38,002 nucleotides of DNA from Chlorobiota bacterium (GTDB lineage: Bacteria; Bacteroidota; Bacteroidia; Flavobacteriales; Flavobacteriaceae), in contig JAADED010000020.1 in the NCBI GenBank assembly GCA_013153605.1, positions 1 to 38,002 of the forward strand, given 5' to 3'. The position numbers and the translations under genes were made by a program. Shown here piece by piece: positions 1 to 38,002 of the stretch (the first letter of the stretch is position 1; the number at the start of each line of letters is the position of its first letter). Below the pieces are notes generated by a model, which did no database searches, was not told where the DNA came from, and saw nothing but the letters and a program-made list of their open reading frames with translations.

Positions 1-2
1 GT

Positions 3-18
3 AAACCCTCCGGGTTTA
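3..18. repeat. Small palindrome, AAACCC-GGGTTT type
   Basis: TAAACCC and GGGTTTA face each other across a 2-3 base gap (a seven-pair stem). It has the same style as the larger AAACCT...AGGTTT palindromes at 449-481 and 535-560 and may be a short member of that group. It lies at the window edge, so its full extent is unknown. Confidence 0.4.
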
Positions 19-60
19 GGCATGGCAAAAAATCATGATGAAAATAAGGATTTGAGAAAG

Positions 61-99
61 GTCAAAGTGAAGGTGAACGTTAAGGTGCGCCGAAGGCGC
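61..99 (-). repeat. Hexamer array A with adjoining hairpin
   Basis: Four head-to-tail hexamers of consensus GTNAAR occupy 61-84 (GTCAAA, GTGAAG, GTGAAC, GTTAAG). On the minus strand they read as the ACNTTN unit seen elsewhere in the window. They run directly into a hairpin at 87-99 (GCGCC, loop GAA, GGCGC), followed by the palindrome GCGGCGCCGC at 103-112 and a T run. The array-plus-CCTTCGG-hairpin arrangement recurs at 271-314. Confidence 0.7.
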
Positions 100-170
100 G
101 AGGCGGCGCCGCTTTTATTGGTTCGTTCTTTTTTAAAAAAATGAACGAAAATCCGAAGGATTTAAATGGG

Positions 171-200
171 ACTTTAACTTTAACGTTAACCTTAACTATT
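171..200 (+). repeat. Hexamer array B
   Basis: Five consecutive hexamers on the plus strand: ACTTTA, ACTTTA, ACGTTA, ACCTTA, ACTATT. The third base of each unit varies in the same order (T, G, C, T) as in array C at 271-300, while the sixth base differs (A here, T or C there). The arrays therefore look like diverged copies of one ancestral array rather than independent slippage. It is divergent to array A. Confidence 0.7.
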
Positions 201-211
201 TCAGGCTGTTA

Positions 212-225
212 TCCGCCTAAGCGGA
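212..225. repeat. Small hairpin TCCGC-CTAA-GCGGA
   Basis: A five-base-pair stem with a four-base loop sits between array B and the first CCGCCTTCGGCGG palindrome. It probably belongs to the same repeat cluster. No T run follows, so it does not look like a terminator. Confidence 0.4.
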
Positions 226-243
226 CATTGGCCGTTAGCTTTT

Positions 244-256
244 CCGCCTTCGGCGG
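244..256. repeat. CCGCCTTCGGCGG palindrome, copy 1
   Basis: Perfect palindrome with a five-base-pair stem around TTC. An identical 13-mer occurs at 302-314, so two identical hairpins bracket hexamer array C (271-300). A related hairpin adjoins array A. Confidence 0.7.
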
Positions 257-270
257 GAGGGAAGAAAAGG

Positions 271-300
271 ACGTTTACTTTTACGTTCACCTTCACTTTT
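271..300 (+). repeat. Hexamer array C
   Basis: Five exact-register hexamers: ACGTTT, ACTTTT, ACGTTC, ACCTTC, ACTTTT. The array is bracketed by identical CCGCCTTCGGCGG hairpins at 244-256 and 302-314. With the oppositely oriented array D (747-776) it forms a convergent pair enclosing about 446 bases. That is the same geometry as arrays E and F around the four-helix-bundle gene at 14321-14689. Confidence 0.7.
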
Positions 301-301
301 T

Positions 302-314
302 CCGCCTTCGGCGG
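302..314. repeat. CCGCCTTCGGCGG palindrome, copy 2
   Basis: Identical to 244-256 and begins one base after hexamer array C ends. Pairing of a hexamer array with this hairpin is seen three times in the island (a variant at 87-99, and the two identical copies). Confidence 0.7.
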
Positions 315-355
315 AATCAAGGTTTATTAATACTTCCATGGCGAAAAGCGGTCCC

Positions 356-393
356 TCGACACGCTCGGGAACCGCGGTTGGTGAGCTTGTCGA
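356..393. repeat. REP-like inverted repeat with GAGCTTGTCGA arm
   Basis: The left arm 356-373 and right arm 376-393 are imperfect inverted repeats, matching at about 14 of 18 positions when one is complemented. The right arm carries TGAGCTTGTCGAA, a sequence I recall as a recurrent dispersed intergenic repeat in many unrelated bacterial genomes. No gene accompanies it here. Confidence 0.5.
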
Positions 394-448
394 ACCGTAG
401 CCTCGTGCTTAATTCCGTCCTTTAGGGAGATGATCTACTCCGCCCTCG

Positions 449-481
449 AAACCTGGAAGGTTTCCAAAACCTTCCAGGTTT
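449..481. repeat. Perfect 15-bp inverted repeat, AAACCT family
   Basis: Arms 449-463 and 467-481 are perfect reverse complements (AAACCTGGAAGGTTT and its complement) around a three-base loop, followed by two more T bases. It could work as a bidirectional terminator, but there is no adjacent gene end. Palindromes of this AAACCT...AGGTTT style are, from memory, abundant dispersed repeats in Bacteroidota. Confidence 0.65.
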
Positions 482-534
482 TTACACAATACTCTTCGCG
501 CATCCTCTTTTTCCAGGGCGCCGGCCCGCGCAAA

Positions 535-560
535 AAACCTTGCGCATGGGCGCAAGGTTT
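535..560. repeat. 11-bp inverted repeat, AAACCT family
   Basis: AAACCTTGCGC (535-545) pairs perfectly with GCGCAAGGTTT (550-560) around a four-base loop. The outer bases match the 449-481 palindrome while the inner stem is different. Conserved ends with a free core suggest a repeat family whose core is not under sequence constraint. Confidence 0.6.
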
Positions 561-588
561 CGGGAAAGGAAGGTATGATTTCTTCATT

Positions 589-615
589 GGCTTCTTCGCT
601 ATGGCTTCTTCGCTA
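589..615 (+). repeat. Direct repeat of GGCTTCTTCGCTA
   Basis: The 13-mer GGCTTCTTCGCTA occurs at 589-601 and again at 603-615, one base apart. It lies between two palindromes and is probably local duplication in non-coding DNA. Confidence 0.5.
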
Positions 616-627
616 ATTTCCGGTTTT

Positions 628-649
628 GGTAGGGGAAATTGCCCCTACC
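628..649. repeat. Inverted repeat GGTAGGGG/CCCCTACC
   Basis: An eight-base-pair stem (628-635 with 642-649) encloses six bases. GTAGGGG...CCCCTAC repeats are, to my recollection, a common dispersed intergenic palindrome type. No T run follows. Confidence 0.5.
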
Positions 650-746
650 TTACAGGGAAGCGATTAATCTCCTCTCTACAAATAACACCGAAAGGCGTTC
701 CTACTCACCACACACGCAACAAGCTAAAGGCCAACAGCTTAATATA

Positions 747-776
747 GTGAAAGGTAAGGTAAAGGAGAACGTAAAA
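747..776 (-). repeat. Hexamer array D
   Basis: Five degenerate hexamers read GTGAAA, GGTAAG, GTAAAG, GAGAAC, GTAAAA, that is ACNTTN units on the minus strand. They are followed by GTC and a half-hairpin CTCCGAAGGCG at about 787-797. This is the most diverged array and points towards array C. Confidence 0.6.
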
Positions 777-875
777 GTCTTTGATCCTCCGAAGGCGCAA
801 TATAGGGTCCGGAGATTTTCCGAGACCCTGGCTTTTTCTCCCGCACCCGCAAGAAACGAGCACGTGGATTTTACG

Positions 876-883
876 TATATTTG
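876..883 (+). promoter_or_regulatory. Predicted -7 element of the PorV/PorQ-like gene
   Basis: TATATTTG matches the Bacteroidetes primary sigma-factor -7 consensus TAnnTTTG. It ends eight bases before the ATG at 892, so transcription would start at or within a few bases of the start codon and the mRNA would be almost leaderless. No clear -33 TTG is visible. Confidence 0.45.
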
Positions 884-891
884 AATCGGTT

Positions 892-1962
892 ATGTGGCGG
901 AAGTTTATTCTTCTTATCGCTTTTTCGGCTTGGGCGACGGCGCATTCATTATATGCCCAACGGTATGCCAACGCCTTCCTCCGTACGGGGGTGGGAGCCG
1001 CCGAGGCGGCTCTGGGCGGAGCGGTTACGGCCCGGGACAACGGCGTGTTTTCGGCCTATTGGAATCCGGCGGCCCTTCCGTATGTAACCGAACCTTCGGC
1101 GGGACTCATGCACGCCGCCCTTTTTCGCAATGCTGCCCAATCGGATTATGCCGTCTATGTGCGGCCCGGGGACGAACAAAGCACTTTCGCCGCCGCCCTT
1201 CTCCGGTTGGGAGTGGACCGCATCATGAACACCACCCGCCTCCTCGACAGCGCCGGCCGCCCCGATTACAATCGCATTACCTATTTTTCGGCCGCCGACT
1301 ACGCCCTGATGCTTTCTTACGGCCGAAAGGGCGTAAAAGGCAACTGGGATGCGGGAATGACGGTCAAACTCCTTTACCGCCATATCGGAGATTTTGCCCG
1401 CGCCTACGGGTTCGGTTTCGATGCGGGTATCCGCTTTCGTCATCACGATTGGACCTTTGCCGCCCTCTTGCGGGATGCCGCTTCCACTTTTTCGTTCTGG
1501 ACTTTTAACGATGAAAAGCTGGAAGAGATTCGCCAAGCTCTACCGGGGGCCAATACCGAAAAACCGGCCCGGATCGAATTTACTTTTCCCCAATTGCAAA
1601 CGGGCATAGCCCGCAAATTCTCCCTCGGGCAAGAATACGGTCTTCTGGCGGAAGTCGATCTCAAAGCCGACTTTTTCGAACGGCCGGCCTTGGTGCATGC
1701 TTCCTTTTTGAGCCTCTCCCCTTCACTGGGACTCGAAGGGGATTACAAGCAAAAGGTTTTTCTCCGCCTGGGCGTGCGCGAAGTGTATCGCACCACCTTT
1801 TTCGGCGAGAAAATCTGGAAGTTCAACCCTTCGGCGGGCACGGGCATTCGCATGAAGTATTGGCAAGTGGATTACGCCTTTACCGGCATGGCGGAAAAAG
1901 GCTTTTTTTCGCACGTATTTTCTCTGTCGTTGGATTTTCGTTTGTTTAAAAAAGGCGGATGA
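892..1962 (+). CDS. PorV/PorQ-family outer-membrane beta-barrel protein
   Basis: A 356-residue exported protein. I chose ATG 892 because a signal peptide starts there (Met-Trp-Arg-Lys, hydrophobic core, cleavage near SLYAQ at about residue 23); an in-frame upstream extension has no signal-like character. After the signal comes the family's N-terminal pattern: a run of small residues with AALGGAV, then YWNPAAL, as in PorV/PorQ proteins where A-x-x-GG and FWNP mark the first barrel strands. The rest alternates in the manner of transmembrane strands. PorV and PorQ shuttle or receive T9SS cargo at the outer membrane; whether this paralogue does so is inferred. It overlaps lnt by ATGA, implying translational coupling. 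It is not next to porU (30223), so it need not be the PorV partner itself. Confidence 0.75.
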   Translation: MWRKFILLIAFSAWATAHSLYAQRYANAFLRTGVGAAEAALGGAVTARDNGVFSAYWNPAALPYVTEPSAGLMHAALFRNAAQSDYAVYVRPGDEQSTFAAALLRLGVDRIMNTTRLLDSAGRPDYNRITYFSAADYALMLSYGRKGVKGNWDAGMTVKLLYRHIGDFARAYGFGFDAGIRFRHHDWTFAALLRDAASTFSFWTFNDEKLEEIRQALPGANTEKPARIEFTFPQLQTGIARKFSLGQEYGLLAEVDLKADFFERPALVHASFLSLSPSLGLEGDYKQKVFLRLGVREVYRTTFFGEKIWKFNPSAGTGIRMKYWQVDYAFTGMAEKGFFSHVFSLSLDFRLFKKGG

Positions 1963-3515
1963 AAAGGCTCCCTCTCCTGTTGGCCTCGGGTGCGGCCCTT
2001 CTAATGATTGCGTCCTGGCCCGAAAAAGGCTTTACCCCTTTGATTTTTTTGGCTTGGGTTCCCTTGATTTTTCTCTCCGATTATTTCCTCCTTACCCGCC
2101 GCAAAGGATTGTTCGTTTATGCCTATTTGGCTTTTTTCCTGTTCAATGCGGCCGTTACGTACTGGATTTGGTTCGCCACGCCGGCGGGAGCGATTTTGGC
2201 CGTGACCGCCAACGCTTTTTTGATGGCTTTCACCTTTTGGCTTTGGCATAAACTGAGGCGCCGATTACCTCCCTCCATGGGATTGGCCCTCCTCCCCGCC
2301 TTATGGATTTTGTTTGAAAAACTCCACTACCTCTGGGATTTGGAATGGCCGTGGCTGACCATGGGCAATGTGTTTGCAACCAAACCCCAATGGGTCCAAT
2401 GGTATGAATATACGGGTGTATTCGGAGGCACGCTCTGGGTAATGGCCGTCAATTTGAAGATTTACGCCCTATTGAGACGAAGGCGCCGCTACCTGTGGGC
2501 GGATATTTTGGTATTGCTCGCGGTTCCTTTGTTTTGGTCTTATTACCTTTATAAAAACTATAAAATTCAAGGCGACCATGCCAAAGTATTGATCCTCCAA
2601 CCCAACATCGACCCGTGGACGGAAAAATTCGACCGTTCCAACAGCGAAAGCATACGCCAATTGTTGGAAATGGCCGCCCCTTATGCCGATAGTGCGGACC
2701 TGATTGTGGCGCCCGAAACCGCATTGGCCCGCCTCACGGACAAAAACCGGTTGTACGACGCCCCCTTTTACCGCCTCTTGCGCCGGTTTCAAGCGGAACA
2801 TCCGCGTGCTTCCTGGTTGATCGGGGCCTCGCTGTTTAATTTCGTGGAACCGGGCTCCGAAATCCCCCCTACCGCCAACCGCAGTCCCCAAGGGCGTTGG
2901 TATCAGCTTTATAATTCGGCCCTTTTTATCACGCCGGACGGGCAAATCAGGATGTACCACAAAAATATTTTGGTCCCCGGAGCCGAAAAGATGCCTTTCC
3001 GCAAGGTATTGGGTCCCCTCTTGGGCGACATCGTACTGGATTTGGGAGGCGCCACGGGCACCCATACCCCCAGCCCGGGACCGCAAGTATTCCAAACGCC
3101 GGACGGCAAAATCAAGGTAGCCCCCATTATTTGTTACGAATCGGTATTCGGCGATTACGTGCGGCGTTATGTGGAAAAAGGGGCCAATTTACTGGCGGTG
3201 ATTACCAATGACGGGTGGTGGAAAAAAACGGGCGGTTATCGCCAACATTTTCATTATGCCCGCCTTCGCGCGGTGGAAACGCGACGGGACGTGGTACGGG
3301 CCGCGAATACGGGACGAAGCGGACACATCGACCAAAGGGGAGACGTCATCGCCACCCTCCCCTACGGCACCCGCGGCGTGCTGTTGACCGAAGTGCGCCT
3401 CAACGAAGAGAAAACATTTTACGTCCGGTACGGAGATTACATTCCCCGCGTAGCCCTGTTCACGGCCGTGCTGCTCATTCTTTATGCCTTGGGTAAGAAA
3501 AGGGTACGCCTCTAA
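1959..3515 (+). CDS. lnt: Apolipoprotein N-acyltransferase
   Basis: Inner-membrane enzyme that transfers an acyl chain from phospholipid to the N-terminal cysteine of apolipoproteins, the last step of lipoprotein maturation. The 518-residue protein has about six N-terminal membrane segments (1-190), a nitrilase-like periplasmic domain (about 205-480) and a last membrane helix before a basic C terminus. The nitrilase triad is visible: Glu253 in APETAL, Lys335 in MYHKNILVPGAEKMPF and Cys392 in IICYESVFGDY. The length is normal for the family. It starts inside the stop codon of the barrel gene (ATGA), so the two are co-translated. A gap of 83 bases separates it from parA. Confidence 0.95.
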   Translation: MKRLPLLLASGAALLMIASWPEKGFTPLIFLAWVPLIFLSDYFLLTRRKGLFVYAYLAFFLFNAAVTYWIWFATPAGAILAVTANAFLMAFTFWLWHKLRRRLPPSMGLALLPALWILFEKLHYLWDLEWPWLTMGNVFATKPQWVQWYEYTGVFGGTLWVMAVNLKIYALLRRRRRYLWADILVLLAVPLFWSYYLYKNYKIQGDHAKVLILQPNIDPWTEKFDRSNSESIRQLLEMAAPYADSADLIVAPETALARLTDKNRLYDAPFYRLLRRFQAEHPRASWLIGASLFNFVEPGSEIPPTANRSPQGRWYQLYNSALFITPDGQIRMYHKNILVPGAEKMPFRKVLGPLLGDIVLDLGGATGTHTPSPGPQVFQTPDGKIKVAPIICYESVFGDYVRRYVEKGANLLAVITNDGWWKKTGGYRQHFHYARLRAVETRRDVVRAANTGRSGHIDQRGDVIATLPYGTRGVLLTEVRLNEEKTFYVRYGDYIPRVALFTAVLLILYALGKKRVRL

Positions 3516-3550
3516 AGGACGATTTTGCATTCTTCGGAAAAAGGTCGCCA

Positions 3551-3573
3551 CGTAAAAAATTCGTATTTTTACG
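3551..3573. promoter_or_regulatory. Inverted repeat over the likely parA promoter
   Basis: CGTAAAAA (3551-3558) and TTTTTACG (3566-3573) are perfect inverted repeats spaced seven bases. The right arm overlaps TATTTTTA (3564-3571), which matches the -7 consensus TAnnTTTG at all but the last base. Start codon at 3599. An operator for parAB autoregulation is possible but inferred. Confidence 0.35.
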
Positions 3574-3598
3574 GGATTAAAAAACGGATGCCCCGTAT

Positions 3599-4390
3599 AT
3601 GGGAAAAATCATTGCCATAGCCAACCAAAAAGGCGGAGTGGGCAAAACCACCACGGCGGTGAATTTGGCCGCCGCCTTGGGGGTATTGGAAAAAAAAGTG
3701 CTCCTGGTGGACGCCGACCCCCAGGCCAACGCCACTTCGGGATTGGGAGTGGACACCTCGTCCGACCCGGCCGGCACCTACGAACTTCTCGAAGGCCTTA
3801 AAAAAGCCGGCGAAGTCATTATCCCCGAGGTATCGCCCAACCTGGATCTTATTCCGTCGCATATCGACCTGGTGGGGGTGGAAATCGAAATGGTGGACAA
3901 TCCCCGAAGGGAATATCTCCTCAAAGAAGCATTGGAAGAGGTGCGCGACCGGTACGATTACATCATCATCGATACCGCCCCTTCCTTGGGACTCATTACG
4001 CTGAACGCCCTCACCGCCGCCGACTCCGTCATCATTCCCATTCAATGCGAATATTTTGCGCTGGAAGGATTGGGAAAACTCCTCAACACCATCAAAAGCG
4101 TCAAAGAACTGCACAATCCCGACCTGGATATCGAAGGCATGTTGCTGACCATGTACGATTCGCGGCTCAAACTATCGAACCAGGTGGTGGAAGAGGTCAA
4201 AAAACATTTCGAAGACATGGTGTTCGACACCATTATCCAACGCAACGTGCGGTTGAGCGAAGCGCCCAGTTTCGGAGAAAACATTCTGGAATACGATGCC
4301 GGCAGCCGGGGGGCGATCAACTACCTGAACCTGGCCAAAGAATTGATTGACAAAAACGAAAAAAACATCACCCATGGCGAAGTCGAATAA
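3599..4390 (+). CDS. parA: Chromosome-partitioning ATPase ParA (Soj)
   Basis: 263-residue cytosolic P-loop ATPase that works with ParB to segregate replication origins. It has the deviant Walker A KGGVGKTTT (11-19), a Walker A-prime region LLVDADPQANATSG, and Walker B followed by DTAPSLG. The first methionine is immediately followed by IIAIANQKGG, the normal ParA start. Length is standard for the chromosomal class without an N-terminal DNA-binding extension. It overlaps parB by 17 bases. Chromosomal parAB commonly sits near the replication origin; I saw no obvious parS site here, but did not search exhaustively. Confidence 0.95.
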   Translation: MGKIIAIANQKGGVGKTTTAVNLAAALGVLEKKVLLVDADPQANATSGLGVDTSSDPAGTYELLEGLKKAGEVIIPEVSPNLDLIPSHIDLVGVEIEMVDNPRREYLLKEALEEVRDRYDYIIIDTAPSLGLITLNALTAADSVIIPIQCEYFALEGLGKLLNTIKSVKELHNPDLDIEGMLLTMYDSRLKLSNQVVEEVKKHFEDMVFDTIIQRNVRLSEAPSFGENILEYDAGSRGAINYLNLAKELIDKNEKNITHGEVE

Positions 4391-5270
4391 GAAAAAACGT
4401 CTGGGCCGGGGCTTGGACGCCCTCCTGAACGTGGAGAAAGTCCAGTCGGCAAGGGATGCGGGAGCCAAAGAGATTTTGGGCTCGGTCATGGAAATTCCGC
4501 TGGACCGCATACGCACCAATCCCTACCAACCGCGCACCCAATTCGACCGCGAACGTTTGGAAGAGCTGGCCGCCTCCATCCGGGAGCTGGGCATCATCCA
4601 GCCGGTGACGGTAAAGAAAGAAGAGGACGGCACATACACCATTATTTCGGGTGAGCGCCGCGCCCGGGCCGCCCGCATGGCGGGGCTTCAATCCGTACCG
4701 GCCTACATCCGCCTGGCCGACGACCGCGAAATGCTGGAAATGGCCCTGGTGGAAAACATCCAACGCGAAGACCTGGATCCCATTGAAATCGCCCTCTCCT
4801 TCCGGCGGATGATCGACGAGCTGGGCCTTACCCAAGAACAGCTAAGCGAGCGGGTGGGCAAAAAGCGAAGTACGGTCACCAACTATTTGCGCCTCCTGAA
4901 ATTGGACCCCATCATTCAAAGCGGCATCCGCGACGGATTCATTACCATGGGACACGGCCGCGCCCTGATCAACATCGAAGACCCCGCGGTCCAATTGGAC
5001 ATTTACCGACGCATTATCGAAAAAAACCTCTCGGTTCGCCAAACGGAAGACCTGGTCAAACAATACCGCGAAGGCGGCACGCCGAACCGCCCCCCCGCAT
5101 CCAAAACGCCCAAACCCGCACCGGTTAAAGAGGCGGAAAAAACCCTCAAAAAATATCTTCACCCCAAAGCCAAAATCAGCTGGAAAGGCCCCTATGCGGG
5201 CAAAGTGGTGATCCCCTTCGAATCGGAAGAAGAATGGCAAAAGCTGTTGGAAATATTATTGCGGGATTGA
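4374..5270 (+). CDS. parB: ParB/Spo0J chromosome-partitioning protein
   Basis: 298-residue parS-binding CTPase. I start it at ATG 4374, giving MAKSNKKKRLGRGLDALL; that N terminus is the conserved ParA-stimulating patch. An upstream in-frame ATG at 4347 would add nine residues inside parA. Landmarks: N-terminal ParB core with NPYQPR (49-54), GERR CTP-binding box (93-96), ENIQRED (127-133), then a helix-turn-helix near 150-176 (LTQEQLSERVGKKRSTVTNYLRL). A basic-Pro linker (about 235-255) leads to a short C-terminal dimerisation region. The end overlaps the next gene by 37 bases, so the operon runs on. Confidence 0.95.
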   Translation: MAKSNKKKRLGRGLDALLNVEKVQSARDAGAKEILGSVMEIPLDRIRTNPYQPRTQFDRERLEELAASIRELGIIQPVTVKKEEDGTYTIISGERRARAARMAGLQSVPAYIRLADDREMLEMALVENIQREDLDPIEIALSFRRMIDELGLTQEQLSERVGKKRSTVTNYLRLLKLDPIIQSGIRDGFITMGHGRALINIEDPAVQLDIYRRIIEKNLSVRQTEDLVKQYREGGTPNRPPASKTPKPAPVKEAEKTLKKYLHPKAKISWKGPYAGKVVIPFESEEEWQKLLEILLRD

Positions 5271-5803
5271 TTGTGTCGTTCTTTTCCGTAACCGCAACGG
5301 CCCAAGGGGACACCTTGCGCATATCGCGAGACACCGCCTTCCGAGCCCCGGTAACGGACATCAACGCACCCGCCCGGGCGGCTTTTTACTCGGCCGTGCT
5401 CCCCGGTTTGGGACAAGCCTACAACGGCGAATATTGGAAAATACCCTTGGTCTATCTCCTGATCGGCGGATCGGCATATCTTTACCACATTAACCGAAAA
5501 GAATACCTCCGCTACCGCCGTGCCTACCAATATCGCCTGTGGGGATTGCCCGACGAATTTCCCGAATATTCCACCGATATCCTGATTACGGCCCAGAATT
5601 ATTACCGGCGCAACCGCGATTTGTCCCTCATGGTCACATTATTGATGTATGCGCTCAATATCATCGACGCCAATGTGTCGGCCCATTTGCGGCAATGGAA
5701 CATCAATGAAGATCTTTCGATTCGATGGAACCTCATTCCCGGACCCTCATTCGCCCCCGGCGGAGGCATACGTTTGACCCTGATTAAAAAATCCCGCTTA
5801 TGA
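5234..5803 (+). CDS. DUF5683 domain protein, exported/membrane
   Basis: 189 residues. The start at 5234 gives a signal peptide (MAKAVGNIIAGLIVSFF, cleavage near ATAQ, residue 24) although it lies within parB. The mature part has the features I associate with DUF5683: APARAAFYSAVLPGLGQAYNGEYWKIPLVY, a hydrophobic hairpin, a YR-rich middle and a second membrane stretch near 130-150. Function is unknown. In Flavobacteriia the gene conventionally follows parB and precedes dapB and lepB. Here it overlaps lepB directly by ATGA and dapB is absent. Confidence 0.85.
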   Translation: MAKAVGNIIAGLIVSFFSVTATAQGDTLRISRDTAFRAPVTDINAPARAAFYSAVLPGLGQAYNGEYWKIPLVYLLIGGSAYLYHINRKEYLRYRRAYQYRLWGLPDEFPEYSTDILITAQNYYRRNRDLSLMVTLLMYALNIIDANVSAHLRQWNINEDLSIRWNLIPGPSFAPGGGIRLTLIKKSRL

Positions 5804-7362
5804 CACTCACCCAATGGATCGCTTTTTTTCTGATCATGAACGTGGTACATCTCCTGATGTACTGCTGTTTTTACAAGCGCGCGGGCTATCCCGCCTGGTA
5901 TGCGCTCATTCCGTTTTACAATGCTTATATTCTTACCAAAATCATCAATCGCCCCTGGTGGTGGTTTATTCTCCTTTACATTCCGGGCATCAACATTCTG
6001 ATGGCGGCCGTGTATTGGTTTCAAGTATTGGAAGTATTCGGAAAAAATACGCTTAAAGACAAAATCCTGGTCATCCTTACGGGCGGATTATATTTGATTT
6101 ACCTGAACTTTTTCGAAGCCCGCAAATTGCCCTACAACCCCGAGCACGATGACAAAGAAACCCTGTTGGGCTCGTTGGTATTCGCCGTGATTGCGGCCAC
6201 CGTGGTGCATATTTACGGATTTCAACCCTTTATCATTCCCACCCCTTCGTTGGAAAAGTCTTTGTTGGTGGGCGACTTCCTGTTTGTGAGCAAACTTCAT
6301 TACGGCCCCCGCGTTCCCATGACCACCCTTTCGGTGCCCATGGTGCACGATACGGTGCCCGTGCTCAAAATCAAATCCTATTTGAACCGCCCGCAACTTC
6401 CCTATATGCGCTTGCCGGGCTTTCAGAAGCCGAAACGTTTTGAAATCGTGGTGTTTAATTGGCCGGCCGACACGGTGGAACACTTCGGGGTGCCGCCCGC
6501 CCGAAAGATCCGCAAACCCATTGATAAAAAATCCCACTACGTGAAACGCCTGGTCGGCCTTCCGGGCGATACCATCGAAGTACGCGAAGGGGTATTATAT
6601 GTCAACGGCAAACGCGCCCGCTATCCCGACCGCACCCACCTCCAACATTTTTATGCGGTGGAAATGAAACCGGGACACACCATCGGCCGCCGGGCCTACA
6701 AATATCTCAAAGACCGCTACGATTTCGACCTCCGCTTCGCCAAATCGGGACGGCTCAACGACAGCACCTACATCATCAACCTCACCGCCGATGCGGCTCG
6801 CTACCTGGCCACCCTGCCGGGAGTGGACACCGTGTACATGTATTTGGACACCATTCGTTCGCCCCACGTATTTCCGGGCACGGGATGGTGGAGCATGGAT
6901 GATTTCGGTCCCCTTTACATTCCCAAAAAGGGCGATACCCTGGTATTGAACAAGCGAAATTATACCCTGTATAAATCTTTGCTCCGCGAATACGAAACCA
7001 TGGCTTCGCTCAAAGAAAACCGGGTGGAATGGAAAGACGGCACCGCCTACATCAACGGCAAGCCGGTGGAAAAATACGTGGTAAAGCAAGATTATTACTG
7101 GATGATGGGAGATAACCGCAACAATTCCGAAGACTCGCGGGTATGGGGTTTCGTGCCTTGGACACACATTGTGGGTAAGCCGGTATTCATTTGGTTCAGC
7201 TGGGACAAAAACGAAGGCCGCCCGCGCTGGAGCCGGGTATTCACCACCGTCCACGGCAAAGGCGAACGCCGAAGCTACCTGATACCCTTCCTTCTGATGG
7301 TGGCCCTGTATTGGGGATGGACGCGCTACCGCAAGAAAAAACGAGGCGAACATGCAAGATAA
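5800..7362 (+). CDS. lepB: Signal peptidase I
   Basis: Inner-membrane serine protease (S26) that removes signal peptides from exported proteins, of which this window encodes several. The 520-residue protein opens with several membrane segments (about 1-105), a DUF5684-like extension, then a further helix. The catalytic Ser150 lies in TPSLEKSLLVGDFLFVSK, with Leu where most relatives have Met after the serine. Lys249 lies in YVKRLVGLPGDTIEV. The C-terminal box MMGDNRNNSEDSRVWGFVP is at about 435-453. A large insertion (about 285-420) separates the catalytic blocks, as is usual in Bacteroidota. A final hydrophobic segment (about 490-508) and basic tail follow. It overlaps its neighbours on both sides (4 and 11 bases). 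Confidence 0.93.
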   Translation: MTLTQWIAFFLIMNVVHLLMYCCFYKRAGYPAWYALIPFYNAYILTKIINRPWWWFILLYIPGINILMAAVYWFQVLEVFGKNTLKDKILVILTGGLYLIYLNFFEARKLPYNPEHDDKETLLGSLVFAVIAATVVHIYGFQPFIIPTPSLEKSLLVGDFLFVSKLHYGPRVPMTTLSVPMVHDTVPVLKIKSYLNRPQLPYMRLPGFQKPKRFEIVVFNWPADTVEHFGVPPARKIRKPIDKKSHYVKRLVGLPGDTIEVREGVLYVNGKRARYPDRTHLQHFYAVEMKPGHTIGRRAYKYLKDRYDFDLRFAKSGRLNDSTYIINLTADAARYLATLPGVDTVYMYLDTIRSPHVFPGTGWWSMDDFGPLYIPKKGDTLVLNKRNYTLYKSLLREYETMASLKENRVEWKDGTAYINGKPVEKYVVKQDYYWMMGDNRNNSEDSRVWGFVPWTHIVGKPVFIWFSWDKNEGRPRWSRVFTTVHGKGERRSYLIPFLLMVALYWGWTRYRKKKRGEHAR

Positions 7363-8014
7363 ACCCGTCCTCCTTCATCCGACGCCTTTTCCTTCCGTGG
7401 CGGCGGCATCCCTCATTTGCGGAGGACCCGTCGTGTGGGAAGTGTCGGATTTTTTTGAAAAACAAACCTACCGCAACCGCTACTACATTCACGGAGCTCA
7501 CGGCAAACAGATGCTCACCGTGCCCGTACGCCATGCCAAATCGAACCGCAAGCGGTATTTGTACGAAATGGAAATCGCCAACGACACCGCCTGGCTCCGC
7601 CGCCATTGGAAAGCCCTGCAAGCTGCCTATCGTACCTCCCCCTATTTCGAATACTACGAAGACAGCCTCGCTCCTTTGTTCGAAAAGCGATACGACAAAC
7701 TCCTCGACTTCAATTTGGCTTCCATCCGTTGGGTATGCGAACGGCTGGGACGCCCCGTATCCGAAACTTTCACCTCGGCATACGACCCCGCGCCCGCCCG
7801 TGTGCGGGATTTCCGCTTCCTGAGCGATGCCAAACACGAACCAGCTTTCGTCGAAAATTTCGAATCTTACTTTCAAGTCTTTTCCGATCGCAACGGGTTC
7901 CTTCCCAACCTCAGCGTATTGGACACCCTCTTTATGCTGGGACCGGAGACGGCTGCCTATTTGGACAAACACCGGCCCCTCATCCTGTCGGCAAGCGGCA
8001 AGGGAGGTAATTAA
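7352..8014 (+). CDS. WbqC-like family protein
   Basis: 220-residue soluble protein that I assign to the WbqC family from the pattern PTPFPSVAAASLI near the start, FEKQTYRNRYYIHGAHGKQMLTVPV at about 30-55, and the tail SVLDTLFMLGPETAAYL. The family is found beside surface-polysaccharide genes in some bacteria, but its biochemical activity is not established. In Flavobacteriia it routinely follows lepB, as here (11-base overlap). Its stop codon overlaps the stop of convergent hemD in the tetramer TTAA (8011-8014), leaving no room for a terminator between them. Confidence 0.8.
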   Translation: MQDKPVLLHPTPFPSVAAASLICGGPVVWEVSDFFEKQTYRNRYYIHGAHGKQMLTVPVRHAKSNRKRYLYEMEIANDTAWLRRHWKALQAAYRTSPYFEYYEDSLAPLFEKRYDKLLDFNLASIRWVCERLGRPVSETFTSAYDPAPARVRDFRFLSDAKHEPAFVENFESYFQVFSDRNGFLPNLSVLDTLFMLGPETAAYLDKHRPLILSASGKGGN

Positions 8015-8808
8015 CTCCGTTTGTTGGCTTCCTTGATATATTTTTCAAGGGCCATGGTCATGGAAGGCGTTTCTTTGGTGGGCGCTTTGATGTCCACGCG
8101 CAACCCGCGATCCAAAGCGGCCTGATAGGTATTGTTGCCGAATACGGCGATGCGGGTGTCGTTTTGTTTGAAATCGGGAAAATTGTGGAACAAACTTTCG
8201 ATGCCCGAAGGGCTGAAAAAGACCAGCACATCGTAATATACGTCGGCCAGGTCGGAGAGGTCGCTAATGACGGTTTTAAAGAACATACCCGATTTCCAAT
8301 TGATACCCAACGAGTTGAGCAATTGGGGAATTTCGGGTTTCAGTTTATCGCTGGAGGGAAGTAAAAATTTGCCTTGCGGATATTTTTTGATGATTTCACC
8401 CAAGCTTTTCAACGTGCCGTCGCCGTAAAAAATGCGGCGCTTGCGATATACGATATACTTTTGCAAATATTTGGCCACCGTTTCGGAGGGGGTAAAATAG
8501 CGATTGGTATTGGGAATATTGTAACGCATTTCTTCGGCGATGCGAAAATAATGGTCGATGGCGGTACGGCTGGTAAAAATAATGGAATCGTATTGAGACA
8601 AATCGATTTTTTGACGTCGCACGTCCTTGACCGAAGCTCCTTCCACATGGATGAAAGGACGAAAATCCACCTTTACTTTGAGCTTCTTGCTCAAGTTGAA
8701 GTACGGAGATTTTTCGTTTTGCGGTTTGGGCTGGGAGACCAGGATGCTTTTGACTTTCTTGATAAGCGGTTTGTCTTTATTTTCCTGCTTATTCTCCTTT
8801 TTACTCAT
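8011..8808 (-). CDS. hemD: Uroporphyrinogen-III synthase
   Basis: 265-residue cytosolic enzyme that cyclises hydroxymethylbilane to uroporphyrinogen III in tetrapyrrole (heme) synthesis. I start it at the ATG at 8808, which overlaps the stop of the DUF4271 gene as ATGA; the frame stays open far upstream but that part is out-of-frame DUF4271 sequence. The lysine-rich N-terminal tail (about 1-20) precedes ILVSQPKPQ, the normal start of Bacteroidota HemD. Two-lobed fold signatures include DSIIFTSRTAIDHYF in the first lobe and DVLVFFSPSGIESLF in the second. HemD sequences diverge strongly, so the assignment rests partly on the neighbourhood. Confidence 0.88.
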   Translation of the reverse strand: MSKKENKQENKDKPLIKKVKSILVSQPKPQNEKSPYFNLSKKLKVKVDFRPFIHVEGASVKDVRRQKIDLSQYDSIIFTSRTAIDHYFRIAEEMRYNIPNTNRYFTPSETVAKYLQKYIVYRKRRIFYGDGTLKSLGEIIKKYPQGKFLLPSSDKLKPEIPQLLNSLGINWKSGMFFKTVISDLSDLADVYYDVLVFFSPSGIESLFHNFPDFKQNDTRIAVFGNNTYQAALDRGLRVDIKAPTKETPSMTMALEKYIKEANKRS

Positions 8809-9443
8809 ATGAAACGACTTAAGCTGTAAATCAATACCCCGGCAGGTATCCATTCGGTGGTGCAAAGATACAAAATAATAAACAATGGCCTGATGCGCAA
8901 CTCCCTGTTGATTTTCACCAGGTAATACAAATACTTCAAATAAAAATACCCGATCACTACAGCCAACATCAGGTGTTTCCAACGTCCAGGCACGGGCAGG
9001 AAAATAATGCCGAATACCCAAAAGGAGCCGTAATAAGTGGCATAATGGGCGAAAATCCATTTCAGAAAATGTAAGTAAAGAAATCTTCTGTCGATGGCGG
9101 AAGCGATCACGGCTCCCAAAAAATTCGCCGCATAAAAGGCGGTAACCGCCAGGGCGATGATTCCCAATTGCCTGAGGGAAAAGGCATTTTTGTACCAAGC
9201 GATGATGATGACCGTAAGCAATTCGATGGCCAGGAAGCTGAGCACGCGGAAGTCGTCGAAATGACGGGACGCGCGGCCGGTGTACATGCGATAATAAATA
9301 AACGGGCGGCGAATGCTTTCGGCAAATTCCAACGGCCTGAACATTTTCATGGCAATCACCAGCAACCAAAGGGCCGTAAACAGATACAGCAAATTGCCGG
9401 GATTGCCGAGCGGTCGCAGGCGATATGCGTCGAGGAGGATCAA
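8805..9443 (-). CDS. DUF4271 integral membrane protein
   Basis: 212 residues with about six membrane segments, ending with TEWIPAGVLIYSLSRFI. The arrangement DUF4271 then hemD with an ATGA overlap is a recurrent Flavobacteriia pair. Function is unknown; one could guess a membrane role linked to heme or cell envelope but nothing in the sequence shows it. The start is uncertain: the frame opens after a stop about 20 bases upstream and the first usable codon is TTG at 9443. The first internal ATG would delete the first membrane helix, so TTG is preferred. Confidence 0.78.
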   Translation of the reverse strand: MILLDAYRLRPLGNPGNLLYLFTALWLLVIAMKMFRPLEFAESIRRPFIYYRMYTGRASRHFDDFRVLSFLAIELLTVIIIAWYKNAFSLRQLGIIALAVTAFYAANFLGAVIASAIDRRFLYLHFLKWIFAHYATYYGSFWVFGIIFLPVPGRWKHLMLAVVIGYFYLKYLYYLVKINRELRIRPLFIILYLCTTEWIPAGVLIYSLSRFI

Positions 9444-9537
9444 GCGCGTTTTTTTGCAAATCTATAAAAGTCCGGTCAACGGAGGAGGCGGGCCCAAAAA
9501 CTGATGAATTCCATGGTGTTTTAAACGTCGAAAAAAT

Positions 9538-9545
9538 TATATTTG
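9538..9545 (+). promoter_or_regulatory. Predicted -7 element for gdhA
   Basis: TATATTTG matches the Bacteroidetes -7 consensus TAnnTTTG exactly, 27 bases before the gdhA ATG. A weak -33 candidate (GTTTT around 9518-9522) lies about 16-20 bases further upstream. Confidence 0.5.
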
Positions 9546-9572
9546 TAACAAAACCTCCTAAACCTACCAGTT

Positions 9573-10916
9573 ATGAACGACAAAGTCAAAGCTTTCATGG
9601 ATTATGCCCGCAAGCGTAATCCGAACGAGCCCGAGTTCTTGCAAGCCGTACAGGAAGTGGCGGAAACCATCATACCCTTTATCGAGGAAAATCCGAAGTA
9701 TAAGGGCAAAATGTTGCTGGAGCGCATGATCGAACCCGAACGGGTGATTATATTCCGCGTGCCCTGGGTGGACGACAAGGGAAATATCCAAATCAACCGG
9801 GGATATCGCGTGGAATTCAATTCCGCTATCGGTCCTTACAAAGGCGGCCTCCGGTTCCACCCCACGGTGAACTTGAGCATTCTCAAATTCCTGGGATTCG
9901 AACAGGTATTTAAAAACTCCCTCACCACCCTTCCCATGGGCGGCGGCAAAGGAGGCTCCGATTTCGACCCCAAAGGCAAATCGGACATGGAAGTCATGCG
10001 CTTTACCCAGGCATTTATGCAAGAACTCTTCCGGCATATAGGGCCCAACACCGATGTGCCGGCCGGCGACATAGGCGTAGGCGGTCGCGAAATCGGTTAT
10101 TTGTTCGGCATGTACAAAAAAATCAAAAACGAATTCACCGGCGTGCTCACGGGCAAAGGCCTCTCCTACGGCGGTTCGTACCTCCGACCCGAAGCCACCG
10201 GCTACGGACTGATTTACTTCACCCAAACCATGCTGGGCACCAAAGGCGAATCGCTCAAAGGCAAAACCATTTTGGTATCCGGATCGGGGAACGTGGCCCA
10301 ATACGCCACCGAGAAAGCCATCCATTACGGCGGTAAGGTGGTAACCCTCTCCGATTCCAACGGTTTCATCTACGATCCCGAAGGCATAGACGAAGAAAAA
10401 TTGGCCTTTGTGAAATTCCTTAAAAACGTCAAACGCGGCCGCATTCGCGAATATGTGGAAAAATATCCGCACGCCCAATATTTCGAAGGCGAAAAACCGT
10501 GGCGCATTCCGGCCGACGTGGCTTTGCCGTGTGCCACCCAGAACGAAATCGATGCCGAAGACGCGAAAACCCTGGTCAACAACGGCGTGATGTGCGTGGC
10601 CGAAGGGGCCAACATGCCTACCACGCCCGAAGGAATCGAAATATTCCAAAAAGCGCGCATCCTCTACGCCCCCGGCAAGGCGGCCAATGCGGGCGGCGTG
10701 GCGGTATCGGGACTGGAAATGAGCCAAAACGCCATGCACCTGACCTGGCCCCGCGAAGAGGTGGACAAAAAATTGCGCGAAATCATGAACAACATCCACG
10801 CCTCGTGCGTGAAGTACGGCACCGAACCCGACGGATACGTCAATTACGTCAAAGGCGCCAACATCGCCGGATTCGTCAAAGTGGCCGATGCCATGCTGGC
10901 CCAAGGCGTGGTGTAA
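9573..10916 (+). CDS. gdhA: Glutamate dehydrogenase (NADP-type hexameric)
   Basis: 447-residue cytosolic enzyme interconverting 2-oxoglutarate plus ammonia and glutamate, linking carbon and nitrogen metabolism. Hallmarks: substrate-binding lysines Lys90 (GPYKGGLRFHP), Lys114 (FKNSLTT) and catalytic Lys126 (PMGGGKGGSDFDPKGKS). PAGDIGVGGREIGYLFGMYK follows, then the Rossmann dinucleotide site VSGSGNVAQYATEKA at about 235. The length of about 450 residues and the GGGKGGSDFDPKGKSD pattern fit the small hexameric NADP-dependent class. A single-gene unit with its own promoter and a strong terminator, divergent from DUF4271-hemD. Confidence 0.96.
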   Translation: MNDKVKAFMDYARKRNPNEPEFLQAVQEVAETIIPFIEENPKYKGKMLLERMIEPERVIIFRVPWVDDKGNIQINRGYRVEFNSAIGPYKGGLRFHPTVNLSILKFLGFEQVFKNSLTTLPMGGGKGGSDFDPKGKSDMEVMRFTQAFMQELFRHIGPNTDVPAGDIGVGGREIGYLFGMYKKIKNEFTGVLTGKGLSYGGSYLRPEATGYGLIYFTQTMLGTKGESLKGKTILVSGSGNVAQYATEKAIHYGGKVVTLSDSNGFIYDPEGIDEEKLAFVKFLKNVKRGRIREYVEKYPHAQYFEGEKPWRIPADVALPCATQNEIDAEDAKTLVNNGVMCVAEGANMPTTPEGIEIFQKARILYAPGKAANAGGVAVSGLEMSQNAMHLTWPREEVDKKLREIMNNIHASCVKYGTEPDGYVNYVKGANIAGFVKVADAMLAQGVV

Positions 10917-10943
10917 AAAGGCAATTCGTAACTTTTCGAAAGG

Positions 10944-10971
10944 CCGTCCCCGCTCCGGGGGCGGTTTTTTT
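10944..10971 (+). terminator. Rho-independent terminator after gdhA
   Basis: A nine-pair stem (10944-10952 with 10956-10964, one G-U pair) with a three-base loop is followed by seven T. It starts 27 bases after the gdhA stop. Its T run overlaps the stop codon of the convergent pseudouridine synthase gene. Confidence 0.85.
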
Positions 10972-12007
10972 ATACTTCGGCCGAACCCGCTTGGCCGGTA
11001 TAGCGGCGCCAGCGGTCGATGGCCGCACGAAAATCGTCGGGCAATTCCGAATCGAAGCGGAGGAAGCGTCCCGTGGAAGGGTGGATAAAGCCCAAAGTTT
11101 TGGCATGCAAGGCCTGGCGGGGAAGCACTTTGAAAGTGTTTTCCACAAATTGTTTGAATTTGGCGAAGGTGCTTCCTTTCATGATTTTGTCGCCCCCGTA
11201 TAGGGCGTCGTTAAACAGAGGATGTCCGATATGCTTGAAATGGGCGCGGATTTGGTGGGTACGCCCCGTTTCCAATTGGGCCTCCACCAAAGTGGCATAG
11301 CCGTACCGCTCCAGCACTTTGTAATGGGTCACGGCGGGTTTGCCCTGTTCGCCTTCGGGAAAAACGTGCATTTTAATGCGGTGTTTGGGATGTCGCCCGA
11401 TATGGCCCGTGATGGTGCCTTCATCCTGGGGCAAGTCGCCCCAAACCAAAGCGATGTATTTGCGCTCGGTGGATTTTTCGGCGAATTGTTTGGCCAATTT
11501 GTTCATGGCCAACTCGTTTTTGGCCACCACCAACAGGCCCGAGGTATCCTTGTCGATCCGGTGGACAAGTCCGGGCCGTTCGTTTTGTCCGGGGAGGTTT
11601 TCCACATGGTAAATCAATCCGTTGATCAGGGTGCCCGAATAATGGCCGGGTGCGGGATGCACCACCATACCGGCGGATTTGTTCACCACGATCACGTCCT
11701 CGTCTTCATACACGATGTCCAGGGGAATAGGCTCCGGCTTGAGCAATTCGCGATAAGGAGCATAGGGCAAAAGGATGCGAATCACGTCGCCCGGGCGGAC
11801 TTTGTAATTGGCTTTGACGGGCTTTTCGTTCACCACCACGTTGCCCGCTTTGATGGCATTTTGGATTTTGTTGCGGGAAACGTTTTCGATTTTGTCGGTC
11901 AAATAGCGGTCGATCCGCACGGGCGATTGCCCCGGCGGCACTTCGAACCGGTGGTGTTCGTATAAATCGTCCCGGTCGGGAGGAAGGGATGTGGTTTCCT
12001 CTTGCAT
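10970..12007 (-). CDS. RluA/RluD-family 23S rRNA pseudouridine synthase
   Basis: 345 residues. An N-terminal S4 RNA-binding domain (about 28-80, RIDRYLTDKIENVSRNKIQNAI) precedes the catalytic RluA-type domain with HRIDKDTSGLLVVAK at 149 onward, where Asp152 is the catalytic aspartate. Other family blocks are GRTHQIRAHFKHIGHPLFND and ALHAKTLGFIHP. The S4 plus catalytic layout is that of RluD, which modifies helix 69 of 23S rRNA; the exact target is inferred. It is six bases downstream of the PASTA gene on the same strand, and that pairing is common in Flavobacteriia. Confidence 0.92.
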   Translation of the reverse strand: MQEETTSLPPDRDDLYEHHRFEVPPGQSPVRIDRYLTDKIENVSRNKIQNAIKAGNVVVNEKPVKANYKVRPGDVIRILLPYAPYRELLKPEPIPLDIVYEDEDVIVVNKSAGMVVHPAPGHYSGTLINGLIYHVENLPGQNERPGLVHRIDKDTSGLLVVAKNELAMNKLAKQFAEKSTERKYIALVWGDLPQDEGTITGHIGRHPKHRIKMHVFPEGEQGKPAVTHYKVLERYGYATLVEAQLETGRTHQIRAHFKHIGHPLFNDALYGGDKIMKGSTFAKFKQFVENTFKVLPRQALHAKTLGFIHPSTGRFLRFDSELPDDFRAAIDRWRRYTGQAGSAEV

Positions 12008-12013
12008 GGCCGT

Positions 12014-12652
12014 TCACTCTTCGGGTAATACCATCAAATCGGGCGGTAAGGCAAGGCTGTCGGCCGCCGGCCGCAACGTGTCGGTATCGAATTCGGTTTC
12101 GCCGCTTCCCACCACCAGGGTCACCACGCTTTTGACCGGCAATCGGTCGCCGGCGCGAAGGGTGTCTTTGCCGTGGATCACGTCCAATACCACTTCGGCA
12201 AAATAGGGTTTTTCTTTGACCTTGCCCACTTTGAGGCCCATGGCGTTCAGGGTGGATTTGGCCTGACGGAGGGTGAGGCCCCGCAATTTGGGCAGGGTAA
12301 CTTCGCGGTACTTGGCCGCATTGATTTTCACGTAAATCTTACGTCCCTCTTTCACCGCCGTGCCGGCTCGGGGATTTTGTTCGCGCACCGCATATTTGGG
12401 CAAATCGGGATCGTATTCCAACGTATCGGTAACTACCATGCGCAAGCCTTTGGCTTCCAAAATCCGTCGGGCTTCCTTTTCGCGCTTGCCGTACAGGTCG
12501 GGCACTTCCAAATAATCGCCGTGGCGGGTATAGGACAGCAAATAAAGGTATAACCCTCCCGCCAGCAAGAGGGTAAAAATAATCATGAATAACAAATGTT
12601 TCCAAAACGTTTTGGAAAACAAAAATTTAATCCACCCCCACAAGCCTTTCAT
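12014..12652 (-). CDS. PASTA-domain membrane-anchored protein
   Basis: 212 residues: a short cytosolic N terminus, one membrane helix (about 20-40), then two or three PASTA repeats outside the membrane (about 44-112 and 115-182, each opening VPDLYG or LPKLRG and containing a G-L-x-V element). A Pro/Asp-rich tail follows. PASTA domains bind peptidoglycan or muropeptides in kinases and PBPs, but no kinase or transpeptidase domain is present here. A role in sensing or anchoring to the wall is inferred. The start overlaps the DUF2905 stop (ATGA). The first codons contain a 20-bp perfect palindrome (12599-12618). Confidence 0.88.
   Translation of the reverse strand: MKGLWGWIKFLFSKTFWKHLLFMIIFTLLLAGGLYLYLLSYTRHGDYLEVPDLYGKREKEARRILEAKGLRMVVTDTLEYDPDLPKYAVREQNPRAGTAVKEGRKIYVKINAAKYREVTLPKLRGLTLRQAKSTLNAMGLKVGKVKEKPYFAEVVLDVIHGKDTLRAGDRLPVKSVVTLVVGSGETEFDTDTLRPAADSLALPPDLMVLPEE
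12599..12618. repeat. 20-bp perfect palindrome within the PASTA gene start
   Basis: TTTCCAAAAC followed directly by its reverse complement, no loop. It lies within codons for Ser-Lys-Thr-Phe-Trp-Lys near the protein start. It could be a binding site or a hairpin lowering translation, or coding coincidence. Confidence 0.45.
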
Positions 12653-12876
12653 CGCATGAAGAGTTTCGCCAGAATCCAGAAAATAAGATTAAGAATGATG
12701 CTGAGGAGAATCATGCTGGTAATGGGGGCGTAAAACACGAAATTTTCTCGCTCGATACGGATGTCGCCGGGCAATTTGCCGAACCAGGAAAACCAATTGC
12801 CGAACAACCAAATAAATACGCCGACCATCAAAAAGAGGATGCCCAGAAAAATGAAAAATTTGGCCATGGATTGCAT
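12649..12876 (-). CDS. DUF2905 small membrane protein
   Basis: About 72-75 residues with two membrane helices separated by GKLPGDIRIERENFVFYAPI, the diagnostic loop of DUF2905. Function is unknown. Two close ATGs (12876 and 12867) are possible; the second (MAKFFIFLG) gives the more typical N terminus. It is the first gene of a three-gene minus-strand operon with the PASTA protein and the pseudouridine synthase, with a 4-base overlap to the PASTA gene. Confidence 0.85.
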   Translation of the reverse strand: MQSMAKFFIFLGILFLMVGVFIWLFGNWFSWFGKLPGDIRIERENFVFYAPITSMILLSIILNLIFWILAKLFMR

Positions 12877-12898
12877 AACGGATCGTTTTTTCGAGGCC

Positions 12899-12906
12899 TA
12901 AAGTTA
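12899..12906 (-). promoter_or_regulatory. Possible -7 element for the DUF2905 operon
   Basis: On the minus strand TAACTTTA matches TAnnTTTG at all but the last base, 22-31 bases before the candidate starts of the DUF2905 gene. No good -33 element. Weak evidence. Confidence 0.3.
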
Positions 12907-12931
12907 CGAAATCGGCGTCAAACGGGCGAAA

Positions 12932-13345
12932 TCAATCGAAAAACCGGTCTTTTTTGGGAAAATCCCATAACATCACCGCCACCGGGACGGCCGCAATGAA
13001 GAGAAATACCAAGTTATGTGTGACCAGCCACAACACCACGTTCAACAGCGCCGCCGCTTCCAACATGGCCAATATCACGATGTGCAATTGGCGGTAGCGT
13101 TTCAACCGCTCGGCGGGCGCACCCTCGATTTGGGCCGCCTTGGTCTTCAACACCGACCGCGCGGCCAAAGATCCGGCCACCGCCATGGTGCCCGTAAAAA
13201 GGAGGATGAAAGGACGGGTAAAATCCAGATAAGGCTTGTTTACGATCATAAAGCTGATCATCACAAAAAGCACCACTCCGGTCACAATGGCCAGGTGGAC
13301 CACCACCATGTTTTGAAATTCGCGTTGAAGGGACGGATCGGTCAT
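12932..13345 (-). CDS. Uncharacterised four-helix membrane protein
   Basis: 137 residues from ATG 13345; a TTG at 13363 could add six residues but lies inside the -7 promoter element, so the ATG is preferred. About four hydrophobic segments (near 15-35, 43-62, 85-105 and 108-128) with a charged middle loop (KTKAAQIEGAPAERLKRYRQL) and a charged tail (FPKKDRFFD). I do not recognise a named family. It is transcribed alone, between the DUF2905 operon and the divergent acyltransferase gene. Confidence 0.65.
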   Translation of the reverse strand: MTDPSLQREFQNMVVVHLAIVTGVVLFVMISFMIVNKPYLDFTRPFILLFTGTMAVAGSLAARSVLKTKAAQIEGAPAERLKRYRQLHIVILAMLEAAALLNVVLWLVTHNLVFLFIAAVPVAVMLWDFPKKDRFFD

Positions 13346-13360
13346 GGGAGGGGTTTTGTA

Positions 13361-13368
13361 CAAATTTA
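13361..13368 (-). promoter_or_regulatory. Predicted -7 element for the four-helix membrane protein
   Basis: On the minus strand TAAATTTG matches TAnnTTTG exactly, 15 bases upstream of ATG 13345. A divergent -7 with the same sequence lies 50 bases away for the acyltransferase. Confidence 0.5.
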
Positions 13369-13417
13369 ATAAATTTTTCGGGCCCGCATCTCTTCGAATG
13401 GTCCGGCGATTTTTTTA

Positions 13418-13425
13418 TAAATTTG
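13418..13425 (+). promoter_or_regulatory. Predicted -7 element for the acyltransferase
   Basis: TAAATTTG, an exact match to TAnnTTTG, ends 19 bases before ATG 13445. It sits in an AT-rich stretch with no obvious -33. Confidence 0.5.
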
Positions 13426-13444
13426 TTTTTCAATCAGACCCCCT

Positions 13445-14263
13445 ATGAAATTTTTCAAGAAGCTTTTTGAAAAGGATATATTCGGCTATAATATTTTCCT
13501 TAAAAAGGTATTGATTTTTATTCTCGGCCTTATTTCCCACCGTCGTTATCACGGATTCAACAAGCTGAAAGTGGAAGGCATGGACATCCTTCGCATCCTT
13601 CCCGACGACCAGGTGCTTTTCATCTCCAACCATCAAACCTATTTCGCCGACGTGGCGGCCATGTTGCACGTGTTTAACGCGGCCCTCAACGGCCAAAACG
13701 ATTTGTCGAAACCGCTGAAATATCTCACCAACATCAAGCACAACATTTATTACGTGGCGGCCAAGGAAACCATGGAATCCAATTGGCTGGCCAAACTCTT
13801 CAAACTGGTGGGAGCCATTACGGTGGAACGTACGTGGCGCCATGCGGGCAAGCCGGTAAAACGCCCCGTTAAATTTCAGGACATCACCAACATTTCCAAA
13901 GCCATCCAAAACGGGTGGGTGATCACCTTTCCCCAAGGAACCACGCGCCCCTTCAAACCCATACGCAAAGGGACGGCCCATATCATTAAGGAAAACAAAC
14001 CCATCGTCATTCCCATCGTCATCGACGGATTCCGACGCGCCTTCGACCGCAAGGGATTGCAAATCAAAAAAAGAGGCATTCTCCAAACCATGGTCATCAA
14101 ACCGCCCCTACCCATCGATTACGAAAACGACACCATCGAAGACATAGTGGAAAAAATCGAATACGCCATCGAACAACATCCCGACATGATCCGGGTGGTG
14201 CCCAAAGAAGAATTGGAAAAAATGAAAGAGCTGGACAAGGAGAGGAAGTTTTGGAAGTATTGA
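13445..14263 (+). CDS. 1-acyl-glycerol-3-phosphate acyltransferase-like protein
   Basis: 272-residue LPLAT/PlsC-family protein, probably acylating lysophosphatidic acid or a related lipid at the inner membrane. After a short amphipathic and hydrophobic N terminus (about 20-35) comes SNHQTYFADVAAM. Here the catalytic His63 and Asp69 are five residues apart (HX5D) rather than the classical HX4D. A second block FPQGTTRPFKPIRKGTAHI (about 160) stands in for the FPEGTR substrate box. PIVIPIVIDGFRRAF matches the fourth block. Length is in range. The hexamer array of the following element starts three bases after the stop. Confidence 0.85.
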   Translation: MKFFKKLFEKDIFGYNIFLKKVLIFILGLISHRRYHGFNKLKVEGMDILRILPDDQVLFISNHQTYFADVAAMLHVFNAALNGQNDLSKPLKYLTNIKHNIYYVAAKETMESNWLAKLFKLVGAITVERTWRHAGKPVKRPVKFQDITNISKAIQNGWVITFPQGTTRPFKPIRKGTAHIIKENKPIVIPIVIDGFRRAFDRKGLQIKKRGILQTMVIKPPLPIDYENDTIEDIVEKIEYAIEQHPDMIRVVPKEELEKMKELDKERKFWKY

Positions 14264-14266
14264 TAA

Positions 14267-14314
14267 ACTTTGACTTTGACTTTGACTTTGACTTTTACTT
14301 TGATTTTTACTTGG
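14267..14314 (+). repeat. Hexamer array E, upstream of the four-helix-bundle gene
   Basis: Eight consecutive hexamers, four perfect ACTTTG units then ACTTTT, ACTTTG, ATTTTT, ACTTGG. It begins three bases after the acyltransferase stop and ends six bases before the ATG at 14321. Being a multiple of three and stop-free, it stays open in the reading frame of the following gene and would encode Leu-Thr repeats if translated. It is inverted relative to array F at 14689-14718. Confidence 0.85.
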
Positions 14315-14320
14315 TTTGGA

Positions 14321-14689
14321 ATGAGAAATTTTCGCAATTACAAAATATGGCAGGAAAGTTTGGATTTGGTGGCGGATGTATATAAACTGATCGCATTATT
14401 TCCGCCGGAAGAAAAATACGGATTGCGTTCTCAAATTGCCCGCGCGGCGGTTTCCATACCCTCCAATATAGCCGAAGGAAGTTCACGCAAAAGCGAACAG
14501 GAATTTATTCGTTATTTGGAAATTTCCATTGGTTCTGCTTTCGAACTGGAAACCCAACTATTGATTGCTCAAAAATTAAATCTCATCCCGAAAGAGCCTG
14601 TGAATCTCATCTTGCAAAAATTGGATCAAATCCAACAACAAATCCATAATTTGATGATTTCGATTCAAAAGAATCAATCGAAAACCTAG
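14321..14689 (+). CDS. Four-helix-bundle protein (IVP/S23-like)
   Basis: 122 residues from ATG 14321. The pattern is that of the four-helix-bundle family first seen in 23S rRNA intervening sequences: YKIWQESLDLVADVYKL in helix 1, then PPEEKYGLRSQIARAAVSIPSNIAEGSSRKSEQEFIRYLEISIGSAFELETQL across helices 2-3, and a Gln-rich last helix. Avd, the accessory protein of diversity-generating retroelements, shares the fold. No 23S rRNA or reverse transcriptase is nearby, so the role here is unknown. Its DNA is clearly AT-richer than its neighbours. It is flanked by inverted hexamer arrays (14267-14314 and 14689-14718), suggesting the whole unit inserted between the acyltransferase and FAH genes. Confidence 0.9.
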   Translation: MRNFRNYKIWQESLDLVADVYKLIALFPPEEKYGLRSQIARAAVSIPSNIAEGSSRKSEQEFIRYLEISIGSAFELETQLLIAQKLNLIPKEPVNLILQKLDQIQQQIHNLMISIQKNQSKT

Positions 14690-14718
14690 TCAAAGTAAAA
14701 GTAAACGTGAAAGTAAAA
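14689..14718 (-). repeat. Hexamer array F, downstream of the four-helix-bundle gene
   Basis: Five hexamers GTCAAA, GTAAAA, GTAAAC, GTGAAA, GTAAAA; on the minus strand they are ACNTTN units. It starts on the last base of the stop codon of the four-helix-bundle gene and ends two bases before the FAH-family start codon at 14721, so it replaces that gene's leader. With array E it forms a convergent pair like terminal inverted repeats. Confidence 0.85.
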
Positions 14719-14720
14719 AA

Positions 14721-15335
14721 ATGAAAATCATCTGCATCGGCCGGAATTATGCCGAACATATAAAAGAACTCCATAACGAGCGACCGGAAGAACCGGTGGT
14801 ATTTATCAAACCCGATACGGCATTGGTGCCCAAAGGGAATCCGCTGTTTCTCCCCGATTTTTCGAACGACGTGCAATACGAAACCGAGTTGGTCTTACGC
14901 ATCAACCGGTTGGGCAAACATATTCCCCGCGAAAGGGCGAAACATTACTACGACGCCATAGGATTGGGGATAGACGTGACGGCCCGCGACCTTCAGCAAA
15001 AATTAAAGGCCGAAGGACTGCCTTGGGAAAAAGCCAAAGCCTTCGATTTTTCGGCGGTGGTGAGCCGCGAATTCATCCCCACGAAAGCCTTCGGGGATTT
15101 GCGAAATATCTCCTTCTCGCTCCGCATCGACGGCGAAACCGTGCAACGGGGCAACAGCCGCGACATGATTTGGGATTTCGACGAATTGATCTCTCACGTG
15201 TCGCGCTATTTTACCCTCCGCACGGGCGACCTCCTTTTTACGGGCTCCCCGCCCGGCGTGGGACGCCTTCGGCGGGATACGGTGCTGGAAGGATTTATAG
15301 GAAACAAAAGCATGTTTAAAATACGCGTCAAATGA
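14721..15335 (+). CDS. Fumarylacetoacetate hydrolase (FAH) family protein
   Basis: 204-residue soluble enzyme of the FAH superfamily, the short YcgM/FAHD1-like type that acts on acylpyruvates or decarboxylates oxaloacetate; the actual substrate cannot be read from sequence. Metal-binding residues are in YETELVLRI (Glu54, Glu56) and near GIDVTARD (Asp85). The lid region contains KAKAFDFSAVVS, and the C-terminal block is LLFTGSPPGVG. The start at 14721 (MKIICIGRNYAEH) is standard. It overlaps cinA by ATGA. Its upstream region is entirely the hexamer array, so expression may come from read-through. Confidence 0.9.
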   Translation: MKIICIGRNYAEHIKELHNERPEEPVVFIKPDTALVPKGNPLFLPDFSNDVQYETELVLRINRLGKHIPRERAKHYYDAIGLGIDVTARDLQQKLKAEGLPWEKAKAFDFSAVVSREFIPTKAFGDLRNISFSLRIDGETVQRGNSRDMIWDFDELISHVSRYFTLRTGDLLFTGSPPGVGRLRRDTVLEGFIGNKSMFKIRVK

Positions 15336-16582
15336 AAGCCGGCATACTCACCATAGGAGACGAACTCCTCATCGGACAGGTGGTCAATACCAACGCCGCC
15401 TGGTTGGGCAAAGAGCTCACCCGCCTGGGATTCGACGTGAGGTGGATGCTTACCGTGGGCGACAAACCCGAAGATATCAAAGACGGACTGGAAGCCATTT
15501 CCCGGCGCGCCGATCTGATCGTGGTCACCGGCGGTTTGGGACCCACCCGCGACGACCTCACCAAGCAAACCATTGCGGAATTTTTCGGGCGTAAATTAGT
15601 GTACAAACCCGAAATCGAAGAACATATCAAGAAGCTCTTCGCCCGGATGAACTATCCGTTTACCGAAAACAACAAATCCCAAGCCTATGTGCCCGAAGGC
15701 ACCAAAATCTTGTGGAACAATTACGGCACCGCCCCCGGCATGTGGATCGAACACGAGGGAAAGATTTACATATTCCTTCCCGGCGTGCCGTTTGAAATGA
15801 AGCATATTTTCAAAGAACAAGTGGAACCCGAACTCAAGAAGCGGTTCCGCCTTCCCATGTGGGTGCACAAAACCGTATCGGTATTCGGCATAGGCGAAAG
15901 CCTTCTGGCCGACCGCCTCAAGGAATGGGAAGCCCAATTGCCGCCCGAATTGCAATTGGCATACCTTCCTTCCCCCAAACGGATTCGCCTCCGCCTCTCG
16001 GCCAAAACCTACGAGCCCGAGCGGATCATGAAACTGATCGACGAGCAAATCGAAAAGCTCAAGCAATACATTCCCGACTTGACCGTCAGTGTGGAGCATG
16101 AAGATTTGGTCCACGACCTTCATCGCGTGTTTAAGGAAAAAGGGGCCACCCTCTCGGCGGCCGAAAGCTGTACGGGCGGACATATCATGGCGGGCATCGT
16201 GGATTTGGCGGGCGCTTCGGCTTTCTTTCAAGGAGGCATGGTCACCTACTCGATCCGAAGCAAGGTAGAGGTCCTGGGCGTGCCCGAAGACATCATCCGC
16301 CGCGAAGGGGTGGTGAGCGAAGCCACGGCCCGGGAAATGGCCTCCCGCATTCGCCAAAAATTCGGTACCGATTACGCGGTATCCACCACGGGCGTGGCGG
16401 GTCCCGACAAAGGAAACACCGACGCCGAACTCGGCACCTGTTACATCGGCGTGGCCACTCCCCGGGGAACCAAAGCTTTCAAATTCCTCTTCGGCCAACC
16501 GCGCGAAAAAGTGATTCAACGGGCCCAATCCAAAGCCTACGAATTGCTGATCCGCGCCCTGGAAGGAAAGCTCGATATATAA
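15332..16582 (+). CDS. cinA: CinA-like protein (nicotinamide-nucleotide amidase)
   Basis: 416 residues with the two-domain CinA layout. The N-terminal MoaB/MogA-like COG1058 domain (about 1-170) carries TIGDELLIGQVVNTNAAWLG and VVTGGLGPTRDDLTK. The C-terminal PncC-type amidase domain (about 255-412) carries AAESCTGGHIMAGIVD, GGMVTYS and STTGVAGPD. Full-length CinA recycles NMN and ADP-ribose in pyridine nucleotide metabolism; the old competence name is historical. It is coupled to the FAH gene by an ATGA overlap. No strong terminator follows; a weak hairpin without a T run lies downstream. Confidence 0.94.
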   Translation: MKAGILTIGDELLIGQVVNTNAAWLGKELTRLGFDVRWMLTVGDKPEDIKDGLEAISRRADLIVVTGGLGPTRDDLTKQTIAEFFGRKLVYKPEIEEHIKKLFARMNYPFTENNKSQAYVPEGTKILWNNYGTAPGMWIEHEGKIYIFLPGVPFEMKHIFKEQVEPELKKRFRLPMWVHKTVSVFGIGESLLADRLKEWEAQLPPELQLAYLPSPKRIRLRLSAKTYEPERIMKLIDEQIEKLKQYIPDLTVSVEHEDLVHDLHRVFKEKGATLSAAESCTGGHIMAGIVDLAGASAFFQGGMVTYSIRSKVEVLGVPEDIIRREGVVSEATAREMASRIRQKFGTDYAVSTTGVAGPDKGNTDAELGTCYIGVATPRGTKAFKFLFGQPREKVIQRAQSKAYELLIRALEGKLDI

Positions 16583-16695
16583 TTTTCACCGACCGGAGCA
16601 GCCCCTCCGGCCCCGATTCGGAGGCGTATTTTGCTTCCGCCCTCCTTGTTATGCCTTTTCGGGGCATGAAAATTGCAATAAACTGACCGCGGTAG

Positions 16696-16728
16696 TGGCA
16701 AGCTCCGGCAATTTTTCCTAACTTGCCA
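16696..16728. promoter_or_regulatory. Inverted repeat upstream of the LOG-family gene
   Basis: TGGCAAG (16696-16702) and CTTGCCA (16722-16728) are perfect inverted repeats separated by 19 bases, ending 13 bases before the ATG at 16742. It could be an operator or a leader hairpin; there is no direct evidence of function. Confidence 0.3.
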
Positions 16729-16741
16729 TGCTTTTTTCAAA

Positions 16742-17446
16742 ATGAAGACGATTATGGTGGATAAAAATAAAATCAAAAAGAACTGGAACGAAATCAAAAC
16801 CAACGATACCTGGCAGATCTTTCGCATCATGAGCGAATTCGTCGAAGGGTTCGAAACCATGTCCAAGCTCGGGCCGGCTGTCACCATATTCGGATCGGCG
16901 CGGGCCAAGCCGGGCTCCAAGCATTATGAAATCGCGGTACAAATCGCCAAGCGGCTCGCCGAAGAAGGCTACGGCATCATCACCGGCGGCGGCCCCGGCA
17001 TCATGGAAGCCGCCAACAAAGGGGCCCAGGAAGGCAATACCGATAGCATCGGCCTCAACATCGACCTCCCTTTCGAACAGGAAGCCAATCCCTACATCGA
17101 CCCGGACAAGCTCATCGATTTCCGCTACTTTTTCGTGCGCAAAGTGATGTTCATCAAATATGCGCAAGCCTTCGTGGTGATGCCCGGCGGATTCGGTACG
17201 TTGGACGAACTTTTCGAAGCCCTCACCTTGATTCAGACCAAAAAAATCGATAAATTCCCGGTAATCCTCTTCGACAGCCAATTCTGGCAAGGCCTGTTGG
17301 ACTGGCTCAAAGAGGTGGTGATGGAAAAATACGGATACATCAGTCCCGAAGACATGGACATCATTTACGTGACCGACGACGTGGAAGAAGTGGTGAAGAT
17401 TATCAACGAATTTTATGAAAAGTACAAATTACGGCCTAATTTTTAA
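16742..17446 (+). CDS. LOG-family (TIGR00730) Rossmann-fold protein
   Basis: 234-residue cytosolic protein of the lysine-decarboxylase-like / cytokinin phosphoribohydrolase family. Members hydrolyse nucleoside 5-prime-monophosphates to ribose 5-phosphate and base; despite older annotations they are not decarboxylases. Motifs: ITGGGPGIMEAANKGA (80-95) and MPGGFGTLDELFEAL (148-161), the PGGxGTxxE signature with its catalytic Arg/Glu pair (Arg133 or neighbours, and Glu156). A second in-frame ATG at 16754 is also possible. The end overlaps the secreted nuclease gene by 32 bases. Confidence 0.9.
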   Translation: MKTIMVDKNKIKKNWNEIKTNDTWQIFRIMSEFVEGFETMSKLGPAVTIFGSARAKPGSKHYEIAVQIAKRLAEEGYGIITGGGPGIMEAANKGAQEGNTDSIGLNIDLPFEQEANPYIDPDKLIDFRYFFVRKVMFIKYAQAFVVMPGGFGTLDELFEALTLIQTKKIDKFPVILFDSQFWQGLLDWLKEVVMEKYGYISPEDMDIIYVTDDVEEVVKIINEFYEKYKLRPNF

Positions 17447-18647
17447 GCTTTTTCTTTGGATCCTCCCGTGGGCGATGTCGGCCCAAACCGACAGCTTGCG
17501 GGTAATGAGTTACAACCTGTTGATGTATCCGTCGGGCACCACTTATTCGCGCGAACCTTACTTGCGGGAAATCACGGCTTCCTACGGTCCCGACCTTCTG
17601 GCCGTATGCGAATTGGAAACCGAACAGGCGGCGGACGATATTTTAAACCGGGTATTGCGTCCCCACTCTCCCGGCTTCGAACGGGCGGCATTCGAACCCA
17701 ATCATTCCGATCCCAATTCCACTTTGCATCAAATGCTGTTTTATAACGGCGATAAGCTCGCCTTGCATCGTCAAACTTACATTAGCACCGGCATTCGCGA
17801 TATTAATCGATACACTTTATATTTAAAAACTCCTTCCCTCACGGCGGGGGATACGATCTTTTTGACGGTGTACGTATTGCACCTCAAAGCCTCGCAAGGC
17901 ACCTACAACGAAGATACCCGCCTTCAGATGATCCGGGCACTCACGGCCGACCTGGCCACCCTTCCGCCCGACCGCTACGTGCTGGTGGCGGGAGATTTTA
18001 ACCTTTATTCCGATCGCGAACCCGCTTACGCCGAACTCACAGACACTACCAATGCCATCGTCTTGGACGATCCCGCCGGTCGCGAAGGATACTGGCACGA
18101 AAACCGCTCGTTCGCCGACGTGCACACCCAATCTCCCAATCGCAACAAGGGAGGCAATTTCGTAGGCGGCGGACTGGACGACCGCTTCGATTTCATTTTC
18201 ACTTCGGTCAACCTCTTGAATTCCGCCTCGTCCGTCCGGTACCGCACCGGCTCGTACGCGGCTTACGGCAATAACGGCAATTGTTTTAACGGCAATATCA
18301 ACGACCCGGCCTGTAGCGGTTATTACTCGCAAACTTTGCGTGATAATTTATATGAAATGAGCGACCATTTGCCCGTGGTGCTCACCCTGGAAACGCCGCT
18401 TACCCAAGCCGCCACCGCTTCTGCGGAAGTGCCCGCCTTCCGCCTTTATCCCAATCCGGCCCGCGATTACATCCGCCTTTCGGATAAAGATCCGGCTTCG
18501 TATCGCATCCTGTCGGCTACGGGACGGGTGCTTATGGAAGGGCTCCCCGGTGGCGGCGAAAATTGGTATATTGGCCACTTGAAACCGGGAATTTATTATG
18601 TCCAAAGGGAAAACGGCGGTCCGGCGGCGGCATTTATCAAATTGTAA
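17415..18647 (+). CDS. Secreted endonuclease/exonuclease/phosphatase-family protein with T9SS sorting tail
   Basis: 410 residues. The signal peptide (1-23, ending AMSAQ) is followed by an EEP-type metal-dependent domain (about 26-330): MSYNLLMYP, LLAVCELE, VLHLKASQG, AGDFNLYSDREP and SDHLPVVLTLE, which supply the Asn, Glu, Asp/Asn and Asp-His residues of the fold. From about 345, FRLYPNPARDYIRL starts a roughly 65-residue C-terminal domain ending in YYVQ..AAFIKL, the type A sorting domain recognised by the T9SS. Expected to be exported, cleaved by PorU and surface-attached or released. Substrate could be DNA, phosphate esters or lipids. The start codon lies within the LOG gene. Confidence 0.9.
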   Translation: MKSTNYGLIFKLFLWILPWAMSAQTDSLRVMSYNLLMYPSGTTYSREPYLREITASYGPDLLAVCELETEQAADDILNRVLRPHSPGFERAAFEPNHSDPNSTLHQMLFYNGDKLALHRQTYISTGIRDINRYTLYLKTPSLTAGDTIFLTVYVLHLKASQGTYNEDTRLQMIRALTADLATLPPDRYVLVAGDFNLYSDREPAYAELTDTTNAIVLDDPAGREGYWHENRSFADVHTQSPNRNKGGNFVGGGLDDRFDFIFTSVNLLNSASSVRYRTGSYAAYGNNGNCFNGNINDPACSGYYSQTLRDNLYEMSDHLPVVLTLETPLTQAATASAEVPAFRLYPNPARDYIRLSDKDPASYRILSATGRVLMEGLPGGGENWYIGHLKPGIYYVQRENGGPAAAFIKL

Positions 18648-21345
18648 AATCCTTCTCCTGTGGTGGAGCCTGGCTCCCCTGCTTTTGCCGGCCCAACATC
18701 CGCTGTTCCAGGATATTTTTCTTCGTTTCGACCCCGACGAACCCCGCGAAGGAGAAGTCACTCACCGGCTGATTTTCGACCGTCCCCTCCGGCCGGGCGA
18801 CACCCTGTGGTTTTACGATTACTTGCATGCCTACAGCAATCCCCGCACCTCCTTGGGTGAGGCTATTGCGGGGCATTATAAACTGGAATTTCACTTTGCC
18901 AAGCGTAAAGAGCGCGGCTTTTTGATTCCCCGTCCCGATTCCGCTTACGTGATTGTCCGTCATGCGGGATTGACCGGCTTTGTGATGCGGGATTCCGTGT
19001 CCGAGGCGGTGTTCCGGTATCGCATCCGCCTGCCTTCGGCCAAATTTACGGGCTTGGGAGCTGGAAAGGATTTTATCCATTGGCGCGACTTTTTTCTCCA
19101 ACCTCTGGTGTACACTTCCCGCGGCCCTCTCCGCTATGCGCACAAAAACCTGGACGACCGCCCCCACCTCCCCCTCCCCACCCGCATTCGCATAACGCCT
19201 TCCTCCCTCTATCCCCATTGGCAATCCAACGCCCGCATTCGCCGCCGCGGCGATACGATCGAACTGACCCATCCCCATAACGGCATCGAATTTTTGGCCG
19301 GCCGCCGCCCTTTCACGCTGATTCATCGCGATTCGTTCACTCTGGTATTGGAAGAAGGGGTGCTGGACCGCGATTTACCCGCCACCGCCCAAGCATGGGA
19401 TTCGCTTATCGTGTTTTTGAAAAACCGCGGCTTCCCGCTTCCCTCCAAAATCCTGGTTACCCGCCGCGATTTGCGCATACGCCCCGTGTACGGCCTGGAC
19501 ATGTTACCGGTGTTAAACCCATTTCCCCGCGATTTCCAACTCCACACCCGCTTGTTGAAACAAATCCTTTACAAAGGGGGACGCGAACTCTTCTGGGACG
19601 CCCGCGCCGATCGGAGCGTATGGACGGGCCTTTGGCAATTTTATATGAAAAAATACGTGGAAACCGAATTTCCCGAAGTACGTCTGACCGGTAACCCGGT
19701 CCGCTGGCCGGTGGTGCGAGGCTATTACATGTTTAACGCCCCCTACACCGCCAAATACAAGCAAGCCTACCTGTACATGGCGCGCATGAACCGCGACCAG
19801 GCATTGCGCTTGCCGGCCGACTCCCTCACCCTGTTTAACCGGAAAATCACCCATCCTTACAAGGCCGCCCTGGGATGGGAATGGGTATACGACCGATTGG
19901 GCGATTCGCTCTTCACCGCCTTGGTGCGTCGGCAATTGGAAATCGCCCGAACCCGCTATGTGCTTACGGAAGACTGGCAAGCCGCCTTGATTCGCCGGGG
20001 CGGACAGGAAGCCTGTTTTCCCTGCGGCGATTTTTACCGTACGGCCTTCAAAGCCGATTACGCTTTGCGGCACAAGGGCGACAGCCTCCGCATCCGCATG
20101 AAAGGAGATTTAGCCATCCCCCTCACGTTGGAACGTCACGATGAGGCGTCGATGTCCGTTCGTCGATTGCCGCCCCTCCGAAGGGATACCGCCCTCGCCG
20201 CCCCCTCCGCCCGGTATTACACCCTGAATGCCCGAAATCCGTTACCCGAAATCCGGGAGAAAGATAACCTGGCACCCCGCCGCCGCAAGCCGGTTAAAAT
20301 TCGCCTTTGGCAAGACTTGGAAGACCCCCACAGCGTTCAACTTTTTGTCAATCCCGATGCGGATTACAATTACTACAACGGTTTGATCCTGGGAATGAGC
20401 TTGAACAATCGAACCTTTTTCGACAAGCCGCTGGTATGGGAAATCATTCCCGATTACGGATTCAAAAGCCGCACCCTTAACGGTTATGCTTCTTTTAAAT
20501 GGAAAAAACATTTCGTTCGCCCCTATTTGCACGGATTCTCCGTGGGCGGGTATTTTTCGTCTTATCATTACGACACGGGCAAGCCCTACCGCAACATGAG
20601 CCTTTATGCCACGCTCTCTCATAAAAACCGGAAAGCAAAATTCTTTCGCGAAAACGACCTGACCCTCGAATGGCTGCGGCTGGAACGCGACGACGCCCTC
20701 TTTCCGGTAACTTCCCGTTACGGAGTGGTCATTCTCTCCGATACCTGGCGGTCGCGGGGATTGCTCAAAAACACCCGGTGGAAAACCTCGGCCGAATGGC
20801 ATCCTTTGTTCGCCAAAATTTATACCGACTTCCGTTTTCGCCGCTTTGTGGATAAAGTGCGTCAAGTGGAATGGCGCATATTTGCCGGATGGATGCCCTA
20901 CAACCGTACGGGCACCGATTTTTTCTCCTTCGCCTTGTCGCGGCCCACGGATTATTTGTTTAAACATAATTATTACGGCCGGTCCGAAAACTCGGGAATT
21001 TTTTATCAGCAATATGTGTATGCCGAAGGGGCTTTCAAAGTGTTCTTCTCCGATCAGTATGCCGACCGGTGGATTTTCACCCATAATATTTACATAGGAT
21101 TATGGAAACGCTTGAACCTGTTCGCCGATTTCGGATGGCTCAAACATACGGGCTCTCCTACGGCTTTCCATTATGACGGCGGATTGCGCTATTATCTGGT
21201 CCCCGATTACATCGAGTTTTATTTTCCCCTCTTTTACGACGGACGGCTGATTCCTTTGGACCGAACCTATCCCTCTCGCATTCGCATCATGTTTGTGTTC
21301 GACATCCAGGGATTGACCAAAATGTTCACCCGCTCTTGGTACTGA
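18598..21345 (+). CDS. M1-like pseudo-peptidase fused to an outer-membrane barrel
   Basis: 915 residues; ATG 18598 is the only usable ATG and lies 50 bases inside the nuclease gene. A long basic n-region precedes the signal core (about 17-32, ending LLPAQ). Residues about 30-540 resemble gluzincin/M1 aminopeptidase-like proteins of Flavobacteriia, including a helical region with SLTLFNRKITHPYKAALGWEWVYDRLGD. I see no HEXXH motif, so the peptidase part is probably inactive. Residues about 570-915 have beta-barrel character with aromatic-rich alternating strands. The C terminus is Trp-Tyr, where barrels usually end in an aromatic residue. Role unknown; a surface assembly or scaffold function is inferred. 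Relatives are often annotated as aminopeptidase. Confidence 0.7.
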   Translation: MSKGKTAVRRRHLSNCKILLLWWSLAPLLLPAQHPLFQDIFLRFDPDEPREGEVTHRLIFDRPLRPGDTLWFYDYLHAYSNPRTSLGEAIAGHYKLEFHFAKRKERGFLIPRPDSAYVIVRHAGLTGFVMRDSVSEAVFRYRIRLPSAKFTGLGAGKDFIHWRDFFLQPLVYTSRGPLRYAHKNLDDRPHLPLPTRIRITPSSLYPHWQSNARIRRRGDTIELTHPHNGIEFLAGRRPFTLIHRDSFTLVLEEGVLDRDLPATAQAWDSLIVFLKNRGFPLPSKILVTRRDLRIRPVYGLDMLPVLNPFPRDFQLHTRLLKQILYKGGRELFWDARADRSVWTGLWQFYMKKYVETEFPEVRLTGNPVRWPVVRGYYMFNAPYTAKYKQAYLYMARMNRDQALRLPADSLTLFNRKITHPYKAALGWEWVYDRLGDSLFTALVRRQLEIARTRYVLTEDWQAALIRRGGQEACFPCGDFYRTAFKADYALRHKGDSLRIRMKGDLAIPLTLERHDEASMSVRRLPPLRRDTALAAPSARYYTLNARNPLPEIREKDNLAPRRRKPVKIRLWQDLEDPHSVQLFVNPDADYNYYNGLILGMSLNNRTFFDKPLVWEIIPDYGFKSRTLNGYASFKWKKHFVRPYLHGFSVGGYFSSYHYDTGKPYRNMSLYATLSHKNRKAKFFRENDLTLEWLRLERDDALFPVTSRYGVVILSDTWRSRGLLKNTRWKTSAEWHPLFAKIYTDFRFRRFVDKVRQVEWRIFAGWMPYNRTGTDFFSFALSRPTDYLFKHNYYGRSENSGIFYQQYVYAEGAFKVFFSDQYADRWIFTHNIYIGLWKRLNLFADFGWLKHTGSPTAFHYDGGLRYYLVPDYIEFYFPLFYDGRLIPLDRTYPSRIRIMFVFDIQGLTKMFTRSWY

Positions 21346-21394
21346 GGCGAAGCCCGTTTATTCTTTTTCCGTATTTTGCAACAAAAGCACACTC

Positions 21395-24300
21395 ATGAAA
21401 AAGGTATGGGTCATCGTCCTGATTTTCGGAATATGGGGAGGGGCACAAGCCCAAGGCAAATACGATCGGTTATGGCAACGGTTTTTTGAAAACGAATTCG
21501 AAGAAGTGCATACCCGATTGGGAAAGAAAAACCCGGCCAAACTCGACATGGAAGGGTTGATCCTCTATCAATTGGCCCGCGAAGCCGACGGCAAATTTCG
21601 CCACAAGGAAGAATTCTATCCCGCCTTTGTTTCTCAACCCGATTGGCCTTATTACCTTTTTGCCCTGTGGAAACGCACGTTCTTTTTCGATGTGTATAAC
21701 GATAAATTTTTCGACAACTTCGACCTGAAAACCCTTGAATTCCTTTACCGGCGGCGCCCCGCGGATTTTCCCGAAGAGGCGTATGAATTGGATTACCTCT
21801 ACGCCATGATGCTGGCCTACCGTCACCGCATGGACGAATCGCGCCGGATGAGGGATACTTTTCCCCACCTCCGCAAATGGCAATTGGTGGGAGTGTTCGA
21901 AAATTTGAACGAAAGCGGCATGCAACGGGTGTACGGCCCCGAGCGGCGCGCCGTCAGCCCCGACGGATACGACGCCCACAGCCACGGACGCGTAAACTGG
22001 TTTCCCGCCCGCAATTTTTCCGATTTACCTTACTTCTTGATGTACAACCATACCGAATACGGGCCCGGCATCAATTATGCCCAAACCTTTTTGACCACCG
22101 ACAGCGCCCGTACCGTTTATCTCAAAATATCGCGGGGAGGACCGGAAAAAGTATGGCTGAACGACGTGCTGGTGTTCGAAGAAGACGAAAACCGCGAAAC
22201 GCCGCTGGACGCCTATACGGTGGAGGTACGTTTGCCCGCCGGCACCAGCCGGCTGTTGGTCAAGCTGACCAATCGGCCCAAATCCTATTTTTCGGTGCGA
22301 TTGGCCCGTAAGGACGGCACGCCCATTGAAGGAATCCGATCCGATTCCGTGTATCGACCTTATCGAAAAGACACTACGAATTTTACCCGTCCCCGGCGGG
22401 TACCCTCACGTTATCTCGCCTATTTCGACAGCCTGGCCGCCGCCCGGCCCGACGCTCCCTTTCCGCACATCATGCGCATATTGGCCTACCTCCGCATGCA
22501 AGACGATACCCGGGCCGAAAAAGCCATACGCGAATTGTTGAAAAAATATCCCTCCAGCACCTGGCTCCGACTGGCATTGGCCGAAGTGTACGATTTAAGG
22601 GGAAGAGAAGACCAAGTGGAAACCCTCAAACAAAATATCCTCCGCGACGACCCCGACGGCTTTACGGCCCTGACCATCCGAATGGAAGAACCCGAAAAAT
22701 TCATGACGGGCGATATCAAAGACTTGGAAGAATTCATTGAAAAATTAAAAGCCAAAACCGACAATCCCTTTTTGATCACGGGAGCCGAATTGTTATTGTA
22801 TGCCCGCAAAAACGATTTGATCAGCCTCAAGAAAGCCGTCGAAACCGCCATCGACTCGGCCATGGCATGGGGGCATATGGACAAACTCACCCGATACACC
22901 ATGTTTTTGTCGCAAGTATTCAAAGAATACGACCGGGAAATCGAAATCCTTCAAAAGGCTTACAAACAATTTAACCACCCTCTGGTGTTCCGGCGCCTGA
23001 TCAGCGCATACCGGGATTTGGGCAAAGACAGCCTGGCCCTGGATGTATATTTGTTTCATATCCGCGAGTATCCCTCCATTGTGTCCACCCGGTTGGAAAC
23101 GGGAAAACTCCTGATCGACATGCAACGGTATCAAGAGGCGCTGGCACAAACCGACACGGCCCTCATGATTTTTCCCTGGTCGTTTAAAGCCATGGAACAA
23201 AAAGGCGACATCCTCCGGTACTTGGGCGATCCCGAGGGAGCGGTGGAATGGTATCGAAAAGCCCTGTCGCACAACCCCGGAAACCTGGCATTGCGCCGCC
23301 TGATCGACGATATTTTGGGCAAAGAAGACATTATCAAAAAACATTTGCCTCGCCGGATGTACGACCTGATTCGCAAGCGAAGGGGCAAACGGACGGATCG
23401 CGATTATGCCTACTCCATCCTGTATTCGGGGGATCACGTATTGCTCTACAACGAAGGGGCCATACGCCACCGGGTCACGCGCCTCTACGAAATTCATACC
23501 GAGCAAGGATTGGAAGCCTTTAAGGAAATCAACCTGGACCTGGGAGGCGAATATTACATTCACAAATCCGAGGCCGTAAAAGCCGACGGCAGCGTGGTAC
23601 CCGCCGACCGCGCGGGCGACCGATTGGTATTTACACGCCTCGATACGGGCGATGTGGTTTATTTGGATTACGAATGGATCGAAACAAACCGCGGCCGATT
23701 TTACAGAGATTACACCTCCAAAACCCGTTTCGGCGCCTACGTGCCGGTGACGGAAGAGATTTTTACCGTCTTTATTCCCGAGGGACGCAAGTTGTATTAC
23801 AAATATTTGAAAGATTCCATTCCTTTGAAAATTAAAAATAAGGGCGAGTGGGTCATGTACCGGTGGAGCCGAAAAGACATACCTCCTTTTCCGCCCGAAG
23901 AAGATTACATGCCTCCTTCTCCCGATGTACATCCCTATCTGGCTGTGAGCACCTTATACGATTGGTCGTTGGTGGCGCGCTGGTATGCCGACCTCTCGGC
24001 CGCAAGCCTGAAAGCCGACGCCAGGGTCAAAGAAACTTTTGCCGAGCTGTTTCCCGAGGGTCACCGACAACTTGACCCCGAAGAACGGGCCCGTCGCATA
24101 TACAAATACATCACCGACAATATCCGCTACAGTTACGTGGACTTCCGCCAGAGCGGAAAAATCCCTCAAAAACCGTCCAAGACCATCGAAACGCGGCTGG
24201 GAGATTGCAAGGATATGTCGGCCCTGTTCGTGACGTTGGCCCGCCTGGCCGATTTGAAAGCCCACCTGGTATTGGTACGCACCAACGATTACGGCCGCAA

Positions 24301-25165
24301 TGCGCTGGTGCTCCCTTCCACGGCCTTTAACCACGCCATCGCCCGCGTGGATTTGCCCGAAGGCATCCAATACGTGGAACTTACCGACAAATATCTCCCC
24401 TACGGCGCGTTGCCCGTCCGTTTGCCGGGAGCATGCGCGTTGGACATTCCTTACAAATCCGACACCACCGGATTGCACCGCACCCTTTATCATCTGGATT
24501 CGGTCCGACGCACGCCCAATGTATTGGAAGCCAAATACCGCTACAAAATCACCGAAGGTACCCAACACCTTACGGTGGACATCACCGCCACGGGGGCCAA
24601 CGTGTCGGATTGGCGGGACATTTTGGAAGACGAAAACGAAACCAACCGCAAAGAAGCATTGGAAGACTATTTCGAGAACATGGACGACCTGGATTTGGAG
24701 CTCAAATCCTACCGCATCCTGGAAGACGGACGGAATTCCGATACGGTCCGGGTGGAAATCACGTTTGACGTACGCACGCCCTTACAGGAGCTCAACGACA
24801 TTCTCCTGTTCAAACTTCCCCTCCAATTGCCGGCTTACACGCCGAATTTGATCGGTCCCGAAGAGCGGCATTATCCCATCCGCTATATATTTTACGAAAA
24901 CACCGATCGCTACGGCATGGATTATACCATTGAATTGGATATTCCGGGCAAGCGGTTTACGTTCATTCCGCGCAACGACACCTTGCAATGGGGCCCCCAC
25001 CGCACGGCCATTGCCTACACACCGGCGGGCGACACCCTGTTGAGAGCGCGCATCGATATTCGCACTCCGCTGGAACGGGACGTCATGCCCGAAGAATATC
25101 CCGCCTTCAAAGAATACGTAAGGCGGGTACTCAAACGGTTGCGCTATTTTATCGGGTTCCGCTAA
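21395..25165 (+). CDS. Large exported TPR, DUF3857 and transglutaminase-like protein
   Basis: 1256 residues with a signal peptide (MKKVWVIVLIFGIWGGAQAQ). The N-terminal half is helical and carries TPR-like repeats (about 360-650). A beta-rich DUF3857 region follows (about 665-860), then a transglutaminase-like core with a cysteine-protease-style triad: Cys938 in LGDCKDMSAL, His980 in FNHAIARV and Asp998 in VELTDKYL. A beta-rich C-terminal region ends the protein. DUF3857-transglutaminase proteins are widespread in Bacteroidota periplasm but their substrates are unknown. A near-match -7 (TATTTTG, 21372-21378) lies upstream. The stop abuts the convergent pepD stop with no intervening base. Confidence 0.85.
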   Translation: MKKVWVIVLIFGIWGGAQAQGKYDRLWQRFFENEFEEVHTRLGKKNPAKLDMEGLILYQLAREADGKFRHKEEFYPAFVSQPDWPYYLFALWKRTFFFDVYNDKFFDNFDLKTLEFLYRRRPADFPEEAYELDYLYAMMLAYRHRMDESRRMRDTFPHLRKWQLVGVFENLNESGMQRVYGPERRAVSPDGYDAHSHGRVNWFPARNFSDLPYFLMYNHTEYGPGINYAQTFLTTDSARTVYLKISRGGPEKVWLNDVLVFEEDENRETPLDAYTVEVRLPAGTSRLLVKLTNRPKSYFSVRLARKDGTPIEGIRSDSVYRPYRKDTTNFTRPRRVPSRYLAYFDSLAAARPDAPFPHIMRILAYLRMQDDTRAEKAIRELLKKYPSSTWLRLALAEVYDLRGREDQVETLKQNILRDDPDGFTALTIRMEEPEKFMTGDIKDLEEFIEKLKAKTDNPFLITGAELLLYARKNDLISLKKAVETAIDSAMAWGHMDKLTRYTMFLSQVFKEYDREIEILQKAYKQFNHPLVFRRLISAYRDLGKDSLALDVYLFHIREYPSIVSTRLETGKLLIDMQRYQEALAQTDTALMIFPWSFKAMEQKGDILRYLGDPEGAVEWYRKALSHNPGNLALRRLIDDILGKEDIIKKHLPRRMYDLIRKRRGKRTDRDYAYSILYSGDHVLLYNEGAIRHRVTRLYEIHTEQGLEAFKEINLDLGGEYYIHKSEAVKADGSVVPADRAGDRLVFTRLDTGDVVYLDYEWIETNRGRFYRDYTSKTRFGAYVPVTEEIFTVFIPEGRKLYYKYLKDSIPLKIKNKGEWVMYRWSRKDIPPFPPEEDYMPPSPDVHPYLAVSTLYDWSLVARWYADLSAASLKADARVKETFAELFPEGHRQLDPEERARRIYKYITDNIRYSYVDFRQSGKIPQKPSKTIETRLGDCKDMSALFVTLARLADLKAHLVLVRTNDYGRNALVLPSTAFNHAIARVDLPEGIQYVELTDKYLPYGALPVRLPGACALDIPYKSDTTGLHRTLYHLDSVRRTPNVLEAKYRYKITEGTQHLTVDITATGANVSDWRDILEDENETNRKEALEDYFENMDDLDLELKSYRILEDGRNSDTVRVEITFDVRTPLQELNDILLFKLPLQLPAYTPNLIGPEERHYPIRYIFYENTDRYGMDYTIELDIPGKRFTFIPRNDTLQWGPHRTAIAYTPAGDTLLRARIDIRTPLERDVMPEEYPAFKEYVRRVLKRLRYFIGFR

Positions 25166-26656
25166 TCATTCGGCGGGCGCCTCTTGGCGCTCGGGCACGC
25201 GCTTAAGGGTTTCGAGAAGGTAATCCCAGAACTTCTTCACCGACCCGATGTGCACCCTTTCGTCGGGCGAATGGGCGCCCCAGATAGTGGGGCCGAAGGA
25301 GATCACGTCCAAGTCGGGGTATTTGTTTTTGACGATGCCGCATTCCAAACCCGCATGACAGGCCTCAACCCGCGGTTCCCGGCGGTAAAGTTCCACATAC
25401 AGGTTTTTCATTAAATCCAAAATGCGGGAATCGGGATCGGGTTCCCAGCCGGGATAATCGCCCGAAGTGGTCACGCGATACCCCGCCAATTCGAACACCG
25501 ATTTCAAGGCGTTGACCAAATCCTGTTTGGCGCTTTCGGAGGAAGATCGCGTAAGGTTGCCGATTTCGATTTCTCCGCCGGCGGCACGCACCGAAGCCAC
25601 GTTGTTGGAGGTTTCCACTTGCCCTTCGATAGCGGGATTCATGCGGTACACTCCGTTGTGGGCGCCGTACACCGCTTGCACCAGCTTGCGCGCATCGGCG
25701 GGTGCCATCATGCGGGCGGGACGGGATGCGGGCGAAAACTCGATTTGTAAGCCGGGATCGCGCACCGCTTGCTCCCGGGCAATATCGGCCGCCAGGGCGC
25801 GGAGCTCTTCCAGGATGCGTCGGGCTTCGGAGGCGGGCAAGATGATCACGGCTTCGCTTTCGCGGGGGATGGCATTGCGCAAGCCGCCTCCTTCCACGCG
25901 GGCGATGTGGCCGCCCTCCTCCAACACCTTATGCAAAAGGCTGTTCATAATTTTGTTGGCGTTGCCGCGATAAAGGTGGATATCCATGCCAGAATGGCCA
26001 CCCGTCAATCCTTTGACCGTGATTTGCCAAGCCTCACTGTCTTGGGGCACTTCCGTCTCTTGGTAAGTACCCCGGGCGGTGACGTCGATGCCTCCCGCAC
26101 AGCCGATGTCCAGTTCGTCGTCGTTTTCGGTGTCGAGGTTGAGCATGATTTTCCCGCGAAGCACTCCTTCTTCCAGTTTTTTGGCGCCGGTCATGCCCGT
26201 TTCTTCATCGTAGGTAAACAGGGCTTCCAGCGGAGGGTGCGGGATGTCCTTGCTCTCGAGCAAAGCCAAAATGGCGGCCACGCCGATGCCGTTGTCGGCG
26301 CCCAGTGTGGTCCCTTCGGCCGTGACCCAATCGCCGTCGATTTTCATTTTAATGCCCTCTTTTTCGAAATCGTGGTCCACCCCTTTTTCCTTTTGGGGCA
26401 CCATATCCACATGGGCTTGAAGGATGACGGTTTCGCGGTTTTCCATGCCGGGAGTGGCGGGTTTGCGAATGATCACGTTTCCGCCTTTGTCCCTAAAAGT
26501 TTCCAATCCCAACCGCTTGCCGAATTCTTCCACGTAAGCCAAAGCTTTTTCTTCCTTTTTGGAAGGGCGCGGAACGGCGTTAAAGGCCACGAAGTTACGC
26601 CACACGGGCTCGGGATCCAGCCGCGCAATGCGGGCGTGCATATCTCGGGGTTCCAT
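25166..26656 (-). CDS. pepD: Aminoacyl-histidine dipeptidase (cytosolic non-specific dipeptidase, M20C)
   Basis: 496 residues from ATG 26656 (MEPRDMHARI); an upstream in-frame start would add a basic 13-residue tail without family support. Zinc-dependent M20C dipeptidase hydrolysing Xaa-His and many other dipeptides. Metal and catalytic residues: His82 and Asp84 in LQAHVDMVPQ, bridging Asp121 in LGADNGIG, general-base Glu151/152 in DEETGMTG. A lid domain (about 200-380, GLTGGHSGMDIH) and a C-terminal return (CHAGLECGIV; PTIWGAHSPDERV) complete the family pattern. No signal peptide, so cytosolic. Single gene, convergent with the large exported protein. Confidence 0.94.
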   Translation of the reverse strand: MEPRDMHARIARLDPEPVWRNFVAFNAVPRPSKKEEKALAYVEEFGKRLGLETFRDKGGNVIIRKPATPGMENRETVILQAHVDMVPQKEKGVDHDFEKEGIKMKIDGDWVTAEGTTLGADNGIGVAAILALLESKDIPHPPLEALFTYDEETGMTGAKKLEEGVLRGKIMLNLDTENDDELDIGCAGGIDVTARGTYQETEVPQDSEAWQITVKGLTGGHSGMDIHLYRGNANKIMNSLLHKVLEEGGHIARVEGGGLRNAIPRESEAVIILPASEARRILEELRALAADIAREQAVRDPGLQIEFSPASRPARMMAPADARKLVQAVYGAHNGVYRMNPAIEGQVETSNNVASVRAAGGEIEIGNLTRSSSESAKQDLVNALKSVFELAGYRVTTSGDYPGWEPDPDSRILDLMKNLYVELYRREPRVEACHAGLECGIVKNKYPDLDVISFGPTIWGAHSPDERVHIGSVKKFWDYLLETLKRVPERQEAPAE

Positions 26657-26726
26657 ATCCTTGTTTTTGACCAAAGGTAAGGATTTCCGCCGCAACGGCT
26701 TCAGGCATCCGTCAGGTCGGCAAGTC

Positions 26727-27047
26727 TTATTTCACTTCTTCAAGGGATTCCGGTTCTTCTCCTTCGGTGCGCGAATGTTCGCCCGTAAAATAATCGTAAA
26801 GGAAGGTGAGGGTGAAGGTGGGAATGTAATCGGTGGCGCCGGGGATGATTTCTTCCAAAAATTCCACCGTTCCTGCCACTTTACCCGTCGCTCCGGGGTA
26901 CATTTTGACCAATAACCAGGCCGCCACCGGTGCCCATATCATGTCCATGATCTCCCCTATTCCCGGCACCGCGTAAGACAACATTCCGATGCCGTCCAAA
27001 ATAAGGCTGAGCACGAATTTGCGGGTATCGAATCGGCGCATGACCAT
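26727..27047 (-). CDS. Small membrane protein of the CcoN-like operon
   Basis: 106 residues. Hydrophobic segments near 10-30 and 35-50 and a third near 75-90 are followed by an acidic soluble tail (EGEEPESLEEVK). I do not recognise a family. Its ATG overlaps the stop of the 434-residue membrane protein by one base (TAATG), so it is translationally coupled and likely belongs to the same complex or process. An alternative start two codons later (MRRF) is possible. Confidence 0.7.
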   Translation of the reverse strand: MVMRRFDTRKFVLSLILDGIGMLSYAVPGIGEIMDMIWAPVAAWLLVKMYPGATGKVAGTVEFLEEIIPGATDYIPTFTLTFLYDYFTGEHSRTEGEEPESLEEVK

Positions 27048-28351
27048 TATTTTTTGTCCAACGGTTGCAAGCGGGGCTTGTGGAAAAACATTTTAAACAT
27101 ATTGTAATTATACATGACCGCCACCACCGCCAATAAATATACCGAAAGACGCACCACCCATTCGTTGTCGATCAAAATGCCCACAAACATGCCGCCTACG
27201 GCTATCAAATAAAGGCGATATTGCCACAAAGCGAATTTGGAATGATACAATTCGCGAGGCAACGGAATTTTATATTTACCCACGTAGGGCTGGTATTTTT
27301 CCAACCAAATGATAAAAGGAATGGTCTTGTAGGTCTGACCCAAAATAATCAGGGCGATTACTCCGAAAATCATACTGAAAATGAGCAATCCCGTGATTTT
27401 GATTGCCAAGGGGCCGGACGGGTGACCGCTAAACACCAACCATCCGCTCAAAGCCACCGGAATAAAGATAAAAATGAAAATGAGCATGGTGGGCTCCATT
27501 CCTTCGTCCAATATACGTTTGAACCGATTGCGATAGGCATCCCAAACGAAGCGCACGTAAAAAAGGATGGCGACCGTCACCATTACCCAGGCCGCGGCGG
27601 TGGTGTAAGGATGATATTTTTCGGGCAAATATAACCACGACAAGGTGGCCAACGCCACGCCGGCATTCAACAGGATGAACGAAGGCCAAAGGGGTTTTTC
27701 GCTATGCTTATGAGAGACCAAGAACATGGGAATCAACGTAGTACCCACTCCGAAAATCATTTGAAGAAAAAAACCTACCAATCCGGCCGCCGCATGGATT
27801 TTGATGTGGTACGTAAAAGGTTTTTCAAAAAATTGATATTTGAAATTCAACGCCATGAGCAAACCTTCGGTTTGGGTGAAGAACAACCAAAAAATGGCGG
27901 CGATGATAAAATAGTTTTTAATGTTTTTCAGCCGGGCGTTTTTATAGGTCAGGGCGATGTTGAGCACAAAAAGCAAGAGTCCCGTGTAAATCAACCAGGC
28001 GGCCCATACGAGCAATCCCGTCAAATCGCTCACCCAAAAGGCATAAGCCATCAAAAACACGGACAATCCCGTAATCCAAAAAGTGATTTTGGCCAGAGGC
28101 TCGCTAAAGAGTTTGGTTTCGAATACTACGGGCACCAATTGATAGAGAGAGCCGTACACCAGCATCATGGCCCATCCCAACAGCATCATGTGGACCACGG
28201 CGGCCAAACGCGGTTGCGAATAATGTCCCAAGAGATCGGTGTCGGCCAAAATGAGCATGAGCGCCGCCAGCGCAAAGGCAATGGCGCCGAACAGAAAGTG
28301 GGGTTTCACCACGCTGATGTCGGGGGCGTTCTGGGTATGAATCTTAGTCAT
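27047..28351 (-). CDS. Multi-spanning protein related to heme-copper oxidase subunit I / NnrS-like
   Basis: 434 residues, about twelve membrane helices. Histidines sit in helices in a way that recalls heme-copper oxidase subunit I or NnrS proteins: VVHMMLLGWAMMLVYG (near 52), HIKIHAAAGLVGFF (near 180), then FLVSHKHSEK. The HH pair of the CuB site and the HxH of the heme-binding helix are not evident, so it is unlikely to be a complete oxidase. It follows a DUF1858/DUF2249 gene with an 8-base overlap. DUF1858 and DUF2249 occur in NO-stress, iron-sulphur and denitrification settings, so a nitric-oxide or heme-related role is inferred. Confidence 0.65.
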   Translation of the reverse strand: MTKIHTQNAPDISVVKPHFLFGAIAFALAALMLILADTDLLGHYSQPRLAAVVHMMLLGWAMMLVYGSLYQLVPVVFETKLFSEPLAKITFWITGLSVFLMAYAFWVSDLTGLLVWAAWLIYTGLLLFVLNIALTYKNARLKNIKNYFIIAAIFWLFFTQTEGLLMALNFKYQFFEKPFTYHIKIHAAAGLVGFFLQMIFGVGTTLIPMFLVSHKHSEKPLWPSFILLNAGVALATLSWLYLPEKYHPYTTAAAWVMVTVAILFYVRFVWDAYRNRFKRILDEGMEPTMLIFIFIFIPVALSGWLVFSGHPSGPLAIKITGLLIFSMIFGVIALIILGQTYKTIPFIIWLEKYQPYVGKYKIPLPRELYHSKFALWQYRLYLIAVGGMFVGILIDNEWVVRLSVYLLAVVAVMYNYNMFKMFFHKPRLQPLDKK

Positions 28352-29201
28352 GGGCGTCTTCTTTGAAGATGATCATTTGGGTATAATCGGGATCGATGCG
28401 TTTGACGGCCCAATGATAACCCTTTTTTTCCAATTCGGGCAAGAGAAATTGCGGTATCCGTTGGTGGTGGACAAACAGGGCTTTGCCGGGGGGAAGGGTT
28501 TTGAGTTTTTCCTGAATGGTCATCATGGGTTGCGGCATTTCCAAACCCCGCACGTCCACTTCTTCCATTCGACCTTTCCACCGTTCGAGGGCGCGTTCGA
28601 ACTCGGCTTCGTCGGGGACGGCCCCTTCGGTCGAGGGCTGCTCTTCCTTCCCGGCGGGAATGCCCAGAAATTCCTTCACTTTTTGCCAAAAAGTCTTTCG
28701 GGGGGCGGGTTTGTAAAAATAGGTGTAATACGCGCCGTCTTTTTCCAAAGTGCAATGTTCGTATCCTTGCTTGCCGAAAATATGGATGAGGGGAGCCGGC
28801 ACGAAGTCCAATTTGATTTCCACCGCTTGGTCGGGTTCGAGAGAAAGAAGGGCTTTACGAACGGGATCGAACGGATCTTCGTGGCGTTCCAACATACCGG
28901 CCGCATCGATGCGAATCAAACGGCGGGTGTAGGGTATGTCGCATTCGGTAACCACCCGGATGTCGGGCGCTTCCTCGCGAACGATTTCAAAGCCCTTTTC
29001 CGCCAATTTGTCGAGAAATTCGTCGGTGGAAATTCCCGCAATGCGGGCTGCATCCCGCACGGTGACCCGCGGAGCGATGGCCTTGCGCAAAAAAGGATTG
29101 GACAATTTATGAAATTTGGGATGAATGGACATGATAAAGTCGATCATGCCTTCATCCGCCTTGAGGAGCTCACTGATTTTGGTGCCGGGTCCGACTTTCA
29201 T
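28344..29201 (-). CDS. DUF1858 and DUF2249 domain protein
   Basis: 285 residues. The N-terminal 60 residues (TKISELLKADEGMIDFIMSIHPKF, then NPFLRKAIAPRVTVRDAARIAG) match the DUF1858 domain, which is also found at the front of ScdA/Ric iron-centre repair proteins. A TusA-like alpha/beta unit follows at about 105-170 (IRIDAAGM...DPFDPVRKALLSLEPDQAVEI), with a second at about 215-280 (VDVRGLEMPQPMMTIQEKLKTLPPGKALFVHH), both DUF2249-like. The TusA cysteine that would sit before the conserved Pro is absent (EMPQP), so sulfur-carrier chemistry is unlikely. First gene of a three-gene operon with the CcoN-like membrane protein; it probably senses or assists that system. Confidence 0.82.
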   Translation of the reverse strand: MKVGPGTKISELLKADEGMIDFIMSIHPKFHKLSNPFLRKAIAPRVTVRDAARIAGISTDEFLDKLAEKGFEIVREEAPDIRVVTECDIPYTRRLIRIDAAGMLERHEDPFDPVRKALLSLEPDQAVEIKLDFVPAPLIHIFGKQGYEHCTLEKDGAYYTYFYKPAPRKTFWQKVKEFLGIPAGKEEQPSTEGAVPDEAEFERALERWKGRMEEVDVRGLEMPQPMMTIQEKLKTLPPGKALFVHHQRIPQFLLPELEKKGYHWAVKRIDPDYTQMIIFKEDAHD

Positions 29202-29222
29202 TATTTAGAATCATTTTAAATA

Positions 29223-29230
29223 CAAAGATA
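29223..29230 (-). promoter_or_regulatory. Predicted -7 element for the DUF1858/DUF2249 operon
   Basis: On the minus strand TATCTTTG matches TAnnTTTG exactly, 21 bases before the start codon at 29201. No clear -33. Confidence 0.5.
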
Positions 29231-29261
29231 GAAAACATTTTTCATTCCGGCACCGGTTCGC

Positions 29262-29633
29262 TCACTCGATGGGCACATCCTCGTCGTCTTCGATAAGTTG
29301 GACGTCCTTGGCGAAATATTTGGTTTCGCCCAGCCAGGGAATTTTCCAGAAACGTTCGATATAATTCACCCGCACGTTTTTACCTTGCCATTCGATTAAT
29401 TTCCGGCGGATTTCCTTTTCTTTGGGCTCGATGGAAAACGCCCACCGCTGATCGTGGCCTATTCCCAGGCTGAGTTCGGCCTCCCACGTTTTAAAAATGA
29501 TGCCTTTTCGGCTGATTTTGATTAACTTGCCCGAACGATAGCCCTCGCTGTAAGGCACGTAATAATTGAAGGCATATAAAAGACCGCCCAATGCTACGAG
29601 AATGACAATCAACCAAATGAGAAATTTTTTCAT
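29262..29633 (-). CDS. Small membrane-anchored conserved protein
   Basis: 123 residues from ATG 29633, which begins a signal/anchor helix (MKKFLIWLIVILVALGGLLYAF); the frame continues upstream but that part overlaps the promoter region and lacks protein character. The exported part contains YSEGYRSGKLIKISRKGIIFKTWEAELSLG, which I recall from short Flavobacteriia proteins sometimes mislabelled 6-phosphogluconate dehydrogenase. No enzyme domain fits in this length. The tail is acidic (EDDEDVPIE). It has its own promoter, and the downstream DUF1858 operon has another. Confidence 0.75.
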   Translation of the reverse strand: MKKFLIWLIVILVALGGLLYAFNYYVPYSEGYRSGKLIKISRKGIIFKTWEAELSLGIGHDQRWAFSIEPKEKEIRRKLIEWQGKNVRVNYIERFWKIPWLGETKYFAKDVQLIEDDEDVPIE

Positions 29634-29657
29634 ACCGGCTTTTTTCTTCAATTTACG

Positions 29658-29665
29658 CAAAAATA
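29658..29665 (-). promoter_or_regulatory. Predicted -7 element for the small anchored protein
   Basis: On the minus strand TATTTTTG matches TAnnTTTG exactly, 24 bases before ATG 29633. This supports the chosen start. Confidence 0.5.
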
Positions 29666-29783
29666 CCGAATCCGCGGGGAAATTTTTTCCTTTCTTTATC
29701 TTTTCGCTCACAAAAACCGCCGCATTTTCCAACTCAAATGCAAAAAAACCTACGTTCTTTTCGCCGGGTCCGCCAAAAATCGT

Positions 29784-29791
29784 TATCTTTG
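29784..29791 (+). promoter_or_regulatory. Predicted -7 element for the 107-residue gene
   Basis: TATCTTTG, exact match to TAnnTTTG, 40 bases upstream of ATG 29832. The sequence is identical to the -7 of the divergent DUF1858 operon. Confidence 0.5.
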
Positions 29792-29831
29792 AACAACCCC
29801 CCTCCAAAAAGCCCTTTAAAACCTATATACC

Positions 29832-30155
29832 ATGAAAGTTTTAGCCGAAAAAATTCTCAAATGGAAAATCGTCGAAACCAAGACGGGTGCCAAGCTCATC
29901 GTGATCGAAGAGGATCCCAATCATTATTGGATTGAACAAAACCCTTTGAAAGAAAGCAAGTACGGCGTGGCTTACCGGGAATTGAAAAAATTGTATCCCG
30001 ACATTTACCTGTTTTGGGAAATCAAAGACGGTGATTTTACGGGCCGTCTCAAGGTGGAAATGATCACCGGCAAAAAGACCATGGACCGTTTCATCGAAAG
30101 CCTGCTGGGCAATAAAGAATTCCTGGGTTACGAAGACATCAACGCCAACGAATAA
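29832..30155 (+). CDS. Small soluble protein of unknown function
   Basis: 107 residues with no signal peptide or membrane segment. Charged and aromatic-rich (HYWIEQNPLKESKYGVAYRELKKLYPDIYLFWEIKDG). I do not recognise a family. Coding is supported by a perfect promoter element upstream, a well-placed ATG, and codon use like its neighbours. It may be co-transcribed with porU 67 bases downstream, although porU has its own promoter candidate. Confidence 0.7.
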   Translation: MKVLAEKILKWKIVETKTGAKLIVIEEDPNHYWIEQNPLKESKYGVAYRELKKLYPDIYLFWEIKDGDFTGRLKVEMITGKKTMDRFIESLLGNKEFLGYEDINANE

Positions 30156-30190
30156 GGGCACGGGTTGGATAGCCGGGTCGTTCAAAATCC

Positions 30191-30213
30191 CTTATATTTG
30201 ACCAAAATATAAG
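30191..30213. promoter_or_regulatory. porU promoter with overlapping palindrome
   Basis: The -7 match TATATTTG is at 30193-30200. It lies inside a perfect 9-bp inverted repeat, CTTATATTT (30191-30199) and AAATATAAG (30205-30213), with a five-base spacer. The right arm would be at the 5-prime end of the mRNA. This may be an operator or simply an AT-rich promoter. Confidence 0.45.
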
Positions 30214-30222
30214 GCGGGCAAT

Positions 30223-33200
30223 ATGCGTTGGTGTGGCAAATGGGAGATGACGAGAGGCTTTCGCGCCGCGGGGGCGTGGTTGCTCGCCTGGGCTTTTGTG
30301 CTGTCGGCCTCGGCCCAAATCGAACGCTCCTACCGGTTGGAGTGGACATTGCCCGCCCGCATTCCGCCGGCCTCCGAATTGTCCAAGCTGTCGCTCTTCT
30401 CCCCCGCCCATTACGACAAAACGGGGCGGCGCATCGTATTCTACGACCGTGTTCCCGGCGTCTCGGCCGACGGGGGCCAAGCGGAAATCCATGACATTCG
30501 CTACTCCCCCTTTCCCGCCGATTGGGCCCAGGCATTGGACCTTCCGCGCGATACCGCTTTTGTACCCCGGATTTTCACCCTCAAAGGCCGCGACAAAATC
30601 TCGGCCGTCATTCGCGTCAATGCGGTGATTTTTCGGAAGGGCCGGTGGTACAAGTTGGATGCCTTCAAGCTCCGCTTTACGCCCGGCCGGGAGGCTGCCC
30701 GTTCCGTCGGAAGGGTCTCGGTGTCGTCCGGACCGCTGTCCGAAGGCGAGTGGTACCGGTTCGAAGTGGACCGGAGCGGTATTTACAAAATCGACAAAGC
30801 CTTCCTGGAACGCTTGGGTATTAATCCCGCATCCGTCGATCCGCGCCGCATACGCATTTTCGGCTGGGGCGGACGTATGCTCCCCCTGGAAGTGGATCCC
30901 GCCAATCCCGTGCGCTTGCCCGAAGTGGCGGTGCGCGCCTACGGCGAGAACGACGGCTCCTTCGACGACGGCGATTTTATTCTCTTTTACGGGGTGGGCA
31001 AAGACCGGTGGAATCCCGAATACGGCACCCACAACAACCTGTATTCCGAACATGCCTACTACTACCTGAACATCGGATCGCTCCGGGGCAAGCGCATGAC
31101 GCCCTACGTTCCTCCGGCCGGCACGGCCCGCACCGAATACGACAATTACATCGTTCGCCGCTATCGCGAAATCGACCATTTGAATATTTTTCAACTGGGT
31201 CGCGATTGGTACGAAGAAGATTTCAACCGCAAAGGCGGGACCCTGGAATTTACGCTGGAATTTCCCGACATCAATCCAGCCCTTCCGGTGCGCTACGGAA
31301 TAAAAGCCTTGTCGGACAATTACACCAACAGCCGTCTGGAAGTGTACGTGAACGGACGCCCGGTTACAAACATCCTCATTTACGGGACCGGCGGCTACAG
31401 GCCCGCCACCATGGTATATCGAACCGGCACTTTGACGTTGGACCGCCCTCGTGCCGACGTCCGCCTGGTATATCATGACAACGGCTATCCCGCCGCCCGC
31501 ATCCATTTGGATTACCTGTGGCTGGAAGCCTATGTTCCTTTGGAAGTAAACGGCCGCAATTTCGAATTCGCTCATCCGGGGCAAACGGGGCAATCGGAAC
31601 CGGTGATTTACCGCTTGCAAAACGCATCGGCACTGGATGAAATTTGGGACATCACCGACCCTTTCGACGCCGATTATTATGTATCGCCCGGAGGAAACGC
31701 GGTTGAACTCAAAGCCGCCCCCGGCGCCCGCCGCTACCATACGGTATGCCTGAGCGGAGAATTCCTTACGCCCTCCGTTCCCGAACATCCTCGGGTGGAC
31801 AATCAAAATTTGTCATGGGAAATGTTTTATCCCGACGGATCGGCCCGCATCAACCCCGCTTCGATTGTGATCGCCCCTTCGGATTTCGAAGCTCAAGCTC
31901 GCCGGCTGGTGGAAATTCACCGACAAAGGGGGTTGGAAGCCGTGTATGCACCGTTGGAAAAAATTTATTTGGAATTCGGCAACGGCATGCAAGACATCGC
32001 CGCCATACGTAATTTTCTTTATTACGTATATACCAACGCTTCGTCGCCGGCCCGGCGGTTGAAATACGTGACCTTGCTGGGTGATACGTCTTGGGATTTT
32101 ATGCGCAAACAATATCCCGATCTGGAAGAAAATATAAACATCATCCCTTCATACCAAAGCTCCGAAAGCATCAGCCTGTCGAGCTCGTTCGTCACCGACG
32201 ACTTTTTTGCATGTATGGACCCCGGCGAAGGAGTGATGGACCTTTATACCAGCGTGCCCGATTTTGCGGTGGGACGCCTTCCGGCCTCCACCCCCGCCCA
32301 GGCGGATATTCTCACCGACAAATTCGTCCGCTACGACGACCCCGCCACTTACGGACCATGGCACAACACCGTGACTTTGGTGGCCGACGATGCGGACGGC
32401 CCCGACCGGCTATGGGAAAAAGCGTTCATCGAGTCCGTGATGGACATCGCCGCCAAGCTCCAAACCTATCACCCTTTTATCAACCCCGAAAAAATTTATC
32501 TCGACGCTTACGAACAGGTGATCACCGCGGGCGGCCCCCGCTATCCCGGAGCACGGCGCGATTTGCTCAACGCTTTTGAAACGGGCACCCTCATTGTAGG
32601 CTTTATCGGTCACGGCAACGAATACAGTTGGACCCACGAGCGGATTTTAAACATTCCCGAAATCCGGTCGCTTCGCAACCGCGACAAACTACCCCTGGTC
32701 ACCACGCTCACATGCGAGTTCGGCCGATTCGATAATCCCGTCCTCTATTCGGGAGCCGAAGAGTTCGTGCTCAACCCTTCGGGAGGCGCTTTGGAATTGA
32801 TTACCACCGTCCGGGAAGTCAATGCCTACAACGCCATCACCTCCAACAACCGGTTGTACGACTACCTGTTGGGTACCGAAGGCCCTTCCTTTTCGCGCTT
32901 CCGCACGCCCGGCGAAGCCCTGTGGGCCATCAAACAGGATTTGGTATCCATTCATTACAAATTGGCCTTATTGGGCGACCCGGCGGTCCCCCTACATTTC
33001 GCGCAACCGCAAATTCGCATCACCGCCGTTCAAGGCGCCCGGGGCGACACCTTGCGGGGCCTCCAACACATCCGCATCGAAGGAGAAGTAACCGACGGAT
33101 CCTCCGTCCTCACCGATTTTAACGGCACCGTATATCCCCTCATTTTCGACAAGGAAATCACCCTCCGCACGCGAAACAACGACCGCGTGGACGGTCAGGA

Positions 33201-34068
33201 ATATACCTTCAAGGTATTGGGGCCGCCCATTTTCCGGGGTCGGGCTACGGTTAACAACGGAAGGTTCGCTTTCGAATTCGTGGTCCCCAAAGATATCAAT
33301 CCCCGCTTCGGACGGGCCAAAATCGATTTTTACGGCGCCGACGGCCGCCGCATTCGCCAAGGGGTGGATACCTCTTACACCGTGGGAGGAATCGACACTT
33401 CGGTGCCGCCGGACGAAACACCGCCCCGCATCGAGCTGTTTATGAACGACTATCGATTTGCCGACGGAGGCATCACCGGACCCGACCCGTTCCTTCTGGT
33501 CAACCTTTACGATGAAAACGGCATCAACACCGTGGGCGGAGTGGGACACGATATCACGGCCGTGCTCGACGGACGGGCCGACCGAACCTTTATTTTGAAC
33601 GAATATTACATCGCCGACGAAAATACATACAAGAGCGGCAAAATCAAATTCAAACTTTACGGTCTCGAGCCCGGAGAACATGTGATTAAAGTGCGGGCAT
33701 GGGATACGCACAACAATCCGGCGGAAAAAGAATTGCGCTTTCGGGTGGTGGAAAAAACGGACTTCGAAATCACCCGTGTGCTCAACTACCCCAATCCCTT
33801 CATCAGCCGCACGGAATTTTGGTTTTCCCATAACCGCCCCTTCGAACCGCTGGAGGTGCAAGTGGAAGTGTACGCCCTCTCGGGCGAATTGGTATGGATG
33901 CATTCTCGTCAAATCCAAACCGACGGCTATACTTCGCGCGATATCGTGTGGGACGGTCGCGACCTGTACGGCCGCCCGATCGGAAAAGGGGTGTATATTT
34001 ACCGCATCACCGTGCGCACCACCGACGGAAAGACGGCCGAACGCTGGGAAAAATTGGTGAAATTGTAA
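30223..34068 (+). CDS. porU: Type IX secretion system sortase PorU
   Basis: 1281-residue C25 (gingipain-type) cysteine peptidase at the outer membrane that removes the C-terminal sorting domain of T9SS cargo and attaches it to lipopolysaccharide. The signal peptide (about 1-32, ending SASAQ) can start at ATG 30223 or 30247. After N-terminal beta-rich domains, the C25 domain spans roughly 525-905, with catalytic His797 in GFIGHGNEYSWTHE and Cys831 in TTLTCEFGRFDNP. Ig-like domains follow, with a FlgD-like end (NYPNPFISRTEFWFSH and GRPIGKGVYIYRITV). Length is right for full PorU. Unusually for Flavobacteriia, porV does not follow; a TPR gene does. The nuclease at 17415 is a likely client. Confidence 0.93.
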   Translation: MRWCGKWEMTRGFRAAGAWLLAWAFVLSASAQIERSYRLEWTLPARIPPASELSKLSLFSPAHYDKTGRRIVFYDRVPGVSADGGQAEIHDIRYSPFPADWAQALDLPRDTAFVPRIFTLKGRDKISAVIRVNAVIFRKGRWYKLDAFKLRFTPGREAARSVGRVSVSSGPLSEGEWYRFEVDRSGIYKIDKAFLERLGINPASVDPRRIRIFGWGGRMLPLEVDPANPVRLPEVAVRAYGENDGSFDDGDFILFYGVGKDRWNPEYGTHNNLYSEHAYYYLNIGSLRGKRMTPYVPPAGTARTEYDNYIVRRYREIDHLNIFQLGRDWYEEDFNRKGGTLEFTLEFPDINPALPVRYGIKALSDNYTNSRLEVYVNGRPVTNILIYGTGGYRPATMVYRTGTLTLDRPRADVRLVYHDNGYPAARIHLDYLWLEAYVPLEVNGRNFEFAHPGQTGQSEPVIYRLQNASALDEIWDITDPFDADYYVSPGGNAVELKAAPGARRYHTVCLSGEFLTPSVPEHPRVDNQNLSWEMFYPDGSARINPASIVIAPSDFEAQARRLVEIHRQRGLEAVYAPLEKIYLEFGNGMQDIAAIRNFLYYVYTNASSPARRLKYVTLLGDTSWDFMRKQYPDLEENINIIPSYQSSESISLSSSFVTDDFFACMDPGEGVMDLYTSVPDFAVGRLPASTPAQADILTDKFVRYDDPATYGPWHNTVTLVADDADGPDRLWEKAFIESVMDIAAKLQTYHPFINPEKIYLDAYEQVITAGGPRYPGARRDLLNAFETGTLIVGFIGHGNEYSWTHERILNIPEIRSLRNRDKLPLVTTLTCEFGRFDNPVLYSGAEEFVLNPSGGALELITTVREVNAYNAITSNNRLYDYLLGTEGPSFSRFRTPGEALWAIKQDLVSIHYKLALLGDPAVPLHFAQPQIRITAVQGARGDTLRGLQHIRIEGEVTDGSSVLTDFNGTVYPLIFDKEITLRTRNNDRVDGQEYTFKVLGPPIFRGRATVNNGRFAFEFVVPKDINPRFGRAKIDFYGADGRRIRQGVDTSYTVGGIDTSVPPDETPPRIELFMNDYRFADGGITGPDPFLLVNLYDENGINTVGGVGHDITAVLDGRADRTFILNEYYIADENTYKSGKIKFKLYGLEPGEHVIKVRAWDTHNNPAEKELRFRVVEKTDFEITRVLNYPNPFISRTEFWFSHNRPFEPLEVQVEVYALSGELVWMHSRQIQTDGYTSRDIVWDGRDLYGRPIGKGVYIYRITVRTTDGKTAERWEKLVKL

Positions 34069-34080
34069 ATTTGACACGGC

Positions 34081-35343
34081 ATGCACGACAAATTATTGGA
34101 AAAATTTCATACCTACTGGCTGAATCCCCAAAGCGAAGAATCCGCCCGCATCCGATTTTCCAAAGACGAAATCCATAAATTGCTCCGCCATTTCTCCCAG
34201 GCGGTAGCCGACGATCAATATTACAAAACCTTAAAATTGGCCTTGCGCCTTTACCCGGAAGAGGAAGATTTTAAAATCCGAACGGTGGATTTTCTCCTCC
34301 GAACGGGGAAAGAGGAAAAAGCCCGGCAGACCATGCGCAGGTGGGGATTGGAACAATCCGATTCGCCGGCGGCCCGTTTTCTCCAAGCCAAAATCCACAA
34401 CCGCCGTCACCGAGCCGACCGGGCCCTGGCTATATTAAAGGAATTGGAACCCGTTTATCCCCGCAAACAGGAATTGTATGCCGAAACCGCCCTTGCCCTT
34501 TACCGCCTTCGCCAATGGGAAGGGGCTTTCCGATATTACGAAAAATTCATACGGGCCAAAATCGGGGAGCTCAAGCATTTGCATCCCGTCAAAAAGCGTA
34601 TGTCCCTGGTATCGGATTTGGAAAAACTCATGCGCTATGCCGTGCGCATACTTCCGCCGGCGGGCCGGATTGCCCTGATGGAAAAATTGATTCTCCTGGA
34701 CGAATCCAATCCCGATCTGTGGCTGGCTCTTGCCGACGTGTATCGTACCCACGGACGCATGCAACAAGCATTACGCGCATGCCAACAAGCCCAATTATTG
34801 GACCCCGGATACCTGGCCGCCTACTACAAAAAAGCGGAAATCCTGGAAAGCTCCCTCTCGCCTCTCCATAAAACCGAAGCCATCAAAGAATATCTCAAGT
34901 CGCTTCAATTGGCGCCTTCGGCTTATGTCAATTATAAAATCGCGGGCATCTTTAGGCGGCTTCAACACCCCGAATTGGCCGAAGTGTATTATGAAAATGC
35001 TTTGTACGAAGATCCGGTATACGTCCCCGCATGGATGGACTTGATCCTTACCTTGGAAATGAGCGGCCAAGGGCGCAAAGCGGAACAAAAAATCAAAGAG
35101 GCTCTCGAACGGGTCAACAGCAAACGCCTCTACGAACTGGCGGGCGATATCTATGCCTTGCACGGCAAACTCCGCGAAGCTTTGGAAGCCTACCTCCATG
35201 CCAGCGGAATCGAACCGCCGTCCAGAATTCGCACGAAAATCGCCATGCTTCGGAAAGCCATGGAAAACCCGGAAGAAGGAATGGAAGCTCTGTATCCCTT
35301 ATATCGAATGATTCATGCGCAAAGGAACGAAATCAAAAATTAA
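34081..35343 (+). CDS. Cytosolic tetratricopeptide-repeat protein
   Basis: 420 residues, no signal peptide. Helical throughout, with TPR-like pairs such as PDLWLALADVYRTHGRMQQALRACQQAQLLDP (about 218-249), AYYKKAEIL and ALYEDPVYVPAWMDLILTLEM. No catalytic domain is visible, so it is presumably a protein-interaction scaffold. It lies 12 bases after porU and overlaps the DUF368 gene by 29 bases, so it probably belongs to one operon with DUF368 and aroE. I recall a similar TPR-DUF368-aroE order in other Flavobacteriia. Confidence 0.85.
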   Translation: MHDKLLEKFHTYWLNPQSEESARIRFSKDEIHKLLRHFSQAVADDQYYKTLKLALRLYPEEEDFKIRTVDFLLRTGKEEKARQTMRRWGLEQSDSPAARFLQAKIHNRRHRADRALAILKELEPVYPRKQELYAETALALYRLRQWEGAFRYYEKFIRAKIGELKHLHPVKKRMSLVSDLEKLMRYAVRILPPAGRIALMEKLILLDESNPDLWLALADVYRTHGRMQQALRACQQAQLLDPGYLAAYYKKAEILESSLSPLHKTEAIKEYLKSLQLAPSAYVNYKIAGIFRRLQHPELAEVYYENALYEDPVYVPAWMDLILTLEMSGQGRKAEQKIKEALERVNSKRLYELAGDIYALHGKLREALEAYLHASGIEPPSRIRTKIAMLRKAMENPEEGMEALYPLYRMIHAQRNEIKN

Positions 35344-36241
35344 ATTCGAATGGCCCGTATATTGGCGCGGCCTTTTGATGGGTACCGCCGATTTGATTCC
35401 CGGCGTGTCGGGAGGAACCATGGCCCTGATCACGGGTATTTACGAACGCCTCCTCCGCGCGTTGAGCGCCTTTAACCGCAAGGCCTTGCGCTTGCTGTCC
35501 CGTCGGGAAATCGGCCGGTTGTGGGACCATGTGGACGGCAATTTTCTCCTATCCCTTTTCGCGGGCATTCTCACCGCGGTATTTCTTTTGTCCAAACTCA
35601 TCCACTATCTTTTGTCAACCTATCCCGTGGCGGTATGGTCTTTCTTTGCCGGATTGATATTGGCCAGCGCTTTTATGATTTTGGGGCAAACGGAACGGAA
35701 AAATACGGGTACGTGGGCGGCCTTGGCGGCGGGCGTCATGCTGGCCTGGTGGATCACGGGGCGCCTTCCGGCCGGCGGGTCTTCATCGTGGGTGTATATT
35801 TTTATTTCAGGCGCGGCGGCCAGCATGGCCATGATATTGCCCGGTATTTCGGGAAGTTACATCCTGGTGATCCTGGGTAGTTACCTTCTCATCCTCGAAG
35901 CGGTACATCGCCTTCAATGGGGACGCCTCCTCGTATTTACGGCGGGCGTGGCGGTGGGACTGGTAATGTTTTCGGGTTTTCTCAAATGGTTGTTCGAAAA
36001 ATACCGGGATTATACCCTCGCATTGATGAGCGGATTTTTACTCGGTTCCCTCCGCCAGCTGTGGCCTTGGAAAATCACCGAATACCTGACGACCAACGGC
36101 AAACAAATACCCGTACGCATCCGCTACGTATGGCCGGACGCATATCCGGGCGATCCCCATACGGGATGGGCGATTGCCATGTTTTTGACGGGAATTCTAG
36201 TCATTATCCTATTTGAAAAAATGCGTCGCCGCCATGGGTGA
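35315..36241 (+). CDS. DUF368 polyprenyl-phosphate transporter
   Basis: 308-residue membrane protein with about eight hydrophobic helices. DUF368 signatures occur twice as an internal repeat: GTADLIPGVSGGTMALITGIYERLL (near 20-45) and MILPGISGSYILVILGSYLLIL (near 170-190). DUF368 proteins (PopT) have been linked experimentally in other bacteria to recycling the lipid carrier undecaprenyl phosphate across the membrane. That would fit here with envelope assembly, but the specific function is inferred. Its start overlaps the TPR gene and its end overlaps aroE. Confidence 0.9.
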   Translation: MRKGTKSKIKFEWPVYWRGLLMGTADLIPGVSGGTMALITGIYERLLRALSAFNRKALRLLSRREIGRLWDHVDGNFLLSLFAGILTAVFLLSKLIHYLLSTYPVAVWSFFAGLILASAFMILGQTERKNTGTWAALAAGVMLAWWITGRLPAGGSSSWVYIFISGAAASMAMILPGISGSYILVILGSYLLILEAVHRLQWGRLLVFTAGVAVGLVMFSGFLKWLFEKYRDYTLALMSGFLLGSLRQLWPWKITEYLTTNGKQIPVRIRYVWPDAYPGDPHTGWAIAMFLTGILVIILFEKMRRRHG

Positions 36242-36971
36242 GCTCTACGGGTTGGTAGGCAAACAAATCGATTATTCGCGATCGCCCGAACTTTTCGGGG
36301 AATTTTTCCGCCTCTCGGGCACGGATGCCCGGTACGAATTGTTCGATTTGCAAGACATAAGCGAACTGACACGCATCCTCACTCTCCCCGATCTCAAAGG
36401 TTTTAACGTCACCATCCCCTACAAACGGGCGGTCATTCCTTTTTTGGACCGGTTGGACGAGAGCGCACGCGCCTTGGGAGTGGTCAATACCGTCAAAATC
36501 GAAAAGGACGGTACCCGCACGGGTTACAATACCGACATCCACGGCTTCATGCACCTGTGGAAACTGGTGGTTCCGACCGGCACGGGCCCGGCCTTGATCT
36601 TGGGCAACGGCGCCACCGCCCGCACCGTTCGCCATGTATTGGACAACCTCGGCATCGCTCACCGCACCGTGAGCCGACATCCCGCTCCGGGCATGCTCTC
36701 TTATGATGAACTCACGCCCGAAATCCTTCGACAATATCCGGTAATCGTCCATACCACCCCTTTGGGGAACGCCAACCACCCCGGACAAAAACCCGCCCTA
36801 CCCTACGAAGGATTGGATGCGGGCCATTATCTGATCGATTTGAATTATGCACCGCCCGTGACTCCGTTTCTGGAAGAAGGCCTCCGACGGGGAGCCGTGG
36901 CGGCGAACGGATGGGCCATGCTCAAAGCCCAGGCCCGGCGGGCATTCGAAATTTGGACCGGTCGGAAGTAA
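36234..36971 (+). CDS. aroE: Shikimate dehydrogenase
   Basis: 245-residue cytosolic NADP-dependent enzyme reducing 3-dehydroshikimate to shikimate in aromatic amino-acid synthesis. ATG 36234 is chosen (MGELYGLVGKQIDYSRSP); an upstream in-frame start at 36213 lies deeper in DUF368. Shikimate-binding serines are in SRSP (15-18), catalytic Lys64 is in FNVTIPYKRAV, and Asn99 and Asp101 are in GYNTDIHGF. The nucleotide loop is GNGATA (124-129), slightly different from the usual GAGGA. Slightly short for AroE, typical of Bacteroidota. Last gene of the porU-TPR-DUF368-aroE run. Confidence 0.93.
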   Translation: MGELYGLVGKQIDYSRSPELFGEFFRLSGTDARYELFDLQDISELTRILTLPDLKGFNVTIPYKRAVIPFLDRLDESARALGVVNTVKIEKDGTRTGYNTDIHGFMHLWKLVVPTGTGPALILGNGATARTVRHVLDNLGIAHRTVSRHPAPGMLSYDELTPEILRQYPVIVHTTPLGNANHPGQKPALPYEGLDAGHYLIDLNYAPPVTPFLEEGLRRGAVAANGWAMLKAQARRAFEIWTGRK

Positions 36972-36974
36972 CAA

Positions 36975-37005
36975 TTAAAAAAGGAGCCGCCTTCCCGGCG
37001 ACTCC
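36975..37005 (-). terminator. Terminator of the UPF0173 hydrolase gene
   Basis: On the minus strand a hairpin (37005 to 36983; two four-pair stems separated by one mismatch, loop TTCCC region) is followed by TTTTTT at 36982-36977. It lies 24 bases beyond the gene's stop at 37029. Placed between convergent genes, it may also slow aroE transcription, but only the minus direction has a T run. Confidence 0.75.
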
Positions 37006-37028
37006 CCCAAACGCGGTCCACGGGAAGA

Positions 37029-37736
37029 TTAGTCTTCGTCTTCTTCCCAAAGTTTAAAGGTATATACCGCTCCGATTTCGGGAAGGATAAAATCCAATCC
37101 CGCCCGCTCGAAGGCGGCTTTTACTTTTTCATGGTCGATTTTAATCAGGTCGAAAGTATCGAAATGATAGCCCATGACCAGATCCACTTCCAAATAGTCG
37201 GCGGCGATGATGGCGCTCTCGTAGCCCATGGTGAAATTATCTCCGATGGGAAGGACCGCCAAATCGAGCTCCGTCATTTCGGGAATCACTTCCATATCCA
37301 CGGTCAAGGCGGTGTCGCCGGCAATGTAAATGTTGCCTTCGGGTGTTTCGAGCACGAATCCGCCCGGCTGACCTCCGTACCGACCGTCGGGGAAGGAACT
37401 GGTATGCACGGCGTTCACATAAGTGAGGCGTCCGAAGTCGAACATCCAACTACCGCCGTGGTTCATGGGATGGTATTTGTAGCCTTTGCTTCCGTAATAG
37501 GAGGCTATTTCGAAATTGGACACGATCACGGCGCCGGGGTTGTTGTCCGCGATGCGTTCCACGTCCAGGATGTGGTCCTGATGGGCATGGGTGATCAGAA
37601 TATAATCGGCCGGTATGGCGTCCACGTCGATTTTTCCCTGTGCCAGGGGGTTGCCCGTGATGAAAGGATCCACCACGATGCGCGAATTGCCCGTTTCGAT
37701 GAGTAAGGATGCATGACCTAAGTAAGTGATTTTCAT
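37029..37736 (-). CDS. UPF0173 metal-dependent hydrolase (MBL fold)
   Basis: 235 residues of the metallo-beta-lactamase superfamily. The zinc motif HAHQDH is at 50-55, with the other ligands in the usual places: His around MNHGG or AVHTSSF, Asp in AGDTALTVDME, and His near MGYHFDTF. No signal peptide, so cytosolic. The N terminus MKITYLGHASLLIE is the family's normal start. The physiological substrate of UPF0173 proteins is not established. The C-terminal tail is acidic (WEEDED). It has its own promoter candidate and terminator. Confidence 0.93.
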   Translation of the reverse strand: MKITYLGHASLLIETGNSRIVVDPFITGNPLAQGKIDVDAIPADYILITHAHQDHILDVERIADNNPGAVIVSNFEIASYYGSKGYKYHPMNHGGSWMFDFGRLTYVNAVHTSSFPDGRYGGQPGGFVLETPEGNIYIAGDTALTVDMEVIPEMTELDLAVLPIGDNFTMGYESAIIAADYLEVDLVMGYHFDTFDLIKIDHEKVKAAFERAGLDFILPEIGAVYTFKLWEEDED

Positions 37737-37755
37737 AATGCCGGTTTTTGTTGCA

Positions 37756-37787
37756 TCAATATACGGATTTTCCGCTCCTTATCCAAA
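37756..37787 (-). promoter_or_regulatory. Possible promoter of the UPF0173 gene
   Basis: Reading the minus strand, TTTG (37787-37784) is followed after 20 bases by TATATTGA (37763-37756), in the right spacing for a -33/-7 pair. The -7 box matches TAnnTTTG only partly. The start codon is 20 bases downstream. Confidence 0.35.
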
Positions 37788-37836
37788 TAGATGCGTGAGG
37801 ATTGAGATAGAAATTATGGTTTCCATTAGTGTAAGA

Positions 37837-37859
37837 CCCGTTTGGCTCATCCGGACGGG
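37837..37859. repeat. Hairpin in the 3-prime tail
   Basis: CCCGTTTGG and CCGGACGGG form a nine-pair stem (two G-U pairs in RNA) around a five-base loop. No T run follows in either direction, so it is probably a dispersed palindrome rather than a terminator. Confidence 0.4.
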
Positions 37860-37911
37860 TTGGAACACCCCTTACTTGTCATCTTCTTTCTGTTTTTCGG
37901 ATGTTTGTGGC

Positions 37912-37940
37912 TGTCATTCCGAACGCATGTGAGGAATCTC
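37912..37940 (+). repeat. Dispersed-repeat-like sequence starting TGTCATTCCGAACG
   Basis: TGTCATTCCGAACG followed by GTGAGGAATCTC resembles a widespread intergenic repeat I recall from many bacterial genomes, in which CATTCCGAACG is joined to GTGAGGAATCT. It sits next to the heptamer array at 37953-37980 in non-coding DNA. Confidence 0.4.
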
Positions 37941-37952
37941 AAAGAAAAAGCT

Positions 37953-37980
37953 TTTAGCCGTTAGCCCTTCGCCATTAGCT
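37953..37980 (+). repeat. Heptamer array, consensus NTTAGCC
   Basis: Four head-to-tail heptamers: TTTAGCC, GTTAGCC, CTTCGCC, ATTAGCT. A related stretch (GGCCGTTAGCTTTT) occurs at 230-243 in the 5-prime island. The array lies 22 bases from the window end, so what it flanks is not visible. Arrays of this style may be a second class of the same element family as the hexamer arrays. Confidence 0.55.
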
Positions 37981-38002
37981 TACTACCGTTTTTATTATAG
38001 TA

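Follow-up and report, generated by a model that had tools for sequence, protein, structure and literature searches.

An S23/IVP four-helix-bundle gene lies between an acyltransferase gene upstream and an FAH-family gene downstream, both named from profile matches, in the window, i.e., the whole stretch of 38,002 nucleotides that was analyzed. The window is contig G000:C80 of genome G000, which comprises 1.62 Mb in 97 contigs and is 96% complete. The last base of the upstream stop codon is 14263 and the downstream gene starts with an ATG at 14721, and the intergenic gap between them is filled by the gene together with two bracketing hexamer arrays of opposite orientation, as was stated in a preliminary description of this DNA. 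The features of the window are as follows.

14267 to 14314, forward strand: 5' arm of eight ACTTTG-like hexamers, by direct reading (TRF score 71); the S23 ATG lies 6 nt beyond its end.
14321 to 14689, forward strand: S23/IVP four-helix-bundle gene of 122 amino acids, pI 8.9 (PF05635, TIGR02436).
14689 to 14718, reverse strand: 3' arm of five hexamers, of the type complementary to that of the 5' arm, by direct reading (TRF score 41).
57 to 200, no strand assigned: gene-less two-arm array, of the complementary type at 57–86 and of the ACNTTN type at 171–200.
271 to 300, forward strand: single ACNTTN array without S23, by direct reading.

The units of the 5' arm read, in order, ACTTTG four times, ACTTTT, ACTTTG, ATTTTT, and ACTTGG, and those of the 3' arm GTCAAA, GTAAAA, GTAAAC, GTGAAA, and GTAAAA, with the last G of the S23 stop codon serving as the first base of the 3' arm. 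Complementarity of the two arms was matched by none of 100 dinucleotide shuffles (p = 0.0099). A search of the 1.6-Mb genome with two adjacent perfect units (ACTTTGACTTTG) gave three forward matches and one reverse match, compared with none for the reversed pattern; all three forward matches are overlapping positions within the 5' array of the window. Gene plus arms amounts to approximately 450 bp and is AT-richer than its neighbors, again as first described (GC of 0.361 over 14264–14720 vs. 0.473 for the acyltransferase gene and 0.522 for the FAH gene). Of the related arrays that had been noted at four other places in the window, those at 57–86, 171–200, and 271–300 are clear, while the weaker matches at 755–778, 8669–8686, and 26802–26819 may be due to chance. 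The S23 protein matched PF05635 with 126.4 bits (cut-off 33.8) and TIGR02436 with 123.2 bits (cut-off 24), and its nearest solved structures are 2gsc and 2rld. It was the only such gene found in G000 when the genome was searched for PF05635/S23. An Rfam search of 13900–15000 gave two matches up to an E-value of 1, both far under their gathering scores.

The preliminary description proposed looking for an empty acyltransferase|FAH junction in related genomes, and one is present in four of eight congeners. An FAH match was obtained in six of the eight and was absent in G002 and G003. In G005, G006, G007, and G008, the acyltransferase and FAH matches end 22–38 nt apart with no S23 gene between them. 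The order acyltransferase|S23|FAH is kept in G004, whose S23 is 83% identical to that of the window and is flanked by arms of ACTTTT-like words. In the same junction of G001 (L189, approximately 1036–1150), S23 is absent, and about 115 nt carry inverted arrays built from another word (AAATCCC type). A second site, identified by eye as fadB|fadA, carries S23 in G004, and in G002 an S23 with other words follows fadB, where the contig ends. The fadB and fadA matches are 29–30 nt apart in G003, G005, G007, and G008, and approximately 310 nt in G006 (L240, approximately 1185–1494) contain what appears by eye to be a decayed S23; no close fadA match was found in G000, G001, or G002. Inspection of both compared junctions by eye revealed no target-site duplication. 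Judged by these junctions, the unit is an insertion into places that are empty in congeners.

The arms of other family members were evaluated by aligning 160 nt of 5' flank with the reverse-complemented 3' flank of the same gene, with swapped partners and dinucleotide shuffles as nulls. The first test used 77 usable of 80 loci and was then widened to 199. The loci were the best 80 of 578 confirmed matches to the window protein, the best scores of each search, 8 of 28 plasmid records, and further S23 copies chosen from genomes with many matches. The profile gave 210 S23 matches, of which 199 were full-length, and 191 distinct genes in 187 loci with at least 200 nt on each side were kept. This set is mostly Bacteroidota, includes many draft genomes, and consists of top-scoring loci rather than a random sample; a KSB1 locus, one betaproteobacterial locus, and three viral contigs stand outside it.

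The alignment score had a median of 19 for a gene's own partner arm vs. 11 for swapped partners, and the true partner ranked within the top 5% for 127 of the 191 genes. Complementarity exceeded that of shuffles at p < 0.05 in 158/191 and at p < 0.01 in 103/191, compared with 8/98 at p < 0.05 for other genes from the same loci, which bears out the enrichment of inverted short-word arrays that had been anticipated for the flanks of this family. Kinship among the 191 rows inflates these counts, though dereplication at 60% identity barely changed the proportions (91/112 at p < 0.05). Inverted similarity exceeded direct similarity in 149 loci, the opposite held in 30, and 12 were ties; significant arms were lacking in 33/191. 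For the paralogue Avd, p < 0.05 was reached by one of ten loci above the family cut-off (18 loci minus 7 on short contigs and 1 repeat) and by none of nine under it (9 of 12 used). Two Avd genes of diversity-generating systems (DGRs), L267 and L269, have a short ACTGACA-type array upstream only. Beyond Bacteroidota, p < 0.05 was obtained for Clostridia and Oscillospiraceae (4/4), Bryobacterales (1/1), Lysobacteraceae (1/1), cyanobacterial plasmids (6/8), and viral contigs (6/8), and not for Azonexus (0/1, p = 0.08), with the reservation that taxon labels from record titles may be wrong because many records are metagenome bins. On this comparison, inverted arms are general to S23 genes, and gene and arms very probably constitute one unit. 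No earlier report of such a rule was found among the open-licence papers listed by our searches, which is not proof of its absence; the nearest printed precedent is a remark on heptamers for one species in the portion of PMC4990558 available to us.

The repeated word is usually of 7 nt. Self-identity at lag 7 averaged 0.413 on both S23 flanks, compared with 0.290 and 0.309 on those of 77 control genes, and was 0.37 at lag 14. The preliminary description spoke of a hexamer family; inverted arrays are indeed general, but the hexamer is only the word of this lineage, the 6-nt period of the window being a minority form among the 191, and the rule is 6–8 nt. A G-rich 5' flank combined with a C-rich 3' flank was seen in 124/191 and the opposite arrangement in 7 (15 and 18, respectively, of the 77 control genes); the 3' array of the window, with six G vs. 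two C, runs contrary to the prevailing polarity. Both arms were periodic enough for word reading in 133/191, and in 95 of these 133 the two consensus words agree at all but two positions or better, compared with 18.3% for swapped arms. Variation is concentrated in fixed positions of the word (sum of squares of 5304 vs. a null mean of 4675 and a null maximum of 4836), and positions that vary in one arm tend to vary in the other as well (mean r of 0.50, positive in 78/91). Word lists inspected by eye show a common vocabulary in the two arms more than one exact register. Different S23 genes within one genome mostly have different words by eye, except for tandem copies in G004, and the cyanobacterial plasmid genes are accompanied by GGGAGTA, GGGAACA, and GGCAGAA arrays. 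Both arms of a unit use one word that consists of a constant core and variable positions, and the words differ from unit to unit. For such a pattern of constant core and variable spacer, recognition by a protein is a better fit than slippage.

The words were further compared with the kinship of the proteins. Among pairs of S23 genes without a common neighbor, the median word cosine was 0.14 below 50% protein identity, 0.24 at 60–65% (n = 58), and 0.36 from 70% upward (n = 12). The 139 unrelated-site pairs with at least 58% identity had a mean cosine of 0.230; the highest value among 300 permutations was 0.179. When the 14,792 different-site pairs were taken as a whole, the Spearman correlation between word similarity and S23 identity was weak (0.10), the signal residing in close pairs. 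The ACNTTN-word lineage of the window occupies two unrelated sites in G004, where the S23 at fadB|fadA, which has ACNTTA words, clusters (98/91) with the S23s at acyltransferase|FAH in G000 and G004 rather than with further S23s at fadB|fadA, in a 43-row tree whose bootstrap had not settled. On these comparisons, a word goes with its S23 lineage from one site to unrelated others.

Certain sites recur over many genera, namely fadB|fadA (23/191) and fadA|acyl-CoA dehydrogenase (17/191), and on the protein tree, like site labels lie together (38 changes vs. a shuffled mean of 62.6); this tree has 191 rows, 120 columns kept, and many unresolved forks. Site names were given by eye from protein ends (fadA/B, acyl-CoA dehydrogenase, hemD/E, carA/B, cysD/N, nuoC/D, metH, ffh/folD, infC, and rpmI), and the cas and nrd genes mentioned below were taken from record annotation. 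The dN/dS ratio was 0.034–0.106 in seven same-site pairs, with 0.106 for the window S23 and its counterpart at that site in G004. Of two further pairs, one, made up of recent tandem copies, had a ratio of 0.189, and the other was saturated. In the pairs compared, the S23 protein is under purifying selection. For 54 of 87 site-group members, the gene's own other arm was closer than the median orthologous 5' arm. Concerted evolution is not leaned on here, since this is a modest majority and close members keep similar 5' arms. Recurring, tree-clustered sites and the travel of words with lineages together suggest that long residence and movement both occur. The idea of a mobile mini-element, put forward from the window alone, is supported by the empty junctions and enriched flanks and has to be amended for long residence at conserved sites. 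Movement of the unit, at present or in the past, is likely.

These genomes also contain scattered arrays of similar words without S23. Three consecutive ACNTTN units with up to two mismatches gave 80 matches in G000 vs. 27 for the control. Of 17 stretches taken from this genome, 14 were displayed; 13 of them contain arrays, and L182 resembles a chance match in a coding sequence. The gene-less arrays comprise two-arm copies of approximately 140 bp, such as L174 (247–380) and L177 (173–310), which resemble 57–200 of the window, arrays within other dispersed repeats, and one small intergenic hairpin. The hairpin lies at L175 (186–267) and is followed by a TTRGCNN-type array, between what are by eye infC and rpmI. 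In L171, L172, L173, L176, and L178, hexamer arrays lie inside a larger multi-copy dispersed repeat with GGAATCTC and TCATTCCGA parts. When overlapping units were counted, three consecutive ACNTTA units matched 25 times in G000, 133 in G002, 40 in G004, 4 in G001, 1 each in G005 and G006, and 0 in G003, G007, and G008, with 0–5 matches per genome for the reversed pattern; the array words are thereby nearly confined to some members of the genus. The scattered words of G000 are mostly ACNTTA, which is related but unequal to its ACTTTG/T S23 arms. The only S23 detected in G002 has GGGATTT/AGGATTT words, and an S23 matching the ACNTTA arrays of this genome was not found in its 80%-complete assembly. 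The GGGATTT word matched 146 times in G002 (control, 7), 14 in G001, 11 in G006, 2 in G004, and 0 in the five other genus genomes, G000 included. G001 has arrays with no S23 detected. Scattered arrays and S23 words are thus not strictly paired. Intergenic stretches of G002 (L226–L231) are full of arrays of TTRAAYCG, GACCGGT, GTTGAAGA, GGGATTT, and other words.

The best reading of these observations is that the compact unit is mobile, works somewhat like REPIN/RAYT without a transposase, and is kin to the S23 intervening sequences (IVSs) of 23S rRNA. We give about even odds to the feature in the window being one copy of a widespread compact gene-repeat unit, in which S23/IVP stands between inverted arrays of a lineage word and is their partner. 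The role of S23 as the partner of the array is plausible, though we hold it with slightly less assurance, and its binding to a single strand or hairpin is predicted more tentatively still. To our knowledge, no catalytic activity is known for S23, and Xcc0516 is reportedly a five-bundle assembly, going by the title of its structure paper. An S23 oligomer would recognize the repeated core of its own unit, either on a single strand or on a hairpin formed by the arms. As the partner of the arms, S23 would allow gene-plus-arms units to be copied to new intergenic places by enzymes acting in trans, and arrays without S23 would be copied to such places in the same manner. If S23 recognized the core of its own unit during copying, gene and word would stay coupled, as in REPIN/RAYT. 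A wider scheme is conceivable, and we offer it as a conjecture: S23/IVP proteins would be the partners of self-spreading, transposase-less gene-repeat units, each with its own 6–8-nt word, of which about one would be read per subunit on a single strand; the inverted arrays would remain in step while the word changes; such units would be the origin of over-represented heptamer arrays; and the 23S rRNA IVSs would be copies that landed in rRNA. Against the best reading stand the loose pairing of S23 words with scattered arrays, the mostly ACNTTA words dispersed in G000, the 33 loci with no significant arms, the 30 with stronger direct than inverted similarity, and the lack of an evident target-site duplication. 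The authors of the Coxiella study furthermore suggest, in the part of it available, that S23p is decaying and is not produced in vivo (PMC4990558).

In its logic, the unit comes closest to REPIN/RAYT. There, a gene lies beside inverted copies of its own repeat, many copies occur without the gene, and repeat and gene lineages go together (PMC3116915, as excerpted). The S23 gene likewise has inverted repeats, gene-less copies as in the 13 G000 stretches above, and a coupling of lineages; it differs in that no Y1 transposase was matched in G000 and in that its repeat is an array of 6–8-nt words, not a palindromic REP unit of approximately 20–40 bp. The Coxiella 23S rRNA IVS is closed by a 28-bp terminal stem that RNase III cuts, and its S23 ORF is preceded by GACAGAT heptamers that vary between strains, as described in the available part of PMC4990558. 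It shares with the window unit the protein family and an ORF enclosed by terminal inverted repeats. In contrast, it sits in a 23S rRNA helix, and the S23 units described here lie between protein genes, as between the acyltransferase and FAH-family genes of the window, with unit-specific words and scattered gene-less arrays. As to MITEs, which are marked by inverted ends matching those of a transposase-bearing parent and by a target-site duplication, the window unit has inverted ends, no duplication was evident by eye, and the search for a parent transposase covered Y1.

Intergenic heptamer arrays have an older literature in cyanobacteria, where they are named STRRs. Such arrays resemble those of S23 units in being tandem, degenerate words of approximately 7 nt with constant and variable positions, extragenic, present in many copies, and often placed as close inverted pairs; the 6-nt word of the window departs from them as a minority form. 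In Xanthomonas, 186 and 183 (GGGANTN)n arrays were reported, with 70 close inverted pairs in Xcc and 75 in Xac, and GGGGAYT arrays of Nostoc were treated in the same paper (PMC4692102, in part). Arrays of TAACTGA occur in Beggiatoaceae, cyanobacteria, and five Bacteroidetes, with no partner gene described in the sections available (PMC4679880). A term search found no mention of S23 in the text of either paper.

The main rival to a partner role of S23 is an RNA stem as in the 23S rRNA IVSs. The arms would pair in the operon transcript, RNase III would free the S23 message, and selection on the RNA would keep the arms complementary; cutting of the stem would make insertion into an operon or 23S rRNA tolerated. 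S23 is the ORF of 23S rRNA IVSs, with the cleaved stem and preceding heptamers of Coxiella as precedent (PMC4990558, in part). It runs in the direction of both neighbors in 160/191 loci and opposite to both in 8. The RNA of the window folds slightly better than shuffles (z = −1.89; 4 of 100 shuffles were as good), with the arms partly paired. However, a stem kept in sense RNA should tolerate G-U over A-C mismatches, and no G-U excess was seen: there were 365 G-U-type vs. 451 A-C-type mismatches (p = 0.003, in the wrong direction), and 76 vs. 99 in the core arms (p = 0.10), so that a sense-RNA stem lacks support from this test, whose power is limited if arms are renewed quickly. The common vocabulary of the arms, rather than one exact register, also speaks against such a stem, and we consider this explanation unlikely. 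The same grade is given to the possibility that the arrays came first, as independent dispersed repeats of the STRR kind, and that S23 genes preferentially land in, or survive beside, array hairpins. The many S23-less arrays in G000, G002, and G004, the G001 junction with inverted arrays of another word, and the loose pairing of S23 word and scattered arrays can all be cited for it. Against it, the acyltransferase|FAH junction is bare of both array and gene in four congeners, words track the S23 lineage over unrelated sites, and the density of strong 7-nt arrays is approximately 20-fold higher within 150 nt of S23 (48 in 61.7 kb) than in the rest of the loci (24 in 632 kb).

It is very unlikely that the unit is mobilized in trans by a known enzyme, i.e., a Y1/IS200-like transposase, a RAYT, or a reverse transcriptase from a DGR or group II intron, S23 then being a passenger or an accessory. 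S23 is related to the four-helix bundle Avd, the accessory protein of DGRs (PMC10053308, as far as available), and reverse transcriptase matches were found in four and a Y1 match in one of the nine genus genomes. Nevertheless, neither Y1 (PF01797) nor reverse transcriptase (PF00078) was matched in G000 (96% complete) or in G002 (80% complete), the genome with the most ACNTTA matches, which were searched for these two families, and the Avd genes are without arms. As to membership in a DGR, the window S23 gave only a weak match to NF033474 (E = 2.9e-4; 21.1 bits vs. a cut-off of 80). Ordinary tandem-repeat slippage, by chance on both sides of the gene, is scarcely credible: the simple repeats of bacteria include an excess of heptamers, and a polymerase footprint has been proposed as the reason (PMC4692102, in part), but slippage gives neither reverse-complementary words across the gene in 158/191 loci, nor fixed variable positions, nor empty junctions, nor the word sharing of true partners, and the swapped-arm controls contradict it in agreement with the preliminary description, where slippage was held insufficient for inverted arrays.

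We know of no established function for S23/IVP proteins, and an S23 match was present in 232 of 296 Bacteroidota genomes sampled. A unit of gene and arms links these proteins with intergenic heptamer arrays, the latter having been described without a partner gene in the available text (PMC4692102, PMC4679880), and might give rise to the puzzling short repeats seen in genomes of bacteria. It also offers an alternative reading, as inserted units, of S23 genes in cas loci and other operons. Those in cas loci were earlier listed as an associated function (PMC3936711, in part). In two cyanobacterial plasmids, S23 lies between cas6 and cas4 with short-word arrays around it (L123, 1501–1860; L129, 1483–1851); the arrays of L129, in a type I-D locus by its cas1d annotation, are inverted, and L123 fails the inverted-arm test. 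The S23 genes of cas loci may be inserted units and not parts of the CRISPR systems. In a Nostoc plasmid (L122, 1495–1863), S23 with GGGAGTA arms lies between two ribonucleotide reductase subunit genes and is antisense to both. In L033, L017, and L156, S23 stands between what are by eye two separately encoded parts of methionine synthase (MetH).
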